Assembly: GCF_018613725.1 (NCBI RefSeq)
Contig: NZ_JAGGPS010000036.1
Location: 1 to 64,000 of the forward strand
Reading direction: 5' to 3'
Length of the DNA: 64,000 nt
Origin: Hymenobacter sp. ISL-91
GTDB taxonomy: Bacteria; Bacteroidota; Bacteroidia; Cytophagales; Hymenobacteraceae
Shown: piece by piece, positions 1-64,000 of the stretch
Layout: each line of letters opens with the position of its first letter
Numbering within the stretch: position 1 is the stretch's first letter
Position numbers and translations under genes: made by a program
The notes under the pieces: model-generated
Seen by the model: only the letters and a program-made list of their open reading frames with translations
Told to the model about the DNA's origin: nothing
Databases searched by the model: none

Positions 1-120
1 TTAATTGAGAACAGCTCCTAGTGCGCGCACAGCAAAGGGCCCTACCGCACCACAGGCCGTGGCAACGGCTCGTGCTGGCGCAGTAAGGCCCTCCGGATAC
101 TGGCAACTAGGGGTGCCGGC

Positions 121-609
121 TTACTTCATATTCACAAACTGTAGCGGCTGGCCGATGTCGGCGCTGCGGAGTGCGGCAATGGCGGCCTGTAGCTCGTCAA
201 TCTTCTTGGCCGACACCCGCACCTGGTCGTCCTGCATCTGGGCTTCTACTTTCACCTTGGCGTCTTTGATGGCCTTGATGATTTTGCGGCCCGCGTCTTT
301 ATCAATGCCGGCGCGCACTTTCACGGCCTTTTTCATCATGGTGCCGCTGGCGTGGGCCTCTTCCGAGAAATCGAGGGCCGTACCATCAATGCCCTGTTTC
401 ACGAGGCGGGTAAGCACAATGTCTTCGAGGGCCCGGATGCGCATGTCGTTTTCCGAGGTGAGGGTAATGACGTTCGTTTTCTTGTCGAGCTCAATGCCGC
501 CCTTGGTGTCGCGCAGGTCGTAGCGGGTCTGCAGCTCTTTCTTGGCCGTGTTTACCGCGTTTTCGAGGGTCTGCGGATCAACTTTGCTTACAATATCGAA
601 GGAGGGCAT
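121..609 (-). CDS. yajQ: YajQ family nucleotide-binding protein
   Basis: 162 aa, beginning MPSFDIVSKVD and ending QFVNMK. The YajQ hallmarks are visible: the N-terminal SFDIVSKV strand, the repeated segments around TYDLRDTKGGIELD-like and KVKVEAQMQDDQVRVSAKK, and the usual family length of about 163 aa. YajQ proteins are small two-domain cytosolic proteins; some bind cyclic di-GMP and act with transcription factors, but no partner is visible here. The frame is open further upstream, but that extension is not protein-like, so the ATG at 607-609 is chosen. A Bacteroidota-type -7 box lies about 58 bp upstream. Nothing was recognised in bases 1-120 downstream of the stop. Confidence 0.93.
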   Translation of the reverse strand: MPSFDIVSKVDPQTLENAVNTAKKELQTRYDLRDTKGGIELDKKTNVITLTSENDMRIRALEDIVLTRLVKQGIDGTALDFSEEAHASGTMMKKAVKVRAGIDKDAGRKIIKAIKDAKVKVEAQMQDDQVRVSAKKIDELQAAIAALRSADIGQPLQFVNMK

Positions 610-666
610 AGGAAGAGGGAAAAGGTGAGGAAAGAGTAGATGTTGCCTTAACGCAGAAACAGACGG

Positions 667-674
667 CAAAGATA
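667..674 (-). promoter_or_regulatory. Candidate Bacteroidota -7 element for yajQ
   Basis: On the minus strand this reads TATCTTTG, matching the TAnnTTTG consensus, about 58 bp upstream of the yajQ start. No TTG -33 element lies at the expected 19-21 nt spacing, so this is a partial match only. Confidence 0.45.
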
Positions 675-741
675 AGGCTGCGCCGTCGGCCGGCCGATGA
701 AGACAGCTTTTGCGCATTATTCCCGTATTTAGGCACCGCTC

Positions 742-1185
742 ATGTCCATTCTCACGCCCCACACGCCGGCCCACTGGGCGGCCTACTACCGCCTCCGCTA
801 CGAAGTGCTGCGCCAGCCCTGGCAGCAGCCCCCCGGCTCGGAGCGCACCCCCGACGACGACGCCCCCACCACCACCCACGCCCTGCTCTTAGCTCCCGAC
901 GACCCCACTCAGGCTCTTGGGGTGGGCCGTCTGCATTCCTCGGCCCCGGGGCAGGGCCAACTGCGGTTTATGGCCGTGGCCCCCACCTGGCAGGGCCGCG
1001 GCATAGGCGGGCAGCTGCTGGCGCACCTCGAAGCTGCCGCCCGGCAGCAACACTTCCAGGAGCTAGTGCTTCAGGCCCGCGCCGAAGCCGTGCCGTTTTA
1101 CGAGCGGGCCGATTACGTAGTAGTGGCCCCTTCGCACCTACTTTTCGGCCGCATCCAGCACTTTCTGATGCGCAAGCGTATTTAG
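742..1185 (+). CDS. GNAT family N-acetyltransferase
   Basis: 147 aa. The acetyl-CoA binding motif A is clear: FMAVAPTWQGRGIGGQLLAH, with the Q/R-x-x-G-x-G signature (QGRGIG) at about residues 81-86, followed by the helix and the FYERADYVV strand-turn typical of motif B. It should transfer an acetyl group from acetyl-CoA to an amine, but nothing in the sequence identifies the substrate. It is divergent from yajQ (133 bp apart), so the two may share a regulatory region. ATG start at 742. Confidence 0.87.
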   Translation: MSILTPHTPAHWAAYYRLRYEVLRQPWQQPPGSERTPDDDAPTTTHALLLAPDDPTQALGVGRLHSSAPGQGQLRFMAVAPTWQGRGIGGQLLAHLEAAARQQHFQELVLQARAEAVPFYERADYVVVAPSHLLFGRIQHFLMRKRI

Positions 1186-1293
1186 GCGCAAGCAGCAGGC
1201 ATGCTCAGGAAAGCGCACCACTTGTAGCTTGCGGCTGTGGCAGCTGCTCTGGTCTGCCGCTTCTTTCAATCCGTCCTACCCCGTTTGAATCTC

Positions 1294-1755
1294 ATGGATA
1301 GCCTGCCCGACATCAGTGCCCTCATTGCCACGTACAACCAAATCAACCACTACGGCCGCGCCAATGGCATGACGCTGCACGTCGACCAACCGGGCAGCAT
1401 CCGCTACACCATGCGCGTACTCGACGAGCACCTTTCCTCGCCCAACACCTGCCACGGCGGCGTACTGGCCGGCCTGATGGATGCGGCGCTGGGTGCGGCG
1501 GCCCTGTCGCTGGCTTTTACGGCCGGCGAGCTGGTTTCCACGGTCGAGTTCAAGATGAACTACTTTCATCCGGTGTATCTACACGACGAACTGGAGGCCC
1601 ACGGCAACATCGAGCACGCCGGCCGCACCCTGGTCGTCACCACCGTCACCATCCGCTGCCCCAGCCGCGACAACCTTGTAGTGGCCCGGGGCCTGGGCAC
1701 CTTCAACCGCTACCCCGCCACCAAGCGCGACTTCAGCAACTTATTGTCCCTTTGA
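1294..1755 (+). CDS. PaaI-like hotdog-fold thioesterase
   Basis: 153 aa from ATG 1294 (MDSLPDISAL); upstream in-frame sequence to 1237 looks non-coding. The hotdog thioesterase pattern is present: NTCHGGVLAGLMDAALGAAA gives the HGG(V/A) loop and the catalytic Asp of the DAA helix, followed by VSTVEFKMNYFHPV, the characteristic strand after the central helix. Such enzymes hydrolyse acyl-CoA thioesters in the cytosol. The substrate cannot be deduced. It lies 108 bp after the acetyltransferase on the same strand and is followed by a strong hairpin terminator. Confidence 0.88.
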   Translation: MDSLPDISALIATYNQINHYGRANGMTLHVDQPGSIRYTMRVLDEHLSSPNTCHGGVLAGLMDAALGAAALSLAFTAGELVSTVEFKMNYFHPVYLHDELEAHGNIEHAGRTLVVTTVTIRCPSRDNLVVARGLGTFNRYPATKRDFSNLLSL

Positions 1756-1787
1756 GGTTAGCTGTTAGTTGTTAGCTGAAAAACGAA

Positions 1788-1821
1788 GAAGGCCCCGCAC
1801 TCGGTTGAGTGCGGGGCCTTC
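1788..1821. terminator. Bidirectional hairpin terminator
   Basis: A perfect 15-bp stem (GAAGGCCCCGCACTC and its complement) around a GGTT loop, between the thioesterase on the plus strand and the NYN-CSD gene ending at 1903 on the minus strand. It is well placed to end both transcripts. Confidence 0.75.
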
Positions 1822-1902
1822 TATTAGTCGGCTTAGTCGGCGGTGTCGAATTTTCTTACACGAAAGCTATGAGCTAAAAACCTCAGCTAACGGCTCAAAA
1901 AT

Positions 1903-2925
1903 CTACAGACGCTCGGGCGAGCTGGCCGATTCGTGCTCCTCGTGCTCGTCGCTGTAGTTATCGTCGTCATCGTCTTCGGCCCCATCCGGAATTTCGGGAG
2001 CATCGACTTTGCGCACGTTGCGGGCGCAGTCTTCGTCGCGGTGGTTGCGGCCTACCGTAAACTCCACCCAGTCGCCTTCCTGCAGCTCGTTGAAGTCGCC
2101 CTCCGACATATCAGCATAGCTGAAGAACAGGTTGTTGGGGGGCATCACCACGAAGCCGAAACCGTTTTTGAGGTTTTTGATGGTGCTCATACCGATGGTA
2201 CCAACCGGGCCGGCGGCCGTGGGGCCGGTGGGGCGCACGGGCTTGGTGCTGGGGAAAGCAGCCGGCTCGGGCGTGTTCACAAACAGCGACTCAATCAGGT
2301 CGTCGCCATCGGTGAGGCCCTGGTCGATGATTTCGTGCATCTGCACCGGATAGGTAGCCTGATCGAGTAGCTGCTGCGAGGCGCGGGTTACGCGGTTCTC
2401 GCCCTTGAAATCGGTGTATTTGAAGTCCCAGTTGAGCAGCATAACGCGCGTGCCCACGGTATTGAGCTTCTTGATGAGGGGTGCGTAATCCGAGTCGCCG
2501 GCGATAAGCACCACCACATCGAGGCTCTTGTGGATAGACAGCTCCAGGGCTTCCAGCGAGAGCCACACATCGATGCCCTTTTCCTGCAAACGGCCGTCGC
2601 GGGTTTTCAGGGGCATGTAGTGGGTGGCAATACCCATGTTCATGAGGATATCGTCGAGCAGCCGGTCGTGGAACAGACGGTCCTTGTCGCGGGCCTCGGT
2701 GGCCGAGAGGCGGCCACGGAAGAAGTGCGAGTCGATGATCTGGCTCAGCCGCACATCCACATCCTCTTCCTCGGCTACCTGATGACGGATAAACTCATGC
2801 AGGCCTTCGAGGCTGATACGGGCTTTACGATCGTGCTGGAAGTAGTAGTAATCACTGATTTTCAGGAAATAATTACCGTCATAAAAAATACCAATCCTGA
2901 TCAGCGGGCTATTCATCTGGTTCAT
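1903..2925 (-). CDS. NYN-domain ribonuclease-like protein with C-terminal cold-shock domain
   Basis: 340 aa. Residues about 9-200 form a NYN (PIN-like, LabA-type) domain: IGIFYDGNYF at the N-terminus supplies the first acidic residue, and VVVLIAGDSDYAPLIKKL supplies the G-D-S-D active-site loop. Residues about 243-310 look like a cold-shock/S1-type OB fold: STIKNLKNGFGFVVMPP, FFSYAD and VEFTVGRNHRDEDCARNV, with an aromatic GFGFV motif in the RNP1 position. An acidic tail (EDDDDDNYSDEHEEHE) ends the protein. NYN domains are metal-dependent RNases and CSDs bind single-stranded RNA, so an RNA-processing role is inferred. Monocistronic, with a candidate -7 box at 3016-3023. Confidence 0.85.
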   Translation of the reverse strand: MNQMNSPLIRIGIFYDGNYFLKISDYYYFQHDRKARISLEGLHEFIRHQVAEEEDVDVRLSQIIDSHFFRGRLSATEARDKDRLFHDRLLDDILMNMGIATHYMPLKTRDGRLQEKGIDVWLSLEALELSIHKSLDVVVLIAGDSDYAPLIKKLNTVGTRVMLLNWDFKYTDFKGENRVTRASQQLLDQATYPVQMHEIIDQGLTDGDDLIESLFVNTPEPAAFPSTKPVRPTGPTAAGPVGTIGMSTIKNLKNGFGFVVMPPNNLFFSYADMSEGDFNELQEGDWVEFTVGRNHRDEDCARNVRKVDAPEIPDGAEDDDDDNYSDEHEEHESASSPERL

Positions 2926-3513
2926 AAAGAAATCTGGTTAAGCGCGAAAAAAGTAAGCGAAACGGTTGTGTATGGGTGAGGGAGCAACTGACCGTCTTCG
3001 GAGCCGAAGCCGGTGCAAAGGTACTGCTTGTTGAGGTTACGATATGGTAATAATCCATAGCCGGAGTACAGCTCCGTATTTAACCAGTAGCAGTACAGGG
3101 AATGCGACGAACTGCTTAAGCGGGTAATGAACTGACAGTATGCGTGTAAAGTGATACAGACTGTTAGTAAGGCAGCTACTACGAACTTGTTGGCAGACCG
3201 TGCTATAGGGTTATTGTTGATTGCCGTGCAATACTAAAGCATAGCCGGCTTTTAAGCCAATCTACAGGATACTAATTTCTTAATATTCATTCGCCGCCTG
3301 CAGCTGGCCACCTATTCAACCACCGGATTCTGCCGGTAATTCCTAGTCAAGTACAATTATTATTGATTCTCTGCTTTTCCCGCCGACTGCGTGGTTTTGA
3401 GCTCAACTGTATGGAAAGGTACGTTTTAAGGAAATACCGGGCCGGAAAATTCGGCCAACCGCCCTATTTTACGGCCCGAAATGCCGTTGCAGCAAGCCAA
3501 CCTGCCCGGCCGC
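2926..3513. other. Gene-free stretch
   Basis: 588 bp without a convincing coding frame. It is more AT-rich than the flanking genes. The only site I can support is the -7-like box at 3016-3023 for the NYN-CSD gene. The short frames that exist here overlap the downstream end of the YdjM-like gene and have no protein-like composition. No tRNA or obvious palindrome was seen. Confidence 0.5.
3016..3023 (-). promoter_or_regulatory. Candidate -7 element for NYN-CSD gene
   Basis: The minus strand reads TACCTTTG, a perfect TAnnTTTG match, about 90 bp upstream of the gene start. No TTG is present at the 19-21 nt spacing, so only the -7 half is supported. Confidence 0.45.
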
Positions 3514-4254
3514 TTAAAACTGCAAACGACTTGCGATAAGCGCCAGCACGAGCACGGCGTAGACGGTACAGATGACAACTTCGAGCAGATTGCCGCTCTT
3601 GGAGCCGGTGCGGATGAGCGGGATTCCCAGGCTCACATCGGCCAGGGGCATAAACCATTTAACGCCAGCCTTGGTGAGCGAATCGGCCAACAGATGGGAT
3701 ACATAGCCACCGCCCGCGAATAGGGCTATACCGTGCCAGCCCAAGCTTTGGTTGGCTAGGTGCCCGATGTAGGTCCAGGCAGCGGCGGCCCAGAGCGTGT
3801 GGGTGTAAGTGCGGTGGCTGGTGAAGGGCGCCAGGGCAATGAAGCAGCCCAGCATACTCAACCACACAAAACCGGTATAGAGGCCCGCCACCACCGTGCA
3901 CAGCCCGGTAAAGAGCAGGGCCAGCTTGCGGGTGGTTTCGCCCTGCATGGCCGCGCCCACCAGCCCGAAGGCCAGGGCCACCGTGAAGGCCAGCCGCCGG
4001 TTGGGGCCGGGCACCAGCTGCCATTGGGCGTAGGCCGCCACCACAGCCGCCACCGCTATAAAGGCCCACCGCACGTAGTTCTGGGCGAAACCGAGGCGCT
4101 TGCTCAGGCGCGAGGCGGGGTGGTCGAGGTCGGGGGCCAGGGCCGAGAAGCCAGCCAGAGCAATACCGGCCGGCGAGAACGGTATGCCCGGCACGAGGCC
4201 CGCAACGGCCACGCCGGTAATGAGGCCAATGGCCAAATGAGAAGAACCGCGCAA
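3514..4254 (-). CDS. YdjM-like metal-dependent hydrolase family membrane protein
   Basis: 246 aa, mostly hydrophobic with several membrane segments. The family signature is visible: an N-terminal SSHLAIGLITG (His within the first helix), then ALAPDLDHPASRLSKR (the D-x-D-H-P metal-like motif at about residues 40-46), then FTSHRTYTHTLWAA (H-R-x-x-T-H-T) at about 145-158 and VSHLLADSLTKAGVKW (H-L-L-x-D) at about 183-198. This pattern defines the YdjM/DUF457 inner-membrane hydrolase-like family, whose biochemical role is not well defined. Monocistronic on the minus strand. Confidence 0.85.
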   Translation of the reverse strand: MRGSSHLAIGLITGVAVAGLVPGIPFSPAGIALAGFSALAPDLDHPASRLSKRLGFAQNYVRWAFIAVAAVVAAYAQWQLVPGPNRRLAFTVALAFGLVGAAMQGETTRKLALLFTGLCTVVAGLYTGFVWLSMLGCFIALAPFTSHRTYTHTLWAAAAWTYIGHLANQSLGWHGIALFAGGGYVSHLLADSLTKAGVKWFMPLADVSLGIPLIRTGSKSGNLLEVVICTVYAVLVLALIASRLQF

Positions 4255-4282
4255 TTTTGATGATTTAAAGAATCAGGATACA

Positions 4283-4340
4283 CAAAAGAACGTCATGCTG
4301 AACGAAGGCGCAGCCACAGCCGAAGCATGACGTTCTTTTG
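4283..4340. terminator. Palindrome / terminator-like inverted repeat
   Basis: Perfect 17-bp arms (CAAAAGAACGTCATGCT and its complement) separated by 24 bp. It lies just past the stop of the 4358-4570 gene on the minus strand, where the arm ends in a T-rich tract, so it can act as its terminator. The AACGTCATGCT core is shared with the longer palindromes at 60106-60204 and 37216-37317 and with a fragment near 61973. Confidence 0.65.
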
Positions 4341-4357
4341 CCAACTCCTAATCTCCC

Positions 4358-4570
4358 TTAAAAGCTACCACCGCTGCCTTTTAGGCCGTTGTGCATATCC
4401 TGCACCTGGTTTTCGAGGTGGGTGAGGCACTGGCGAAAGGCGTCTTCTGCATCAGACTGCTCCTGCGCGGGCAGGGGACCATCCTGCCGCACATGCTCGC
4501 AGATAAGCCGCAGCTGCTGCACGATGCCGTTCCATTCTTCCTGATCCTGCGGTGGTTGCTTGTCTGCCAT
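4358..4570 (-). CDS. Small hypothetical protein
   Basis: 70 aa, starting MADKQPPQDQEEW and ending GLKGSGGSF. It is acidic, rich in Gln/Glu and predicted helical (LRLICEHVRQDG, AEDAFRQCLTHLENQVQDMH), with no membrane segment or signal peptide. I do not recognise the family. It is kept as a gene because composition and start context are reasonable, it is followed by a hairpin, and no better gene overlaps it. It could be a small regulatory or adaptor protein, but no function is claimed. Confidence 0.55.
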   Translation of the reverse strand: MADKQPPQDQEEWNGIVQQLRLICEHVRQDGPLPAQEQSDAEDAFRQCLTHLENQVQDMHNGLKGSGGSF

Positions 4571-4803
4571 AGCTTTACGTGCGGGGTTGTGCCCCAGTGC
4601 CGCGTGAAGAGGGAAGGTACGACGGGAACCGGCAAAAGCTGCGGAAACTTTCCGGGGCCGGCGGTGGTATTGACTAGCGCGCGAGCCGCGCCGTGTGCCC
4701 GTACTGCCCGACCGGTTTTGCTCCCGGCCGGGCTTCTACCGTTGCCGGCTGCGCTATTTTAGCCGCGCCGTTATTCTGATTTTCGCTTTAGCCGCTCCGC
4801 CCT

Positions 4804-7800
4804 TTGCAGGTTTCCGACTTCCTCAAGCTCTACCTCCTCGACCCCACCGTACTCACCGTGGGCGCCCGCCTCAACCCGACCACCCGCCGCTCGCTCGGCA
4901 AGGCCGCCAACGAGGACGAGGCCCCCGCCCGCCTGCACTTGCGCGGCCTGGTAGGCTCGCAGGATGCCGTGCTGGCCGCCGCGCTGCACCACAACTACCC
5001 CCAGCAGCCCCAGCTCTTCATCCTCCACGACCGCGAGGAGGCTGCCTACTTCCTGGCCGACCTCCAGCACCTGCTGCCCGACGAGGAGCCCCTGCTATTC
5101 CCCAGCTCCTACAAGCGCCCCTACGCCTTCGACGAGACGGAAAACGCCAACGTGCTCATGCGGGCCGAGGTGCTGAACCGGCTGAACTCGCGGACGTCGG
5201 GGCCTCACCCCCCAACCCCCTCTCCGGGGGGAGAGGGGGAGCCAAGCGACAAAAAGCCAGTGGCTACAACGGGTCGTCAGGCTCCCCCCTCTCCCCCCGG
5301 AGAGGGGGGCCGGGGGGGTGAGGCCCCTGGCGCCCTCATCGTCACCTACCCGGAGGCCCTGTTCGAAAAGGTGATCAACAAGAAAAGCCTGGTGGCCAAC
5401 ACGTTTATCGTGAAGGTGGGCGACCGGCTCGATGTGAACTTCATCAGCGAGATGCTGGCCGAGTACGACTTTGAGCGGAGCGACTTCGTGTACGAGGCCG
5501 GCCAGTTCGCGGTGCGCGGGGGTATCGTGGACATCTTCAGCTACGCCAACGAGTTGCCCTACCGCATCGAGCTGTTCGGCGATGAGGTAGAGACGATTCG
5601 CACGTTTGACCCCGAGAGCCAGCTGTCGGTGGAGAAGCGGCCCCAGGTGAGCATTATCCCGAACGTGCAGACCAAGCTGTTGCAGGAGACGCGGGAGGCG
5701 TTTCTGGACTTTATTCCGGGCGATACGGCCATTTGGGCCAAGGACCTGCGCCAGACGCTGGACGTGGTAACCGAGTCGTTTGAGTGGGCCGAGGCCAACT
5801 TCCAGCAGCTGCTGGCCGGGGCCGCGGGCATGCAGATTGTGAGCAAGCCGGAGGACCTGTTTGAGTCGGGCAAGAGCTTTAAGAAGCTGCTGGAGGGCTT
5901 TGCCATTGCCGAGTTCGGCAAGCGGTTCTACTTTAAGAATGCCGAGGCGTTCCAGTTCACGGCCCGGCCCCAGCCCAGCTTCAACAAAGACTTCGGGCGG
6001 CTGGTGAAGAACCTGCACGAAAACCAGCTCAACGGCTACACCAACATCATTGCCGCCGAATCGGTCAGGCAGGCCGACCGGCTGCGCACGATTTTCGATG
6101 AGCTCGACAACAACGTGCAATTCCAGCATCTGCTGCTGGGGTTGCGCGAGGGCTACATTGATGAGACGCTGCAACTGCTCGTGTACACCGACCACCAGCT
6201 GTTCGAGCGGTTCTATAGGGCCCAGGAGGGCCGCAAGTTCTCCAAGAAAAAGGCCCTCACGCTCAAGGAGCTCCGCACCCTGGTGCCCGGCGACTACGTG
6301 ACCCACCAGGACTACGGCATTGCCCGGTTTGCGGGCCTGACGCAGGTCGAAATCAACGACCGGATGCAGGAAGCCATCCGGCTGATTTACCGCGACGACG
6401 ACGTGCTGACCGTGAGCATTCACGCTTTGCACAAGATTGCCAAGTACAGCGGGGCCGAGGGCACGCCGCCCACCATGAGCAAGCTGGGCTCGCCGGAGTG
6501 GGAAAACAAGAAAAAGGCCGTCAAGAAGAAGGTGAAGGACATTGCCGCCGAGCTGATCCGGCTGTACGCCAAGCGCAAAACCGCGCCCGGCCACGCCTTC
6601 GCCCGCGACTCGTTTATGCAGGCCGAGCTCGAATCGAGCTTCATTTACGAAGACACGCCCGACCAGGGCAAGGCCACCGAAGACGTGAAGCACGACATGG
6701 AGCAGCCCCACCCCATGGACCGGCTGATCTGCGGCGACGTGGGCTTCGGCAAGACGGAAATAGCCATCCGGGCCGCGTTTAAGTCGGTGGCCGATGGCAA
6801 GCAGGTGGCCGTGCTCGTGCCCACCACCATTCTGGCCATGCAGCACTACAAAACGTTTCGGGAGCGGCTGGCCAACCTGCCCGTGACGGTGGAGTACGTC
6901 AACCGCTTCAAATCAACCAAGCAGATAAAGGAGACGCTGGGCCGGGTGGCCGAGGGCAAAACCGACATCCTCATTGGCACCCACCGCCTCACCAACAAAG
7001 ACATCAAGTTCAAGGACCTGGGCCTGCTCGTGATTGATGAGGAGCAGAAGTTCGGCGTGAAAACCAAGGACAAGCTCAAGGAGCTGAAGGTGAACGTCGA
7101 CACGCTCACGCTCTCGGCCACGCCCATTCCGCGCACCCTGCACTTCTCGCTGATGGGTGCCCGCGACCTGAGCGTGATTGCCACGCCGCCGCCCAACCGC
7201 CAGCCGGTGCAAACCGAGCTGCACGTGTTCGACGAGCTGCTGATTCGCGACGCCGTGGCCCGCGAAATCAAGCGCGGCGGGCAGGTGTTTTTCGTGCACA
7301 ACCGCGTGAAGGACATCGAGGAGCTGGCCGGCATGATTGTGCGCCTCGTGCCCGACGCCCGCGTGACCTACATCCACGGGCAGATGGAGGGCGACAAGCT
7401 CGAAAAGCGCATGATGAAGTTCGTGGACGGCGACTACGACGTGCTGGTGAGCACCAACCTCATCGAAAGCGGCCTCGACATTCCCAACGCCAACACCATC
7501 ATCATCAACCGCGCCCACCTGTTTGGCCTGAGCGATTTGCACCAGATGCGGGGCCGCGTGGGCCGCTCCAACAAAAAGGCCTACTGCTACCTGCTCACGC
7601 CCCCGGTGGCCGGTTTGCCCTCCGATGCCCGCAAGCGCCTGAGCACGCTCGAAGAATTCTCCGACCTCGGCGACGGCTTCAAAGTGGCCATGCGCGACCT
7701 CGACATCCGGGGCGCGGGCAACCTGCTGGGCGGCGAGCAGTCGGGCTTTATCAACGATTTGGGCTTCGAAACCTACCACCAGATTCTGGATGAGGCCGTG

Positions 7801-8355
7801 ACCGAGCTCAAGGAAACCGAGTTCCGCGACCTGTTCCTCGGCGACCCCACCCAGCGCCTGCAGGAAGCCGCCAAAACGGCCGGCGTGCAGCAGTGCAACA
7901 TCGAAACCGACCTGCAGGTGCTCATCCCCGACGCCTACGTGAGCAACGTGTCGGAGCGCCTGCAGCTGTACAGCAAAATGGACCGCGCCAAGGGCCCCGA
8001 GCAGCTGCACAAGCTGCTGGCCGGCATGACCGACCGCTTCGGCCCGCTGCCGCCCGAAGTGGAGCAGCTGGCCGACATCGTGCGCCTGCGCTGGCAGGGC
8101 CGCCACGCCGGCTTCGAGCGCCTGAGCTACAAGAAAAACGTGCTCAAGGGCTACATCCCGGCCGAAAACAACGAGGCCTACTTCCAGGGCGACACCTTCG
8201 GCAACATCCTCTCCTACGTGCAGACCCACCCCAACTCGTCCAGCATGAAGGAGCGCAAGCAGCAGCTCGTCTTCAGCATCAGCAACGTGCCCAGCGTGGC
8301 CGCCGCCAAGCGCGTGCTCAGCGAGCTAGGCAGCGAGGAGCCGGTGGGGGTGTAG
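4804..8355 (+). CDS. mfd: Transcription-repair coupling factor Mfd, with in-frame repeat insertion
   Basis: 1183 aa. Mfd is a DNA translocase that removes RNA polymerase stalled at lesions and recruits UvrA. Visible parts: a UvrB-like N-terminal region (about 1-400); a CarD-like RNA-polymerase-interacting domain at about 489-560 (VPGDYVTHQDYGIARF); Walker A GDVGFGKTEIA at about 644; DEEQ at about 745; the SATPIPRTL motif; motif VI HQMRGRVGRS; and a C-terminal TRCF domain. The start is a TTG at 4804 (reads MQVSDFLKLY), chosen because the conserved N-terminus begins here and no ATG is near. Residues about 132-175 are not Mfd-like and are encoded by a GC-rich palindrome (PHPPTPSPGGEGEP), an in-frame 43-codon insertion. 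The gene is otherwise intact and monocistronic, with a terminator at 8401. Confidence 0.95.
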   Translation: MQVSDFLKLYLLDPTVLTVGARLNPTTRRSLGKAANEDEAPARLHLRGLVGSQDAVLAAALHHNYPQQPQLFILHDREEAAYFLADLQHLLPDEEPLLFPSSYKRPYAFDETENANVLMRAEVLNRLNSRTSGPHPPTPSPGGEGEPSDKKPVATTGRQAPPSPPGEGGRGGEAPGALIVTYPEALFEKVINKKSLVANTFIVKVGDRLDVNFISEMLAEYDFERSDFVYEAGQFAVRGGIVDIFSYANELPYRIELFGDEVETIRTFDPESQLSVEKRPQVSIIPNVQTKLLQETREAFLDFIPGDTAIWAKDLRQTLDVVTESFEWAEANFQQLLAGAAGMQIVSKPEDLFESGKSFKKLLEGFAIAEFGKRFYFKNAEAFQFTARPQPSFNKDFGRLVKNLHENQLNGYTNIIAAESVRQADRLRTIFDELDNNVQFQHLLLGLREGYIDETLQLLVYTDHQLFERFYRAQEGRKFSKKKALTLKELRTLVPGDYVTHQDYGIARFAGLTQVEINDRMQEAIRLIYRDDDVLTVSIHALHKIAKYSGAEGTPPTMSKLGSPEWENKKKAVKKKVKDIAAELIRLYAKRKTAPGHAFARDSFMQAELESSFIYEDTPDQGKATEDVKHDMEQPHPMDRLICGDVGFGKTEIAIRAAFKSVADGKQVAVLVPTTILAMQHYKTFRERLANLPVTVEYVNRFKSTKQIKETLGRVAEGKTDILIGTHRLTNKDIKFKDLGLLVIDEEQKFGVKTKDKLKELKVNVDTLTLSATPIPRTLHFSLMGARDLSVIATPPPNRQPVQTELHVFDELLIRDAVAREIKRGGQVFFVHNRVKDIEELAGMIVRLVPDARVTYIHGQMEGDKLEKRMMKFVDGDYDVLVSTNLIESGLDIPNANTIIINRAHLFGLSDLHQMRGRVGRSNKKAYCYLLTPPVAGLPSDARKRLSTLEEFSDLGDGFKVAMRDLDIRGAGNLLGGEQSGFINDLGFETYHQILDEAVTELKETEFRDLFLGDPTQRLQEAAKTAGVQQCNIETDLQVLIPDAYVSNVSERLQLYSKMDRAKGPEQLHKLLAGMTDRFGPLPPEVEQLADIVRLRWQGRHAGFERLSYKKNVLKGYIPAENNEAYFQGDTFGNILSYVQTHPNSSSMKERKQQLVFSISNVPSVAAAKRVLSELGSEEPVGV
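5199..5327. repeat. GC-rich palindromic repeat inserted in mfd
   Basis: Left arm 5199-5243 and right arm 5280-5327 are inverted copies of one repeat (core CCTCACCCCCC followed by CCCTCTCCGGGGGGAGAGGG), with about 36 bp between them. The inner arm ends run toward an AGCCTGACGAC motif, also seen at 50219-50230 and, as GCCAGACGAC, at 54790. The unit is 129 bp, an exact multiple of three, so mfd stays open. It is the same family as the repeats flanking the nuclease gene in purQ. Confidence 0.85.
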
Positions 8356-8400
8356 AAATTACCTTTTTTGCATGACTATGCGTATTATCAGATACTAAAA

Positions 8401-8441
8401 TAAAAACCCCCTCTTGATAATTTATCAAGAGGGGGTTTTTA
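8401..8441. terminator. Bidirectional terminator
   Basis: A long stem (AAAAACCCCCTCTTGATA pairing with TATCAAGAGGGGGTTTTT) with A and T tracts on both sides. It separates the convergent mfd and the AT-rich gene ending at 8444. Confidence 0.85.
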
Positions 8442-8443
8442 TT

Positions 8444-9751
8444 TTATTGAGAAAGATCAAAATCTATTTCCAGTTTTTTTAGAAATCCTTTTTTTCTAAT
8501 CCCAATTGCCGATACTTTAATAAATTTATGAGCGTATAGGCTTTCTGTATATTTCGTTTCCTCCAGAACGTCAGAGCCAGATATTGACACTTTAACCCTA
8601 GCCGCATTTCCATCTTCAAACATTACTGTACCAGCCCCTTTCCTAGTTTCAGTATTGAGATTATGTATATATATATTATAAATTTGATGTTCATCATCAG
8701 CAACGGTATCGTCAGATTCCTCCTCTTGCTCTAAATGATCTATTATTTTTGCAGTATCCATTAACTCACTTTTATTATCTTTCGTAACGTAACCTATAAG
8801 TTGCCCGCCATCACCATTTTCTTCTATGGATATAAATTCAATTGAGTCATAATTTTTACCCACAGATTCAGAAGCTTTTAGAATATCATTCAAAGCGGAA
8901 TGTATTGACGATTTCAACGATTCAAAAAGCTCTTCATCCTCAATTGCTTTTCCAAGTTTTGAATATAAAGCCTTAGCAGAATCACATAACTTTCTAAAAT
9001 TTCCACCGGGCTCTTGGACAGAGTAAACGTCATTCACTTCTTCAGGAAGATATTTAACAATATATTCTATCAAATCATTTTGGAATACAGAAAACAAGCC
9101 TTCTCTAAAGAATAAATCTTTACTCTTAGCATTAGACGCATCAACGCTTACCTCAAAATTGAGCTGGAAGCTACCCTCAGTATCTGCAAATTGAAATATC
9201 TCTGTAGTCAAACCTAAATTAGGCAATGATTCTATAGTATTTGAAAATACATCAACAACAGCACTTTGAATATTTAGCAAATCTTTTGTTAGTGCATGAT
9301 GAGCATCTGCAATACCACCTTTTAAAGTAATCTTATACGATGATGATGAAGATTTTCTTTTACCAGGATAATAGCTCTTTCTATGCGGCTTGTACTGACT
9401 AGGTATATCATCTGCATTGACAGAAAATATATCACTAACAGTCAGTGAAATTAAATCTTTCTTAACAATAAAAGCGTTTTTAGATATTTCAAATATATCC
9501 CTATAACTTCTCCTTTTAGATATAAAATCTAAATAATCAATATTTTTAACAATAAAGTGTATATAGTACAGGACAGTAAGATCATCTTCGTCTTCTTCCA
9601 AAAATGAACCTATAATCCAAGACCCATATTGATTTCTCCCTACATAAAGTACAGGGTATTCATCAGAAATCAACAACTCATAATCAGTCTCAATGATTGA
9701 AAAATCAGGAGCTAATACGTTTTTTTCAGTTTGTATTTTATTAATCAGCAT
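8444..9751 (-). CDS. Hypothetical protein of AT-rich cassette (possible DUF6575-type N-terminus)
   Basis: 435 aa from the ATG at 9751 (MLINKIQTEKN). A start 15 bp earlier at 9766 is possible, but the chosen ATG overlaps the upstream stop as ATGCTGATTAA, typical of translational coupling. No signal peptide or membrane segment. The N-terminal 95 residues (DYELLISDEYPVLYVGRNQY, then acidic and FIVKNIDYLDFI) resemble proteins I recall as DUF6575, with low certainty. The middle has two long charged helical stretches and an acidic linker (EQEEESDDTVADDE). The C-terminus is a beta-rich segment. Base composition is far more AT-rich than the window and codon use differs, which suggests transfer. Forms a two-gene unit with the 9741-10196 gene. 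Confidence 0.7.
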   Translation of the reverse strand: MLINKIQTEKNVLAPDFSIIETDYELLISDEYPVLYVGRNQYGSWIIGSFLEEDEDDLTVLYYIHFIVKNIDYLDFISKRRSYRDIFEISKNAFIVKKDLISLTVSDIFSVNADDIPSQYKPHRKSYYPGKRKSSSSSYKITLKGGIADAHHALTKDLLNIQSAVVDVFSNTIESLPNLGLTTEIFQFADTEGSFQLNFEVSVDASNAKSKDLFFREGLFSVFQNDLIEYIVKYLPEEVNDVYSVQEPGGNFRKLCDSAKALYSKLGKAIEDEELFESLKSSIHSALNDILKASESVGKNYDSIEFISIEENGDGGQLIGYVTKDNKSELMDTAKIIDHLEQEEESDDTVADDEHQIYNIYIHNLNTETRKGAGTVMFEDGNAARVKVSISGSDVLEETKYTESLYAHKFIKVSAIGIRKKGFLKKLEIDFDLSQ

Positions 9752-10196
9752 CGTCTTCGAGTTCAATTTTTACAACAGATACTGATTCGAGCTTTTCAAC
9801 ACTAAAGACGTCACATTTAAGCAAATCGTGATGGCTGTCATGGTCATCATTTGGAGTGTGATTCACAACGCCATTTTCACTCCCTGTTTTAAATCGGCAG
9901 ATGTACATCTTGCTCTGAGGACTAAACATGAGCCTCTGCCTAAATACGGTTATAATTTCCTCTTCATCATATCCATCAGCTTTGTTCATTGAAACACCTT
10001 TCCACCCACAGGTATCTGCACAGCCCTTAGCCTCAATTTCTTTCCCCTGCTTCTTGTAACGCTCCCAATGAGACATAAAGTCCCGTTCCTTTGGTTGATT
10101 CCCACCTACTGTACGCAAGAAAGTGGATTCCGTATCTGTACCAACCCCATCAACACAGTTGCACTCAGTTCCTTCATGTAATACTTCAAATGTCAT
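9741..10196 (-). CDS. Hypothetical protein, first gene of AT-rich cassette
   Basis: 151 aa. Cys- and His-bearing but without a clean zinc-finger spacing: ECNCVDG near residue 12, KGCADTCGWKG near 58-68, and HTPNDDHDSHHDLLKCD near 113-129. The C-terminus is acidic (KIELEDDAD). I do not recognise the family. The stop overlaps the start of the following gene by 11 bp, so the two are probably made together in a fixed ratio. Composition is AT-rich like its partner. A -7-like box lies about 30 bp upstream. The small plus large coupled pair in a foreign-looking island fits an accessory, possibly defence or toxin-antitoxin, module, but nothing in the residues proves it. Confidence 0.65.
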   Translation of the reverse strand: MTFEVLHEGTECNCVDGVGTDTESTFLRTVGGNQPKERDFMSHWERYKKQGKEIEAKGCADTCGWKGVSMNKADGYDEEEIITVFRQRLMFSPQSKMYICRFKTGSENGVVNHTPNDDHDSHHDLLKCDVFSVEKLESVSVVKIELEDDAD

Positions 10197-10226
10197 ATAT
10201 CAATCGTTTAGTTTTTTAAGGGGAGG

Positions 10227-10234
10227 CAAATCTA
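10227..10234 (-). promoter_or_regulatory. Candidate -7 element for AT-rich cassette
   Basis: The minus strand reads TAGATTTG (TAnnTTTG), 30 bp upstream of the first gene. A TTG lies 23 nt upstream, longer than the usual 19-21, so the match is imperfect. Confidence 0.4.
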
Positions 10235-10422
10235 TACATACTTATGAGATTGTGCCTCAATTACTGTACTTCCTCTTAAAGTGTTAGACAATACGTAGTG
10301 GTGCTGAGGGCAAGTTCAGCTTATATCGTAGTCTAATGCTGCCTCAATAACCGTGGCTAGGAGGTTCTGGCACGGCCTCTCGTGAAGGCAGTACACACAA
10401 GCGCGCGGCGCATTAAGCCTAC

Positions 10423-10569
10423 AACGCGGCCGAACGAATCCGTAAAGTGGACAATTGAACCTATAACACGGCTATTCAAACCTGTAGCGCGGCCGCTCAA
10501 ACCCATAACGCGGCCGAATGAACCTATAACGTGGCGAGTTGAACCCGTAACGCGGCCGTTGAAGTCGTT
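10423..10569. repeat. Degenerate 21-bp tandem repeat array, 7 units
   Basis: Seven head-to-tail 21-bp units of the form AACGCGGCCGAATGAACCTAT, with scattered substitutions and no length changes. Because 21 is a multiple of three, both strands stay open across the array and show 7-residue periodicity (ITRPNEP-like on plus, GRVIGS-like on minus), but neither frame looks like a real protein. It fills most of the gap between the AT-rich cassette and the next gene; the remaining 10235-10422 and 10570-10708 hold nothing else I can identify. Confidence 0.85.
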
Positions 10570-10708
10570 GCGGGGCGGTGTGGGGTCGTCGCGGGCGCCG
10601 GTGGGCCTGTCGCGGGGTGGCGGCTGAAATATCCTTGGGCTTCGCTGGCGCATAGTGTGGCGGTAGTTTCTATATTACGTCTCTAAATTCCCTAACCCTC
10701 ATTCCCTT

Positions 10709-11377
10709 ATGAACGATACCCAACGGGCGAAGCTGGCCATGCTGCAAGCCACCCTGGCCGTGCTCGACCAGCACGCCGCCCTCTACGCCACCAACCAGGC
10801 CCTCGGCAAAGCCCACGACGAGCTGGCCGCCCTCGTCGCGGCCCTCGACCCCACCGCCGACCGCCAGCGCAACGCCGTGACGCCCGCCCAGCCCGGCGCC
10901 GTGAAAAAGCAAACCAAGCAGCTGCTGGCCCAGCGCGCCGCCGATGTCGCCGCCGCCCTGCTGGCCCTGGCCGACGAGCAGGACGACATCGGCCTGCACA
11001 CCGACGCCGACTACACCGAAAAGCAGCTCCAGCGCCAACCCGACAACGACCTGCTGCGCATCGGGGCCAACCTGCACCGGCGCGCCACCGAGCACGCCCA
11101 GCCCCTGGCCCGGCAAAACGTAACGCCCCAGGAGCTCCAGGACCTGCAAGCCGCCCTCAACGCCTTCCGCCAGGAGCTGACCACGCCCCGCACCGCCGTG
11201 GCCACCGGCAAGGCCCTCAAGCAGCAAATCGGCGCCGACCTGCGCCAGGCCAACAACCTGCTCCGCAACCGCCTCGATAAGTACCTACTGCGCTACCAGC
11301 GCCCCCAGCCCGCCTTCTACGCCGCCTACCAGTCGGCCCGCCAAACCATCAACACCGCCGCCCGCAGTGAGAAATGA
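10709..11377 (+). CDS. Hypothetical helical protein
   Basis: 222 aa, from ATG 10709 (MNDTQRAKLAML). Almost entirely predicted alpha-helix, rich in Ala, Leu and Gln, with no signal peptide or membrane segment; several stretches could form coiled coils (AHDELAALVAALD, TKQLLAQRAADVAAALLALA). I do not recognise a family. It is GC-rich and matches the core genome, unlike the AT-rich genes just upstream. It follows the tandem repeat array and precedes a long palindrome. A structural or regulatory helical-bundle protein is possible; no function is assigned. Confidence 0.75.
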   Translation: MNDTQRAKLAMLQATLAVLDQHAALYATNQALGKAHDELAALVAALDPTADRQRNAVTPAQPGAVKKQTKQLLAQRAADVAAALLALADEQDDIGLHTDADYTEKQLQRQPDNDLLRIGANLHRRATEHAQPLARQNVTPQELQDLQAALNAFRQELTTPRTAVATGKALKQQIGADLRQANNLLRNRLDKYLLRYQRPQPAFYAAYQSARQTINTAARSEK

Positions 11378-11419
11378 TTTGGAGATTTGGTGACTTGGTG
11401 AACCGGAAAGTAAAGGACC

Positions 11420-11518
11420 TGTCATCCTGAGCGAAGCGAAGGACCTTATCACGCTTGAACGACCGTAACAACGATTCGTACTGGCGTGATAAGGTCCTTC
11501 GCTTCGCTCAGGATGACA
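11420..11518. repeat. Long perfect palindrome, GAGCGAAGCGAAG family
   Basis: Perfect 35-bp inverted arms (11420-11454 and 11484-11518; core TCATCCTGAGCGAAGCGAAG) around a 29-bp spacer. It lies between the helical protein and the 3' end of pncB and could end both transcripts, although it has no T tract. Related palindromes lie at 37216-37317 and 60106-60204. Confidence 0.9.
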
Positions 11519-11547
11519 GAACGGTTCACCAAATCACCAAGTCGCCC

Positions 11548-13032
11548 CTACTCCAACCCGCGCTTTTCCAGAATCAGGCGGTTGCGGTAGTCGTAGAGGG
11601 TTTCTTCGAGGCCCACGGGGTAGGTGTGGGGATTGAGGAAGCGGCGGATGCTGGGGTCGAGGGCCAGCACTTCGCGGTGGGCGCGGGCGCGGCTCTCGGC
11701 CAGCGGGGGCAGCGGCTGCAGCAGCCGGCCGCGCCGAAACACGGGCTCCAGCAGCTCGCGGTAGGGCGTTTCGGGGCGCACGGTGCGGCGGCGGGTGGCA
11801 TCGAGCGGGTCGACGATAACCAGCGGGGCCGTGGGTGGCGGCGTGGCCGTGTTGTAGAGCATGTCGGCGCGGGGCTGGCCCTTGTCGGTTTCGTAGCGGC
11901 GCACCTGCAAAATGCCGGGGATGCTGGTTTTGGCCAGCTGCTCGCTGAGCTTGATGGTGAAGTCCCAGCCCGAATCGTCGGGCTTGCGCAACGCGGCCAG
12001 CTTGTACACCCCTCCCAGCGCCGGCTGGTTGTAGGCCGTTACCAGCTGCGTGCCGATGCCCCAGGTGTCGATTTTAGCGCCCTGCAGCTTGAGGCTGGTA
12101 ATCAGGTTTTCCTCCAGGTCGTTGCTGGCCACGATGCGCACGTCGGGGAAGCCGGCCTCATTCAGCAGCTCCCGGGCCTCGCGGCTCAGGTAAGCCAAAT
12201 CGCCCGAGTCGAGGCGGATGCCGCCCAGCTCGTGCCCCTCGGCCCGCATGGCCCGCGCCACCTTGATGGCCTTGCGCACGCCCTCCAGCGTGTCGTAGGT
12301 GTCCACCAGAAACACCGAGTCGTCGGGGAAGGCCTTGGCGTAGGCGGCAAAGGCCGTTTCTTCGTCCTCGAAGGCCATTACCCAGCTGTGGGCGTGGGTG
12401 CCCTTGACGGGAATGCCGAACCGCTGGCCCGCCAGCACGTTGCTGGTGGCATCCACCCCGCCCAGGTAGGCGGCGCGGCTGGCCGACAGGCCGCCATCGG
12501 GGCCCTGCGCGCGGCGCAACCCGAATTCCAGCACCATATCGGCGCCGGCGGCCTCGCGGATGCGGGCGGCCTTGGTGGCAATCAGGGTCTGGAAGTTGAC
12601 GAGCGTGAGCAGGGCCGTTTCAATCAGCTGGGCCTGCAGCAGCGGCCCCTGCACCCGAATCAGCGGCTCGTTGGCGAAGGCCACGGTGCCCTCGGGCATG
12701 GCGTCCACGTCGCAGCTGAACTCCAGCGTGCGCAGGTACTCCAGAAACTCCTGCGGGAATAGCGGCGTGCCCTTGGCGCCTTTCAGACCGGCTAAATACG
12801 TCAGGTCGTCTTCCGAGAAAGCCAGGCTTTCGAGGAAATCGGCCACGTAGGCCAGGCCCGCGGCCACGGCGTAGCCCCCCTGAAACGGCGGGCGGCGGAA
12901 GTAGAGGTGGAATACGGCTTCGCGGTCCTGCAGGCCCTGCTGCCAGTAGCCATAGGCCATCGTAACCTGGTACAAGTCGGTGAGCAGGCTGAGCGAGGGC
13001 GCGTAGAGGCCCGAGAGGGGAGCTGGGTTCAT
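11548..13032 (-). CDS. pncB: Nicotinate phosphoribosyltransferase
   Basis: 494 aa. It makes nicotinate mononucleotide from nicotinate, PRPP and ATP in the NAD salvage (Preiss-Handler) pathway in the cytosol. Recognisable segments are LLTDLYQVTMAYGYWQQGLQ at the N-terminus, the EFGLRRAQGPDGG phosphate-site region near residue 175, GTHAHSWVMAF near 215-225 with the catalytic His region, and VRIVASNDLEENLI followed by DTWGIGTQLVTAYNQPALGG, the PRPP-binding part. Length and order match the long PncB class. ATG at 13032. It is divergent from the NarL-type regulator, with 100 bp between the starts, so shared regulation is possible. Confidence 0.93.
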   Translation of the reverse strand: MNPAPLSGLYAPSLSLLTDLYQVTMAYGYWQQGLQDREAVFHLYFRRPPFQGGYAVAAGLAYVADFLESLAFSEDDLTYLAGLKGAKGTPLFPQEFLEYLRTLEFSCDVDAMPEGTVAFANEPLIRVQGPLLQAQLIETALLTLVNFQTLIATKAARIREAAGADMVLEFGLRRAQGPDGGLSASRAAYLGGVDATSNVLAGQRFGIPVKGTHAHSWVMAFEDEETAFAAYAKAFPDDSVFLVDTYDTLEGVRKAIKVARAMRAEGHELGGIRLDSGDLAYLSREARELLNEAGFPDVRIVASNDLEENLITSLKLQGAKIDTWGIGTQLVTAYNQPALGGVYKLAALRKPDDSGWDFTIKLSEQLAKTSIPGILQVRRYETDKGQPRADMLYNTATPPPTAPLVIVDPLDATRRRTVRPETPYRELLEPVFRRGRLLQPLPPLAESRARAHREVLALDPSIRRFLNPHTYPVGLEETLYDYRNRLILEKRGLE

Positions 13033-13132
13033 AGAAGCACGGCGGTTGGTCGGGCAAGCTTACGCAGATAATTTAATTTGGACGCGACTGGCGCCTATTT
13101 CGTAGTATAGCCGTCCTTCTTCCCTTCCCATT

Positions 13133-13810
13133 ATGATCCGAATTATTCTAGCCGACGACCACACTATCCTGCGCGACGGCATCAGCGCGCTGCTGGCCCG
13201 CGAGCCTAATATGCAGGTGGTGGGCGAAGCTGCCAACGGCCAGGCCCTGCTGGAGCTGCTGGCCCACACGCCCGCCGATTTGGTGCTGCTCGACATCAAT
13301 ATGCCCATACTCGATGGCTTTGAGGTGATGCCGCGGCTGCGCGAGCAATTTCCTGAGGTACGGGTACTGATACTCTCCATCCTCGACCACGAAAACTACG
13401 TGCACCGCATCCTGGAGGCCGGGGCCCTGGGCTACGTGCTTAAGAATGCCGACAGCACCGAAATTGCCTTCGCCATCCGCACCGTGGCCGCCGACCGCCC
13501 CTTTTTGTGCACCGAAATCGGGCTGAACCTGCTGCGCCGCCTCGTGGAGCGCACCCCCGCCCCTGCCCTGCCCAACGGCTACCGGCTGGCCCCACCGCCC
13601 ACCGTCACAAGCCACGCCGAGCTATCGGGCCGCGAGCTGGAAGTGCTGCAGCTCATTGCCGAGGGCCTCACCAACCAGGAAATTGCCGACACGCTCTTTA
13701 CCAGCAAGCGCACCATCGAAACCCACCGCCAGAACATCATCGAGAAAACCCAGACCAAAAACACCGCCGCCCTCATCCGCCACGCCATGAGCACGGGGCT
13801 GATTGGGTGA
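13133..13810 (+). CDS. NarL/FixJ-family response regulator
   Basis: 225 aa. The receiver domain covers residues about 2-120: acidic pocket ADDH at residues 7-9, phospho-acceptor Asp in DLVLLDINMP (about residue 55), and the conserved Lys in YVLKNAD (about 105). A LuxR-type helix-turn-helix follows at about 160-220: LSGRELEVLQLIAEGLTNQE, then SKRTIETHRQNI as the recognition helix. It should bind DNA as a phosphorylation-dependent dimer. No cognate kinase is adjacent; the nearest histidine kinase is at 46688. ATG at 13133. Divergent from pncB. Confidence 0.93.
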   Translation: MIRIILADDHTILRDGISALLAREPNMQVVGEAANGQALLELLAHTPADLVLLDINMPILDGFEVMPRLREQFPEVRVLILSILDHENYVHRILEAGALGYVLKNADSTEIAFAIRTVAADRPFLCTEIGLNLLRRLVERTPAPALPNGYRLAPPPTVTSHAELSGRELEVLQLIAEGLTNQEIADTLFTSKRTIETHRQNIIEKTQTKNTAALIRHAMSTGLIG

Positions 13811-13830
13811 GCGAACTGCTGCTAAGCAGA

Positions 13831-13954
13831 ACGGTGTAGGGGCGGGACTTGCCCCTGCCCGTCGTTGAACGATTATCGTTGAACGGTGCCGTTGAAACGG
13901 TTATCGTTGAACGGTGCGAACGGCGGGCGGGGACAAGCCCCGCCCCTACACCGT
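13831..13954. repeat. Palindromic repeat, GGGGACAAGCCCCGCCCC family, with internal direct repeats
   Basis: Inverted arms of about 34 bp (ACGGTGTAGGGGCGGGACTT and its near-complement ending at 13954), with a few mismatches. The spacer carries short direct repeats of ATCGTTGAACGGTG. Same family as 15408-15500 and the half-copy at 35083-35120. Confidence 0.85.
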
Positions 13955-13978
13955 AGCCAATAACACTGATCCAAACGC

Positions 13979-14013
13979 AAAAAAACCGTGCCTGCAGACT
14001 GCAAACACGGTTT
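13979..14013 (-). terminator. Terminator of tRNA-Arg
   Basis: On the minus strand AAACCGTG ... CACGGTTT followed by TTTT, just after the tRNA 3' end; a good intrinsic terminator. Confidence 0.75.
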
Positions 14014-14018
14014 AGTTG

Positions 14019-14090
14019 TAGCCGCGACGGGAATCGAACCCATATCAAGCGTTTAGGAAACGCTCGTTTTATCCATTAAACTACGCAGCC
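14019..14090 (-). tRNA. tRNA-Arg(CCT)
   Basis: 72 nt. The minus strand folds as a cloverleaf: acceptor GGCTGCG/CGCGGCT (two G-U pairs), D arm GTTTAATGGATAAAAC, anticodon stem AGCGT/ACGCT with loop TTCCTAA giving anticodon CCT (reads AGG), and T arm with GGTTCGATTCC. The 3' CCA is not encoded. It has its own promoter (14105-14135) and terminator (13979-14013). Confidence 0.95.
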
Positions 14091-14104
14091 AAGCGCTCCG
14101 GCCC

Positions 14105-14135
14105 CAAAGGTACGCCGAAAGCACAGGCGGGCCAA
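14105..14135 (-). promoter_or_regulatory. Bacteroidota-type promoter of tRNA-Arg
   Basis: On the minus strand TTG, 20 nt, then TACCTTTG (TAnnTTTG), placing the transcription start a few bases before the tRNA 5' end at 14090. Confidence 0.7.
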
Positions 14136-14191
14136 ATGGCGCGTATCTTCGGTGCCCTGCGCTGCGCAGGTGCTTTTATTCCGACTACACT

Positions 14192-15358
14192 ATGGGCGTA
14201 CTGGAAGACTTACGGGCCAGAAGGCGGCGAATTGGCACCGTGGCCACCTCGGCCTTCGACGGGCAGCAGCCGGCCCTGTTGTTCATTCCCGATATCAGCG
14301 GCTTCACGCGCTTTATCGAGCAGTCGGGCAGCCCACAGGCCCCGTTTCTGGTGGCCGACCTGCTCGAAATCCTTATTGAAGCCAACACCCTGGAGCTGGA
14401 AGTAAACGAGATTCAGGGCGACGCCGTGCTGTTTTACCGACTCGGCCCGCCGCCTTCGGCCCGCGAACTGGTGCAGCAGTGCCGCCGCATCTACCTCGAT
14501 TTCCAGAACTACCTGCTGCTGGTAGAACAGGATACCGACTCGGACCTGGCCGCCGCGCTGCGCGAAATGGTGCTCACGCTTAAAATTGTGGTGCATTACG
14601 GCCGCGTGAGCGTGGCCCGCATCCGGCACCACACCAAGCTAATGGGCCACGATGTGATTGTGGTGCACCGGCTGCTGAAGAACGACATTTCCGGTGCCGA
14701 GTACATTTTACTCACGGAGGGCTACACCAGCACCCAGCCTCCCACCGACCTGGCCCGCGCCTTTGCCTGGACGCGCCTGCTACCCGGCTCCAGCCACTAC
14801 GATTACCTGGGCCATGTGCCTTACCGCTACGCCTACCTCTCGCCGCTACGGCTGCTGCTGAATGCCCCCTCGCTACCCGGCTCCCCAACCACCGACGAGC
14901 CGATGCCCGGCCACAGCGGCCGCCTGAAGGTGCGCCGGGCGCTACCGGTGCCGGCCGAGTATGCGCTGCGGGTGGTGGGGGCGTTGCGCCTGCGCCACTG
15001 CTGGCTGGCCGGGGCCACCGCCAGCCGCTTCGATGTGAGCAAGGCCGGCCGGCTGGGCACGAGCTACAAGGTGGCCCTGCTCAATGGCCAGATTGATTTC
15101 CAGACCGTGCAGATCCTGCGCGACGACGATGGGCGCTACACGTACGTGGAGAAGATTTCGCACTTCCGCCTCTTCCCCAACGCCCTGCTTTTCTTTCACC
15201 TCGAACCCGTAACCGACGCCTCCTGCCTGCTCACGCTGGAGCTGCGCTACGGCCACATTGCCAGCAGCTCGCGCCTCATCCGGTTTGGGCAGCTGCGCCG
15301 GCTGCACCGCCTGCTGGGCCAGTCGGTGCGGGGGCTGGCCCGCCTGGTGGGGGGTTAG
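14192..15358 (+). CDS. DUF2652 protein, class III nucleotidyl cyclase-like domain
   Basis: 388 aa. Residues about 27-185 read like a class III cyclase homology domain: LLFIPDISGFTRFIEQSG places Asp34 where the first metal-binding Asp sits, NEIQGDAVLFY places Asp77 at the second, and VVHYGRVSVARI then MGHDVIVVHRLLKND match the dimer-interface and R-L region. The residue four before Asp77 is Glu73, as in guanylyl cyclases. The Asn of the usual VNxAxR motif is replaced by Ile while the Arg remains, so activity is uncertain. The C-terminal half (about 225-388) looks like a START/SRPBCC-type beta-rich domain. It faces an HD-PycTM gene across a palindrome. Confidence 0.8.
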   Translation: MGVLEDLRARRRRIGTVATSAFDGQQPALLFIPDISGFTRFIEQSGSPQAPFLVADLLEILIEANTLELEVNEIQGDAVLFYRLGPPPSARELVQQCRRIYLDFQNYLLLVEQDTDSDLAAALREMVLTLKIVVHYGRVSVARIRHHTKLMGHDVIVVHRLLKNDISGAEYILLTEGYTSTQPPTDLARAFAWTRLLPGSSHYDYLGHVPYRYAYLSPLRLLLNAPSLPGSPTTDEPMPGHSGRLKVRRALPVPAEYALRVVGALRLRHCWLAGATASRFDVSKAGRLGTSYKVALLNGQIDFQTVQILRDDDGRYTYVEKISHFRLFPNALLFFHLEPVTDASCLLTLELRYGHIASSSRLIRFGQLRRLHRLLGQSVRGLARLVGG

Positions 15359-15407
15359 GCAAGTCAAGGGTGAACAGGCAGGCACCTACTCGTAAGCAGT
15401 TGTATAT

Positions 15408-15500
15408 AAACGACGTAGGGGGGGCTTGTCCCCGCCCGCCGCTGGGACGGTAACAATGGAAATCGTTCAACGGCGGGCGGGCCCCGCCCCTACGTCGTTT
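15408..15500. repeat. Palindromic repeat, GGCGGGCGGGG family
   Basis: Inverted arms of about 35 bp beginning AAACGACGTAGG and containing GGCTTGTCCCCGCCCGCCG, between two convergent genes. Same family as 13831-13954; here the outer ends are different (ACGACGTA instead of ACGGTGTA). Confidence 0.85.
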
Positions 15501-15542
15501 ATGTAGCCCTTCTGCTTGCGTGGCCTTGCTGTTGGCGCTACG

Positions 15543-16784
15543 CTACATCTTGTACAGCAGCGCGATACCGAACGAAAGGGCCGTCAGAATCAGGCCCACC
15601 ATAAACACCGTGTAGCTCAGGCGCAGCAGGCGGTACTTGCGCGTCAGCACGTCGCCGAGGTAGTACACGTCGGTTATCATGTTGGTATACACCGACTCGC
15701 CGTTCTTCATCAGCTCGTGCATGCCGCCCTGGAAGTCGTCGAGGCTAAGCTTGCTGAAGTTGCCGAAGAACAGCAGGTTCACGCGGCGGTTGGTGGCAAT
15801 CTGGGGGCTGCGCTTCAGCCATTTGAAGCTCGTGACGTCGGGCTGGGCGCACAGGATGGCGGTGATGACCGAACCCAGCGCCGTGGCCAGCAGAATACCC
15901 ATGGGCACGGCAATAATGGGGTTCTGGATAACGGTCATATCGGTAAGCGCGGCCGAGGTGCCCCCCAGCTTGGCTCCGAAGTAGGTAATGATGAGCGACA
16001 TGAGCACGGCGTTAAGCGAAATCATCATGCTCGCCTTCTTATCGGCCATATCCGACAGCTTCATGTGGTTGCTGTACATAGTCCGGAACATGGTTTCGAT
16101 ACCCCGCTTGGGCTCGGCGAAGGTGCCGTCGGCTTCTTCTTCCTTCTTCTTGCGCTTTTTTTCGGTTTTCTTGAGGGCCTTGCGCTGCGCCTGAATGTTT
16201 TCCTTGAGCTGCTCCTCGTAACGTTTTTTGCCCTCCGAAGAGTGAAAACGGGCGTTGGTCAGGAAGTCGAGCTGGCTCTCGGCCCAGTCGGTGTTGCTGA
16301 ACGTGCGGCCCAGCGCGGCTTCCCACTCGGCCCGCAGCAGCTCCCCGTTGGCAAAGAAATCTTCGCGGCCCAGCCCGCTCATGTCGGCATCTACGAGCAG
16401 CTTCTCCAGCGGCGCCCGGCGCTCGGCCTCGCGGTGCGTAGCCTTTATAAGGCTTTGTACCAGCGCCACCCGCTCGGGCGGGTAATGCTGGCCGGCCAGC
16501 CACTCGCCCGCCAGCTCGGCGCTCCGAAACTCGTGGCCGTCGTAGGTATCAATGTAGCCCACATCATGAAACCAGGCGGCCAGCAGCAGCGCTTCCTGGT
16601 CGGAGGCCTCCAGGCCGGCGGCCTCGCCCAGCGCTTTGGCCTCTTTCACTACCTGAACCGTGTGCCGGGGCGAGTGGTACACAAGCTTGGCCGGCAGTTT
16701 TTCTTCGAACAGGGCCAGCACGTGGGCCTTGGCATTCTTGATGATTTCGGCCTTGGCCGGAGACGGGGTAAGAGCAGTTTCCAT
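15543..16784 (-). CDS. HD-domain phosphohydrolase fused to PycTM-type membrane effector domain
   Basis: 413 aa from ATG 16784; a GTG at 16802 is possible. Residues about 15-170 are an HD phosphohydrolase domain with its metal set visible: H37/H41 in YHSPRHT, H73-D74 in AWFHDVGY, H84, H117 and D132. A highly charged coiled stretch follows (KALKKTEKKRKKKEEE). Residues about 240-413 carry three membrane segments (ASMMISLNAVLMSLIITYF, VPMGILLATALGSVITAIL, FMVGLILTALSFGIALLY) in the arrangement of PycTM (DUF5706), the effector of Pycsar anti-phage systems. In Pycsar a cyclic pyrimidine nucleotide triggers membrane damage. Many Bacteroidota carry such HD-fused forms outside recognised Pycsar loci, so the role here is open. 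Confidence 0.85.
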   Translation of the reverse strand: METALTPSPAKAEIIKNAKAHVLALFEEKLPAKLVYHSPRHTVQVVKEAKALGEAAGLEASDQEALLLAAWFHDVGYIDTYDGHEFRSAELAGEWLAGQHYPPERVALVQSLIKATHREAERRAPLEKLLVDADMSGLGREDFFANGELLRAEWEAALGRTFSNTDWAESQLDFLTNARFHSSEGKKRYEEQLKENIQAQRKALKKTEKKRKKKEEEADGTFAEPKRGIETMFRTMYSNHMKLSDMADKKASMMISLNAVLMSLIITYFGAKLGGTSAALTDMTVIQNPIIAVPMGILLATALGSVITAILCAQPDVTSFKWLKRSPQIATNRRVNLLFFGNFSKLSLDDFQGGMHELMKNGESVYTNMITDVYYLGDVLTRKYRLLRLSYTVFMVGLILTALSFGIALLYKM

Positions 16785-17029
16785 TGGGAAGAGCAGGGGC
16801 ACGGGGGTGTAAACGGGGGCCGATGGGGCTTACAACGCTATTCGGGCCCGCGAAGTTGGCGCACCCGCCCCAACCGTGCTTCCGCGAATTGCGTAGGGCA
16901 GCACACCGGCCCGGCCCAAACAGCGTTTATGCCTTGTGTTGGGTAAGTTTACGGTCTTTTTTGTTGTTCAGCCTATAGCCGGCTCTGCCCGCTACGCCTG
17001 CCCCGACTTCGCACTCCCTGTTTTATTGT

Positions 17030-20000
17030 ATGAATCGAAATTATCTGCTGCTGACTTTGCTGCTGGCCGTGTTCGGTGTTACGGCTCCGGCCCTGGCCCA
17101 GAAAAAGGCGAAGGCCCAGACGCCCCACCTCGAACGGCCCAACTACCGCGGGGCCGGTGTCAACTGGGAATCGAAAACTCCGCCTGATACCTCGCGCATC
17201 CGTTACTCCATGTTCCTGATTGGCGACGTGGGCAAACCCGAACTGGAGTCGAATGGCGGCGAGCCCTCACTCAACCTGATGCGCAAGCAGATTCTGGCGG
17301 CCGGAGCCAAAAGCTCCACCGTGTTTCTGGGCGACAATATCTACGAATACGGCTTACCGCCTGAGGGCCACTTCGACCGTAAGGAGTCGGAGCGCCGCAT
17401 GGTGGGCCAGCTGAAAGCCCTGCGCGACTACGCAGGCGAGAAGTACATGATACCCGGCAACCACGACTGGAAGCAGGGCCAGCGCGGCAGCGTGGCGCAG
17501 GTAAACCGCGAGCAGCAGTTCGTAGAAGACTACCTGCGCTCCGATTCGGCCGCTTTCCCTTACACCGGCGACTTCTTTCTGCCCCGCGATGCCTGCCCCG
17601 GCCCGGTAGAAATTCGGCTGCAGGATGACTTGGTGATGATTGCCATCAACTCGCAGTGGTTTCTGCAGCCCGCCGGCGAACGGCCGGCCGGCGGCAACAG
17701 CAACTGCGGCGTGGCCAACGAAACCGACTTCTTCACTCGCCTCGAAGACATTATCCAGCGCAATGCCGGCAAAAATATTGTGGTAGTGGCCCACCACCCG
17801 CTGTACTCCGACGGTATTCATGGGGGCTACTTCACGCTCGGCGACCATATTTTCCCGCTCTCCATCGTTTTCAAGTACGCCTACCTGCCGCTGCCCGTTA
17901 TCGGCTCCATCTACCCGTTTGCCCGCAAGTATGGCGGCGTCAGCCAGGACATTCCGCATCCGCTTTACCAGGCCTACAAAAAGGGCCTGATGGACATCTT
18001 CGAAAAGTACCCTAACATTGTATACGCCGCCGGCCACGAGCACAACCTGCAGTATTTCAAGGCGGGCACCCTCAACCACATCGTCAGCGGCTCGGGCTGT
18101 AAAACCCAGCACGTAAAGCCCGGCCCGGGCGGCACCGCCGAGTTTTCTGACAAGGAGAAAGGCTTTGCCCGCGTGAATTACTACGACAACGGCGAGGTGT
18201 GGGTGGAGTACTACGTGCCCGAGGGCACCGGCGACACCGGCCGCCTCGTGTTCCGTACGCCCATGTATGCCCGACAGGCCGAGGTGGCCGTGGCCGAGCA
18301 GCCCACTAACAGCCGGCCCGCCAACCGCCCCGATTACCGCGACTCGACCATTACGGTGGCCGTTAACCCGCGCTACGCCGACCGTGGCAAGTTTCATAAG
18401 TTTCTGTTTGGCGAGCACTACCGCAAAGAATGGGCTACGCCCGTTACGTTTCCGGTACTCGACCTGGCCACTGAGAAGGGCGGCCTGACGCCCTATAAAG
18501 TGGGCGGCGGCAAGCAGACCACTTCGCTGAAGCTGCGCAACGAAGAGGGCCGCCTGTTCAGCTTCCGCGGTATTGATAAGGACCCGGCGGCCGTGCTGCC
18601 AGCCGCGCTGCGCACCGGCGCGGCGGCCGATGTGCTGCAGGACCAGATTTCGGCCCAGCACCCGTACGCCGCCATTGCCCTGCCCCCCCTGGGCACGGCG
18701 GCCGGCATTCTGCACACCAACCCCGAGCTGCGCTACGTACCCCAGGACCCGCTGCTGGGCCAGTACCTGCCGCGCTTCGGCAACATCACGGGCACGCTCG
18801 AAGAGGATGCCAAGGACGACCAGAGCAACGTGGAAAGCCTCGACTTTGCCGAAAACCTGGTGGGCACCGACAAGGTGTTTGAGCGCATCACCGACGATAA
18901 CGACAACAGCGTAAAGCAAGTAGCTTTTGCCCGCTCGCGCCTGTTTGACATGTGGATTGGCGACTGGGACCGGCACGAGGACCAGTGGCGCTGGGCCGAG
19001 AAAAAGGACAAGGATGGCGACCGGAAGTTTACGGCCGTGCCCGAAGACCGCGACATTGCCTTTTTCAAAGGCGACGGCCTGCTGCCCTACCTGGCCTCGC
19101 GCAAGTGGGCCATCCGCAACTTCCAGAACTTTGGCTACGACTACGCCGACTGGAAGGGCCTGAACCTGACGGCGCTGAGCAATGACCGTGTGTACCTGGC
19201 CGAAGTAACCAAGGAGGAGTGGGTAGAGCAGGCCCAGGAAATGAAGGCGGCCCTCACCGATAAGGTGATTGAGGACGCCATAAAGGGCCGCTTTCCGGCC
19301 GACATTTACGCCCTGCACGGGGCCGAAATTGTGGCCAAGCTGAAAAGCCGCCGCGACTTGCTACCCGAAGTGGCCGCCGACTACTCGGGCATGCTGAACA
19401 AGGTGGCCGAGGTAAAAGGCTCGAAGAAGCGCGAACGGTTTGTGGTGGAGCGCCTGCCCGGTAAAACCCGCGTTTCGGTGCAGAAAATAAACAAGGAGGG
19501 CGAGCTGACGAAGATGATTTTCGACCGCACCTTCGACAATCAGGAAACCAAGGAGCTGCGCTTGTACGGCTTTGCCGGCGAAGACCAGTACGAGCTGAGC
19601 GGCGACGTGAAGCAGGGCCCGCTCATCCGCATTATCGGCGGCATCGAGCGCGACTCGATTGTGGACCGCTCGAATGTGCGCGGGCTGGCCCACCGCCTGC
19701 AGGTGTTCGATGCCGACTCGGGCAACGTGATTGTGGCCGGCCCCGATGCCCGCCTGCGCCTGGAGCCCGGCCTCGACGTGAGCCGCTACGACGTGCACTC
19801 GCGCGCCGACCGCAAAGACTACACGCTCAACTACTTCGGCCCCACGCTGTACTTCGGTTACAACGTCGATGACCGGCTGTTTCTAGGTGGGGGCGCGGTA
19901 TACCGTACCTATGGTTTCCGCAAGGAGCCCTACGCCAGCGAGCAGAGCCTGGCCGCCAACTACTCGCCTTCGCAAAGCGCCTACAACGTGCGCTATAAAG

Positions 20001-20938
20001 GCCACTTCGTCGACCTTATCGGCAAGCTTGACCTGCGGCTCGATGCGCAGCTGTACGGCCCCCAGCTGCTCTATAACTTCTTCGGCCTTGGCAACGACAC
20101 GGAAAACGTTCTGGCCGACGACGAAGGCACGCGCAACCGCGACATCAACGACACGTACCGTATCCGCTTCTCGCGGCTGTATGTGAACCCCATGCTGGAA
20201 AAAGAAATCTTCAGCTTCCTCAAGCTCGGCTTCGGCCCGCAGTACGACCAGTTCCGGGTAGACCGCAACCAGATTGGCCGCCAGATAGCAGAGGGACTCG
20301 ATGGGCAGAATAACGGACTGCCCGGTACTGCTGCCGTGGGCATTCGGGGCTCCGACTTCGGCCTCAACCGCTACCTGGGCGGCAAAGCCTACCTCAACCT
20401 CGATGTAGCCTCTTCACCCAAAAACCCACGTATCGGCCTACGCATCTACAACTCGGCCGAGTACAACCGCCAGATAGGCGGCGAGAAGCTAGCCTATAGC
20501 CGCCTGGCCACCGAGGCCCGGTTCTACCTGTCGCCCAACTTCCCGTTCCAGCTCACCTGGGCCGGCCGCATCGGGGCTACGCGCAACATCGGCGACTACC
20601 GCTTCTACCAGGCCAACACGCTGGGCGGCACCACCAACCTGCGCGGCTACCGCCGCACCCGCTACGCCGGCCGCTCGTCGGTGTTTGCCAATGGCGAGGT
20701 GCGCGTGCAGCTCTTCGAGTTCAACGCCTACCTGGTGCCGGGCAAATTTGGTATCCTGGGTCTGGCCGATGCCGCCCGGGTGTACTCGCCCTACGACGTG
20801 AAGACCGGTGCCAAAGCCTTCCACACGGCCTACGGCGGGGGCATATGGGTTGATGTGCTCAAGCAGGCCGTCATCAACGCCACCTACTCGGTTGGCGAGG
20901 AGAATCTGCTGTTCGTAGGCTTCGACTTCCTGTTTTAA
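17030..20938 (+). CDS. Calcineurin-like metallophosphoesterase fused to outer-membrane beta-barrel
   Basis: 1302 aa. A signal peptide (LLLTLLLAVFGVTAPALAQ) is followed by a metallophosphoesterase at about residues 55-350: LIGDVGKPE, FLGDNIYEYG, IPGNHDW, VVVAHHPLYSDGIHGG and YAAGHEHN, the full five-motif set with all Asp, Asn and His ligands. A middle domain of about 500 residues follows (includes MWIGDWDRHEDQW). The last 350-400 residues look like an Omp85/surface-antigen-type barrel ending LFVGFDFLF, with the final aromatic typical of barrel proteins. Expected at the outer membrane with the phosphatase in the periplasm or at the surface. Monocistronic; substrate unknown. Confidence 0.85.
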   Translation: MNRNYLLLTLLLAVFGVTAPALAQKKAKAQTPHLERPNYRGAGVNWESKTPPDTSRIRYSMFLIGDVGKPELESNGGEPSLNLMRKQILAAGAKSSTVFLGDNIYEYGLPPEGHFDRKESERRMVGQLKALRDYAGEKYMIPGNHDWKQGQRGSVAQVNREQQFVEDYLRSDSAAFPYTGDFFLPRDACPGPVEIRLQDDLVMIAINSQWFLQPAGERPAGGNSNCGVANETDFFTRLEDIIQRNAGKNIVVVAHHPLYSDGIHGGYFTLGDHIFPLSIVFKYAYLPLPVIGSIYPFARKYGGVSQDIPHPLYQAYKKGLMDIFEKYPNIVYAAGHEHNLQYFKAGTLNHIVSGSGCKTQHVKPGPGGTAEFSDKEKGFARVNYYDNGEVWVEYYVPEGTGDTGRLVFRTPMYARQAEVAVAEQPTNSRPANRPDYRDSTITVAVNPRYADRGKFHKFLFGEHYRKEWATPVTFPVLDLATEKGGLTPYKVGGGKQTTSLKLRNEEGRLFSFRGIDKDPAAVLPAALRTGAAADVLQDQISAQHPYAAIALPPLGTAAGILHTNPELRYVPQDPLLGQYLPRFGNITGTLEEDAKDDQSNVESLDFAENLVGTDKVFERITDDNDNSVKQVAFARSRLFDMWIGDWDRHEDQWRWAEKKDKDGDRKFTAVPEDRDIAFFKGDGLLPYLASRKWAIRNFQNFGYDYADWKGLNLTALSNDRVYLAEVTKEEWVEQAQEMKAALTDKVIEDAIKGRFPADIYALHGAEIVAKLKSRRDLLPEVAADYSGMLNKVAEVKGSKKRERFVVERLPGKTRVSVQKINKEGELTKMIFDRTFDNQETKELRLYGFAGEDQYELSGDVKQGPLIRIIGGIERDSIVDRSNVRGLAHRLQVFDADSGNVIVAGPDARLRLEPGLDVSRYDVHSRADRKDYTLNYFGPTLYFGYNVDDRLFLGGGAVYRTYGFRKEPYASEQSLAANYSPSQSAYNVRYKGHFVDLIGKLDLRLDAQLYGPQLLYNFFGLGNDTENVLADDEGTRNRDINDTYRIRFSRLYVNPMLEKEIFSFLKLGFGPQYDQFRVDRNQIGRQIAEGLDGQNNGLPGTAAVGIRGSDFGLNRYLGGKAYLNLDVASSPKNPRIGLRIYNSAEYNRQIGGEKLAYSRLATEARFYLSPNFPFQLTWAGRIGATRNIGDYRFYQANTLGGTTNLRGYRRTRYAGRSSVFANGEVRVQLFEFNAYLVPGKFGILGLADAARVYSPYDVKTGAKAFHTAYGGGIWVDVLKQAVINATYSVGEENLLFVGFDFLF

Positions 20939-21166
20939 CTCCCGTCCACGCTGCTTCGGCGCTTATCCACTGTGCTGCTGCACTGGCAGCAACCCAAGGG
21001 CCTTATCCCGTACAAACGACGCGCTTTCAACGGCACTTCGGCGGGCTAAGGCCCTTGGTTTTGGGGTTACGCGCTGCCTTTTTTGCGGCCGATAGGCGTC
21101 CGGTGCTATCCTTTTGGCTGCCCGGTCCGTTAAGGCCCCTAACTACCCGTTCAGCGCCCTTGCTCT

Positions 21167-22315
21167 ATGCCGTTTTTCTGCTCCCGCCCTCATGGGTTTT
21201 TTAGTTACCTCATTCCGGTTGCAGCCACGGCCCTTGTGCTGGCCGGTGGTGCGGCGCGAGCCCAGGTAAAGCCCTCCTCGCCAACCGTGTACCCGCCGCC
21301 AGCCCCCCTGATAACCGACACGCTGGCTGCCAACCAAGTGGGCGCAGCGCAGCGCTACGCTGTGCCTTCGGTTATTGGCATGGGGCCCAGCAAAGGGGTG
21401 GTAGCCCACATCGAAGGGCTGGCCAACTTCAACATCAAGTCGGACCTGCGGGACCGGGAACCGAATGAGAAAACCGAAAATACGGTAGTCAAGAACCGCC
21501 GGGCCTTCATCAAGGCCTATGCGCCGCTGCTCAACCGGCCCCGGCTCAAGCTTATTCTGGGCGTTAACTACGACCGTGAGGAGTTCAAGTTTGAAGACCC
21601 CAATCGTTCGGTGTTTTACCGCGACCTGGAAGATAAGGGCCTAAAAACACTGGGGGCCCAGCTGGCCGTTATCCGGCCCATTGATGAGGTTCACTGGTAC
21701 CTGGCTCGGGTAAAGGGCGAGCTTAATGGTGACTACACATCGTCAGAGTTGTCGGTGTCCGACTACCTGAAGATGTCGGGCGAGTTTATTTATGGCTGGA
21801 AGCGCAGCCCCTCCTATGCCTGGGGCGTGGGTGCCCAGCTGGGCTACACCTTTGGTCGCCAGAGCCTGTACCCGGTTATTCTTTACAACCGCACGTTCAA
21901 CCCGCGCTGGGGTGTCGAGGCACTGTTTCCGGCCCGTGTAACGCTGCGGCGCAATGTAGACTCCAAAACCCTGTTCTTTGGCGGCTACACTGTCGATGGT
22001 CTCAACTACAATATAAAGCTGCGTGAGCCGCTACGCGAGCTACAAACCCTCATCATCCGCCAGACGGAGCTGAAATTCCGGTTGCGGGCCGAGCGCGAGA
22101 TTTACGATTTCCTGTGGGTTGGCCTGGAGGGTGGCTACCGCTATAACTACTCCTTCAATGCCTTCGACGAAGACAGCAACCGCCGCAACCTGTTTGGCAT
22201 TGGCGGCGGCAACCGCGACAAAACGGTAGTCAATACGCTGGGCGGTGCTCCTTACCTGAGCGTAGAAGTATTCCTGGTTCCTCCACGCAAGCTACTCAAC
22301 AAGATAAGCAAGTAG
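21167..22315 (+). CDS. Outer-membrane beta-barrel protein (DUF6268-like)
   Basis: 382 aa. Signal peptide at about residues 10-33 (LIPVAATALVLAGGAARAQ). The rest is a run of amphipathic beta-strands ending in charged and aromatic residues (LKLILGVNYDREEFKF, WGVGAQLGYTFG, VGLEGGYRYNYSF), typical of an outer-membrane barrel. The overall look fits the DUF6268 barrel family, which I assign with moderate certainty. No catalytic residues are visible. It follows the metallophosphoesterase by 228 bp with nothing between that I recognise, and ends at a strong bidirectional hairpin shared with ppk1. Confidence 0.7.
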   Translation: MPFFCSRPHGFFSYLIPVAATALVLAGGAARAQVKPSSPTVYPPPAPLITDTLAANQVGAAQRYAVPSVIGMGPSKGVVAHIEGLANFNIKSDLRDREPNEKTENTVVKNRRAFIKAYAPLLNRPRLKLILGVNYDREEFKFEDPNRSVFYRDLEDKGLKTLGAQLAVIRPIDEVHWYLARVKGELNGDYTSSELSVSDYLKMSGEFIYGWKRSPSYAWGVGAQLGYTFGRQSLYPVILYNRTFNPRWGVEALFPARVTLRRNVDSKTLFFGGYTVDGLNYNIKLREPLRELQTLIIRQTELKFRLRAEREIYDFLWVGLEGGYRYNYSFNAFDEDSNRRNLFGIGGGNRDKTVVNTLGGAPYLSVEVFLVPPRKLLNKISK

Positions 22316-22357
22316 TCCAAACCGCGAATTGCAGCTTGTGAGGCCATCGGAAGAAAA

Positions 22358-22409
22358 CCGAAGCGCCCCCTTGGCTTCCTGTATGCAGGAAGCCAAGGGG
22401 GCGCTTCGG
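22358..22409. terminator. Bidirectional hairpin terminator
   Basis: Perfect 23-bp arms (CCGAAGCGCCCCCTTGGCTT core) around a 6-base loop between the convergent barrel gene and ppk1. Confidence 0.8.
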
Positions 22410-22423
22410 TGGTTGTGGCGGGT

Positions 22424-24544
22424 TTACTTCGGAGCCTTTTTTGGAGTAGCCGGACGCTTGCGGGCCGGACGGCCCAGGGCCGCGAGGTAGGCATAGGTCT
22501 CAAACTGAGCCCGCACCTCGCCCTCGGCAGCAGCGGCCTCCTGGGTGGGGCCCACAAAGTTGTTCTGCCAGTCGCGCGATTTCACGCTGTCCTGGCGCTG
22601 CAGGTTGAGCAGGTCGAGCAGCTCGGCCCGCAAGTCAGGGTCCAGGATGGGGAAGGCTACTTCTACCCGGCGGTCGAGGTTGCGGTTCATCCAGTCGGCC
22701 GACGCCACGTACAGCTTCTCGTCGCCGCCGTTGCCAAACACATACATGCGGGCGTGCTCCAGAAACCGGTCGACGATGCCGCGCTGCTGGATGTTGGTGC
22801 TCTGGCCGGGCACACCGGGTAGCAGGCACGAAATGCCTCGAATCAGCAACTCGACGCGCACACCGGCTTCGGAGGCTTCGTAAAGCTTGCCAATCATACG
22901 CTCATCCTGCAAAGCATTCAGCTTGAGAATAATGTAGGCCTCTTTCCCTTTCCGGGCCAGCTTGATTTCGTGGTCGATGAGGGCGTTGAGTTGCTGGCGT
23001 AGTTCGAAGGGGGCCACCAGCAAGTGCCGGAACTGGCCGGTTTTGTCGAGGTGGTCGTGGAAGTAGCGGAACACTTCAGCCACCTCGCGGGTAATCTCGG
23101 GGTGGGCCGTAAACAGCCCGTAGTCGGCGTATACCTCGCTGGTGGCCTCGTTGAAGTTGCCCGTGCTTAGGTAGGCATACAGGCGGTTGTGCTCCTCTTC
23201 GGCCCGGGTAATGAGCAGCATTTTGCTGTGCACTTTCAGGCCGGGAACCCCATAAATGACGTTGGCTCCGGCTTTCTGCAGCTTCTCGGCCCAGAACATG
23301 TTGCTTTCCTCGTCGAAGCGGGCCTTCAACTCGACTATCACCGTTACCTGCTTGCCGTTTTTGGCCGCCTTCAGCAGGGCCTTGGCCACTGCACTCTTGC
23401 CACCCACGCGGTAGAGCGTAATGCTGATGTCGCTCACCTGCGGGTCGCGGGCAGCCTCATTCAGCAAGCGCGTTACGTAGTCGAACGACTGGTAGGGCGG
23501 GTGCAGCAGGTGGTCGCGGCGGGCCGTGGCGGCCAGCAACGAGCCAGTGCGCGGCAGCGTGGGGTGCGGCAGCGGTGGCATGGGCGCGTACTGCAGGTGG
23601 GGCAGGCCGAAATCGGGAAAGCCGAAAAAGTCGCGGAAGTTGTGGTAGCGGCTGCCTTCTACCAGCTCTTCCTTGCCAATGCCGGTTTTCCGCTCGATGG
23701 CCTGCAATATGGCCTCGGGCATGGCCGGGTCGTAGAGCAGGCGGGCCGGAAAGCCGGTGGCACGCTTCTGCAGGCTGCTTTTGATTTTGGCCAGCAGGTT
23801 ATCCGATACTTCCTCGTCGATGTCGAGCTCGGCATCGCGCGAGAGCTTGAGCGCGTGCACCTGCACCTTGCCGTAGCTGGGGTACAGCGCGGCCGCGCAG
23901 CAGCGAATTACGTCGTCGAGGAACATCACGTAGTGCTCGGTGCCCACATCGGGCAGGCGCACAAACCGGCCGCCGTGGCGCTTGGTGGGCAGCTCCATGG
24001 CCAGCACACGCTCCTCGTCGTGCTTTTGGGGGTTGTGCGGCTCGGTCAGGTAAAAGGTCAGGTACACGCTCTGGTCGCGCAGAAACAGGTGGTGCAGGTT
24101 GTCGTCGAGGATGATGGGCGAAAGTAAGTCGCGCACGTTTTCCTCAAAATACTGCTTCACCCAGGTACGCTGCTCGGCTGTAAGGTCGTGCTCCGTAATC
24201 AGGTGGATATGCTCGCGGCCCAATTCGGGCAGAATATGGTTGCGGAAGGTGTCGCCGAACGCCTGCTGCTGGCGGCCTACTTCAGCCAGCACCTCGCTCA
24301 ACTGCTCGGCAGGGTCCTGGCCCAGCTTGGCTTTTGTTTTTTTCTTGAGCTTGCTGAGCCGGCGCAGCGTGGCCACCCGCACCTTAAAATACTCATCGAG
24401 GTTGCTGCTGAAAATGGCCAGAAACTTCAGCCGCTCCAGCAAGGGCACAGCGGGGTCCTGCGCTTCCTGCAGTACCCGGCGGTTGAAAGTAAGCCAGCTG
24501 ATTTCCCGGTTTAATAGTTGCGGCTGGGACGATTTATTGGTCAT
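22424..24544 (-). CDS. ppk1: Polyphosphate kinase 1
   Basis: 706 aa. Reversibly polymerises the gamma-phosphate of ATP into polyphosphate. Four-domain order is visible: N-terminal NREISWLTFNRRVLQEAQD, a head domain, then two phospholipase-D-like catalytic domains. The autophosphorylated His lies in VPGLKVHSKMLLI (about residue 440), with VELKARFDEESN and the second conserved His region EHARMYVFGNGG/ASADWMNRNLDRR downstream. The C-terminus has a Lys/Pro-rich tail (KKAPK). Length is normal for the family. ATG at 24544. Probably cotranscribed with the upstream sixA (90-bp gap), a sensible phosphate-metabolism pairing. Confidence 0.95.
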   Translation of the reverse strand: MTNKSSQPQLLNREISWLTFNRRVLQEAQDPAVPLLERLKFLAIFSSNLDEYFKVRVATLRRLSKLKKKTKAKLGQDPAEQLSEVLAEVGRQQQAFGDTFRNHILPELGREHIHLITEHDLTAEQRTWVKQYFEENVRDLLSPIILDDNLHHLFLRDQSVYLTFYLTEPHNPQKHDEERVLAMELPTKRHGGRFVRLPDVGTEHYVMFLDDVIRCCAAALYPSYGKVQVHALKLSRDAELDIDEEVSDNLLAKIKSSLQKRATGFPARLLYDPAMPEAILQAIERKTGIGKEELVEGSRYHNFRDFFGFPDFGLPHLQYAPMPPLPHPTLPRTGSLLAATARRDHLLHPPYQSFDYVTRLLNEAARDPQVSDISITLYRVGGKSAVAKALLKAAKNGKQVTVIVELKARFDEESNMFWAEKLQKAGANVIYGVPGLKVHSKMLLITRAEEEHNRLYAYLSTGNFNEATSEVYADYGLFTAHPEITREVAEVFRYFHDHLDKTGQFRHLLVAPFELRQQLNALIDHEIKLARKGKEAYIILKLNALQDERMIGKLYEASEAGVRVELLIRGISCLLPGVPGQSTNIQQRGIVDRFLEHARMYVFGNGGDEKLYVASADWMNRNLDRRVEVAFPILDPDLRAELLDLLNLQRQDSVKSRDWQNNFVGPTQEAAAAEGEVRAQFETYAYLAALGRPARKRPATPKKAPK

Positions 24545-24634
24545 TTCTTCGGGGGCTGGTGGTCGGTAGCAGGCATTTTCCTGCCTGAATTTATGCTGCT
24601 GCCTATGTGCGAAAAGCCAATAGTGCAGAAAGGC

Positions 24635-25126
24635 CTAATAATTTTTAGGCTTATCAAAGAAGTAGTACTCCGACTTGGCGCGGTCAATATCGGCCCAGTG
24701 TTCCACGCTGAACTTAAGACACACGATGGCCGAAGTGGGCATGGAAGGAATGGGGCTGGGCGAAAGCAGGTTGGCAAAATCGGTGAGCGTATTGTTATGG
24801 CCCACCAGCAGCACTTCGTCGGCCGCATCGGGCAGGCCCTGCACAATGGCCAGCAGGTCGACCACTTCGGCCTCGTAAATGGCATCAATCACCTGCAGCT
24901 TTTCGGGCGGCAGGCTCAACGCCTCGGCCACCAGCGCCGCCGTACTCAGGGCCCGCACCGCCGGCGACGACACCAGCAAGTCGAGCCGGACACTGCGCTC
25001 GGCCAGGGCCCGGCCCATCAAAGGGGCTTCGTCGCGGCCCCGGTCGTTGAGCGGGCGCTCCTGGTCGTTGAGCATATCGAAACTCCAGCTCGATTTGGCA
25101 TGGCGCATCAGGTACAGCGTTTTCAT
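24635..25126 (-). CDS. sixA: SixA-like phosphohistidine phosphatase
   Basis: 163 aa from the ATG at 25126 (MKTLYLMRHAKSSW); upstream in-frame residues are Cys/Arg-rich and not protein-like. The RHG-type catalytic motif is LMRHAKSSW with the nucleophilic His at residue 9, followed by RPLNDRGRDEAPLMG and the second His in LLVGHNNTLTDF. This is the compact SixA branch of the histidine phosphatase superfamily, which removes phosphate from phosphohistidine proteins. It precedes ppk1 on the same strand, so a link to phosphate or polyphosphate homeostasis is plausible. Confidence 0.9.
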   Translation of the reverse strand: MKTLYLMRHAKSSWSFDMLNDQERPLNDRGRDEAPLMGRALAERSVRLDLLVSSPAVRALSTAALVAEALSLPPEKLQVIDAIYEAEVVDLLAIVQGLPDAADEVLLVGHNNTLTDFANLLSPSPIPSMPTSAIVCLKFSVEHWADIDRAKSEYYFFDKPKNY

Positions 25127-25230
25127 AGGAGCGCAACAGTTAGGGTGGCAGGCCTCTTTACTACGAGCGGCACAAAAGGTTATGCCCTGGCCGGCCCGGC
25201 AGCAGCGGCAGGTTGGCCGCCCGTAAAGCA

Positions 25231-25266
25231 ACCGCCCCCTTCCTGTTCTACCAGGAAGGGGGCGGT
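25231..25266 (-). terminator. Terminator of secreted M43 protease gene
   Basis: Perfect 15-bp stem (ACCGCCCCCTTCCTG) with a 6-base loop, 27 bp past the protease stop on the minus strand. Confidence 0.75.
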
Positions 25267-25292
25267 AAGGCAGGCAGCTTATTAAGCCAGGC

Positions 25293-27026
25293 CTACTCTT
25301 TCACGAAACGCTGGTGCGACACTTGCTGCCCGTCGGAGATACGTAGCAGATAGATGCCTTTGGCCAGGTTACCAACGTGGAGCATGCGACCCTCGAAGCG
25401 GGCAGTTTTCATTTCTGCGCCGCGCATGTCGTATACACTTACCGACACGGCCCGGGCATCAATGGTGGTGGGTATTTCGATGTTGAGCACGTCGGTAGCC
25501 GGGTTGGGGTACACGCGGTAGCCCGCCTGCTCAACCGTTGCCATCTGGCGGGCCGTACCACCCGTGATGTTCACGGTATAGTCTTCGGTTTCGCCGTAGC
25601 TGAAGTTGTTGCAGCTGGTGGTGGCGGCGTTGTCGCTCATGGTTACCCGCATGCGGGTGCTACCGGTTTTGGCTGAGGCTGGTACCGTGAAGGTGGCCGA
25701 CAGCGTGCCGGCACTCGAGGAGGAGCCTGATACTACCGTTTCGCCAGCGTCAGTAAAGTCGCCATCCCGGTTGTAGTCGATGTATACGCGCCAGTTTTCG
25801 GTGTAGGCCGTCGAGGCGAATCCAGCCGAGAAGTTGATGGTCTGCGACGAGCCAGCGGCAATGGTTGTGCTGGTAGCCGTGCCGTCGTAATAGCCGGCGT
25901 TGGCACCCGAGGTCCGGTTGATGGTGCCCAGCTTCACGAGGTCAATCCACTCGTAGCTGACATTGGTGCCTTTGCTGGCGCAGTACGTTACGCTCGGCGG
26001 CGTAACGGGTGGCGGCGTAGTGCCACCTCCGGGGGCCGTATCACCGTTCGAGGTGAGCAGCGAAGCGCGGGCACCGCCGCTGGCAAACAGCGCGTTCATC
26101 CGCGACGACTGGCCGGTAGAGAACATATACATGCAGGCGTCGTCGGTGTAGTCCATGTAGTTCATGAACATGTCGCCGTTGGGGCCGTTGGAGCAGGTAA
26201 CTTTCGGAAACGACGGGCAGCCCCCGTTGCTGGTTTGCTGCGTAGGCGTGTCGCTCACCAGGTCGTTGCCGCAGTTGGCATCACCCCAAATGTGGCGCAG
26301 GTTCAGCCAGTGGCCCACTTCGTGGGTGGTGGTACGGCCCTGGTTGAAGGGGGCCGCCGACGAGCCGCCGCGGCCGAAACCGGTAGTGGTTACCACTACG
26401 CCATCGGTGCTGGCGGAGCCGCCCGGAAACTGCGCGTAGCCCAGCAGGCCACCGCCCAGCTTACCCACCCACAGGTTGAGGTACTGTCCGGCGGGCCAGG
26501 CATTGAGGCCCCCGGTAGCCGTGCTCTTTATCCGGTCGTCGCTCGACCAGCTGGTAATCGAGGTTTGCTTGCGCTGAATGCCCGTAGTGGCGTTGCCGTT
26601 GGGGTCGCGCTTAGCCAGCACAAACTGAATGCCCACATCGGCCACCCGCGAAGCAAAAGCCGAAGGCACTTTGCTCACGTCAGCGTTGAGCTTGTTGAAG
26701 TCTTCGTTCAGTACGGCAATCTGCGAGGCAATCTGCGCGTCGGAAACGTTCTGCGAAGCCGTGTTGTAGAGCACGTGCACTACCACCGGAATCGTGACAA
26801 CGGCCGTAGTCCGGTTGGCTACCGGGTTATCGGTAAACGACTGCGTTTGGGCCTCAATGCCTGCCAGACGAATGGCCATTCCAGGATCGGCAGCGAGCTG
26901 TCGCTCCAGCACTTCCATGGTCGCGCAGTCGCGCTTGGTGGGCAGCGCCTCCTGTTGGGCCCAGGCCTCAGCCGTGACGCCCAAACCCAGCAGGCTCAGA
27001 AACAACGAGTAAATGTTCTTCTTCAT
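25293..27026 (-). CDS. Secreted M43-family (pappalysin-like) zinc metalloprotease with T9SS tail
   Basis: 577 aa from ATG 27026 (MKKNIYSLFLSLLGLG), giving a good signal peptide cut near AWAQ. A pro-region is followed by the catalytic domain with TTHEVGHWLNLRHIWGD (HExxHxxxxxH zinc site) and the Met-turn region MNYMDYTDDACM. Downstream is a GEVED domain (about residues 400-485; YIDYNRDGDFTDAGETV and SYGETEDYTV). The last 80 residues are a Por/type IX sorting domain (YRVYPNPATDVLNIEIP, KGIYLLRI). Expected to be exported and released or anchored at the cell surface, degrading extracellular protein. Own terminator downstream. Confidence 0.93.
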   Translation of the reverse strand: MKKNIYSLFLSLLGLGVTAEAWAQQEALPTKRDCATMEVLERQLAADPGMAIRLAGIEAQTQSFTDNPVANRTTAVVTIPVVVHVLYNTASQNVSDAQIASQIAVLNEDFNKLNADVSKVPSAFASRVADVGIQFVLAKRDPNGNATTGIQRKQTSITSWSSDDRIKSTATGGLNAWPAGQYLNLWVGKLGGGLLGYAQFPGGSASTDGVVVTTTGFGRGGSSAAPFNQGRTTTHEVGHWLNLRHIWGDANCGNDLVSDTPTQQTSNGGCPSFPKVTCSNGPNGDMFMNYMDYTDDACMYMFSTGQSSRMNALFASGGARASLLTSNGDTAPGGGTTPPPVTPPSVTYCASKGTNVSYEWIDLVKLGTINRTSGANAGYYDGTATSTTIAAGSSQTINFSAGFASTAYTENWRVYIDYNRDGDFTDAGETVVSGSSSSAGTLSATFTVPASAKTGSTRMRVTMSDNAATTSCNNFSYGETEDYTVNITGGTARQMATVEQAGYRVYPNPATDVLNIEIPTTIDARAVSVSVYDMRGAEMKTARFEGRMLHVGNLAKGIYLLRISDGQQVSHQRFVKE

Positions 27027-27340
27027 ATAATGGGGGTTGAATGAAAAGAAGTAGGTGAAAAAGGTGCTTGGTTGAAAAAGACAGTTCGCAGGGCCTAAAC
27101 TATTCAATTAATTGCAATTACATCAGTGTTTAATTGTTATTAATTCAAAATGATGTCCTAAGCGCTTGTAACGCCATTTTACAATCAACCCTTAAAAGCA
27201 CAATACCCGCTCCGGCAAGTCGGAACGGGTATTGTGCTTTTAAGAAGACACTGAGTGCCTGCAGAATCATTGTTACCAAACCGACTTTCGGTTTAGCACC
27301 AGTGACTAACAGAGCCCAGGGCGAGGGGTATACTACGTAC
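27027..27340. other. Intergenic region between M43 protease and hflX
   Basis: 314 bp. The part next to the protease start (27040-27190) is AT-rich and should hold its promoter, though I see no clean TTG/TAnnTTTG pair. The hflX terminator sits at 27191-27244. No gene is supported here. Confidence 0.5.
27191..27244 (-). terminator. Terminator of hflX
   Basis: A long hairpin with 19-bp arms (CTTAAAAGCACAATACCCG and complement), 97 bp past the hflX stop on the minus strand. Confidence 0.75.
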
Positions 27341-28690
27341 TTATTCCTGCCAGCCTTCGTCGTCGCGCACGGGGTGCACGGCCGGGTACCGCTCGTTGTG
27401 TATAGCGGCCACCAGTTTCACCAGGCGCGCCCGCAACTCGTCGAGGTTGGTGCGGTCGAGGGCCGAAATGAACTCTACCTTGTTGTGCAGCTTGGCCATG
27501 TAGGTGGCCCGCAGCTGCTCGAGGGTAGGCCGCGGGGCCGGGGCATTCTCGTCGGCGTTCATGCCCTCAAAACCGTCGTGGTAGGCCGCCTCGCCGGTGT
27601 CGTACTGGTCAATTTTATTGAACACGACCAGCACCGGCTTCTCGCCGGCCCCAATGTCCTTGAGCGTATCCTCGACTACTGCCATGTGCTCCTCAAAGCT
27701 CTGGTGCGAAATATCGACCACATGGACCAGCAAATCGGCCTCCCGTATCTCATCGAGCGTGCTTTTGAAGCTCTCGATAAGACGGGTAGGCAGCTTGCGA
27801 ATGAAACCTACCGTGTCGGAAAGCAGGAACGGCACGGTGTCGAGCACCACCTTGCGCACCGTGGAATCGACGGTGGCGAAAAGCTTGTTTTCGGCGAATA
27901 CATCGGCGCGACTCAGCTGATTCATAATCGTGCTCTTGCCCACGTTGGTGTAACCCACCAGCGCCACGCGCACCATGCCGCCGCGCGATTTGCGCTGGGT
28001 CTGGCTCTGGCGGTCGAGGTCTTTGAGGCGCTCTTTGAGGAAGGCAATCCGGTCGTTGACCACCCGGCGGTCCGTCTCAATCTCAGTTTCACCCGGTCCG
28101 CGCTGCGAAACGCCACCGCCGCGCTGCTTGTCGAGGTGGCTCCAGAGGCCCGTGAGGCGGGGCAGCAGGTACTGGTACTGGGCCAGTTCTACCTGGGTCT
28201 GGGCGGTGGCCGATTTAGCGCGCCGGGCGAAAATATCGATAATCAGCAGGCTGCGGTCCACGATTTTCACCTTCAGCTCGGCCTCCAGGTTGCGCAGCTG
28301 CGAGGGCGAGAGGTCGTCGTCGAATATCACCATGCTGGCCCCCGAGTGCTCCACGTAGGCTTTGATTTCGGCCAGCTTGCCTTCGCCCACAAACGTGCGG
28401 GTATCGGGCTTGTCGAGGCGCTGCACGAAGCGGTGCACCACGATGGCGCCGGCCGTTTCGGCCAGAAAGGCCAACTCGTCGAGGTATTCGGTGGTCTGGG
28501 CTTCGGCCTGGCGTTTATTGGGCACAGCTACCAGCACGGCCGTTTCCTCGTCTACACTGGTGTCGTAGGTGCCATTTTCGGCGGCCTTGGTGAGGATGCG
28601 ACCCACCCGGCCCTTCACGCCATCTACGGCGCCGTGATGACGGGTGCTGTTCTGGTCTTTGCGGCCCTTGGAAGTCGGTTTATTTGCCAT
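27341..28690 (-). CDS. hflX: GTPase HflX
   Basis: 449 aa from ATG 28690 (MANKPTSKGRKDQ). HflX binds the large ribosomal subunit and splits stalled 70S ribosomes under stress. The N-terminal HflX domain contains NLEAELKVKIVDRSLLIIDI and the glycine-rich linker SQRGPGETEIETDRR. The G domain follows: G1 VGYTNVGKSTI, G2 ATVDSTVRK, G3 DTVGFIRKLP, G4 NKID, with a C-terminal extension. All nucleotide-binding motifs are intact. The 22 upstream in-frame residues are proline-rich and not conserved-looking. Monocistronic with a terminator at 27191-27244. Confidence 0.95.
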   Translation of the reverse strand: MANKPTSKGRKDQNSTRHHGAVDGVKGRVGRILTKAAENGTYDTSVDEETAVLVAVPNKRQAEAQTTEYLDELAFLAETAGAIVVHRFVQRLDKPDTRTFVGEGKLAEIKAYVEHSGASMVIFDDDLSPSQLRNLEAELKVKIVDRSLLIIDIFARRAKSATAQTQVELAQYQYLLPRLTGLWSHLDKQRGGGVSQRGPGETEIETDRRVVNDRIAFLKERLKDLDRQSQTQRKSRGGMVRVALVGYTNVGKSTIMNQLSRADVFAENKLFATVDSTVRKVVLDTVPFLLSDTVGFIRKLPTRLIESFKSTLDEIREADLLVHVVDISHQSFEEHMAVVEDTLKDIGAGEKPVLVVFNKIDQYDTGEAAYHDGFEGMNADENAPAPRPTLEQLRATYMAKLHNKVEFISALDRTNLDELRARLVKLVAAIHNERYPAVHPVRDDEGWQE

Positions 28691-28876
28691 TGGTATAGCG
28701 TAATCAAAAGGAAAGAAAGGAGGTGCGGAGCCGGCTATAGCACCGGCAGGCGGCACTCGATGTTCTGCAACGATACGCGCAATCCGAAGCTTTGCGCGCC
28801 ATGCCGGCAGCCCTGAGATATGTAACGCAGTTTGGCCACAAAAGGGCGCAACTTGTGTTTCAGCTTACTTGTTGCC

Positions 28877-29284
28877 CTACTTCAGCGTGAGCGAGTAGGC
28901 CACTACCTGCGCAATCTGCTCGTCGGTCAGCTGGCCCTTGAAACCAGGCATTACACCCGAAACGGAGCCGTTTACCACCATGTAGGTCCGACCGGCAGCA
29001 TTGAGGTTGCTCTTAGTCAGGTCGCGGGCGCCGTTAACGCCCAACTTGCCGTTGGCCCCGTGGCAGATGGCGCAGTTCTGGATGAAAAGCGCCTGCCCGG
29101 CCGCCAGCACGGCCGCATCGGCCCCGGCCGGCGCTTCGGTGGCAGCCGCAACGGGCGGAATGGGAGGCAGCGGCTTGGTGGCAGCAGTTTCAGAGGCGTC
29201 GGTGGCCGGGCTGCAGGCGTTGAGCAGCAGTGCGGCTACCAACAACACTGCCGGGCGGATAAGTACGGAAAGAACTGAGAGCAT
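28877..29284 (-). CDS. c-type cytochrome lipoprotein
   Basis: 135 aa from ATG 29284 (MLSVLSVLIRP). A lipoprotein signal ends at LLLNAC, followed by an Ala/Pro-rich linker (residues about 25-60). The heme c motif is CAICH (IQNCAICHGANGKLG), and the distal Met ligand is likely the Met in SGVMPGFKGQLTD, so this is a single-heme class I cytochrome c anchored in a membrane and facing the periplasm. It should shuttle electrons, partner unknown. A TATCTTTG box sits 4 bp before the start codon (29288-29295 on the minus strand), which would make the mRNA nearly leaderless if real. Confidence 0.88.
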   Translation of the reverse strand: MLSVLSVLIRPAVLLVAALLLNACSPATDASETAATKPLPPIPPVAAATEAPAGADAAVLAAGQALFIQNCAICHGANGKLGVNGARDLTKSNLNAAGRTYMVVNGSVSGVMPGFKGQLTDEQIAQVVAYSLTLK

Positions 29285-29424
29285 AGACAAAGATACGCCG
29301 GAGCCGGGCAGCAGGCACTGGCCGAAACCGGGAGGCCGGGGCCGCCGTAACCGCGCCTGCGGCCGTCACTGCCCCTGTGCCCCGACCGCGTACCTTTACC
29401 GCTCAAGTCTATCCTTCTTGCCGA

Positions 29425-30555
29425 ATGCGCGTCGCCATCGTTATTAATACCGCCTGGAACATCTGGAACTTCCGCCGCAGCCTGGTGCAGGCCCTGCAGG
29501 CCGCCGGCCACGAGGTGCTGGCCATCGCGCCACCCGATGCCTACTCGCAGCGGCTGGAAACCGAGTTGGGCTGCCGCTTCGTGCCCATTCTGATGGAGAA
29601 CAAGGGCACCAACCCGCTGAAAGATGCCGCCCTGACGCGCCGCTTTTACCAGCTCTACAAGCGCGAGCAGCCCGACGTGGTGCTTCATTACACCATCAAG
29701 CCCAACATTTACGGCACGCTGGCGGCGCGGCTGGCCGGCATTCCGAGTGTGAACAACGTGTCGGGCCTGGGCACGGTGTTTATCGTAAAAAACCTGGTGA
29801 GCAAGGTGGCGCTGGGCCTCTACAAGTTCGCGTTTCAGTTTCCGAAGCGCGTGTTTTTCCAGAACGATGACGACCGGCAGCTGTTCATCAGCAACGGTCT
29901 GGTGGATGCCGCCAAAACTGACCTGCTGCCCGGCTCTGGTGTGGATATTACGCGCTTTAAGCCCGCCCCGCAGTTCAGCCGCAACGCGCCGTTCGTGTTT
30001 CTGATGATTGCGCGGGTGCTCTACGAAAAGGGCGTGGAGGAATACTTTGAGGCGGCCCGGCTGGTGCGCGAGGCCGTGCCCGGTACGCGGGTGCAGCTGC
30101 TGGGCGGCATTGATGAAAGCGGCGGTGTGGGCGTGAAGCGGGCGCTGTTCGAGCAGTGGCTGGCCGCCGGCCACGTCGAGTACCTGGGCACCTCCGACAA
30201 CGTGGCCGAACTGCTAACCCAGGCCGATTGCGTGGTGCTGCCCTCCTACCGCGAAGGCACGCCCAAAACCCTGCTCGAAGCCGCCGCCATGGGCAAGCCC
30301 ATTGTAACCACCGACGTGCCCGGCTGCCGCGAAACGGTGGTAGACGGCCAGAATGGGCTACTTTGCCAGGTGCGCGACGCCCCCGACCTGGCCGCCAAGA
30401 TGCTACAGGTGCTACGATTGTCCAGTGCCGATTTGGAGCAGATGGGCCGCGCCGGCCGCCAGCTGGCCGTAACCAAGTTCGACGAGCAGCTGGTACTCGA
30501 TAAGTATTTGGCCGTGGTAAATGAAGTAGGCAAAAGCCGCGCCGGCCGCCGGTAA
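29425..30555 (+). CDS. GT4-family glycosyltransferase
   Basis: 376 aa from ATG 29425 (MRVAIVINTAWN). N-terminal Rossmann half with the acceptor site (FRRSLVQALQAAGHEVLAI, VVLHYTIKPNIYG), C-terminal donor half with PYREGTPK-type motif: LPSYREGTPKTLLEAAAMGK, the E-x7-E signature of GT4 enzymes, and IVTTDVPGCRETV. It should transfer a sugar from an NDP-sugar to a lipid-linked or polysaccharide acceptor at the inner membrane. The next gene is rfbC, 52 bp downstream, so a surface-glycan role with dTDP-rhamnose chemistry is likely, but the specific sugar is not evident. Confidence 0.9.
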   Translation: MRVAIVINTAWNIWNFRRSLVQALQAAGHEVLAIAPPDAYSQRLETELGCRFVPILMENKGTNPLKDAALTRRFYQLYKREQPDVVLHYTIKPNIYGTLAARLAGIPSVNNVSGLGTVFIVKNLVSKVALGLYKFAFQFPKRVFFQNDDDRQLFISNGLVDAAKTDLLPGSGVDITRFKPAPQFSRNAPFVFLMIARVLYEKGVEEYFEAARLVREAVPGTRVQLLGGIDESGGVGVKRALFEQWLAAGHVEYLGTSDNVAELLTQADCVVLPSYREGTPKTLLEAAAMGKPIVTTDVPGCRETVVDGQNGLLCQVRDAPDLAAKMLQVLRLSSADLEQMGRAGRQLAVTKFDEQLVLDKYLAVVNEVGKSRAGRR

Positions 30556-30607
30556 ATCTGCCTAACTTGCGGGCCGAAAGTGGCTACCGCCAGCAAAACA
30601 GCACTCT

Positions 30608-31150
30608 ATGGAGTTTACGTATTTTGATATTCCGGGCGTAGTCGAAATCCAGCCCCGGGTGTTTGGTGATGCCCGCGGGGCGTTTTTTGAGTCGTTCAGC
30701 GCCGAGAAAATGGCCGCGGCGGGCATCGTGGGCAACTGGGTGCAGGACAACCAGTCGCGCTCCGACCGGGGCGTGGTGCGGGGCCTGCACTTTCAGCAGC
30801 CACCCCACGCTCAGGCCAAGCTCGTGCGCGTAGCCGCCGGCCGCGCCCTCGACGTTATCGTGGATATCCGCCGCGACTCGCCCACCTACGGCCAGCACCT
30901 GTCGGTGGTGCTCGATGCCGAGCGGTTCAATATGCTTTACGTGCCCGTTGGCTTCGCCCACGGCTTCACGGCCCTCGAAGACGGCACACTCTTTCTCTAT
31001 AAGTGCACCGACTATTACGCCCCGCACTCGGAGGGCGGCCTGCTCTGGAACGACCCGGCCCTGAACATCGACTGGGGTGTTTCCAACCCTACCATCTCGG
31101 CCAAAGACCAAGTACTACCCTCGCTGGCCGATTTCAACAGCCCCTTCTGA
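30608..31150 (+). CDS. rfbC: dTDP-4-dehydrorhamnose 3,5-epimerase
   Basis: 180 aa. Converts dTDP-4-dehydro-6-deoxyglucose to its rhamno epimer, the third step of dTDP-L-rhamnose synthesis. Motifs: the N-terminal IPGVVEIQPRVFGDARG, NQSRSDRGVVRGLHFQ with the catalytic His in GLHFQ, VDIRRDSPTYGQ, LYVPVGFAHGF and FLYKCTDYYAP. Normal length. The rest of the rhamnose operon is not in the window. The stop TGA is the first three bases of a 50-bp perfect inverted repeat shared with murF on the other strand. Confidence 0.95.
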   Translation: MEFTYFDIPGVVEIQPRVFGDARGAFFESFSAEKMAAAGIVGNWVQDNQSRSDRGVVRGLHFQQPPHAQAKLVRVAAGRALDVIVDIRRDSPTYGQHLSVVLDAERFNMLYVPVGFAHGFTALEDGTLFLYKCTDYYAPHSEGGLLWNDPALNIDWGVSNPTISAKDQVLPSLADFNSPF

Positions 31151-31326
31151 TCACGGATTAGCACGGATTTTAGCGGATTTCACGGATTTTGTAGTCGGCG
31201 CGACTAGCACGTTCTATTGGCCGTGTCATCCTTAAAAACACCAAGGCCACCTCAACTTGGGGTGGCCTTTTTTAATCGACTACAAAATCCGTGAAATCCG
31301 CTAAAATCCGTGCTAATCCGTGATCA
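31148..31326. repeat. 50-bp perfect inverted repeat spanning the stops of rfbC and murF, with internal terminator
   Basis: Arms 31148-31197 and 31277-31326 are perfect complements and are built of CACGGATT/AGCGGATT-type units (start TGATCACGGATTAGCACGGA). Each outer end supplies a TGA stop, one for rfbC and one for murF. Inside, AAGGCCACC ... GGTGGCCTTTTTT (about 31245-31273) is a classical terminator hairpin. Confidence 0.9.
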
Positions 31327-32625
31327 GAGCAGTTCTACCAGCGTTTCTAGGCCCATGCCGCGGGAGCCTTTCACCAGCACTTGGCGGTTGGTCAGCGGGT
31401 TGGCACGCAGCCAGGCTGCGGCCTCGGGCTTGGTGGCAAAGTGCAGCATGCTGGAGTCGAGGGCAGCGGCCTGGGCCAGTTCGGGGCCGATGAGGATGAC
31501 AGTGCCGAATGGCAGGCCCTGCACCAGGCGGCCCAGTGAGCGGTGCTCGTCTTCGCTCTCGGTGCCCAGCTCGAACATGTCGCCGAGGATAACCACTTTA
31601 GCCGCCGGGTCGCCGGGGCGGGCCGCGAAGCTGCCCAGGGCGGCGGCCATGCTGCTGGGGTTGGCATTGTAGGCATCGAGCACCAGCTCGTTGCGGCTGG
31701 TGCGCACCTGCTGCGAGCGGTTGTTGCTGGGCTCGTAGGCGGCCAGCGCACCGGCAATGGCCGCGGCCGGTACCCCAAAGTAGGCCCCTACCGCAGCGGC
31801 GGCGGCCAGGTTGGCAAAATTGTAGCCGCCCGTAATCTTTGCTTCCACTACCTGGCCGTCGTAGAGCTCCATACGTACCGCGGGGGCCGCGCCAAGCAGC
31901 CGGGCGGGGTAGGTGTCGGTGGGGCCGGGGTAAGTTACGCGCTCGACTACCGGGGCGGCCAGGCCCGGCAGGCGGGCATCGAGCGTGTTTACGAAAGCCG
32001 TGCCGCCCACCTGCTCCAGAAACCGGAACAACTCGCCCTTGCCTTTGGCAATGCCCTCCACCCCGCCAAAGCCTTCGAGGTGGGCCTTGCCGATGTTGGT
32101 GATGAGTCCGTGCGTAGGCTCGGCCAGCCGACACAGCTCCTCAATTTCGCCCTGATGGTTGGCCCCCATCTCGACGATGGCCAGCTCGTGCGCGCCGGGC
32201 CGGATACTGAGCAGCGTAAGTGGAACCCCAATGTGGTTGTTGAGGTTGCCTTTCGTGTACTGTACCCGGAACCGCCGGCTAAGCACAGCCTGCACCAGTT
32301 CTTTGGTGGTGGTTTTGCCGTTGGAGCCCGTAATGGCCAGTACGGGCATAATCAGTTGGCGCCGGTGGTGCAGGGCCAGCTGTTGTAAAGCGGCCAGCGG
32401 ATCGGGCACGTAGGTGTAGCGGGCCGGTTCGGAAGCGGCCAGGTCGGCATCATCTGTCACGGCGAAGCGGGCCCCTTTAGCTAAGGCTTGCGGCGCGAAG
32501 TCGCGGCCCCGGAAATTGGGGCCGTTGAGGGCGAAGAACAGCGTGCCATCCTGCGGCTGGCGCGTGTCGGTGCTGACGGCTGATGCTTGCTGGAAGCGGG
32601 CGTAGAGGGCCGCGAGGTCTGCCAT
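31324..32625 (-). CDS. murF: UDP-N-acetylmuramoyl-tripeptide--D-alanyl-D-alanine ligase
   Basis: 433 aa. Adds D-Ala-D-Ala to the UDP-MurNAc tripeptide, the last cytosolic step of peptidoglycan precursor synthesis. Visible: N-terminal MurF domain with STDTRQPQDGTLFFAL and FRGRDFAPQALAKGA; the ATP-binding loop ITGSNGKTTTKELV at about residues 97-110; NLNNHIGVPLTLL; VEMGANHQGEIEELC; and the C-terminal domain with LDAYNANPSSM and VILGDMFELG. All ligase motifs are intact. The last codon is followed by a stop lying within a palindrome shared with rfbC. Confidence 0.95.
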   Translation of the reverse strand: MADLAALYARFQQASAVSTDTRQPQDGTLFFALNGPNFRGRDFAPQALAKGARFAVTDDADLAASEPARYTYVPDPLAALQQLALHHRRQLIMPVLAITGSNGKTTTKELVQAVLSRRFRVQYTKGNLNNHIGVPLTLLSIRPGAHELAIVEMGANHQGEIEELCRLAEPTHGLITNIGKAHLEGFGGVEGIAKGKGELFRFLEQVGGTAFVNTLDARLPGLAAPVVERVTYPGPTDTYPARLLGAAPAVRMELYDGQVVEAKITGGYNFANLAAAAAVGAYFGVPAAAIAGALAAYEPSNNRSQQVRTSRNELVLDAYNANPSSMAAALGSFAARPGDPAAKVVILGDMFELGTESEDEHRSLGRLVQGLPFGTVILIGPELAQAAALDSSMLHFATKPEAAAWLRANPLTNRQVLVKGSRGMGLETLVELL

Positions 32626-32667
32626 GCGGTTTGTACCTAAATTTAGAAGCTAAACGAAAATCCGCCC

Positions 32668-34995
32668 ATGACTATTTTTTCTCCGAAAAACCGGAACTGG
32701 CTGCTGGGGCTGGCCGTGGTGGTACTAGCCGGCGCAAATCAGGCTGTGGCCCAGCAGAGCGCCGGGTTCGGCTTCGAGTTCCGGCCGGTGGCAAAAGTAG
32801 TGCAGGGCGGCGACACGTTGCGCCAGGCCTGGGCGGGCGGGCTCCACTCGCCCCAGTTTTCCAACCTCGACCTCAACGCCGACCAGCAGCCCGACCTATT
32901 GGTGTTCGACCGCATCAGCAACCGGGTACTTCCGTTTCTGAACGTGGCCGCGGCTGGCGGCCGGGCCTGGCTTTTCGCTCCCGAGTATGCCGCCCTGTTC
33001 CCACAGGGCCTACGCAGCTGGGTGCTGCTGCGCGATTACGACTGCGACGGCCGGCCCGACCTGTTTACGGCCGACGAGCGGGGCAGCAACATCCGCGTGT
33101 TCCGCAACGAGCCCGACGCGCAGGGCCGACCGGCTTTCCGGCTCATAACCACGGTGCTCACATATTTCGCGCCCAGCATCGGCGGCAACATTAATATTGC
33201 CGTGGGCGGCGACAACATGCCGGCCATTGAAGACGTGGACGGCGACGGCCGCCTCGACATTGTAACTACCGAATTCGGCACCAACACGCCGAGCCTGTAC
33301 CTGTACCGCAACACCAGCACCGCGGCCTGCGGAGGCCTGAGCTTCGGGCTGGGCTCCGACTACTGGGGCGGCGTACGCATCTGCGGCCACGGCTGCGGCG
33401 GCTTTACCTTCGCCCCCGACCAGTGCCGGCCCGCCCCACTGCGGCCCACCCACAACACGGGCTACAATCTGGCCGTGTTCGACGTGGATGGCGACGGCCG
33501 CGCCGACCTGCTGACCGGCCGTACCAACTGCGCCGAAGTAACGGTGCTGCGCAACGAGGGCAGCGCCCAGCAGGCGCAGTTTACGGCCGCCGGCCTGAAC
33601 GCGCCCGCTCCCTTCAATGGCCAGGCCCCGCGAGTGCCCAACCTGCCCGCCGCCTACCCCGCCGACGTGAACTTTGATGGCCGCCCCGACCTGCTGCTGG
33701 CCCCCAATCTGTTCGACAACCGCGACAACGACGACACCGTGGATACCCGCAACGCGGTGCAGCTCTACCGCAACACCGGCGCGGCCACCGGCCCTAAGCT
33801 GACCCGTGAGCCAGCCGGGTTTCTGCACCCCGATATGCTGGACGTGGGCGAACAAGCCGCCCCGACCTTCGCCGACCTCGATGGCGACGGGCTGACCGAT
33901 ATGCTGGTAGGTAGCCTCAACCGTCCCGATGGCGGCGGGCTTTTCCGGGCGGCGCTGCGCTACTACCGCAACGTAGGTACCCACCAGAAACCGGTTTTTG
34001 AGTTACTTGATGCCGACTACCTGGGCCTGAGCCGCCGTAAGCTGGCCGCGCTGCGCCCGGTACTGGCCGACCTCAACGAAGACGGCCAGCCCGACCTGCT
34101 GTATTCCTCCTTCAGCCTGAAAGGTGGGGGCGGCACCATAAGCTACCTGCTGAACACCGCCGCGGCCAGCCAGCCGGCGACCTTCAACTTGGAGGCAACT
34201 GTGGAGTTGCCCAACCTACCAAACCAGCGTTACACCATGCCCGCTGTGGCCGATGTGGATGGCGACGGCCACCCCGATTTGCTGCTGGGCGTAACGGGCG
34301 CTTCGGCGGCCTTTCCGGGCGGGCCGCTGCGCTACTACCGCAACTCGGGCACCGGCGAGCTACGCCAGCGTTTCCGCCTCGAAAACAACGACTACGGCCA
34401 GCTGCGCAATCCTGATGGCACATTGCCCGGCTTTCTGAGCCCGGTGGTGGCCGATTTCGACCGTGACGGTCGCCCCGACCTGCTCACGGCCGCCACTGAC
34501 GGCACCGTTCAATTCTTTACTGACTTGCGCACCCAGCCCGCCACGTTTGCGGGCCGCACCAACATCGTCTTCAATCCCCTCAACCAGCAGCTGGAAGCAG
34601 CCCGCTGGGGCGGCTCGTTTGATATGCGCCTGGTGCCAGCCGCTGCCGATGTAAACGGCGACGGGGTGCCGGAGCTGTTTCTGGGCCAGGAAACCGGCGG
34701 CATCAGTTCATTTGTGGGTCGTGGTGGCTTAATCACTTCCTCCCCTGCCCCAGTGATTCGCTCCGGCCCCGAGGTGCGCGTGTATCCGAACCCCGCCACC
34801 GCCCAGGCTACCGTAGAAGCCACCGAACCCGTCCGCCTGACGGTGCTCGACCTGCTGGGCCGCACAGTGCGCCCCCAAACGCGGCCCGCCCGCGTACACC
34901 AGGTGTCGGTGGCAGGCCTGGCCGCCGGCCTGTACCTAGTGCGCTGCCAGAACGAAGCTGGCACTGTGCGCGTGCAGCGGCTGGAAGTGAAGTAG
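32668..34995 (+). CDS. Secreted FG-GAP/VCBS repeat protein with T9SS tail
   Basis: 775 aa. Signal peptide (LLGLAVVVLAGANQAVAQ, about residues 12-29). At least eight FG-GAP/VCBS-type repeats carry D-x-D-x-D-G calcium loops: DYDCDGRPDLFT, DVDGDGRLDIVT, DVDGDGRADLLT, DLDGDGLTDMLV, DLNEDGQPDLLY, DVDGDGHPDLLL, DFDRDGRPDLLT and DVNGDGVPELFL. The repeats should fold into a beta-propeller. The last 85 residues are a Por/type IX sorting domain (VRVYPNPATAQATV, GLYLVRC). Expected at the cell surface, possibly adhesive or ligand-binding. Divergent from murF with only 42 bp between starts. Confidence 0.92.
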   Translation: MTIFSPKNRNWLLGLAVVVLAGANQAVAQQSAGFGFEFRPVAKVVQGGDTLRQAWAGGLHSPQFSNLDLNADQQPDLLVFDRISNRVLPFLNVAAAGGRAWLFAPEYAALFPQGLRSWVLLRDYDCDGRPDLFTADERGSNIRVFRNEPDAQGRPAFRLITTVLTYFAPSIGGNINIAVGGDNMPAIEDVDGDGRLDIVTTEFGTNTPSLYLYRNTSTAACGGLSFGLGSDYWGGVRICGHGCGGFTFAPDQCRPAPLRPTHNTGYNLAVFDVDGDGRADLLTGRTNCAEVTVLRNEGSAQQAQFTAAGLNAPAPFNGQAPRVPNLPAAYPADVNFDGRPDLLLAPNLFDNRDNDDTVDTRNAVQLYRNTGAATGPKLTREPAGFLHPDMLDVGEQAAPTFADLDGDGLTDMLVGSLNRPDGGGLFRAALRYYRNVGTHQKPVFELLDADYLGLSRRKLAALRPVLADLNEDGQPDLLYSSFSLKGGGGTISYLLNTAAASQPATFNLEATVELPNLPNQRYTMPAVADVDGDGHPDLLLGVTGASAAFPGGPLRYYRNSGTGELRQRFRLENNDYGQLRNPDGTLPGFLSPVVADFDRDGRPDLLTAATDGTVQFFTDLRTQPATFAGRTNIVFNPLNQQLEAARWGGSFDMRLVPAAADVNGDGVPELFLGQETGGISSFVGRGGLITSSPAPVIRSGPEVRVYPNPATAQATVEATEPVRLTVLDLLGRTVRPQTRPARVHQVSVAGLAAGLYLVRCQNEAGTVRVQRLEVK

Positions 34996-35082
34996 GGCGC
35001 TATTGAGTTCAAGCTCGGGAGTGTAGTAGTAACGAGGCTTGCTCCTAACCTCCCGCGCAACGATTCAAAGCCGCACAGTTCT

Positions 35083-35120
35083 GGCGGCGGGCGGGGACAA
35101 GCCCCGCCCCTACACCGTTT
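35083..35120. repeat. Half-copy of the GGCGGGCGGGG palindromic repeat
   Basis: One arm only, ending GCCCCGCCCCTACACCGTTT, nearly identical to the right arm of the repeat at 13831-13954. It sits past the 3' end of the FG-GAP gene, before the convergent amidase gene. Confidence 0.75.
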
Positions 35121-35149
35121 CAGCAAACCCTGGGTACCAGAGTGCCACC

Positions 35150-35932
35150 TTAGCTACACAGTTCAAACGCGTCGGCATCCTGCAAAGCAGGGAAGCGCTG
35201 CCGGAACTCCAGCAGCTCGTCGCGGCGCAAGGTGCGGGTAATGGTGGTGGCTTGGTTGCCGACTTCAACCAGGTACTCGCCGCGCATATCGACGAGGGCT
35301 GAGTCGCCGGCATAGTCGGCACCGTTGCCGTCGCGGCCGATGCGGTTGACGCCCATGGTATAGGCCACATTTTCGATGGCCCGGGCCCGGAGCAGCGCTA
35401 TCCAGGCACCGCGGCGGGCAGCGGGCCAGTTGGCGGTGTACAGCAGCAGGTCGTAGGGCGCGGCCGGGTTGTTGCGGCTCCAGACGGGGAAGCGCAGGTC
35501 GTAGCACACCAGCGGGCAGATGCGCCAGCCCCGCCACTCCTCAATCAGCCGCGCCATGCCGGCCTCGTACACGGTATGCTCGCCGGCCATGGTAAAGCGG
35601 TGGCGCTTGTCGTAGTAGCTCCACGAGCCATCGGGGCGCACCCACAGCAGCCGGTTGAAGTACTGTCCACTCTCCTCCACCATTAGGCTGCCGGTTACTA
35701 CGGCATCGTGGGTGGCGGCCAGCTGCTGCATCCAGGCCAGGGTGGGGCCGTTGGTGGGCTCGGCCAGCCCCTGCGGCGTCATACTGAAACCGGTCGTGAA
35801 CATTTCGGGCAGCACCAGCAGGTCGGTGGGCACCGAAATGGTAGCCGCCTGACGCTCTAAGTGTTGCCGGTTGGCCTCCGGATCGTGCCATTGAAGGCTG
35901 GCCTGGATGAAGGAAACAGTGAGATTGGACAA
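35150..35932 (-). CDS. Nitrilase-superfamily omega-amidase (YafV-like)
   Basis: 260 aa. The Glu-Lys-Cys catalytic triad is visible: Glu in LLVLPEMFTTGFSM (about residue 43), Lys in YYDKRHRF (about 109), and Cys in PLVCYDLRFPVWSRN (about 140), with the conserved downstream WPAARR. The MFTTGFSM context fits the YafV/Nit2 omega-amidase branch, which hydrolyses 2-oxoglutaramate or 2-oxosuccinamate. The upstream gene on the same strand, 62 bp away, is a glutamine- or methionine-type transaminase that would make these substrates, so the two probably form a functional operon. Confidence 0.88.
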   Translation of the reverse strand: MSNLTVSFIQASLQWHDPEANRQHLERQAATISVPTDLLVLPEMFTTGFSMTPQGLAEPTNGPTLAWMQQLAATHDAVVTGSLMVEESGQYFNRLLWVRPDGSWSYYDKRHRFTMAGEHTVYEAGMARLIEEWRGWRICPLVCYDLRFPVWSRNNPAAPYDLLLYTANWPAARRGAWIALLRARAIENVAYTMGVNRIGRDGNGADYAGDSALVDMRGEYLVEVGNQATTITRTLRRDELLEFRQRFPALQDADAFELCS

Positions 35933-35994
35933 GGCAAAGGTGGTTTGTGACAGCGGTATATCCTGAAAATAAGATAAATAAACGAGCCCGCTGC

Positions 35995-37188
35995 CTACCT
36001 ATTTGCCTCCTTCACCCAATCGGCCTCCTGTAAACCGGTTAGCCGTGCGGCGGCGGCGCGCAGGGTTTGCTCGGTTTTGGCGAAGCAGAATCGTACCAGT
36101 TGCGCATCGTGGCCGTCGTGGTAGAAAGCCGATAGCGGCACCACGGCCACGCCGCTTTCCTGCGTGAGCCGGCGCGTGAAGGTTACATCGTCGAGGCCCG
36201 GGGCCAGGTTGCCGAAACCGGCCACCTGGAAGTAGCCGCCCCCGGAAGGCAGCAGCTCGAAGCCGGTAGGCGCCAGCAGCTCGCGCAGCAGGTCGCGCTT
36301 CTGCTGATAAAATGCGGGCAGACTTTCATACAATGCGGCATCAGGCAGCACATCGGCCAGCGCGTGCTGGGTGGGAGTGCTTACGCTGAAGGTGATGAAC
36401 TGATGCACCCGGCGCAGCTCGGCCGTAAGGGTCGGCGGGGCCAGGCAGTAGCCCACCTTCCAGCCGGTGGCGTGGTAGGTTTTGCCAAACGACGAGAGCA
36501 CGAAGGCCCGCGCCCGCAACTCGGGGTGGGCCGACACGCTGTTGTGCTGCGCCCCATCGAAAACCATGTGCTCGTACACTTCGTCGCTGAGCAGCAGCGT
36601 GTCGGTGTTGCGCAGTAGGCCGGCCAGCGTGTCGAGGTCGGCAGCCGAAAGCACGGCGCCGGTGGGGTTGTGGGGCGAGTTGATGAGCACGAGCCGGGTA
36701 CGGGGCGAGATGGCCGCCGCCACCCGGTCCCAGTCGGGCCGGAAATCGGGTGCTGATAGCGGCACATACACCGGCACGCCGCCCTGCAGGCGCACGGCCG
36801 GGGCATACAAATCGTAGGCCGGCTCCAGCAGCAGCACCTCGTCGCCGGGGCGCACCACGGCGGCCATTACGGCATACAGGCCTTCGGTGGCTCCGCTGGT
36901 AACGGTAATTTCGGTGGCCGGATCGGGCGTGTAGCCGTAGCGGTGGGCGGTTTGCTGGCTGATAGCTTCGCGCAGCCGCGGCAGGCCGGGCATGGGTGCG
37001 TACTGCTGGTAGCCCGGTGTGAGCACATGGCGGGCCAGCGCCTCCAGCAGCGGCCGGGGCGGGTCGTAATCCGGGAAGCCCTGGGCCAGGTTGATGGCCT
37101 CGTGCTCCTGAGCCAGCTGGGTCATCACCGAAAAAATACTGGTGCCCACATCGGGCAACTTGGAAGTGAAAGCGGAAGTAGTGGACAT
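35995..37188 (-). CDS. Class I aminotransferase, methionine/kynurenine type (YbdL-like)
   Basis: 397 aa from ATG 37188 (MSTTSAFTSKLPDVG). The 31 in-frame residues upstream are the translation of a palindromic repeat and are excluded. Fold-type I PLP enzyme: AINLAQGFPDYDPP, substrate-loop YAPMPGLPRLREAI, NSPHNPTGAVL, DEVYEHMVFDG, and the PLP Lys in SSFGKTYHATGWKVGYC. The AQGFPD/YAPMPG pattern is that of YbdL and kynurenine aminotransferases, which use methionine or glutamine with 2-oxo acids. Next to the omega-amidase it fits the transaminase/omega-amidase step that completes methionine salvage. Confidence 0.9.
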   Translation of the reverse strand: MSTTSAFTSKLPDVGTSIFSVMTQLAQEHEAINLAQGFPDYDPPRPLLEALARHVLTPGYQQYAPMPGLPRLREAISQQTAHRYGYTPDPATEITVTSGATEGLYAVMAAVVRPGDEVLLLEPAYDLYAPAVRLQGGVPVYVPLSAPDFRPDWDRVAAAISPRTRLVLINSPHNPTGAVLSAADLDTLAGLLRNTDTLLLSDEVYEHMVFDGAQHNSVSAHPELRARAFVLSSFGKTYHATGWKVGYCLAPPTLTAELRRVHQFITFSVSTPTQHALADVLPDAALYESLPAFYQQKRDLLRELLAPTGFELLPSGGGYFQVAGFGNLAPGLDDVTFTRRLTQESGVAVVPLSAFYHDGHDAQLVRFCFAKTEQTLRAAAARLTGLQEADWVKEANR

Positions 37189-37215
37189 AGCGGGAATTAC
37201 TTTACGGTAAAACAG

Positions 37216-37317
37216 AACGTCATTCAGAGTGAAGCGAAGAATCTCGCGGGCCAAAGTAACCCTACTAGCAGGAGTTACCACGCACGCGAGATTCTTCGCT
37301 TCGCTCTGAATGACGTT
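37216..37317. repeat. Long palindrome, GAAGCGAAGAATCTCGCG type
   Basis: Arms 37216-37248 and 37285-37317 are perfect 33-bp complements (core TTCAGAGTGAAGCGAAGAAT), spaced by 36 bp. It sits immediately upstream of the aminotransferase start and extends its open frame. Related to 11420-11518 and 60106-60204. Confidence 0.9.
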
Positions 37318-37355
37318 TTAGGTTGTTAGCCCAAAGGCGCTTTTCTGCCTGAACC

Positions 37356-38051
37356 CTACAGCGGGTTTTTGAGCAGCTCGGGGAATTGCTTGCGGAACTT
37401 CTCCACTTTAGGCATCGAAACGCTTTGCACGTAGCCCACTTCGGGGTGCAGGCGGTAGTAGCCCTGGTGGTAGTCTTCGGCGGGCCAGAACTTTTTGAAC
37501 GGCACCACCTGCGTTACGATGGGGTTGCCGTACTGCTTGCTGGCGTTTACCCGCGCAATGGCATCGTCGATGATTTTCTTCTCCTCGGGTGTGCGGTAGA
37601 AAGCCACCGAGCGGTACTGGGCGCCCGCATCGGGCCCCTGGCGGTTGAGCGTGGTGGGGTCGTGGGCGGCGCGGAAAAATACGTCGACCAGCGTAGCGTA
37701 GCTCACTACCTTGGGGTCGTAGTACAGCTGTATAGACTCGGCGTGGCCGGTTTCGCCGCGGCCCACCTGCTCGTAGGTAGGGTTGGCCTCGGGGCCGCCG
37801 CTGTAGCCTGATACCACGGCTTTTACGCCCTTTATTTCCTCAAATACTTCTTCGGTACACCAGAAGCAGCCTCCGGCGAAATCGGCCGTGGCCAAGCCGG
37901 TCATATCGGCCGGTGCGGGGCCCGCTGTGGAGCGGATGGCAGTCGAGCCTTGGGCAGTAGCGGTTTTTTGGGCTTCGGCGGGCCGCTCGGAGCAGGCGGT
38001 CAGTAGTAGAATGCAGACGGCAGCAAAGCCGTTTTTCAGGAGGTTGGTCAT
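37356..38051 (-). CDS. msrA: Peptide-methionine (S)-S-oxide reductase, lipoprotein form
   Basis: 231 aa. A lipoprotein signal ends at CILLLTAC (Cys at about residue 20), followed by a flexible Thr/Ala linker and the MsrA domain from about residue 55: the active site GGCFWCTEEVFEEIKGV carries the catalytic Cys in GCFWC, then GYSGGPEANPTYEQV, GHAESIQLYYDP and QYRSVAFYRTPEE. It reduces methionine sulfoxide in proteins. The lipobox places it in the periplasm or on the outer membrane, so it should repair envelope proteins. It lies upstream of the methionine-type aminotransferase on the same strand with a palindrome between. Confidence 0.94.
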   Translation of the reverse strand: MTNLLKNGFAAVCILLLTACSERPAEAQKTATAQGSTAIRSTAGPAPADMTGLATADFAGGCFWCTEEVFEEIKGVKAVVSGYSGGPEANPTYEQVGRGETGHAESIQLYYDPKVVSYATLVDVFFRAAHDPTTLNRQGPDAGAQYRSVAFYRTPEEKKIIDDAIARVNASKQYGNPIVTQVVPFKKFWPAEDYHQGYYRLHPEVGYVQSVSMPKVEKFRKQFPELLKNPL

Positions 38052-38202
38052 GTGCTTACAGACAAAGTGTGGCGGCAGAAAGTTTGCCGGCCGGGTGGGG
38101 CTGCTCCTACCTACGCAGCCCCGCCCCTGCCCGGACGTGCGGCGGGGCTTGCATTCGGGCCGGCCGGGTGGTTTCTTCGGGACCCGCTAACCTGTTTTGC
38201 CT

Positions 38203-41088
38203 GTGCGTATTCTGTTTTCTGCCGCGTTGGCGTTGCTGGCCGCCGTGCCCGCTGCTGCCCAAACCCTGCTGCCCATTGAACAGCAGGTGCCTGCCAAGGT
38301 GCGCTGGTACGAGGTACGCACGCCGCATTTCCAGGTGGTATATCCCGAGGGGTTCGAGGCGCAGGCCCGGCGCACGGCCCACCGGCTGGAGCAGGTGCAC
38401 GAGCCAGCCGCCACCTCGCTTGGGCTGGCCGCCCGGCCCGTTACAGTGGTGCTGCAAACCCGCACCACTATTGGCAACGGCTTCGTGACGCTGCTGCCGC
38501 GCCATTCCGAGTTCTTCACCACCTTCCCCCAGAACCCCTACCTAGTGGGTACCCTCGACTGGCTCGACCAGCTGACGGTGCATGAGTACCGCCACGTTGT
38601 GCAGTTTGATAAGGCTCACCAGGGCCTGGGGCAGCTGGGCTACCTGTTCGGCGGTTTTGGCGGGCTGGGCCTGGCCACGCTGGGCGTGCCCGACTGGTTT
38701 GCCGAGGGCGACGCCGTGGGCACCGAAACGGCGCTTACCCGGAGTGGGCGGGGGCGGATTCCGAACTTCGGGGCCTACTACCGGGCTAATTTGCTGGCCG
38801 GCCGGCGCTACTCCTACGCCGAGGCCACCGGCGGCTCGTTCCGGCACTACGTACCCGACCACTACGTGCTGGGTTACTACCTCAGCACCCGCCTTAAGCG
38901 CACGGCCGGCCCCACGGCCTGGGCCGGCGTGCTCGACAAGTACTACGATTTTCCGGTTTACCCGTTCTCGTTTTCCGACAAGCTCCGCCGCCTCACCGGC
39001 CTCCGCACCGACGACCTCTACAGCCAAACCACCCAGGAGCTCGACAGCCTCTGGAAAGCCCAGCAAACCGGCCGAAACCTGACGCCCGTCCGCGACTTTG
39101 CGGCGGAAACTTCCGAAAAGGTCTTTACCGAATACCAGTACCCGCAGTACCTGACCGACAGCACCGTGCTGGCCCTTAAAAGCGGGCTGGGCCACACGCC
39201 GCGGCTGGTAGAATTGACCCGCGGCCGGCCCGAGCGCACCCGGCTGGTGCTGGGCCTGCACCACAACCCCGAGCAGCTGTCGGTGGGCGGCGGCAAAGTG
39301 GCGTGGCTGGAATTTCGCTACCACCCGCGCTGGCAGCAGCAGGTGTACTCCGAGTTACGGGTGCTGGAGGTGGCTACCGGCCGCCTGAGCCGGCCCGGCC
39401 GCCGCACCCGCTACACGGCCGCCGTGCTTTCGCCCGACGGGAGCCGGCTGCTGGCCGTAAGCACCGATTCGGCCTACCAGCACCGCCTGCACCTGCTCGA
39501 AACCGAAACCGGCCGCGTGCTGCGCACCTTCGAGAACCCCGCCAACGAACCCTACCTGCACCCGCGCTTTGGGACCGGGGCTGCTGGCGGGCGCACGGCG
39601 GCCGTGGTGCGGCTGGAAACGGCCGGCAAGCGCCTGGAACTGCTCGACGTAGAATCTGGCGCGGCCCAAATTGTGCTGCCGGCCACCAACGACAACCTTT
39701 CGCACCCCCAGCCCGGGCCGGGTTACGTGCTGTTCAACTCGCCCCGTAGTGGGCAGGATGAAGTGTATGCCGTGCAGACCACCACCGGCCAGGTGCAACC
39801 GATAACCAGCCGGCCAGTGGGCAGCTACCACGCCGCCATCAGCCCCGACGGGCAGCGGCTGGCCTTCCACGAAATAAGGGCCCAGGGCAGCCGGATAACC
39901 GAAATGCCGCTGCGCCCCGCCTCCTGGCCGGCCGCCCTGCCGGCTGGCAGGGCCGATACCACCCCTGCCGACCTGTACGCCGACGAGCTGACCGCCCGCG
40001 AGCCGGGCGCGGCTACTGTAGGCCCGCTGCTGCCCCTCGATTCGGTGGCCGGACCGGCGCTGACGCCGCGTCGCTACCGCCGCCTCCCCCACGCGCCCAA
40101 CCTCTATGGCTGGGGTTTTGTGCAGAGTCTGGGCGGCACTGGCCTCAGCCTCGGTCTGCGTGCCCAGGATGTGCTGAGTACCACCCAGGCCGTGGCAGGA
40201 CTGGGCTTCGACGGCACCGAGCGCACCGGCCGCGTGTTTGCCGATGTCAGCTACCAAGGCATGGGCCCAGTGCTCGATTTCGGAATAGAAAACGGCGGGC
40301 GGCGGGCGGCCTTGCTACTGCCCAACGGCGGCGGCGTGGCCGAGGACCGGTGGCGCTACACTCGCCTGAGCGTGGGCAGCCGCCTGCCGCTGGTGCTCAC
40401 CACGTCCCGTATGCTGACTTCGCTTACCGTGGGTGCGTTTTATCAGCTGGAACAAACCCAGGGCTACGAACTGCCGGCACGGTTTATCAACGAGGTGGGC
40501 CGCCAGCCGCTGCACGTGCTGCTGGGCACCGTTAGCTTCAGCCGCACGCTGCGCCAGAGCTACCGCGACGTAGCGCCGCGCTGGGGCCAGAGCCTGCTGC
40601 TAACCGGCCGCGACACGCCCTTCGGCACCAAGGGGCTGCAGGGCCGGCAGCTGGCAGCCCAGGGCAGCTTGTTTCTGCCCGGCATCGGGCTGCACCACGC
40701 GTTGCGGCTGCGGGCCGGTTACCAGTTCCAGCAACAGCGCGAGTACCGATTTGGGGCGGCCGTTTTCTATCCGCGGGGTCTGCCCTACCTGAGCTTCGAC
40801 CGGCTCACGTCGCTCAGCGGCGAGTACCGGCTGCCCCTGGCCGATGTGCACTGGCAGCTCACGCGCCTGCTCTATGTGCAGCGCCTCAAAGCCAATATCT
40901 TCCTCGATTACGTTCGGGGCGAGTCGGGCCCGCTGCGTCGCTCCTACCACTCGGCCGGCTTCGACGTGTCGGCCGTTTTCAACCCGCTCCGGCTACGCAC
41001 GCCCCTGGAAGTGGGGCTGCGCACCGTGTACAACTCCTACTATGGCACCTGGGAAGTACAGCCTCTGGTGCTCAACATCGGGTTTTGA
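38203..41088 (+). CDS. Predicted outer-membrane gluzincin-like peptidase with TolB-like propeller and barrel
   Basis: 961 aa from GTG 38203 (MRILFSAALALLAAVPAAAQ); a TTG at 38197 is the alternative. After the signal peptide comes a peptidase-MA-like domain: LTVHEYRHVVQFDKAHQG (HExxH at about residues 127-131) and PDWFAEGDAVGTE, which supplies a plausible third zinc ligand. Residues about 330-560 hold TolB/DPP-type propeller strands (AAVLSPDGSRLLAVS, AAISPDGQRLAFHE). The last 300 residues look like an outer-membrane barrel (LSVGSRLPLVLTTSRM, ending EVQPLVLNIGF). Likely a surface or periplasmic protease or chaperone of the outer membrane. Monocistronic. No characterised homologue comes to mind. 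Confidence 0.78.
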   Translation: MRILFSAALALLAAVPAAAQTLLPIEQQVPAKVRWYEVRTPHFQVVYPEGFEAQARRTAHRLEQVHEPAATSLGLAARPVTVVLQTRTTIGNGFVTLLPRHSEFFTTFPQNPYLVGTLDWLDQLTVHEYRHVVQFDKAHQGLGQLGYLFGGFGGLGLATLGVPDWFAEGDAVGTETALTRSGRGRIPNFGAYYRANLLAGRRYSYAEATGGSFRHYVPDHYVLGYYLSTRLKRTAGPTAWAGVLDKYYDFPVYPFSFSDKLRRLTGLRTDDLYSQTTQELDSLWKAQQTGRNLTPVRDFAAETSEKVFTEYQYPQYLTDSTVLALKSGLGHTPRLVELTRGRPERTRLVLGLHHNPEQLSVGGGKVAWLEFRYHPRWQQQVYSELRVLEVATGRLSRPGRRTRYTAAVLSPDGSRLLAVSTDSAYQHRLHLLETETGRVLRTFENPANEPYLHPRFGTGAAGGRTAAVVRLETAGKRLELLDVESGAAQIVLPATNDNLSHPQPGPGYVLFNSPRSGQDEVYAVQTTTGQVQPITSRPVGSYHAAISPDGQRLAFHEIRAQGSRITEMPLRPASWPAALPAGRADTTPADLYADELTAREPGAATVGPLLPLDSVAGPALTPRRYRRLPHAPNLYGWGFVQSLGGTGLSLGLRAQDVLSTTQAVAGLGFDGTERTGRVFADVSYQGMGPVLDFGIENGGRRAALLLPNGGGVAEDRWRYTRLSVGSRLPLVLTTSRMLTSLTVGAFYQLEQTQGYELPARFINEVGRQPLHVLLGTVSFSRTLRQSYRDVAPRWGQSLLLTGRDTPFGTKGLQGRQLAAQGSLFLPGIGLHHALRLRAGYQFQQQREYRFGAAVFYPRGLPYLSFDRLTSLSGEYRLPLADVHWQLTRLLYVQRLKANIFLDYVRGESGPLRRSYHSAGFDVSAVFNPLRLRTPLEVGLRTVYNSYYGTWEVQPLVLNIGF

Positions 41089-41173
41089 GTTAGGTGTTAG
41101 GAACTTAGGTATTAGGAAATGAGTAAGCAGAACCGAAACATCATCTCAGTTCTAAAACCTAATTCCCTAAGGC

Positions 41174-41626
41174 CTACTTCACCTCAAATACCAGCAGCGG
41201 CTCCGGACGCTCCGAGTCGAACAGCTGGAGCTGGCGGTTGCTGATGGTGTAGCGGCGCACTTGGGGCAACAGATCGAGGTAGCGGGTTTCCTGCGGTTGC
41301 TCGGCGCAGGTGGCACGCGTGCTGGCCTGGCCCGAGAACGTGAGGTAGGACGTGCCGGGCACCAGCATGAACTTGCCTCCATACTGGTTACACCATGCCT
41401 GGCCCGCGCTTAGGTTATCAACGGAGCTAAGGGTGAGGCTGGTGGCCGCACCACTAGCCATTACCACCGTGGGCTTTCCCTCTGCCTCGATGAGCTGCCA
41501 CGACTGGTCGAGCAGGTAGAGCGGCGCGGGCATCGGCTCGTTGTCCTTGGTGCAGCTGCCCAGCAGCAGGCTGGCAGGAAGCAATAGCGCGAGCAGAGCA
41601 GGCGGTAATCGGCGGGGCGTTTTCAT
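41174..41626 (-). CDS. META-domain-like lipoprotein
   Basis: 150 aa from ATG 41626 (MKTPRRLPPALLALLL). A lipobox LLLGSC places the lipidated Cys at about residue 24. The mature part follows the META (DUF306) pattern: SWQLIEAEGKPTVV, a CNQYGGKF segment with the conserved Cys-Asn and Gly, and an STRATCAEQPQETRYLDLL segment like the family's T-x-M/A-C motif, ending LQLFDSERPEPLLVFEVK. META lipoproteins such as HslJ are linked to envelope stress and antibiotic tolerance, but the role here is not shown. A second META lipoprotein is at 44232. Confidence 0.75.
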   Translation of the reverse strand: MKTPRRLPPALLALLLPASLLLGSCTKDNEPMPAPLYLLDQSWQLIEAEGKPTVVMASGAATSLTLSSVDNLSAGQAWCNQYGGKFMLVPGTSYLTFSGQASTRATCAEQPQETRYLDLLPQVRRYTISNRQLQLFDSERPEPLLVFEVK

Positions 41627-41908
41627 AGGAAAACCAAGAGGCTGTGCAAGCGTGAACAAGAGTCAGGTAATGTGATGAAAAAAAAGTATATAAAGTTGCA
41701 TTCACCTGTCTGCATAGTCGCATATTTTGTGCTTTATTCAGCTACAGCGGTTATGCCCGACCATGTAGGGCATATGTGGATTCTATAGCAGTACTCGCCT
41801 GTATTTTGGGCACGGACTCTACTCTGGAGTACCGGTGCCGACCGAATGTTTTTGACCATTGGGTTGTTGGAGCCGTATAATTGGCGTTCATCTTCCCTGC
41901 TATTATCT

Positions 41909-42397
41909 ATGCCTATTCTGCTCCCTTTATTGAGCGTACTTTGCACCACCCTACAGCCGGCGGCAGTTGCTCTGCCAACTCCTGGCAGTTCGTCGCCCAG
42001 CCCGGGGGCTGCCCTTGTACTTCCGGCAAGTGAGCTGTCGGTTACGGTGGTTGTGTCGGCGCTGGCTTCGGAGAGTTCGGCTGTGAAGCTGTATTTCTAC
42101 AACGTGCGCGAGACGTTCCTGGTACCGAAGGGCTATGCCTTTATGCGGGTAGTAAAGCCCAACGGCCAGCGCCAGGTGCGCCTGCCGGTGCAGCTGCCGG
42201 CCGGCGAGTGGGCCGTGGTCATCACCCAGGACCTGAACAACAACGACAAGGTGGATAAGAATCTGCTGGGCATCCCGACTGAGCCTTTCGCCTTCTCCAA
42301 CAACGTGCGCCCCCGCCTGGCCCCTCCCGCCTTCGATGATTGCAAGTTTGCGGTTCGCGAGCCGGGCCAGGTAGTCAGCATCCGGTTGCTCAAGTAG
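41909..42397 (+). CDS. DUF2141 secreted protein
   Basis: 162 aa from ATG 41909 (MPILLPLLSVLCTTL). Signal peptide followed by a Ser/Pro-rich linker. The DUF2141 pattern is clear: SELSVTVVVSALASES, VKLYFYNVRETFLVP, LPAGEWAVVITQDLNNNDKVDKN (the conserved G-x-Y/W-A-V-x-x-x-x-D-x-N-x-N-x-K-x-D motif), GIPTEPFAFSNN and FDDCKFAV. Proteins of this type are small secreted beta-sandwich proteins without a known activity. Divergent from the META lipoprotein, with 282 bp between them. Confidence 0.88.
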   Translation: MPILLPLLSVLCTTLQPAAVALPTPGSSSPSPGAALVLPASELSVTVVVSALASESSAVKLYFYNVRETFLVPKGYAFMRVVKPNGQRQVRLPVQLPAGEWAVVITQDLNNNDKVDKNLLGIPTEPFAFSNNVRPRLAPPAFDDCKFAVREPGQVVSIRLLK

Positions 42398-42493
42398 GAG
42401 GGCAGGCTAACGGCCGTTGGCTGGCAGCGCGTAAACTTTTCGGAAGCGGACAGCTTATAGCTGGCTGACTCTTCTGTTATAACTTCTGTTTGT

Positions 42494-43195
42494 ATGAAAA
42501 TCGAAATCTGGTCCGACATTCTCTGTCCCTTCTGCTACATCGGCAAGCGCCGCCTCGAAAAGGCGCTGGCGGGTTTTGCGCATGCTGCCGATGTACAAGT
42601 AGAGTGGCGCAGCTTCGAGCTCGACCCCAACGCTGACCCCACGCCCGGCGAAAACCAATATGTGCGCCTGGCCCGCAAATATGGCAACACCGAGCAATGG
42701 GCCCGCCAGATGAGCGCCAACATGACCCAGATGGCCGCCGAAGAGGGCTTGGCCTTCGATTTCGACAGCTTGGTACCCGCCAATTCACTCGATGCCCACC
42801 GGCTTATCCATCTGGCTGCTCGCCACGGCCGCCAGGATGCGGCCAAGGAGCGTCTGTTCCAGGCATATTTGGAGGAAGGCCTCGACATTAATGACCACGG
42901 CGTACTGCGCCGCCTTGGTGCCGACTTAGAACTACCAGAAGCTGAGGTGACAGCCGTGTTGGCCTCGCGTGAGTTCGAGCAGCAGGTGCGCCAAGATGAG
43001 TATGAGGCCCGCCAGATTGGCGTGCGGGGCGTGCCCTATTTCGTATTTGCCGATAAGTACGCCGTATCGGGGGCCCAGCCGGCCGAGTTGTTTGCTGAGG
43101 TGCTGGAAAAAGCCTGGAGCGAAACGCAGCCGCGCCATGAGGCCATTGCCGGCACCAATGGCGCTGCCTGCGGCCTCGACGGCAGCAACTGCTAA
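42494..43195 (+). CDS. FrnE-like DsbA-family oxidoreductase
   Basis: 233 aa, no signal peptide, so cytosolic. The thioredoxin-fold active site is IWSDILCPFCYIGKRRLEK (CPFC at about residues 11-14), with the cis-Pro loop in GVRGVPYFVFADKYAV and the helical insert typical of FrnE (residues about 60-160). Two further Cys in the C-terminal tail (AACGLDGSNC) resemble the extra C-terminal pair reported for some FrnE proteins. It should catalyse thiol-disulfide exchange, plausibly in the oxidative stress response. Followed by hairpins ending at 43383. Confidence 0.9.
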   Translation: MKIEIWSDILCPFCYIGKRRLEKALAGFAHAADVQVEWRSFELDPNADPTPGENQYVRLARKYGNTEQWARQMSANMTQMAAEEGLAFDFDSLVPANSLDAHRLIHLAARHGRQDAAKERLFQAYLEEGLDINDHGVLRRLGADLELPEAEVTAVLASREFEQQVRQDEYEARQIGVRGVPYFVFADKYAVSGAQPAELFAEVLEKAWSETQPRHEAIAGTNGAACGLDGSNC

Positions 43196-43221
43196 ACAGA
43201 AAGTACACGTCCGGCTCCTTT

Positions 43222-43338
43222 GAGCCTGTTTTTTGGCGCAGTGAGTGCGGCCATAAAACAGGCTCACTACAAACTATTCAGCGTTAAGCGGATACCATGG
43301 TCTGGATGTGCTCAGCATGGTGTCTGTTTAACGCTGAA
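43222..43338. repeat. Two adjacent inverted repeats
   Basis: First: GAGCCTGTTTT ... AAAACAGGCTC at 43222-43265. Second: TTCAGCGTTAA ... TTAACGCTGAA at 43277-43338. They lie in the 323-bp gap between the FrnE-like gene and the DUF4136 gene and may form transcript-end structures; the rest of the gap holds no gene I can support. Confidence 0.65.
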
Positions 43339-43352
43339 CAGCTTCTATACCG

Positions 43353-43383
43353 AGCCCCCGCTGTCTATATAGGCGCGGGGGCT
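43353..43383 (+). terminator. Hairpin terminator
   Basis: AGCCCCCGC ... GCGGGGGCT followed by TCCTTTT; a likely intrinsic terminator for the FrnE-like gene. Confidence 0.6.
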
Positions 43384-43518
43384 TCCTTTTGTACAAAAGG
43401 CTGGGAAAGCCTTATGCGTGACCCAGCAACGAAGACCTACCAGGTAAAACCTGTAACCTGCCCACTGATGAACGAGTTAAAGAAAACATTACCGTTTATT
43501 CTAAACAACCCAAATCTT

Positions 43519-44121
43519 ATGAAACACACGCTCTTACCGCTGCTTTTTGCTCTTGTGGCATTTGTATCGGGCTGTTCGCCGGCCGTTACGGTACAGAAGA
43601 AACCCGGTACCGATTTCAGTCAGTATCGAACCTACGACTGGGCCAAGACTGAAGTAAAATCGGCCGATTCGCAGAATCCGATTTATCAAAGCACGCTCAA
43701 CGACGCTCAGATTCAGCAGGCCATCAGCGCCGAGTTGGCTAAGCGTGGCATCCGCCAAGCCACCGGCGACACTAAACCCGATTTTTACCTCACCTACCAC
43801 CTGTACATCGATGAAGCTGAACGTACCGTAGCGAATCCGCAGCCGGTAGGTTACGCCTTTCCTTATGCCGTATCGTATCGCGGAGGCTATCTGCCAATCA
43901 ATTATGGCTATTGGTATACTTCGCCCCGTTACCGCACCAGCTACCGCACCCAAACTTACCAGGAAGGCACTCTTATTCTGGACTTTGTTGATGCCAACAC
44001 CAACAACCTGGTGTGGCGCGGCTCCGTGATGGATGCCGTGAACGACCCGGCCCGCCTGGGTAGTGAGTTCAGCCGGGCCGCTAAGGATATCCTCGACGAG
44101 TTTCCGGTACAGAAAATGTAA
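43519..44121 (+). CDS. DUF4136 lipoprotein
   Basis: 200 aa from ATG 43519 (MKHTLLPLLFALVAF). The lipobox is FVSGC with Cys at about residue 18. The DUF4136 pattern is present: GTDFSQYRTYDWAKTEV near the N-terminus, AISAELAKRGIRQ, KPDFYLTYHLYIDE, and the C-terminal YQEGTLILDFVDANTNNLVWRGSV-type segment followed by a helix. These lipoproteins are widespread in Bacteroidota and Proteobacteria, and no activity is known. The upstream in-frame residues to 43297 are not protein-like. Followed by the META lipoprotein 110 bp away on the same strand. Confidence 0.9.
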   Translation: MKHTLLPLLFALVAFVSGCSPAVTVQKKPGTDFSQYRTYDWAKTEVKSADSQNPIYQSTLNDAQIQQAISAELAKRGIRQATGDTKPDFYLTYHLYIDEAERTVANPQPVGYAFPYAVSYRGGYLPINYGYWYTSPRYRTSYRTQTYQEGTLILDFVDANTNNLVWRGSVMDAVNDPARLGSEFSRAAKDILDEFPVQKM

Positions 44122-44231
44122 GGCTCCGGTTTACAGTTCTTATTCGACTACCGAACGAGCGCTAATTTCCGGCTTACAAGCCCATGCTTGGTGCCCGGCT
44201 TCGTTTTTTTCAGCCATCAATACCCCGCCCT

Positions 44232-44690
44232 ATGCTTCGCCCTGCTTATTACGCTGCTTTGGCTGCCCTGGCCATGGCTAGCTGCACTGCCAAAACCACC
44301 GAGCCGGTAGCCAATACCGCCAACCCCGATATGTCCGTTTCTACCGCCGCGCCCGATCCGGCCGCGCTGGCCGGCGAGTGGCGCATCCGCACGCTAAACG
44401 GCACGGCCCTACTCGCCGAGGCCGCCGCCGATGCGACCCTAAGCTTCGATACTGCTACGAATAAATTAGCGGGCTCGACGGGCTGCAACCGCCTGATGGG
44501 CACATACGCTACCAGCGGCACAGGCATCACGTTCGGGCCGCTGGCCACTACCCGCATGGCCTGCCCGCCCAACAGTCCCGAAGCCGGCCTACTGGCTGCC
44601 CTGGGCTCCAAAACTCTTACTTACCAGTTGAACTCCGAGGGCCTTACCCTACTGGAAGGCACTACGCCGGTAATTACCTTGAGCCGCTAA
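44232..44690 (+). CDS. META-domain lipoprotein (HslJ-like)
   Basis: 152 aa from ATG 44232 (MLRPAYYAALAALAM). Lipobox LAMASC with Cys at about residue 19. The META (DUF306) domain spans about 48-150: LAGEWRIRTLNGTALL, LSFDTATNKLAGSTGCNRLM (the conserved G-x-x-G-C-N), GTGITFGPLATTRMACPPN (T-x-M-A-C) and a C-terminal LNSEGLTLLEG strand. All hallmark residues are present. HslJ-like proteins are envelope lipoproteins associated with stress tolerance. It is the second META lipoprotein in 3 kb but only distantly like the one at 41174. Confidence 0.9.
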   Translation: MLRPAYYAALAALAMASCTAKTTEPVANTANPDMSVSTAAPDPAALAGEWRIRTLNGTALLAEAAADATLSFDTATNKLAGSTGCNRLMGTYATSGTGITFGPLATTRMACPPNSPEAGLLAALGSKTLTYQLNSEGLTLLEGTTPVITLSR

Positions 44691-44711
44691 ACAACCCACC
44701 GAACCGCCAGT

Positions 44712-45143
44712 TTACGCCGGCCACCACTGACACCAGAAGTTAAAGCCTTGCTCGTTGAGCAGGGCTTTTTCGGTTTCATGGAGCTGCAGCATCACATAAT
44801 CTTCGTGGCTGATGGTGCCCAGTAGCAACTGGTCGTCGTGGTAGAAAGCGGGGTCTTCGAAGTCGCCAGCCCGCCAGTCGTCGTAAGCCAGCGTTTGGCA
44901 ATAGGCTCTTAGGGCGGGCGTCAGCCAGAACCGATGTGTCGCGCCGTATGCCCTGGTTACCTGTTGCGGCAGTTCCACCGCTGCTTCCTGTAGCATATCG
45001 GGTAGCGGGCCTTGCAGCAGAAACTTATTTAGCTCCAGATAATTGACTTGGGGAAGCACCCGTGCCAGCAGCGCCGCCCACTGGTGGGCACGCTGGCTGA
45101 ACTTATCGTCGAGGAAGTAGCTGGGATTCTCGTCTGAGGCCAT
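44712..45143 (-). CDS. Hypothetical protein
   Basis: 143 aa from ATG 45143 (MASDENPSYFLDDKF); a start 15 bp upstream at 45158 is possible. Acidic, soluble, largely helical, rich in aromatic residues (YDDWRAGDFEDPAFYHDDQ, GFNFWCQWWPA at the C-terminus). No signal peptide or membrane segment. The C-terminal half mentions recognisable family-like text such as LLGTISHEDYVMLQLHE, but I cannot name the family. It is convergent with the META lipoprotein and has its own upstream region of 355 bp. Confidence 0.7.
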   Translation of the reverse strand: MASDENPSYFLDDKFSQRAHQWAALLARVLPQVNYLELNKFLLQGPLPDMLQEAAVELPQQVTRAYGATHRFWLTPALRAYCQTLAYDDWRAGDFEDPAFYHDDQLLLGTISHEDYVMLQLHETEKALLNEQGFNFWCQWWPA

Positions 45144-45498
45144 GGTTGAAGCTAGCAAAATCTCGCGTGGCGAAGTATTGCCTGGAGTTTGCTGGAGTGC
45201 TAGTCAGATTTTCCGGGAGCATCCGTATGGCACGCGCAACCAGATCTGCCTGTAGTGCTGCTGTCAGTTGGCAATGACAGTAGCACTGCGGGCAACTCTC
45301 AAGTAACACAAGCAACTGATTAACAAGGCAAAATACACTCATAAGTATAACTTATATTATTATTTTCAAATCAATATATATCCTTATTTTTTATTAACTT
45401 AGTACTATGTTCTTTGACTGCGTCGGGACTCGATAATGTATACACACCGGCTCCCAACATGCTTTTCTAGCTTGGTCATCTTCTTATTTTGCTCGTTT
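45144..45498. other. Gene-free stretch with hairpin
   Basis: 355 bp between divergent genes. A near-perfect hairpin (AGTGCTGCTGTCA ... TGACAGTAGCACT, 45254-45287) lies in the middle, and 45345-45420 is strongly AT-rich, as expected of a promoter region for the VOC gene. No clean TTG/TAnnTTTG pair was found. Confidence 0.5.
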
Positions 45499-46035
45499 AT
45501 GAAAAACGCTCTTTTACTTTTGCTACTGCTGCTCGGGTCTTTGGCAGCAAGTGCCCAAGAGACAAACGACCTGCGCTTTGAAACCCAGAGAACAGTGGTG
45601 TATCCAGTAAGCAACGCTGCTCGCTTGGATAACGCCCTTAAATGGTACGCTGATTTTTTCGGTGTACCACACGATACCTTACGAAAAGATGTACCTAACC
45701 CCTACGCCGTATTTATAGTGGACGGCACGGAGGTAAGGCTGGAAACCTCCCCTAAGTACTTAAAGCTAAATGACCCGCTGTTCTATTGGGTGCTACCAAC
45801 ACCCGATGCCGTAACTACCAAATTCAACGCGCTCGAAGGGGAAAATAACCGGTTCAATAGCGGATTATTCAGCCCTATACGCCATCACGGAGGCATTCGC
45901 CGATCCAGGCGGCGCACTGATGGCAAAGGAAGTAAAAGGGATGTTGTAGAAACGGTGATTGGCTTCATCGTGTATGACCCTGAGGGCAATGAGGTTGGCG
46001 TTATCAACAACCCCATTTATCCGCCCCGCAAATAA
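45499..46035 (+). CDS. Secreted VOC (glyoxalase)-fold protein, paralog 1
   Basis: 178 aa from ATG 45499 (MKNALLLLLLLLGSL), giving a signal peptide cut near ASAQ. The mature part has a VOC-like layout: TVVYPVSNAARLDNALKWYA, YAVFIVDGTEVRLE, FYWVLPTPDAVTTKF and GFIVYDPEGNEVGVINNP. Unlike typical cytosolic VOC enzymes, this one is exported. No full set of metal ligands is evident, so it may bind rather than transform a ligand. It is a clear paralog of the next gene (shared YPVS, EVRLE, FYW-LPTP, DPEGN-GVINNP). A basic loop (RRSRRRTDGKGSKRD) is specific to this copy. Confidence 0.75.
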   Translation: MKNALLLLLLLLGSLAASAQETNDLRFETQRTVVYPVSNAARLDNALKWYADFFGVPHDTLRKDVPNPYAVFIVDGTEVRLETSPKYLKLNDPLFYWVLPTPDAVTTKFNALEGENNRFNSGLFSPIRHHGGIRRSRRRTDGKGSKRDVVETVIGFIVYDPEGNEVGVINNPIYPPRK

Positions 46036-46142
46036 CCTAAGCTCCCATTGCCTTTCACCGGCCTAGTCGGTTCGTTTCGCTTTTCAGGTATACTGGTCGG
46101 ATGCAATTGCTGCTACCAGCACAAACGATAGTCCCCCGACCT

Positions 46143-46691
46143 ATGAAAACGCCCCTGTGGATTTCGCTGCTGCTGTTGCTACTTTGGCCCGTGCTGGCGC
46201 AGGCCCAGGATAATCCTACTCCCGGCTTTTCGGCCCAGAAAACGCTTGTGTATCCGGTAAGCAGCGCCGAGCGGCTGCCCGCCGCCATTGCCTGGTACAC
46301 CGATTTTTTCGGTAAGCCACCCACCCGCGTAGTGCAGGATGCCGAGCACCCTTATGCCCTGTTCAATATAGACGGGGCAGAGGTGCGGCTGGAAACTGAT
46401 CCGCAGTTTTTGCAACTGCGCGAGCCGGTATTTTACTGGACCCTGCCGACGCCGGAAGATGTGGTAGCCAAATTTGAGAGGCTGAGCGCCAACCGGGCCA
46501 ACAAGTTCAACGGTGGTCTTTTCAGTAAGCTGCGTCAGCTCGACAGCACTCGTTCCTCTTCATCTGAAGTACGCCCCGCTGCCGGCAACACAGGCCCAGA
46601 GGGGGTAACGCAGGTGCGGGGGTTTATTGTTTTAGACCCCGAGGGCAACCAGATCGGCGTTATCAATAACCCGGTGTACCCCCCAAAATGA
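46143..46691 (+). CDS. Secreted VOC (glyoxalase)-fold protein, paralog 2
   Basis: 182 aa from ATG 46143 (MKTPLWISLLLLLLW), with a signal peptide ending AQAQ. Same layout as the preceding gene: LVYPVSSAERLPAAIAWYTD, YALFNIDGAEVRLE, FYWTLPTPEDVVAKFERL and GFIVLDPEGNQIGVINNP. It lies 107 bp after paralog 1, so the pair is a tandem duplication. Its TGA stop overlaps the ATG of the histidine kinase gene in an ATGA junction, indicating translational coupling. The inference is that this exported protein is the ligand-binding or modulating partner of the kinase. Confidence 0.78.
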   Translation: MKTPLWISLLLLLLWPVLAQAQDNPTPGFSAQKTLVYPVSSAERLPAAIAWYTDFFGKPPTRVVQDAEHPYALFNIDGAEVRLETDPQFLQLREPVFYWTLPTPEDVVAKFERLSANRANKFNGGLFSKLRQLDSTRSSSSEVRPAAGNTGPEGVTQVRGFIVLDPEGNQIGVINNPVYPPK

Positions 46692-48928
46692 ACCAGGGCC
46701 TCCCGTCGGCTTGTACCAGCCTGCCCAGCTGGCTCGGTCTGCCTTTCCGGCGTATCGGCTGGCTGCTGGTGCTAGGGCTGGTGGCAGGCCTGCTGGTGCC
46801 GCGGCCAGGCTGCGCCCAAAGCCGCACCGCCGACAGCCTGCGCCACCTGCTGCAAACCAACCGGCAGTTCGATACCCTGCGGGTAAAGCGCCTGCATGAG
46901 TTGGTAATGGAGCTGGCGGCCGTAAATGCCCCCCAGGCCCTGCGGCTAAGCCACCAGGCCCTGCGACTCTCGCAGCAACTCGCCGACACGCCCTCCATTG
47001 GCCGTAGCTTGCTCTGGCTCAGCATCCTGCAACGCCGCTTACCCAACTACGATTCGGCCCGCCACTATACCCTGCTGGCCCAACAGCTGTACGCCCGCCG
47101 CCGCGACCGGCCACGCGAGGCGCGTGCCTGCCTCGAACTGAGTTTGATTGACGCCCAGCAAACCAACCTGACGGCCGCCCTGACGTGGGGGCTGCGCGGA
47201 CTGCGCCTGGCCGAGCAAACGACTGACCGGGCGGTACAAACGCAGCTGCGGGCTATTGTGGGGGATACCTATGGCAAGCTGGGCGACTACGCCAGCGCCC
47301 TGCCGATACTCGACCGGGCCCTGCGCGACGGCCACCGCCTGGGCGACGAGCAGGTGGTGGCGGCCGTGCTCAACAGCCTGGGCAGCGTACACCAGCGGCT
47401 GCGCAACTGGCCCGAAGCCCTTCGCTACTTCCGGCGGGCGGTGGCCGTGTGCCGCCGGATGGGCGATATGCAGAACCAGCTGGCCAATGAAATCGGGCTG
47501 GCCGAAGTATATATTGAGCAGGGCCAGCCGGTTCGGGCCCTGCTGCACGGCCGCCTGGCCCGCGACCTGATCAGGAGCACCCAAGACGATTTCAACCAGC
47601 CCTCGGTGGAGCTGCTGCTGGCCCGGGCGTTTCTGCTGCTGCACCACCCCGACAGCACGCTGATGCTGGCCAGCCACGCCCGGGAGCTGAGCCGGAAAAC
47701 CCGCAGCAACGGCAATCTGGCCGCGGCTACCGAACTACTGGCCAAAGCCTACGCCGAGCTGAACAATTATCCGGCGGCCTACCAGCAGCAACGCTTGTTT
47801 TCGGCTTACCAGGATACGCTGGCCGGCGAAGCCACACAGCGCAAAACCAGCGCCCTGCGCTATGGCTACGAGCTAGATCAGAAGGAAACGCAGATTGCCC
47901 TGCTCACAAAAACCCGCCAGCTGCAGGCCCAGAAAAGCGCCCGCCAACGCCTGCAGCTGTACGCGTTGCTGGCCGGCTTTGCGGCCCTGGTGCTGGTGAT
48001 AGGGCTGCTGGGCCGCAACGTGCACCTCAAGCAGCGCATCAACCGCCACCTGAATGCCCAGAATGCCCAGGTGGCCCGCCAGCGCGACGACCTGACCAAA
48101 GCACTAGCCGACCTGACCCAGGCGCTGGACCGGCTGAAGTCGACCCAGAACCAGCTCATTCAGCGCGAAAAGATGGCCTCACTGGGTGAGTTAACGGCCG
48201 GCATTGCCCACGAAATTCAGAACCCGCTCAACTTCGTCAACAACTTTTCGGAGGTGAGCACCGAGTTGGTAGAGGAGTTTATGGAGGGCCCCTGGCAGCA
48301 GCTACCGGAGGCCGAAAAAGCCTACGCCACCGAGTTGCTGGCCACGCTCACAGACAACCTGCACAAGATAAGCCAGCACGGCCACCGCGCCGACAGCATC
48401 GTGAAAGGCATGCTGCAACACTCGCAGGCCAGCGCCGGAGTGTTCGAAGCCGTTAACCTGAACACCCTGGTTACCGACCACCTCACCATGGCCTATCAAC
48501 TGTTCCGGTCGAAAGACCCCAGCTTCAACGCTACCCTCATTACCGACCTGAGCCCCCAGTTGCCGGCCGTGCGGCTGGTACCGCAGGATATAGGCCGGGT
48601 GCTGCTCAACCTGTTCGCCAACGCTTTTTATGCGCTGGCACAACGCCGCAACCAGGGCCTGCCCGGTAGCTCCCTCAAGCTGGAGGTACACATCAGCCTG
48701 CTGGCCCGGCAGGTACAGATTAGGGTTCTGGACAACGGCATCGGCATGAGCGAAGAAACCCGCCAGAAGGCGCTACTGCCCTTTTTCACTACCAAACCGC
48801 CCGGCGAGGGCACCGGCCTGGGCCTGTCGCTGAGCTACGACATCATCGTGCAGGGCCATGGGGGCACGCTCAGCATCAGCAGCCAACCCGGCGGTGGCAC
48901 CGAGGTTACGATACGCCTGCCGCGCTGA
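46688..48928 (+). CDS. TPR-containing sensor histidine kinase
   Basis: 746 aa. N-terminal signal or anchor ([19 protein letters not shown]), then a periplasmic sensor region of about 350 residues made of tetratricopeptide-like helical repeats ([40 protein letters not shown]). One membrane segment follows at about 422-440 ([18 protein letters not shown]), then a coiled coil. The HisKA motif is [20 protein letters not shown] with phospho-acceptor His508. The HATPase domain has N-box residues, DNGIGMSEE and [13 protein letters not shown] with a final [10 protein letters not shown]. No response regulator is adjacent. Start ATG overlaps the VOC stop (ATGA). Confidence 0.93.
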
Positions 48929-48947
48929 AGCAGTGTTGGCGCTCCGC

Positions 48948-50156
48948 CTAGCCTTCGTAACGCAGTTCGCCTGCGCCCACCTGCAGCGTCACGCCCGGCT
49001 CGGCCGTGATGCGGCCCGCCACCTGGGCCCGGTAGCCGCTGCCGCGCAGGCTGGCCACCACGGCGTCGGCTTGGGCTTCGTCGGTGACGAGCAGCATGCC
49101 GTTGCCCATGTTCCAGTAGAGGTAGGCTTCTTGGGGCGTGATGCCGGCCAGGTCGGCGAGCTGCTGCATGGCGGGCAGCGGCTCGAACAAGTTGCTTAGC
49201 TCGGCGCCAACCCCATTTTTGAGCACCCGCTTGAAGTTGTCGGCCAGGCCACCGCCGGTGATGTGGGCGGCGGCGTGCAGCGGCAGGCCCGCATCGAGCA
49301 CCGTCGCTACGCCCGGCGAGTAGATGAGCGAAGGCGCCAGCATGACCTCACCCCAGGTTTTTGGGTGAGGAATTTTGAATTCCTCGGCGGTGTCACTGGA
49401 CTGGCTGGCAGCGTCGGTAGCTTTCGTTACGCCCACATTGCCGGACTCACCGCCGGCAATTCCTAATTCAAAATTCAAAATTCCTAATTCGCCGTAAGGC
49501 GCCAGGTGCCACTTTTCGCCGAAAGCTTGGGTGAGGGCGCGGCGGGCCAGCGAGTAGCCGTTGGAGCGGAACGAGGGCGAGTGCAGGGCCACCACGGCCT
49601 GGCCGGCGCGCACGTTGGCGCCGCTCAGGGGGCGCTCCAGGCTCGGGTGCAGCACCCCCACGGCCGTCGAGCACCAGTTGAAATTCATGCGGGCACCGGG
49701 GTAGCCGCCGATGCGGTTGCCGAGTTCGGCAATTTCGCCGCCCGTTACGGCTAGCTGGCTGAACTGGGCCGCGTCGTGCAGGCCGCGCATCAGCTCATCG
49801 ACTACGGTGTAGTCGAGCGTGTTCACGTCGATGATGTTGGAAAGATTGGTGGGCACGAAACCGGCCACAATGAGGTCGTCGGCTACCATGGCAATCAGGT
49901 CGTAGCCCAGCGTGTCGTAGCGGTCGAGGCGCTCGGCCACTTCAATCTTGGTCCCGATGCCGTCGGAGCCGATGCCCAGCCGCTCGTTGCCAAACCGGAT
50001 TTCATTGGAGAAGCCCCCGGCCAGGTCGCGGGCCGGCTCGCCGGGCTTGCCGGCGCGGGTAGCGAAGGTTTTCTGGGCCCACTCGTAGGCGTTACGCGAG
50101 GCGTTGTTGCCTTCTTCGATGGAGTAGCCGGCGGTGGCTTTGATGGATTCGTTCAT
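48948..50156 (-). CDS. purM: Phosphoribosylformylglycinamidine cyclo-ligase with in-frame repeat insertion
   Basis: 402 aa from ATG 50156 (MNESIKATAGYSIEEGN). PurM (AIR synthetase) closes the imidazole ring with ATP in purine synthesis step 5. Conserved parts: GSDGIGTKIEVAERL, YDLIAMVADDLIVAG, GGEIAELGNRIGGY, HSPSFRSNGYSLARRAL, HITGGGLADNFKRVLKNGVG and YLYWNMGNGMLLV. Between HLAPYGEL and KTWGEVMLAPSL (residues about 221-263) there are about 43 residues (ILNFELG ... EEFKIPHP) that are not PurM-like and are encoded by an AATTTTGAATT-type inverted repeat. The frame is kept, so the protein may still work. Last gene of the pur/pyr cluster. Confidence 0.93.
   Translation of the reverse strand: MNESIKATAGYSIEEGNNASRNAYEWAQKTFATRAGKPGEPARDLAGGFSNEIRFGNERLGIGSDGIGTKIEVAERLDRYDTLGYDLIAMVADDLIVAGFVPTNLSNIIDVNTLDYTVVDELMRGLHDAAQFSQLAVTGGEIAELGNRIGGYPGARMNFNWCSTAVGVLHPSLERPLSGANVRAGQAVVALHSPSFRSNGYSLARRALTQAFGEKWHLAPYGELGILNFELGIAGGESGNVGVTKATDAASQSSDTAEEFKIPHPKTWGEVMLAPSLIYSPGVATVLDAGLPLHAAAHITGGGLADNFKRVLKNGVGAELSNLFEPLPAMQQLADLAGITPQEAYLYWNMGNGMLLVTDEAQADAVVASLRGSGYRAQVAGRITAEPGVTLQVGAGELRYEG
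49369..49490. repeat. AT-rich-core inverted repeat inserted in purM
   Basis: Arms 49369-49392 (AATTTTGAATTCCTCGGCGG) and 49448-49490 (complement with repeated CAAAATTC units) around about 55 bp. It translates as part of the purM insertion. A different family from the GC-rich repeats. Confidence 0.75.
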
Positions 50157-50165
50157 GCGGTGGGA

Positions 50166-50311
50166 CCCCACCCCCCGGCCCCACTCTGCTCAATCCGCAG
50201 AATCCTACGGGAGAGGGGGAGCCTGACGACGGCAGCACAGGGTCAGTTTTTAAAGACTAGAAACCTAAAATCAGATTCCCTCTCCCAGAGGGGAGGGGTT
50301 GGGGTGGGGTT
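50166..50311. repeat. GC-rich palindromic repeat between purF and purM
   Basis: Left part 50166-50230 (CCCCACCCCCCGGCCCC ... GAGAGGGGGAGCCTGACGAC) is the same family as the mfd and purQ repeats, but with about 22 extra bases inside the hairpin. A degenerate opposite arm lies at 50278-50311 (CCCTCTCCCAGAGGGGAGGG). It fills the gap between the purF stop and the purM start. Confidence 0.75.
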
Positions 50312-51821
50312 AGTGCTCCGTCGGGGCGGGGGCCTTGGCACTCACCGAAGGCACGAGGCCACCGGCGTCCTTCTTGCGGTCGATGCGGTGGCTTTCGCGC
50401 TCCTCCTGGATGTGGCCCAGGTATTTGGTGATGTCGCCGGTGGGATAGTTGCCGGTGAAGCAGGCAAAGCAACCGCCGCCGTGGCCCTTGTCCTCGGCAA
50501 ACAGCTCCTGTAGGTCTTCTACTGATTGGTAAATCACCTTGTCGGCCTCGATGTAGCGGCAGATTTCCTCCTCGGTGTAGTTGGCCGCAATCAGCTCGGT
50601 GCTCATGGCCATATCGATGCCGTAGATGCAGGGCGCGACGATGGGCGGGGCGCTGCTGATAAAGTACACCTCCGAAGCGCCCGCCTCGCGCAGAATCCGC
50701 ACGATGCGCCGCGAGGTGGTGCCGCGCACGATACTGTCGTCGACGACGGCCACCTTTTTGCCCTCCACGAACTCGCGGATGGGGTTGAGCTTTTTGCGCA
50801 CGATGTCCTCGCGGCCGGCCTGGGAGCTGACGATAAACGAGCGGCCCATGTGGTTGTTTTTCACCAGCGCCCGGCGGTAGGGCACGCCAATGGCCTCGGC
50901 CAGCCCCGACGCCGCGAAGTAGCCCGACGAGGGCACGTCAATCACCATATCAGGCTGGATGCCCGACTCAATCACCTTGCGGGCGAGTATTTTGCCCAGC
51001 CGCACCCGCTCGCGGGCTACCAGCCGGCCATTAATGGTGGAGTCTTCGCGGGCGAAATAGATGTACTCGAACACGCAGAACGCCTTCGGCAGGCTATAGG
51101 GGTTCTTGCGGTGCACTTCAAAGTTCTGGTCGATGAAGATGGCCTGCCCCGGCCCCACATTCTCCACGAACTCGAAGCCCAGGTAGTCGAAGCAGGTGCT
51201 TTCGGAAACGAAGGCGTACACCGGGCCGGCCTCCGTCTGGCGGCGGCCCAGCACCAGCGGCCGGATGCCCAGCGGGTCGGTGAAGGCCAGCATGCCGTGG
51301 CCGGCAATGATGGTAACGGTGGCGTAGGCGCCCTTCACCAGCTCCTGGGTGGTTTCGACGGCATCAAAAATATCGACCACCGACAGCGCATCGAGGTTTT
51401 TGAGGCGCAGCTCGGAGGCGAAGGTGTACATGATGAGCTCCAGGTCGTTGCTGGTTTTGGGCAGCACGTGGTACTTTTCGTGCAGGCGCTTGGCGGCCGA
51501 GCGGAAGTTGATGACGTTGCCGTTGTGCACCATGGCCAGCCCGAACGGGTAGCTGGTGGTGAACGGCTGGGCCAGCTCGGCATCACTGGAACCCTGGGTG
51601 GTGTAGCGGGCGTGGCCGATGCCGATGTTGCCCTTGAGCTTCTTGAGCTGCTTGGGTCGGAACACGTCGGAAATCAGCCCGTTGCCCTTGCACAGGTGGA
51701 AATTACCGTCGAAGGTGGCCATGCCGGCCGCATCCTGCCCCCGGTGCTGGAGCGCCGTCAGGCCAAACACGATGTCGTGGGCAACATCCTCGGGGCCGTA
51801 AAAACCTACAATTCCGCACAT
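50310..51821 (-). CDS. purF: Amidophosphoribosyltransferase
   Basis: 503 aa. First committed step of purine synthesis: PRPP plus glutamine to phosphoribosylamine. It begins MCGIVGFYG; the Cys at residue 2 is the N-terminal nucleophile after Met removal, with no propeptide. The glutaminase half has GHARYTTQG and the LAMVHNGNVINF loop. The PRTase half has IDVPSSGYFAASGLAEAIG, GRSFIVSSQAGREDIVRKKL and the PRPP loop VAVVDDSIVRGTTSRRIV. The C-terminus is a Bacteroidota-type extension (GHGGGCFACFTGNYPTGDIT). Its stop touches the palindrome preceding purM. Confidence 0.95.
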   Translation of the reverse strand: MCGIVGFYGPEDVAHDIVFGLTALQHRGQDAAGMATFDGNFHLCKGNGLISDVFRPKQLKKLKGNIGIGHARYTTQGSSDAELAQPFTTSYPFGLAMVHNGNVINFRSAAKRLHEKYHVLPKTSNDLELIMYTFASELRLKNLDALSVVDIFDAVETTQELVKGAYATVTIIAGHGMLAFTDPLGIRPLVLGRRQTEAGPVYAFVSESTCFDYLGFEFVENVGPGQAIFIDQNFEVHRKNPYSLPKAFCVFEYIYFAREDSTINGRLVARERVRLGKILARKVIESGIQPDMVIDVPSSGYFAASGLAEAIGVPYRRALVKNNHMGRSFIVSSQAGREDIVRKKLNPIREFVEGKKVAVVDDSIVRGTTSRRIVRILREAGASEVYFISSAPPIVAPCIYGIDMAMSTELIAANYTEEEICRYIEADKVIYQSVEDLQELFAEDKGHGGGCFACFTGNYPTGDITKYLGHIQEERESHRIDRKKDAGGLVPSVSAKAPAPTEH

Positions 51822-51850
51822 GGCGCTGGGATTAGTATTGAGTAGTGGGT

Positions 51851-51896
51851 ATTGAGTAGTGAGATGATAGAGAAAACTACCATCTCACTACTCAAT
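51851..51896. repeat. 16-bp perfect inverted repeat at the purN stop
   Basis: ATTGAGTAGTGAGATG ... CATCTCACTACTCAAT with a 14-bp spacer. It supplies the last two codons and TAG stop of purN. Extra copies of GTATTGAGTAGT lie just before it. Confidence 0.75.
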
Positions 51897-52502
51897 CTTT
51901 ACCTCTTTGCGCAGCAAAGCCGCTAAGGTTTGGGGGTACAGCTGGTGCTCGGCCAGCAGCCCGCGGCGCTCGACTTCGGCCAGGGTTTCGGCTCCGCGCA
52001 GGTCTACGGTTTGCTGGGCCAGAATGGGGCCGGTGTCCAGCCCTTCATCAACCAGATGCACCGTTATTTTGGTTTCAACCAGCTGATTATCAAAGGCCCA
52101 TTCATAAGCGTGCAGGCCCTGATGCTGGTGCGTATCGGCGGGGTGAATGTTGAGGATGCGGCCCGCAAAGGCGCGCACAAACGTGGGCGAGAGAATGCGC
52201 ATGTAGCCTGCCAGCACCACGTAATCGGGCTGGTATTGGCGCAGAATTTCCACCACCTCGGCGTCGTAGTCGGCGCGCTTCCGGCCCTGGCTGCTGAGGC
52301 TGGCCGTGGGGCAGGCCAGCGCGGCGGCCGTGGCCAGGCCGGGCGCCTCGGGGTGGTTGCTGAACACTACCGCCACCTCGGCCAAATCGCGCAGCAGGCC
52401 CGTCTGGGCGGCCGTTACCAGCGCCACCATGTTCGAGCCCCGGCCCGAAAGCAGGATGGCCAGCCGGGCCTTGGGGGCGCTATGGTTACCAGTTGTTTGC
52501 AA
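51888..52502 (-). CDS. purN: Phosphoribosylglycinamide formyltransferase
   Basis: 204 aa. Transfers formyl from 10-formyl-THF to GAR (purine step 3). The start is a TTG at 52502, which overlaps the purD stop by 17 bp and implies translational coupling. Motifs: LAILLSGRGSNMVAL with the phosphate loop, VVFSNHPEAPGLATAA, VLAGYMRILSPTF, ILNIHPADTHQHQGLHA and DEGLDTGPILAQ, giving the catalytic Asn, His and Asp. The loop after NIHP (ADTHQHQG) departs from the usual SLLPxFxG consensus. The final residues IE and the stop come from a repeat. Confidence 0.92.
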   Translation of the reverse strand: MQTTGNHSAPKARLAILLSGRGSNMVALVTAAQTGLLRDLAEVAVVFSNHPEAPGLATAAALACPTASLSSQGRKRADYDAEVVEILRQYQPDYVVLAGYMRILSPTFVRAFAGRILNIHPADTHQHQGLHAYEWAFDNQLVETKITVHLVDEGLDTGPILAQQTVDLRGAETLAEVERRGLLAEHQLYPQTLAALLRKEVKIE

Positions 52503-53769
52503 GGACGGGTTCCGGCCGTTGGCCGATATCAGGGCGGAAGTACATATCCTGGAAAGTGACCCGGGCCGCTTCGCGGTACACGTACTGCACGGCGTCTTCC
52601 AGCGTGGCGCCGTGGCCCACCAGCACCAGCACCCGGCCGCCGTTGGTCGTCAGCTCGCCCGCTTCGTTGCGGCGGGTGGCCCCATGAAACGCCAGGATGC
52701 CGGGGTGCAGCTCGGTAAGGCCCGTGATGGGGAAGCCGGTGGCAAAACCACTGGCCGGATAGCCACCCGAGGCCAGCACCACGCCCACGTAATGGCCGGG
52801 GCGCTGACGCACGGTAGTCTGGGCCAGCGTGCCGTCGAGGGCGGCTTCGATGAGCTCCAGCAGGCTGCTTTGCAGGGCGGGCAGCAGCACTTCGGCCTCG
52901 GGGTCGCCGAGGCGGGCGTTGTATTCGAGCAGCTTGGGGCCCTGGGGCGTGAGCATGATGCCGAAGTACAGGAAGCCCTTGAAATCAAACTGTTCGGCCT
53001 GAATACCTTCCAGCGTGGGGTCGATAATCTGGGTGCGGATGGCGGCCAGGATGTTGTCGTCGGCGAAGGGCACCGGGCAGTAGGCGCCCATGCCGCCGGT
53101 GTTGGGACCCTGGTCGCCGGCCAGCAGCTGCTTGTGGTCCTGGGAGGGGCTGAGCAGGCGGATGCGGTTGCCGTCAGTGATGCCGATGATGCTGATTTCG
53201 GGGCCGCTGAGCTTTTCTTCGAGCAGAAAGCTGAACCAGCCGCTGTGCTGGGCCTCCAGGTCATCCAGCGCCGCATGGGCTTCTTCTACGGAAGAGCACA
53301 CGTACACGCCCTTGCCGGCCGCCAGCCCGTCGAACTTCACTACTACCTGCCCATCCAGCTCGGCCGCTTTGGCGCGGGCTTCGGCCAGCTTGTCGGAGCG
53401 AAACTGCCACGACATGGCGGTAGCCACGCCGTGGCGGCGCATGAAGTTCTTGCTCCACACCTTCGAGCTTTCCAGCGTAGCGCCCGCACGGCCTGGCCCA
53501 AACACCCGAATATCGGAGCCGGCGAAGTAGTCGGTGACGCCGGCCGCCAGCGGGGCTTCGGGGCCCACCACAACGAGCTTGGCGTCGTGTTCTTCGCAAA
53601 ACTGCTTGATGGCCGGGAAGTCGAGGGCGCTGATGTCGGGGTGGCTGTTGGGGATGCCGGCGTTGCCGGGCAGCACGTGCACGGTGCCCCCGTCCTGGGT
53701 GAGTTTCCAGGCCAGGGCATGCTCGCGGGCCCCGCCGCCGAGAAGAACTATGGGTTTAGGAGCTGTCAA
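52486..53769 (-). CDS. purD: Phosphoribosylamine--glycine ligase
   Basis: 427 aa. Joins phosphoribosylamine and glycine with ATP (purine step 2). ATP-grasp enzyme: N-terminal IVLLGGGAREHALAWKL, PGNAGIPNSHPDI, VVVGPEAPLAAGV, then FMRRHGVATA and KFDGLAAGKGVYV in the B domain, and the metal/ATP residues in KFDGLAAGKG, DQGPNTGGMGAY and EYNARLGDPEAEVLLP. All parts intact and length normal. It lies 12 bp after purC and its stop overlaps the purN start. Confidence 0.95.
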   Translation of the reverse strand: MTAPKPIVLLGGGAREHALAWKLTQDGGTVHVLPGNAGIPNSHPDISALDFPAIKQFCEEHDAKLVVVGPEAPLAAGVTDYFAGSDIRVFGPGRAGATLESSKVWSKNFMRRHGVATAMSWQFRSDKLAEARAKAAELDGQVVVKFDGLAAGKGVYVCSSVEEAHAALDDLEAQHSGWFSFLLEEKLSGPEISIIGITDGNRIRLLSPSQDHKQLLAGDQGPNTGGMGAYCPVPFADDNILAAIRTQIIDPTLEGIQAEQFDFKGFLYFGIMLTPQGPKLLEYNARLGDPEAEVLLPALQSSLLELIEAALDGTLAQTTVRQRPGHYVGVVLASGGYPASGFATGFPITGLTELHPGILAFHGATRRNEAGELTTNGGRVLVLVGHGATLEDAVQYVYREAARVTFQDMYFRPDIGQRPEPVLANNW

Positions 53770-53781
53770 ATTCGTTTTCGC

Positions 53782-54717
53782 TTAAGATTCACTTTCATCC
53801 TTCATAATACCGGCCCGCACGAGGTTGCCCACGAGGCGGGTGCGCACGTCGCCGGTAGTTTCGTCGGCTATGGACAGCGGCGCGCCGGTTATGCGCTCGT
53901 AGATGTCGAGGTAGCGGCGGGTAGCTTCGGCGGCCACTTCGGGCGTAAGGGCGCGCGGGTACTGGCCGTCCTGCTTATTGGCGATGAGCCACTGGCGCAC
54001 GTATTCCTTGTCCATCTGCTCCACGGCTTCGGGGCTCTTGGCGTAGTCGTCGGCGCTCCAGAACCGCGACGAGTCGGGCGTGTGGATTTCGTCTATCAGA
54101 ATCAGCTGCCCATCGAGCAAGCCGAACTCATACTTGGTATCCACCAAGATGATGCCCCGCTCGGCCATCCACTCGGAGGCGAAATTGAACAGCTCCAGGG
54201 CCTTTACCCGCATCTGCTCGTACAAGTCGGCCGACACCCACCCTTCGCTCACCAGGCTCTCGGGCGTAATCTCGCGGTCCGATTCCTCTTTGGTAGTAGG
54301 CGTGACGATGGGCTCCGGGAACTGCTGGTGCTTGGTCAGGCCGTCGGGCACCGTTACGCCCGAGAACGTACGCTGGCCCTGCTGGTAGCCGCGCAGCATC
54401 GAGCCGGTAATGTAGTTGCGCACAATCATCTCCACCCGAATCGGCTCGGCCTCGTGGGCCAGCGTCACGTTGGGGTCGAGCAGCTTGATTACGTGGTTGG
54501 GCACGATGTGCTTCGTTTTATCAAACCAGAACGCGGCCAGCCCGTTCAGCACCGCCCCCTTGTAGGCCACGGGCGTATCGAGCACCGAGTCGAAGGCCGA
54601 CAGCCGGTCGGTTACCACCAGCAGCCGCTCGCCCGAGGGTGCCCGGTACGAGTCGCGCACTTTGCCGCGGTGCAACAGTTCCAGCTGGGGAGTGGCGAAG
54701 TGGTCGAGCGTGTTCAT
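53782..54717 (-). CDS. purC: SAICAR synthetase
   Basis: 311 aa. Phosphoribosylaminoimidazole-succinocarboxamide synthase (purine step 8), of the longer type. Motifs: LELLHRGKVRDSYRAPSGE (ATP loop), VVTDRLSAFDSVLDTPV, PIRVEMIVRNYITGSML, ILVDTKYEFGLLDGQLILI with the catalytic acidic residues, and DEIHTPDSSRFW. ATG at 54717. The 84 bp separating it from the purQ fusion are a repeat arm (54751-54801) plus a short leader. 12 bp before purD. Confidence 0.95.
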   Translation of the reverse strand: MNTLDHFATPQLELLHRGKVRDSYRAPSGERLLVVTDRLSAFDSVLDTPVAYKGAVLNGLAAFWFDKTKHIVPNHVIKLLDPNVTLAHEAEPIRVEMIVRNYITGSMLRGYQQGQRTFSGVTVPDGLTKHQQFPEPIVTPTTKEESDREITPESLVSEGWVSADLYEQMRVKALELFNFASEWMAERGIILVDTKYEFGLLDGQLILIDEIHTPDSSRFWSADDYAKSPEAVEQMDKEYVRQWLIANKQDGQYPRALTPEVAAEATRRYLDIYERITGAPLSIADETTGDVRTRLVGNLVRAGIMKDESES

Positions 54718-54750
54718 GTAGTGGAGCGTTGATGAGTTCGTTCGGTTGGT

Positions 54751-54801
54751 TGCCTCACCCCCCGGCCCCCTCTCCAGGGGGAGAGGGGGTGCCAGACGAC
54801 A
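54751..54801. repeat. Inverted terminal repeat flanking the DUF559 nuclease (outer 3' copy)
   Basis: GTTGCCTCACCCCCCGGCCC, then a hairpin CCCTCTCCAGGGGGAGAGGG and GTGCCAGACGAC. It ends one base before the stop of the purQ-DUF559 fusion. The inverse copy at 55209-55260 is nearly identical. Confidence 0.85.
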
Positions 54802-56292
54802 TTAGTTCTTTAAAGAATGCTGGAGGAGAGCTTCGCTGATTTTTTGCAACACAGTAGGCAGCTGGTGAAGTACCTGACCATTGGTAAAGCGAAGTACATG
54901 GTAGCCTACGCCCTCCAGCTCGTAGGTGCGACCAGTATCGTATTCAGCTTGCCCGGTTTCGTCATGTACCTCACCGTCCACCTCTACAATCAGGTTGTGT
55001 TGGGTACAGATGAAGTCTACAATGAATTTTCCGATGGCATGTTGCCGCCGAAATTTGGCGTCATCTAGCTGCCGGTTTCGCAACGCCTGCCAAAGGACAT
55101 CTTCGGCTGGAGTGGGCTCGCGCCGCATTTCTCCACTAAAGGATTTCAGTCGCTCAAACCACTGCTTTTTATCTGCAGTCAATCGTGGCCGGTTGCCTAA
55201 CTCTTCAGCGCCAGGCTCCCCCTCTCCCCCTGGAGAGGGGGTCGGGGGGTGAGGCAACGAGGCCACGTGCTCCACGATATTCCGGAACAGCTTCAGTCCG
55301 TCACCATCCTCGCTCAGGTCCGGGTTAGCGCGTTTGCGGCGGGCCCAGTCGGGGTGGTTATATAAGGAGAGGAACGCTTCGGGATGGGGCATCAGGCCGA
55401 ACACGCGGCCGGTGGTGTCGGTCAGGCCGGCGCAGTGCAGGTCGGCACCGTTAGGGTTGTGCGGGTAGTTGGCCGTGGGCGCGCCGGCCTCATCGAGGTA
55501 GCTGAGGCAGTTGAGGCCCCGGGCTTCGATGGCGGCGGCCGTTGCGGGGCTGCCGATGAGCAGGCGGCCCTCACCGTGGCGCACGGGCACTTCCAGCGTG
55601 TCGAGGCCGCGCAGGAAAGGCGTGTTGCTTTTCGGGTTGACTTGCAGGCGCACCCACCGGTCTTCGTAGCGGCCCGAGGCATTGTGGGTCAGCGTTACTT
55701 CAGGCGTCACGGTACCGGCCAGGTCGGGCAGCAGGCCCAGTTTCACCAGCACCTGGAAGCCGTTGCAGATGCCGAGCACGTGCTTGCCACCGGCCACGAA
55801 CTCCCGGATATCGTCGAGCAGCGTGCGGCCCTGGTCATTTTTGCGGTAGCGCAGCTTGTTGGCCAGCACCACGCCCGAGCCCAAATCGTCGCCGAACGAG
55901 AAGCCGCCGGGGAAGTTGAGGATGTCGTAGTCGTGGATGCTGACGTGGCCGTGCAGCACCTGATTGAGGTGCACCACGGTGGCCTCGGCGCCCGCCAGCC
56001 GGTAAGCCGCCGCAAATTCTTCCTCGCAGTTGATACCAAAGCCGGTCAGAATGAGCGCCTGAACCTTGGCGTTGTCGGTTGTCAGTTGCGAGTTGCCAGG
56101 CTGTGCTTCCGGGCTGCTTTTCAGCGGCTCGTTAGACTCGTGGCCGCCATCGACGCTTTTGTAGCCGGGCAGCAGAATGTTGCCGTCGCCGTCCACCATT
56201 TCGTAGCCGGGGTCCTCGGGCCGGGGGCGTGGGGGCAGGTTCAGGTCAGGCAGATTTGGGTGCTGATCTGGTTGTTGCTGGTCGTCTTCCAT
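54802..56292 (-). CDS. purQ: PurQ glutaminase fused in frame to a DUF559 (Vsr-like) endonuclease
   Basis: 496 aa from ATG 56292, 5 bp after the purL stop. Residues about 76-344 are PurQ, the glutaminase subunit of FGAM synthase: KVQALILTGFGINCEEEF, GICNGFQ with nucleophile Cys176, and MPHPE with His303/Glu305. Residues 1-75 are an odd extension with proline-rich and repeat-like sequence (NLPPRPRPEDPGYEMVDGDG, SQLTTDNAK). From residue about 346 a repeat-encoded PHPPTPSPGGEGEP leads into a DUF559 domain (about 386-490): MRREPTPAEDVLWQALRNRQ, KFRRQHAIGKFIVDFIC, LIVEVDGEVH. PD-(D/E)XK residues Asp426, Glu437 and Asp439 are intact. Elsewhere PurQ ends near residue 345. Whether the fusion is made, cleaved or harmless is unknown. 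Confidence 0.9.
   Translation of the reverse strand: MEDDQQQPDQHPNLPDLNLPPRPRPEDPGYEMVDGDGNILLPGYKSVDGGHESNEPLKSSPEAQPGNSQLTTDNAKVQALILTGFGINCEEEFAAAYRLAGAEATVVHLNQVLHGHVSIHDYDILNFPGGFSFGDDLGSGVVLANKLRYRKNDQGRTLLDDIREFVAGGKHVLGICNGFQVLVKLGLLPDLAGTVTPEVTLTHNASGRYEDRWVRLQVNPKSNTPFLRGLDTLEVPVRHGEGRLLIGSPATAAAIEARGLNCLSYLDEAGAPTANYPHNPNGADLHCAGLTDTTGRVFGLMPHPEAFLSLYNHPDWARRKRANPDLSEDGDGLKLFRNIVEHVASLPHPPTPSPGGEGEPGAEELGNRPRLTADKKQWFERLKSFSGEMRREPTPAEDVLWQALRNRQLDDAKFRRQHAIGKFIVDFICTQHNLIVEVDGEVHDETGQAEYDTGRTYELEGVGYHVLRFTNGQVLHQLPTVLQKISEALLQHSLKN
54805..55208 (-). mobile_element. Candidate DUF559 nuclease cargo bounded by inverted GC-rich repeats
   Basis: The DUF559 part of the fusion lies between inverted copies of the same repeat (54751-54801 and 55209-55260), giving a unit of about 510 bp. 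The domain is full length with active-site residues intact. There is no transposase. The unit interrupts the 3' end of purQ without breaking its frame. Treating it as mobile is an inference. Confidence 0.6.
55209..55260. repeat. Inverted terminal repeat flanking the DUF559 nuclease (purQ-side copy)
   Basis: Reads as the reverse complement of 54751-54801 over about 45 bp (CCCTCTCCCCCTGGAGAGGG then GGTGAGGCAAC). It encodes the PHPPTPSPGGEG linker of the fusion on the minus strand. Confidence 0.85.
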
Positions 56293-56297
56293 GAGTA

Positions 56298-59200
56298 CTA
56301 CTGCGCGGTTTCGTGCTGGCCGAAGCCGATAATCCGGTTTACCGGGCCGTTGGTCCACTCGTGGCGCAGGGCGGCGCAGTCGGCGGCAATAACCGGCTGG
56401 CCCGCATGGCGCACCGTCAGCTGGCCGTCGGATGTTACGCGGCCCAGGCGGGTGGCGCGGTGGCCGAAGTGTTGCTCGAACGCCACTACGTCTTCGGGCG
56501 CCACCGTGGCCACGAAGCGCGAGTGCGACTCCGAAAACAGCTGCACATGCACCGGCAGGCCGTCGGGCAGCTCCACTTCGGCGCCAAAGCCGTAGCCGAA
56601 CGTGGCCTCAGCCAACGCCACGGCCAGCCCGCCATCCGATAAATCGTGGCAGCTCTGAATCAGGTTCTGGTCGTTGGCCTCTCCTATTAATATGTAGAGT
56701 GCCTTGGCGGCGTCGAAACGCACTTGCGGTACGTTGGCGCCCAGCTCGCCGAAAAGCTGGTAGAACTCCGAGCCGCCTAGCTCGTCGTAGGTTTCGCCCA
56801 GCAGGTATACCACGTCGCCTTGCTGCTTGAAGTCGGAAGTGATGGTGCGGCGGACATCCTCGATTTTGGCGGTCATCGAATACAGCACCGTGGGCGGCAC
56901 CGAAATCTTCACACCGTCGGCCTTGAAGTCGTTCTTCATCGAGTCCTTGCCGCTCGTGAGCGGGATGCAGTAGGCGGCCGTGGCGTCGCGCAGGGCCTGG
57001 GCCATGCGCACCAGTTTTGCCAGCTTGAACTTGCCGTCGGGGTTGCTGGCGGGGTCGTACACCGAATCGGGCACGCAGAAGTTGTCGTTGACGGACCAGA
57101 AGTTGCCGTCGCCGTAGCGCAGGTTGGGCAGCTTCCCTCCCACCGCCACAATCTGGCGCACGGCCTCATCAAACGAGCCCGCCGACATGGCGTAGGGGTC
57201 CAAATCACCGAAGCGGGGCAGAATACCGTTGCTCACGGCCACGCCTTCCCAGCTCTCAAAGTTGAAGCGCACCACCGCCGCATCCTGGGGCGCCTGCCCC
57301 GTCGCACCCATCAGGGGCTTAATGATGGTGCGGCCCTTCACCTCGTGGTCATACTGCCGAATCACCGACTCGCGGGAGCAGATGTTGAGGCTACCGAGCA
57401 GCCGGGTGAGGATGCTGGTATACTCGGTGGTGGCGGGCAGCGCGGGCTCGTTCAGCGTCGGCTTGCTCCACTCGGCCTCCAGCACCTTACGCGGCACACC
57501 GTCGTGCAGGAAGTCCATATTAATATAGGCCACCGGCTTATCGGCGAAGCGTACGTCGAGGTAGCCGTTGGCGGTGAAGTAACCAATGTCGGTCAGCTCC
57601 ACTTCCATCTCGCGGCCCAGGGCCAGCAGCTCATCTAGTTTGGCGGGTTCGACAGCCAGCGTAAACCGCTCCTGCGACTCCGAAACAAAGATTTCCCAGG
57701 GGCGCAGACCCGGATACTTGAGCGGCACGTCGGCCAGCTCCACCACCGCGCCACCCGAGATGGTGGCCAGCTCGCCGATGCTCGACGAGAGGCCGCCCGC
57801 GCCGTTATCGGTGCTGCAGCGGATGAGGCCGCGGCGGGTGGCCAGCAGCAGGAAATCCATAGCCAGCTTCTGGGTGATGGGCGAGCCAATCTGCACGGCC
57901 GTGGCGGGCGAGGTTTCGTCCAGCTCAATCGACGAAAACGTAGCGCCGTGGATGCCGTCTTTGCCCACCCGGCCGCCGGCCATGATGATGCGGTCCTGGG
58001 GCTCAATGTGCTTTTCCCACGAATCGAGGCCGGCCAGCTGCATGGGCAGCACGGCCCCGGTGCCACAGTACACCAGCGGCTTGCCGGCGTACCGGTCGTC
58101 AAACACGATGCTGCCGTTCACGGTGGGCACGCCCGACTTGTTGCCGCCGTCCTCAATGCCCTTGCGCACGCCCTCAAAAATGCGGCGCGGGTGCAGCTGA
58201 TTGCTCAGCAAAGTGCCATCGAACTCGGGGTTGCCGAAGCACAGCACGTTGGTGTTGAACAGCAGCCGCGCGCCCCCGATGCCAGTGGCCAGCGGGTCGC
58301 GGTTGTTGCCCAGAATGCCCGTAATGGCCCCGCCGTAAGGGTCGATGGCCGAGGGCGAGTTGTGGGTTTCGACCTTCCAGACAAACAGCGAATCGGGGTT
58401 GATGCGCACGGCCCCGGCGTTGTCGGAGAACACCTTTATCAGCCAGTCGTTGCCATTGGCCCGCAGCTGGCGGTCTACTTCGGCGGTGGCGTCTTTGATG
58501 TAGGTTTTGAACAACGAATCGACCTCGAAGGCCTCGCCTGTGTCCAGGTCGCGGTAGTTAATCAGGGCCGCGAATTCCTTGTGTTTGCAGTGCTCCGACC
58601 AGGTTTGGGCAATAATTTCCAGCTCGCAATCCGTGGGGTCGGTGGGCAGCCCGGCGGCCGTGCGCTGGGCCTGCATGCCGGCGTAATGGTCGCGCACGGT
58701 CTGCATTTCCTCCAGGTTGAGGGCGTACAGATTATCCTTCGAGAGCTGCACCAGCTGCTCGTCGGAGAGGCCGGCCAGTGGCACGGTTTCCGTAATGGGC
58801 TCGGCCCCGCCACCGGGCCGCGGTGTGTAGTCGCGGATGCCATCGGTGAGGGGGCCGGTTTCGAAGCGGTTGATTTGCTTGTTGCCCAGCAGCTCCTGAG
58901 CCAGCCGGCGCAGGTCGGCTTCGGGCAGGGCTTCTTCCAGAAAGTAAAGCCGCTTGCTGAAAATATGCTGGGTGTGGGTGTCGAGCGGCTCGTTGAGCAG
59001 GTCGCCCAGCGCGTTCTGGGCCGATATGCCCTCGTCGTCGGTCACGCCGGGCAGCTTGGCCACCAGAATGTAGCTTTTGTATCCAGGGCCGTAGCGGAAC
59101 TCGTCGAAGGCTACTTCGTGCAGCACCGGGTCCTGGAGGCAGCGGGTGGCGAAGTCGCGCAGCTGCTGGTCGCTCAGGGGGTAGCGCACCGTGTAAAGGG

Positions 59201-59327
59201 CGGTGCTTTGCACGCGGCCGGTGTGCAGGCCCAGGTGGCGGCGGGCAGCCTCGGCGATGCGCTGGCCCTCCCCGTCGTGTTGGTCGGGCCGGAGCAGCAG
59301 CTGAATAGTTCTCTGGGTAGCTTCCAA
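56298..59327 (-). CDS. purL: Phosphoribosylformylglycinamidine synthase, synthetase subunit
   Basis: 1009 aa. Makes FGAM from FGAR, ATP and ammonia from PurQ (purine step 4). N-terminal PurS-like region (about 1-170), linker, then two PurM-like halves: CELEIIAQTWSEHCKHKEF, KVETHNSPSAIDPYGGAITG, STDNGAGGLSSSIGELA, GRTIIKPLMGATGQAPQDAA and SCHDLSDGGLAVALAEATFG, with no C-terminal glutaminase, consistent with a separate purQ. The start is a TTG at 59327 (MEATQRTIQLLL); no ATG is nearby. The gap to pyrE (127 bp) holds structured GC-rich sequence with GGCTCC ... GGAGCC arms. Confidence 0.95.
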   Translation of the reverse strand: MEATQRTIQLLLRPDQHDGEGQRIAEAARRHLGLHTGRVQSTALYTVRYPLSDQQLRDFATRCLQDPVLHEVAFDEFRYGPGYKSYILVAKLPGVTDDEGISAQNALGDLLNEPLDTHTQHIFSKRLYFLEEALPEADLRRLAQELLGNKQINRFETGPLTDGIRDYTPRPGGGAEPITETVPLAGLSDEQLVQLSKDNLYALNLEEMQTVRDHYAGMQAQRTAAGLPTDPTDCELEIIAQTWSEHCKHKEFAALINYRDLDTGEAFEVDSLFKTYIKDATAEVDRQLRANGNDWLIKVFSDNAGAVRINPDSLFVWKVETHNSPSAIDPYGGAITGILGNNRDPLATGIGGARLLFNTNVLCFGNPEFDGTLLSNQLHPRRIFEGVRKGIEDGGNKSGVPTVNGSIVFDDRYAGKPLVYCGTGAVLPMQLAGLDSWEKHIEPQDRIIMAGGRVGKDGIHGATFSSIELDETSPATAVQIGSPITQKLAMDFLLLATRRGLIRCSTDNGAGGLSSSIGELATISGGAVVELADVPLKYPGLRPWEIFVSESQERFTLAVEPAKLDELLALGREMEVELTDIGYFTANGYLDVRFADKPVAYINMDFLHDGVPRKVLEAEWSKPTLNEPALPATTEYTSILTRLLGSLNICSRESVIRQYDHEVKGRTIIKPLMGATGQAPQDAAVVRFNFESWEGVAVSNGILPRFGDLDPYAMSAGSFDEAVRQIVAVGGKLPNLRYGDGNFWSVNDNFCVPDSVYDPASNPDGKFKLAKLVRMAQALRDATAAYCIPLTSGKDSMKNDFKADGVKISVPPTVLYSMTAKIEDVRRTITSDFKQQGDVVYLLGETYDELGGSEFYQLFGELGANVPQVRFDAAKALYILIGEANDQNLIQSCHDLSDGGLAVALAEATFGYGFGAEVELPDGLPVHVQLFSESHSRFVATVAPEDVVAFEQHFGHRATRLGRVTSDGQLTVRHAGQPVIAADCAALRHEWTNGPVNRIIGFGQHETAQ

Positions 59328-59454
59328 AAGAAGGGGTGTTATCTATTTTTCGGTGCCACGCCGAGGCTCCGCAAGGGCCACCGTGGGGAGCCTACCCCAC
59401 GCGGGGGTACGCCGAAAATGCCTTGCCGCCGGGCCGGTTGCCGCCGCGGTAGGT

Positions 59455-60072
59455 TTAAGAAAACGCTTTTTCCGGCCGACTGCCAGGTTTCACCACCGGA
59501 ACGCCTGCCCGGCAAAGCGGACAATCGTCGGGTGCGTAGGTGGCCGCCGTGACCGGCAGCAGGGCAAAGTTCGGAAAATTCAGCGCAGCATTGCCACCCG
59601 TGCGGTCAATTAAACTCGCCACGGCCAAAACTTTCCCGCCCAACTCGGTCAGCAGCCGGGCTACTTCGTTGGTGCTCTTGCCGGTAGTCACCACGTCTTC
59701 GGCAATGATAATCTGCTGACCCGGCTCAATGGTAAAGCCGCGGCGCAGACTCATCTGGCCGTTTTCGTCGCGCTCGGTGAAGATGCCGGGCACGCCCAGC
59801 TGCCGGGCCAATTCGTAGCCCATCACCACGCCGCCCATGGCCGGCCCCACCACCACATCGGGCGCGAAACCAGCCGCCTGAATCTGGCGGGCCAGCTCGG
59901 CGGCGGCCGGCGCGGCCAGCTCGGGCCGCCGCAGAAACCGGGCACACTGCACGTAAGTGTCCGAATGCAGCCCCGACGACAGCCGGAAGTGCCCGCGCAG
60001 CAGCGCTTCTTCCTGCAGCAGTTGCTGCTCCAGGGTTTCGGGGGTGAGGGTGGGTTGGGGAGAGGAAGTCAA
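59455..60072 (-). CDS. pyrE: Orotate phosphoribosyltransferase
   Basis: 205 aa. Couples orotate to PRPP to give OMP. Motifs: GHFRLSSGLHSDTYVQCARF, VVVGPAMGGVVMGYELARQL, ERDENGQMSLRRGF and the PRPP loop IIAEDVVTTGKSTNEVARLL. The C-terminus adds a CPLC-type Cys pair (DDCPLCRAG), seen in some family members. The start is uncertain: the frame runs back into a palindrome (MLRSALHDV-like), so I chose the TTG at 60072 nearest the first conserved residues. Between pyrF and purL in the pyr/pur cluster. Confidence 0.92.
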   Translation of the reverse strand: MTSSPQPTLTPETLEQQLLQEEALLRGHFRLSSGLHSDTYVQCARFLRRPELAAPAAAELARQIQAAGFAPDVVVGPAMGGVVMGYELARQLGVPGIFTERDENGQMSLRRGFTIEPGQQIIIAEDVVTTGKSTNEVARLLTELGGKVLAVASLIDRTGGNAALNFPNFALLPVTAATYAPDDCPLCRAGVPVVKPGSRPEKAFS

Positions 60073-60105
60073 TGGGAAAGGCAGATTTGTTGAACGGCAG
60101 AAAAG

Positions 60106-60204
60106 AACGTCATGCAGAGCGGAGCGAAGCATCTCGCGTGCTCGTGCTGGGATATTATTACAACGTCAGCACGCGAGATGCTTCGCTCCGCTCTGCATGA
60201 CGTT
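60106..60204. repeat. Long palindrome between pyrE and pyrF
   Basis: Perfect 37-bp arms (60106-60142 and 60168-60204; core GAGCGGAGCGAAGCATCTCG) around 25 bp. Shares the AACGTCAT end and GAGCGNAGCGAAG core with 11420-11518 and 37216-37317. Confidence 0.9.
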
Positions 60205-60218
60205 TCGGGTTCGCTTCA

Positions 60219-60980
60219 TTACACCCCCACGGCCCGTAGCTCGTTGATTTGCGCCACCAGCTCGCGGGCCGTAGCCGCCGCGTCGTCGGCCTGCCAGAGG
60301 GCGCGGGAGGTATTGATGAGCAGACCGGCACCGTCGGGGCGCAGACCGGCGCGGAGCGTGGCGGCCAGGTCGCCTCCCTGGGCACCCACGCCGGGCACCA
60401 GAAACCACTGCTCGGGGCAGATAGCCCGCACATCGGCCAGCGCGCCGGGGTAAGTGGCACCCACCACGAGGCCGATGCCGCCAATTTCGGCATCAAGTTG
60501 GCAGGCCACCGTGGCTACGCCGTGGGCCAGCGAGCCGCCGCGGGTCAGGGCCATGTTCTGCATCGAATATTGCGACTTATTGCTGGTTTTCGACAACACA
60601 AACACCATTTTGCCCTCCCGCACGAAGGGCCGCACCGCGTCGTCGCCCATGTAGGGGTTCACCGTTACGGCATCGGCCCCCACCACGTCGTAGGCGAAGC
60701 GGGCGTAGTGCTCGGCCGTGCTGGAAATGTCGCCGAACTTACCGTCCAGAATCACCGGAATATCCTTCGGAATCCGCTGCACGGTGTCGCGCAGCAGTTG
60801 CACGCCGTTTTCGCGGCTCAGGAAGAAGGCGAGGTTGGGCTTAAAGGCGGCGGCAAACGGACTGGTCTGGTCCACGACTTCGGCCAGCCGCCGGGCTACC
60901 TGGGCGTCGTCACCCACCGGGTCGAGGCCCACGCACAGCAGTGAGTTGGCCGTTTGAATACGCTGAAGAAGCTTTTTCAT
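60219..60980 (-). CDS. pyrF: Orotidine 5'-phosphate decarboxylase
   Basis: 253 aa. Decarboxylates OMP to UMP. Type 2 (subfamily 2) features: LLCVGLDPVGDD, AAFKPNLAFFLSREN, the catalytic PVILDGKFGDISSTAEHYA (K/D/D set), VGADAVTVNPYMGDDAV, LSKTSNKSQ and the C-terminal FLVPGVGAQGGDLAATL phosphate loop and INTSRALW. Complete and normal length. ATG at 60980. It follows pyrD by 88 bp, of which most is an inverted repeat, and precedes pyrE. Confidence 0.95.
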   Translation of the reverse strand: MKKLLQRIQTANSLLCVGLDPVGDDAQVARRLAEVVDQTSPFAAAFKPNLAFFLSRENGVQLLRDTVQRIPKDIPVILDGKFGDISSTAEHYARFAYDVVGADAVTVNPYMGDDAVRPFVREGKMVFVLSKTSNKSQYSMQNMALTRGGSLAHGVATVACQLDAEIGGIGLVVGATYPGALADVRAICPEQWFLVPGVGAQGGDLAATLRAGLRPDGAGLLINTSRALWQADDAAATARELVAQINELRAVGV

Positions 60981-60992
60981 AAGAGCGAAAAG

Positions 60993-61118
60993 AGAATGTG
61001 AGTACTATGCAGCATGTGGAAAATGTGCGGTTCTGGTTGAATGTGAGGCTTCTTTTAATTGACAGGACTCAGTTTACTGCATCCCGGCACATTCTCACAT
61101 TCTCCACATTACGCATAT
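60993..61118. repeat. Inverted repeat overlapping the pyrD 3' end
   Basis: Arms of GAATGTGAG/ATGCNNCATGTGGAAAATGTG type at 60993-61032 and, inverted, at 61078-61118 (AATGTGGAGAATGTGAGAAT on the minus strand). The right arm encodes the last pyrD residues (NVENVRMCRD). Imperfect complementarity. Confidence 0.65.
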
Positions 61119-61944
61119 TAAAACTGCACTCCGCCGCCAACCTCGCCGAGAGGCCGGGTTCCAGCCACTCGCCGCTGCCGATTTGTACGGCTGCCGCCCC
61201 GCAGCGCAGGTAGTCGGTTACATGGCCGGCCGTGAAAATGCCGCCGGTACCGAACACGGGCAGCGTCAGCCGCTCGTCGTGGGCCAGCTCCCACACGCAG
61301 CGCAGGGCCACTGGCCGCAGCGCCTCGCCCGAAATACCACCGGCTATGGGGGCGGCACTAGCATCATCGGGCAGGTGCAGGGCTTTGAGCAGGTTGGTGG
61401 CGGCCACGGCATCGGCCCCGCCCTGCTGAGCGCCGAGGGCCAGCCCGCGGATATGCTCGGGCCAGGGTGGCAGCTTTACTATTACGGCGGCGCTGGGGCC
61501 CAGTTCGTCGCGCACGGCTTGGGTGGCCTCGCGCACAAAACCGGCCGTCAGCGCCTCGCCGCCCGCGGTGTCGGGCTGGGTCAGGTACACCTCCACGCCC
61601 GCAATCAGGCTGCCGACTTCGCGGGCCAGAAACCGGGCAATTTTGCGGAATCCCGGCACGCCGGGGGCCGTGATGCTCACCAGTACCGGCACGCCGAAGC
61701 GGCGCAGACCGGGCAGGAATTCCTGCACCAGAATCTCGGCGCTTTCGGTGCGCATGTTGCTGGCATTGAGCAGCGTTTGGTCGGCTACCTGCCAGATGCC
61801 TTCCTCGTAATGGCCGGGCTGCGGCTCCATCGTCACGGTGCGGGTGAAGATGGCGCCCAGCCGTTCGTACCCTTGGCCCGCCAGCTGCCACGGAGCAGCT
61901 GCCAGGCACACGGGGTTCTGTAAAGTGAGCGTTCCGAGTTGCAT
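61069..61944 (-). CDS. pyrD: Dihydroorotate dehydrogenase-like protein, catalytic Cys not conserved
   Basis: 291 aa. Class 1-like DHODH TIM barrel: LGTLTLQNPVCLAAAPWQLA, FTRTVTMEPQPGH, LLNASNMRTES, VLVSITAPGVPGFRKIARF, VIVKLPPW, GGISGEALRPVALRCVWEL, FGTGGIFTAGHVTDYLRCGA and VQIGSGEW bind FMN. The loop that in the family reads N-L-S-C-P-N is here VYLTQPDT, so the catalytic Cys (or Ser) is Gln or Thr. It sits next to pyrF and pyrE, as expected of pyrD, but activity is uncertain and it could be a paralog. The last ten residues come from a repeat. The terminator at 62004 does not separate it from other genes. Confidence 0.82.
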   Translation of the reverse strand: MQLGTLTLQNPVCLAAAPWQLAGQGYERLGAIFTRTVTMEPQPGHYEEGIWQVADQTLLNASNMRTESAEILVQEFLPGLRRFGVPVLVSITAPGVPGFRKIARFLAREVGSLIAGVEVYLTQPDTAGGEALTAGFVREATQAVRDELGPSAAVIVKLPPWPEHIRGLALGAQQGGADAVAATNLLKALHLPDDASAAPIAGGISGEALRPVALRCVWELAHDERLTLPVFGTGGIFTAGHVTDYLRCGAAAVQIGSGEWLEPGLSARLAAECSFNMRNVENVRMCRDAVN

Positions 61945-62003
61945 AGCTGTAAGTTAGTTATCGGTTAGAAAAACGTCATGCTGAGCGCTGACACAAAGCA
62001 AAA

Positions 62004-62024
62004 CGCCCGGCCAATGACCGGGCG
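62004..62024 (-). terminator. Terminator of the 62042-62239 gene
   Basis: CGCCCGG ... CCGGGCG followed on the minus strand by TTTT; a compact intrinsic terminator. Nearby 61973-61987 is a short copy of AACGTCATGCTGAGCG. Confidence 0.7.
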
Positions 62025-62041
62025 CTTGCTGGAAAGGAAGG

Positions 62042-62239
62042 CTAGATGACGTTTTCGCGGTTGATGAGGAAGGGTACGCAGTCGCGGATGTCGGTCTGAC
62101 CGAGGATGAACCGGGCCACCCGAGCCATGCCCACGCCGGTACAGGAGTCACGTTTGGAGCCCGTGCCTGGGTTCCATTCCTGAGTGGCAGCAGGAGCGGC
62201 AGCTACCATCTGCTGGGCCAGGGTAGTGTTGTCGTTCAT
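62042..62239 (-). CDS. Small protein with class II aaRS motif 3-like segment
   Basis: 65 aa from ATG 62239 (MNDNTTLAQQMVAAAP). After an Ala-rich N-terminus, the second half reads SCTGVGMARVARFILGQTDI then RDCVPFLINRENVI. The GVGMAR (GxGxxR) followed 12 residues later by IRDCVPF resembles motif 3 and the I-R-D-x-x-P-F tail of class II aminoacyl-tRNA synthetases such as AsnRS, but no other part of such an enzyme is present. It may be a remnant or a small protein of unrelated function. The reading frame is open further upstream through a terminator-like hairpin, so the start is not certain. Confidence 0.55.
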   Translation of the reverse strand: MNDNTTLAQQMVAAAPAATQEWNPGTGSKRDSCTGVGMARVARFILGQTDIRDCVPFLINRENVI

Positions 62240-62327
62240 GTGGGGTGGGTGCCAGTATGGGTGAAAAAAGGAAGAAAAATCGGGGTCAGGCGCTTTGCCG
62301 GCTGTTACCAGCCGAGTGGGCCGGGCA

Positions 62328-62489
62328 TAAAAAAACCGCTTCAAAAACCGAAGCGGTGAAAGGCGAAAAAGCCAGAAAACAAACGAATCAACAGCAGAAA
62401 AACCGGAGGAAATGGCCTTCCGGTCATCTCGCAGGACGGCGTTTCGCTCGGTCCCGCGCTTCATCAGGGAATGTTGATTTAGCTGAAGC
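62328..62489 (-). ncRNA. Candidate small RNA or structured leader
   Basis: About 160 nt between a consensus Bacteroidota promoter (62496-62525) and an intrinsic terminator (hairpin ACCGCTTC/GAAGCGGT followed by T7 on the minus strand). Internal hairpins are visible: GCGGGAC ... GTCCTGC with an inner GAGCG-AAA-CGCC, and GGAAATGGCC-like pairing. It lies about 90 bp upstream of the 65-aa gene, so it could be a trans-acting RNA or an attenuator for that gene. No match to a known RNA class was recognised. Confidence 0.55.
62335..62357 (-). terminator. Intrinsic terminator of the candidate RNA
   Basis: 8-bp stem, 7-base loop and seven T on the minus strand, between the promoter at 62496-62525 and the 65-aa gene. 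Confidence 0.75.
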
Positions 62490-62495
62490 ACGATG

Positions 62496-62525
62496 CAAAA
62501 GTACCAATTTGTTTTACACTCGCAA
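62496..62525 (-). promoter_or_regulatory. Bacteroidota consensus promoter (TTG-19-TACTTTTG)
   Basis: On the minus strand TTG, exactly 19 nt, then TACTTTTG (TAnnTTTG), the best match in the window. Predicted start near 62489. Confidence 0.75.
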
Positions 62526-62979
62526 GTTTTTTTTAATATCACCCTTATGTTATCAAATTGTTGCGAAGTTTGATCTGCCGCTTAGTAAACCTGTAAGTCA
62601 ATGACACCTATCTATTTGTTAATCAAACCAATCAAAGCCTAAATTTTATTTCTCCTAATAGCCTATAGCATCGTACCTTTGCCCTCTATTTTGGTGTTAG
62701 AAACAGTATATCAAAAACCAGTGCATCGGCATAGTACAATTTTGAAAATTTACAACTGACGTTCCCGTACTATATAAGAGTAAAAAAGCTTCTTGCTCCT
62801 TCAGTTATATCCTGCTATTATTCCAATTCGGGCTGGTGTATTACCACTGCGTCTGCACCCCGCAAGTCAGATAGAAAACTCGGATAGCCTAGTGGGTAAA
62901 AATCAAGTTGGTTACACTACTATTTCGGCCAGTCGGCAACCATCCGAACATATTAACATAATTATAACAGGCCCATTTC
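62526..62979. other. Gene-free AT-rich stretch
   Basis: 454 bp with no convincing gene. TACCTTTG at 62674-62681 (plus) matches a -7 box but has no TTG partner and no gene directly downstream. The short plus-strand frame at 62793-62996 has no protein-like features. Two promoters flank the stretch. Confidence 0.5.
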
Positions 62980-63009
62980 TTGGTAAAACCGGGTAGTCGT
63001 CTAACTTTG
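62980..63009 (+). promoter_or_regulatory. Bacteroidota consensus promoter of the DUF4468 gene
   Basis: TTG at 62980-62982, a 19-nt spacer, then TAACTTTG at 63002-63009. Predicted start near 63016, giving a leader of about 43 nt before the ATG at 63059. Confidence 0.75.
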
Positions 63010-63058
63010 TCAGAGACGCATTTTTGAGCCCTTTGTTCTTTCTTTTCTACTTGCAGCT

Positions 63059-63631
63059 ATGAAAAAAGTACTACTTCCACTTTTAGTGGTGAGCTCTCTC
63101 GCGTTGTCCTATACGGTACGTGCGCAGGCCCCCGTTCCGGTAAGCTACACCGAGCAGGTGGCAGCGGAAGGTGCCGGCCGTAGCGCCCTTTACACCCGGG
63201 CTCTCAGCTGGGCCGAAAACAAGTTCGTTTACGCGCCCACCACCGCCCTGGTAGCCGACCCCACCAAATCAACCATTCGGGTTACGGGCACCGGCACATT
63301 GAAGCCAGTAGACGCCCGCGGCCAGGATCAGCGCCTGACCGTTCTATTCACCTTCCGTTTCCAGGCCACCGACAACGGCTACAGCTACCAGATTGGTTCG
63401 TTTGAGGTAGTACCCGACCCGGCATCGCCTTCTCAGAAAGTACCGCTGGAAGAATACCAGGCCGAGTTGCGGACCAGCCGCAGCAACGCTAAAACCTTTA
63501 ACGACCGTCGGGTGGGTGCCCAGGCTACTTCGCTGGCCAGCGAAGCCGCCATGTCGTTCCGCTCCTTTATGAACAGCCAACCCACCAACGACCATGTAGG
63601 CGTGGCCGATGAACAGGTGGGGGCCCAATAG
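63059..63631 (+). CDS. DUF4468 secreted protein
   Basis: 190 aa. Signal peptide MKKVLLPLLVVSSLALSYTV with a cut near VRAQ. The mature domain shows the DUF4468 (TBP-like fold) pattern: SALYTRALSWAENKFVYAP, KSTIRVTGTGTLKPV, LTVLFTFRFQATDNGYSYQI, and a C-terminal helical segment (RSFMNSQP). These periplasmic or outer-membrane proteins are common in Bacteroidota with no known activity. A consensus promoter lies at 62980-63009 and a 31-bp perfect palindrome follows. Confidence 0.88.
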   Translation: MKKVLLPLLVVSSLALSYTVRAQAPVPVSYTEQVAAEGAGRSALYTRALSWAENKFVYAPTTALVADPTKSTIRVTGTGTLKPVDARGQDQRLTVLFTFRFQATDNGYSYQIGSFEVVPDPASPSQKVPLEEYQAELRTSRSNAKTFNDRRVGAQATSLASEAAMSFRSFMNSQPTNDHVGVADEQVGAQ

Positions 63632-63635
63632 CCAG

Positions 63636-63710
63636 CAGCGTAGGGAGTTAAGCAAAAAGAGCAGGCTGCACTAAATGCGGCCTGCTCTTTTTGCTTAACT
63701 CCCTACGCTG
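63636..63710. terminator. 31-bp perfect inverted repeat between convergent genes
   Basis: CAGCGTAGGGAGTTAAGCAA ... with arms 63636-63666 and 63680-63710 around a 13-base loop. Includes AAAAAGAGCAGGC/GCCTGCTCTTTTT, a good bidirectional terminator. Confidence 0.85.
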
Positions 63711-63712
63711 CC

Positions 63713-64000
63713 TCAGCTGGTAGGACCGTTGTCTACCTTGGCTTCAATGGTTGTTTGTACGCTGGCTGCTACGGCCGAAAGCAGATCGTAGCCGGTGGCC
63801 TGCTCAATGGCATTCACGCTGGTGCGGTAAGTACTCCAGGTGGTGCTGAGGCTGTTATCGTTCGGGGTGTCGATGGCAATAACCCGGGTGCTACTCGTTA
63901 CGCGGGCCGCATCGTTGGTGCCTACGGGCAGTACTACCACTACTTTCCAGCAACGGGCTGGTACGGTTACGCGCCCCTGGTCGAGGGTGGTTTTGTAGCC
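63713..64000 (-). CDS. DNA/RNA non-specific endonuclease, C-terminal part (runs off the window)
   Basis: 95 residues visible; the start lies beyond the right edge. The C-terminus of a NUC1-type (beta-beta-alpha metal) nuclease is recognisable: VPARCWKVVVVLPVGTND, STRVIAIDTPNDNSL, WSTYRTSVNAIEQATGYDLL and TTIEAKVDNGPTS, the usual last four segments of the family. The DRGH-type catalytic motif would lie upstream, outside the window. Such enzymes are normally secreted and degrade nucleic acids. Confidence 0.88.
   Translation of the reverse strand, partial: GYKTTLDQGRVTVPARCWKVVVVLPVGTNDAARVTSSTRVIAIDTPNDNSLSTTWSTYRTSVNAIEQATGYDLLSAVAASVQTTIEAKVDNGPTS

Follow-up and report, generated by a model that had tools for sequence, protein, structure and literature searches.

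The window, i.e. the whole 64,000-nucleotide stretch of Hymenobacter sp. ISL-91 DNA that was analysed, carries on its minus strand a purQ gene whose reading frame passes without interruption into a nuclease domain bounded by inverted palindromes, and related palindromes lie at two further places. The features relevant to the present analysis are the following.

54802–56292, minus strand: purQ–DUF559 open frame, from an ATG at 56292 to a stop at 54802–54804 (496 amino acids plus stop)
55267–56067, minus strand: PurQ GATase_5 domain (Pfam E 9.1e-76)
54826–55152, minus strand: DUF559 (Vsr-like PD-(D/E)XK) nuclease domain with its acidic residues intact (Pfam E 5.3e-35)
54749–55258, minus strand: complete element of about 510 bp at the purQ 3′ end, made up of palindrome, DUF559, and inverted palindrome
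55209–55258, no strand assigned: upstream arm, with LPHPPTPSPGGEGEP as its in-frame translation and a BoxC/TM motif at 55218–55254
54749–54798, no strand assigned: downstream inverted arm, 3′ of the stop codon; BoxC/TM motif at 54753–54789
5203–5323, plus strand: nuclease-less motif pair (5203–5239 and 5284–5323), in frame in mfd (4804–8355)
50276–50308, plus strand: single TM-like motif separating two genes presumed to be purM (48948–50171) and purF (50310–51821)

The frame between the ATG at 56292 and the stop at 54802–54804 has no internal stops. As the initial annotation of this DNA had described, PurQ continues in a single frame through a GC-rich repeat into a complete DUF559 domain, the peptide LPHPPTPSPGGEGEP read from the palindrome starting at residue 346. 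The PurQ tail scores 120 bits against PF04480 (the DUF559 / YcjD family; curated cut-off 20.6), and the acidic residues singled out earlier, Asp426, Glu437, and Asp439, are all present. An inverted copy of the palindrome does lie 3′ of the stop, with the two 50-nt arms (54749–54798 and 55209–55258) being 92% complementary. The frame had been thought to run through this downstream repeat to 54751, and this has to be corrected, as it ends at 54802, just ahead of the repeat. With the motif at 50276–50308 lying between the apparent purF and purM, the pur genes of the window hold motifs at two places. In Mfd, the in-frame nuclease-less palindrome pair (GPHPPTPSPGGEGEP...PPSPPGEGGRGGEA) precedes the UvrB-interaction domain.

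Among 120 genomes of the genus, DUF559 is present in 103 and PurQ in 118, and PurQ 3′ ends were read in 110 of the latter, the other 8 not being included. A DUF559 tail follows in frame in thirty of these ends, in one more (G064) the element is out of frame, with a stop within the repeat, and the remaining 79 have a short tail that contains no DUF559 and no palindrome; a palindrome matching a simple pattern accompanies 28 of the 30 fusions, the exceptions being G096 and G027. The initial annotation had named, as the outcome that would speak against it, related genomes having the same tail on every PurQ with diverged, non-repeat flanks, and the 79 bare and 28 palindrome-bearing fused ends show a different picture. 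With 30 of 110 related 3′ ends showing the fusion, its origin from a single sequencing frameshift or artefact is ruled out. The fusions include several palindrome types and several insertion points, and when 82 DUF559 domains are placed in a tree, those from purQ group into five clusters, requiring 5 changes of label, at least 3 of them forced by well-supported branches, where a label change may be either a gain or a loss, so that three changes could reflect one gain and two losses. A single vertical capture at purQ is disfavoured on these grounds. The description of a repeat–nuclease–repeat unit of about 510 bp lying in frame in purQ thus stands, and its description as a single event in which purQ captured the nuclease is too narrow, given the five clusters of purQ copies, with their differing repeat types and insertion points, and given that the same unit is found in frame in other genes and other phyla.

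Filled and empty sites can be compared among close relatives at the same place in purQ, where G000, G001, and G059 share one element type, G080 and G035 carry another, and G114, a relative with 94% identical PurQ, is empty. The flank-to-flank distance, 20-bp margins included, is 119 bp in G114 vs about 564 bp in G000, G001, and G059. The native PurQ tail and the element flanks share too little for the break in G114 to be placed, hence neither a clean empty-site junction nor a target duplication is definable at purQ, which counts against DUF559 being the partner of these repeats. The repeat-free PurQ tails of two further genomes, G086 and G061 (loci L117 and L132), retain the peptide VASLP(Q/H) as found in filled alleles, possibly as a scar of element loss.

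The repeats themselves consist of a pyrimidine-rich arm, a loop, a purine-rich arm, a 3-nt linker (e.g., CCG or CTA), and a third, purine-rich strand GGGGTGAGG. Both arms in the window read CCCCCTCTCC..GGAGAGGGGG-(C/T)CG-GGGGGTGAGG, which matches type B in the published list of BoxC/PIT/TM elements. The latter, described by Holder et al. (2015) as a G/C-rich motif known from more than 260 bacterial genomes (PMC4666352), likewise show a CCCTC(T/G)CC arm, a loop, a GG(A)GAGGG arm, a 3-nt linker of CCG or TTA type, and a third strand GGGTGAGG; inverted pairs occur both in part of the published elements and here. By its sequence, the repeat flanking DUF559 has the BoxC/PIT/TM intrastrand-triplex architecture, the triplex being a predicted one. 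It has to be noted that the published elements are intergenic in E. coli MG1655, whereas the present ones adjoin DUF559 and lie in frame inside genes. In E. coli, the same report describes the TM sites as having no transposase or integrase remnants or mobility functions nearby, and names no nuclease partner, its main text containing neither “endonuclease” nor “Vsr” (0 occurrences each; PMC4666352). No report tying DUF559 or Vsr-like nucleases to these repeats was found among the papers that searches of the open PubMed Central library listed.

Another family with a comparable layout is that of the CGTC-tagged REPs, including the Rickettsia palindromic elements, which are described as intragenic, with many in repair genes (Di Nocera et al. 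2013, PMC3733652), and which “apparently lack a dedicated transposase”; the main text of that report does not contain the string “DUF” (PMC3733652). The similarity extends to head-to-head dimers and to insertions inside genes, many of them genes of repair, and a CGTC tag is found near 50 of 105 stem ends vs 8.3 expected, a few nucleotides off the stem. Stems of CGTC-REPs start with complementary A-T residues, however, whereas the present stems are C-rich, and the tails differ as well. Owing to this difference in stem composition, the present repeats were not filed as CGTC-REPs despite the head-to-head layout and the partial tag.

The association of the motif with the nuclease was evaluated by searching for the three-part BoxC/TM architecture within 300 bp of DUF559. 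From 102 DUF559 loci, 82 genus loci were retained by counting identical domain DNA once and dropping two at contig ends, and the motif was found at 81 of them (71 on both sides; shuffled, 1). In a set of named genomes, drawn from the best 80 of at least 511 relatives and reduced to 79 loci by one short flank, 56 carry the motif, 28 on both sides (distal 2/72, shuffled 1), and the 23 in which it was missed count against the association. Of 12 other loci from the phylum, 11 likewise have it nearby, vs 1 of 12 at distal positions, and so do 9 of 12 loci from a plasmid collection, where the motif of L213 may be due to chance. The inverted pairing gives a similar result: a score of at least 16 was reached by 66 of the 79 named-genome loci (again from the best 80 of at least 511 relatives) vs 0/79 shuffled and 0/72 distal, and a score of at least 20 by 73 of the 82 genus loci, where shuffles reach 15.5 at most. 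Arms swapped between genus loci still score at least 20 in 161 of 246 swaps, as expected of a shared repeat family. Four of the 12 plasmid-collection loci have no inverted pair above shuffles, which again counts against the association. The association crosses phylum boundaries, and within the genus repeat and nuclease co-vary, with a Mantel rho of 0.42 between their distances (p 0.001, 73 loci) and of 0.28 (p 0.001) for pairs in different host classes only. In two cyanobacterial loci, L210 and L216, the palindromes flanking DUF559 belong to another family (CCCCCAATTCTGGGGG / CCCCTAAATCCCC), which suggests that nuclease lineages pair with different repeat families.

At the level of whole genomes, the median number of repeat sites is 22 in the 103 genomes with DUF559 vs 4 in the 17 without (p 0.001). 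Two repeat-rich genomes, G039 (66 sites) and G103 (45), give no DUF559 match and count against the partnership; another nuclease or a recent loss of DUF559 may be involved there. Across the phylum, a strict palindrome pattern matches 9 of 247 genomes, DUF559 occurs in 138, and both occur in 5, so that co-occurrence fails at the genome level with this pattern. The pattern is, however, too strict to be informative, since 11 of the 12 phylum DUF559 loci have the motif nearby and yet none of those 12 genomes matches it.

In the genome of Hymenobacter sp. ISL-91 itself, 15 sites match a 20-nt palindrome pattern (reversed control, 0), and within the window an 18-nt palindrome core (up to 3 mismatches) gives 4 matches vs 0.12 expected. 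The 15 sites correspond to 10 places, 8 of them pairs with outer ends typically reading GCCTCACCCCC..GGGGGTGAGGC, one of which brackets the DUF559 of purQ. DUF559 has two matches in this genome, the purQ tail and a metH tail. The search for the same unit elsewhere in the genome, which had been proposed at the outset as a check, thus returned a second DUF559 fused in frame to the C-terminus of methionine synthase (MetH) between like repeats, one translated before it and an inverted copy behind; the Pfam scan of this fusion type was done on a relative (L165).

The other seven of the eight paired places hold no nuclease, and they favour a model in which the palindromes are moved in trans, by a RAYT/Y1 transposase or by host recombination, with DUF559 being a frequent passenger. 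Consistent with that, Y1_Tnp is found in 83 of the 120 genus genomes, and the number of repeat sites correlates with it (median 29 with vs 9 without, p 0.0002), which counts against DUF559 as the partner. Because of this correlation, 28 Y1 loci were examined for the motif, two of them without an ORF and three without the downstream flank, and the BoxC/TM motif was present at none of the 28. Of the 23 loci that offer an ORF together with flanking sequence on both sides, 17 are bordered by inverted repeats of their own and of a different kind, several of them GTAG-tagged. The loci in question (L341–L350 and L353–L359) contain RAYT-like Y1 genes with repeats such as GGTAGTAGCGCGAACTTTGTAGTTCGCG. 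Moreover, genomes with no Y1_Tnp match may be rich in sites (G002, 52; G004, 42; G055, 52), and it is a single gene, DUF559, that recurs beside the palindromes in several phyla, its type co-varying with the repeat type. Movement in trans as the explanation of the palindromes therefore appears unlikely to us, and RAYT in particular is disfavoured as the partner of these repeats. Given the absence of the motif at the 28 Y1 loci and the own repeats at 17 of 23, the genus seems to hold two parallel systems, one of RAYT with GTAG palindromes and one of DUF559 with C-rich triplex palindromes. The latter resembles REP-RAYT (Y1/HUH) systems in having palindrome pairs, one flanked enzyme gene, and many gene-less pairs, and differs in that the enzyme is unrelated and the RAYT-like genes of the genus carry other palindromes.

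DUF559 is still labelled in Pfam as a family of unknown function. Its residues D64, E75, and D77, which correspond to Asp426, Glu437, and Asp439, are the same in all 52 aligned members. The nearest solved structure is 3hrl (sequence E 1.5e-39, fold Z 17.9), followed by the homing endonuclease I-Bth0305I (3r3p; sequence E 7.6e-6, Z 13.2), and the Vsr-like character named in the initial annotation is borne out by a fold match to Vsr with Z 10.6 over 98 residues. Compared with Vsr, the fold is the same and the difference lies in the flanking palindromes; compared with the EDxHD homing endonucleases exemplified by I-Bth0305I, sequence and fold are related and a small nuclease is likewise encoded inside host genes, but DUF559 is palindrome-bounded and the host frame is read through rather than spliced. 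An intein test found no Hint or splicing domain among the Pfam matches of the fusions scanned. After removal of pairs with undefined or zero dS, dN/dS in purQ clade A is approximately 0.02 for DUF559 vs 0.18 for PurQ (17 of 28 pairs usable, dS near saturation), and in clade B 0.04 vs 0.16 (3 and 6 pairs, respectively; 3 of 6 usable). These ratios show, at the level of sequence comparison, that the nuclease is under purifying selection. In the literature, the YcjD profile is described as picking up Vsr at 1e-5 (PMC1189080), a 2007 survey called the nuclease-domain fusions, DUF559 included, in the TrmJ-type methyltransferase family surprising (PMC1829167), and for the Caulobacter DUF559 protein VsrA a mismatch-repair role has been proposed, with links to methylation and the SOS response (PMC12907096).

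In-frame insertions of DUF559 are not restricted to purQ. Within the genus, MetH carries the domain in frame at its end and a RecQ-type helicase at its start, and two further kinds of gene contain it internally, namely a UvrD-type helicase gene (addA-like) and a PDDEXK_1 (addB-like) gene; the addA, addB, and recQ labels are those we presume from Pfam matches and sequence motifs. The 82 genus loci comprise 29 in purQ, 9 in recQ, 6 in addA, 4 in metH, 3 in addB, and 31 with the nuclease alone, a tally that is not a frequency, as the loci were picked partly for long frames. In 7 of the 9 internal helicase/nuclease-gene insertions, the host frame runs about 300 residues past the domain, up to the end of the sequence read at each locus; in the other two (L172 and L033), it ends 123 and 48 residues past the domain, soon after the second repeat, and these count on the opposing side. 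In the rest of the phylum, MetH, LeuRS, HsdR, and a type ISP enzyme contain DUF559 internally, and one frame combines it with an N6/N4 DNA methylase. Proteobacterial frames unite it with PriA (internally), MeaB, a SpoU methylase, a RecF/SMC-type protein, and a FolC-like Mur ligase. In one Sphingomonas locus (L214), the suf operon contains a DUF559 gene with flanking palindromes, placed between sufB and sufC.

The MetH interdomain linker was compared in 28 genomes, of which 12 contain an in-frame nuclease-less palindrome pair, 12 are short, 2 are long without a repeat, and 2 are frame-broken; the exact junction of the insertion in this linker is not definable from the alleles compared. G000 and G003, the PurQ proteins of which are 98% identical, have differing repeat types in the same linker, and such differing element types at one place, in purQ as in the MetH linker, fit gene conversion between elements. 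The two frame-broken cases, L323 (metH of G114) and L335 (metH of G061), are broken near the repeat-bearing linker, perhaps by faulty element loss or by assembly error.

Several of these hosts being DNA-repair genes, and the nuclease having a Vsr-like fold and being under strong purifying selection, one may alternatively regard DUF559 as a host-useful repair or resolving nuclease, acting in very-short-patch repair or in the removal of triplexes and hairpins, the fusions being ordinary domain accretion; the ties of VsrA to methylation and SOS in Caulobacter (PMC12907096) would agree with that. The palindromes, however, also adjoin insertions in other hosts, on both sides in PurQ, MetH (L376), and MeaB (L253), on one side in two LeuRS loci, and as an inverted repeat beside DUF559 in the FolC-like ligase. 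For PurQ, MetH, LeuRS, MeaB, and the FolC-like ligase, we know of no role in repair. The presence of the domain is, in addition, patchy, and close relatives differ in element type at the same site, so that an explanation by host repair is in our view quite improbable.

That the open frame is real and the tail merely a translated accident behind the PurQ core, with the fusion neither made nor selected, can be largely dismissed, as 30 of 31 purQ insertions are in frame over five tree clusters, the linkers vary in length with the frame kept, and 26 of 28 fusions have no in-frame ATG between palindrome and domain, against which it may be set that the native tail behind the PurQ core varies among genomes and that in 21 of the 28 a free nuclease could start from one or more in-frame ATG, GTG, or TTG codons, just 7 being devoid of every such codon before the domain. 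Internal initiation may thus occur in those 21 fusions, and the full-length fusion protein is a putative one.

E. coli offers a setting in which gene and motif are found together. In the strain of L360, a canonical BoxC lies about 170 bp behind ycjD, a DUF559 gene, and L366 has an altered one; a second palindrome overlaps the ycjD end, L361 having it intact and both L360 and L366 in degenerate form. By its map position, this BoxC is presumably no. 9 of the published list, and the chance of a BoxC lying so near a given gene is estimated at about 0.003 from 18 published sites and the size of the genome. Its sequence equals that of nos 9, 16, 19, and 22 in the published list of 23 (PMC4666352). 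The motif is one-sided and altered in one of the three ycjD strains read, which counts against DUF559 as the partner. ycjD matches over at least 80% of the query in 3360 of the 5323 E. coli genomes with a match, and an interpretation of its presence and absence as excision was rejected; because an efflux operon occupies the place in the four ycjD-less loci read, these are no empty sites.

Taken together, it is our view that the PurQ tail is probably a minimal selfish element, composed of a Vsr-like nuclease between inverted BoxC/PIT/TM palindromes, in which DUF559 serves as the dedicated homing-type partner of the repeats and confers a putative mobility. The recurrent in-frame placement in core genes suggests that DUF559 is the missing partner that spreads the palindromes. 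In the mechanism we propose, DUF559 would cut or nick DNA at or near the palindromic/triplex sites, following which repair of the break would copy the palindrome-bounded element, gene-bearing or gene-less, into the cut. As several reading frames of the palindrome are free of stops, in-frame insertions at gene ends or in interdomain linkers would survive, and the nuclease would then be translated as part of the core protein; its in-frame place in core genes would ensure that it is expressed and guarded from loss. The nuclease-less palindrome pairs in mfd and metH would be the non-autonomous relatives of the DUF559 element.

A broader form of this model, to which we give equal weight for and against, would see here a widespread class of unrecognised minimal mobile elements, in which a Vsr-like nuclease recognises BoxC/triplex palindromes, spreads itself and the nuclease-less pairs by homing-type gene conversion, and owes its expression and persistence to being read through after landing in frame in essential and repair genes. 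This nuclease would supply the enzyme missing for the BoxC/PIT/TM repeats, and perhaps also for further palindromes that lack a RAYT, among them the CGTC-REPs and the Rickettsia elements. The frames of PurQ, MetH, LeuRS, and PriA, which hold whole nuclease domains unspliced, bear on annotation and on the tolerance of selfish DNA in coding sequence. If DUF559 indeed moves the repeats, the spread of RAYT-less palindromes would become testable in E. coli, where ycjD and BoxC occur together, and two orphans would be joined, a BoxC/PIT/TM motif reported to have no mobility functions nearby in E. coli and a DUF559 family that Pfam lists without a function.
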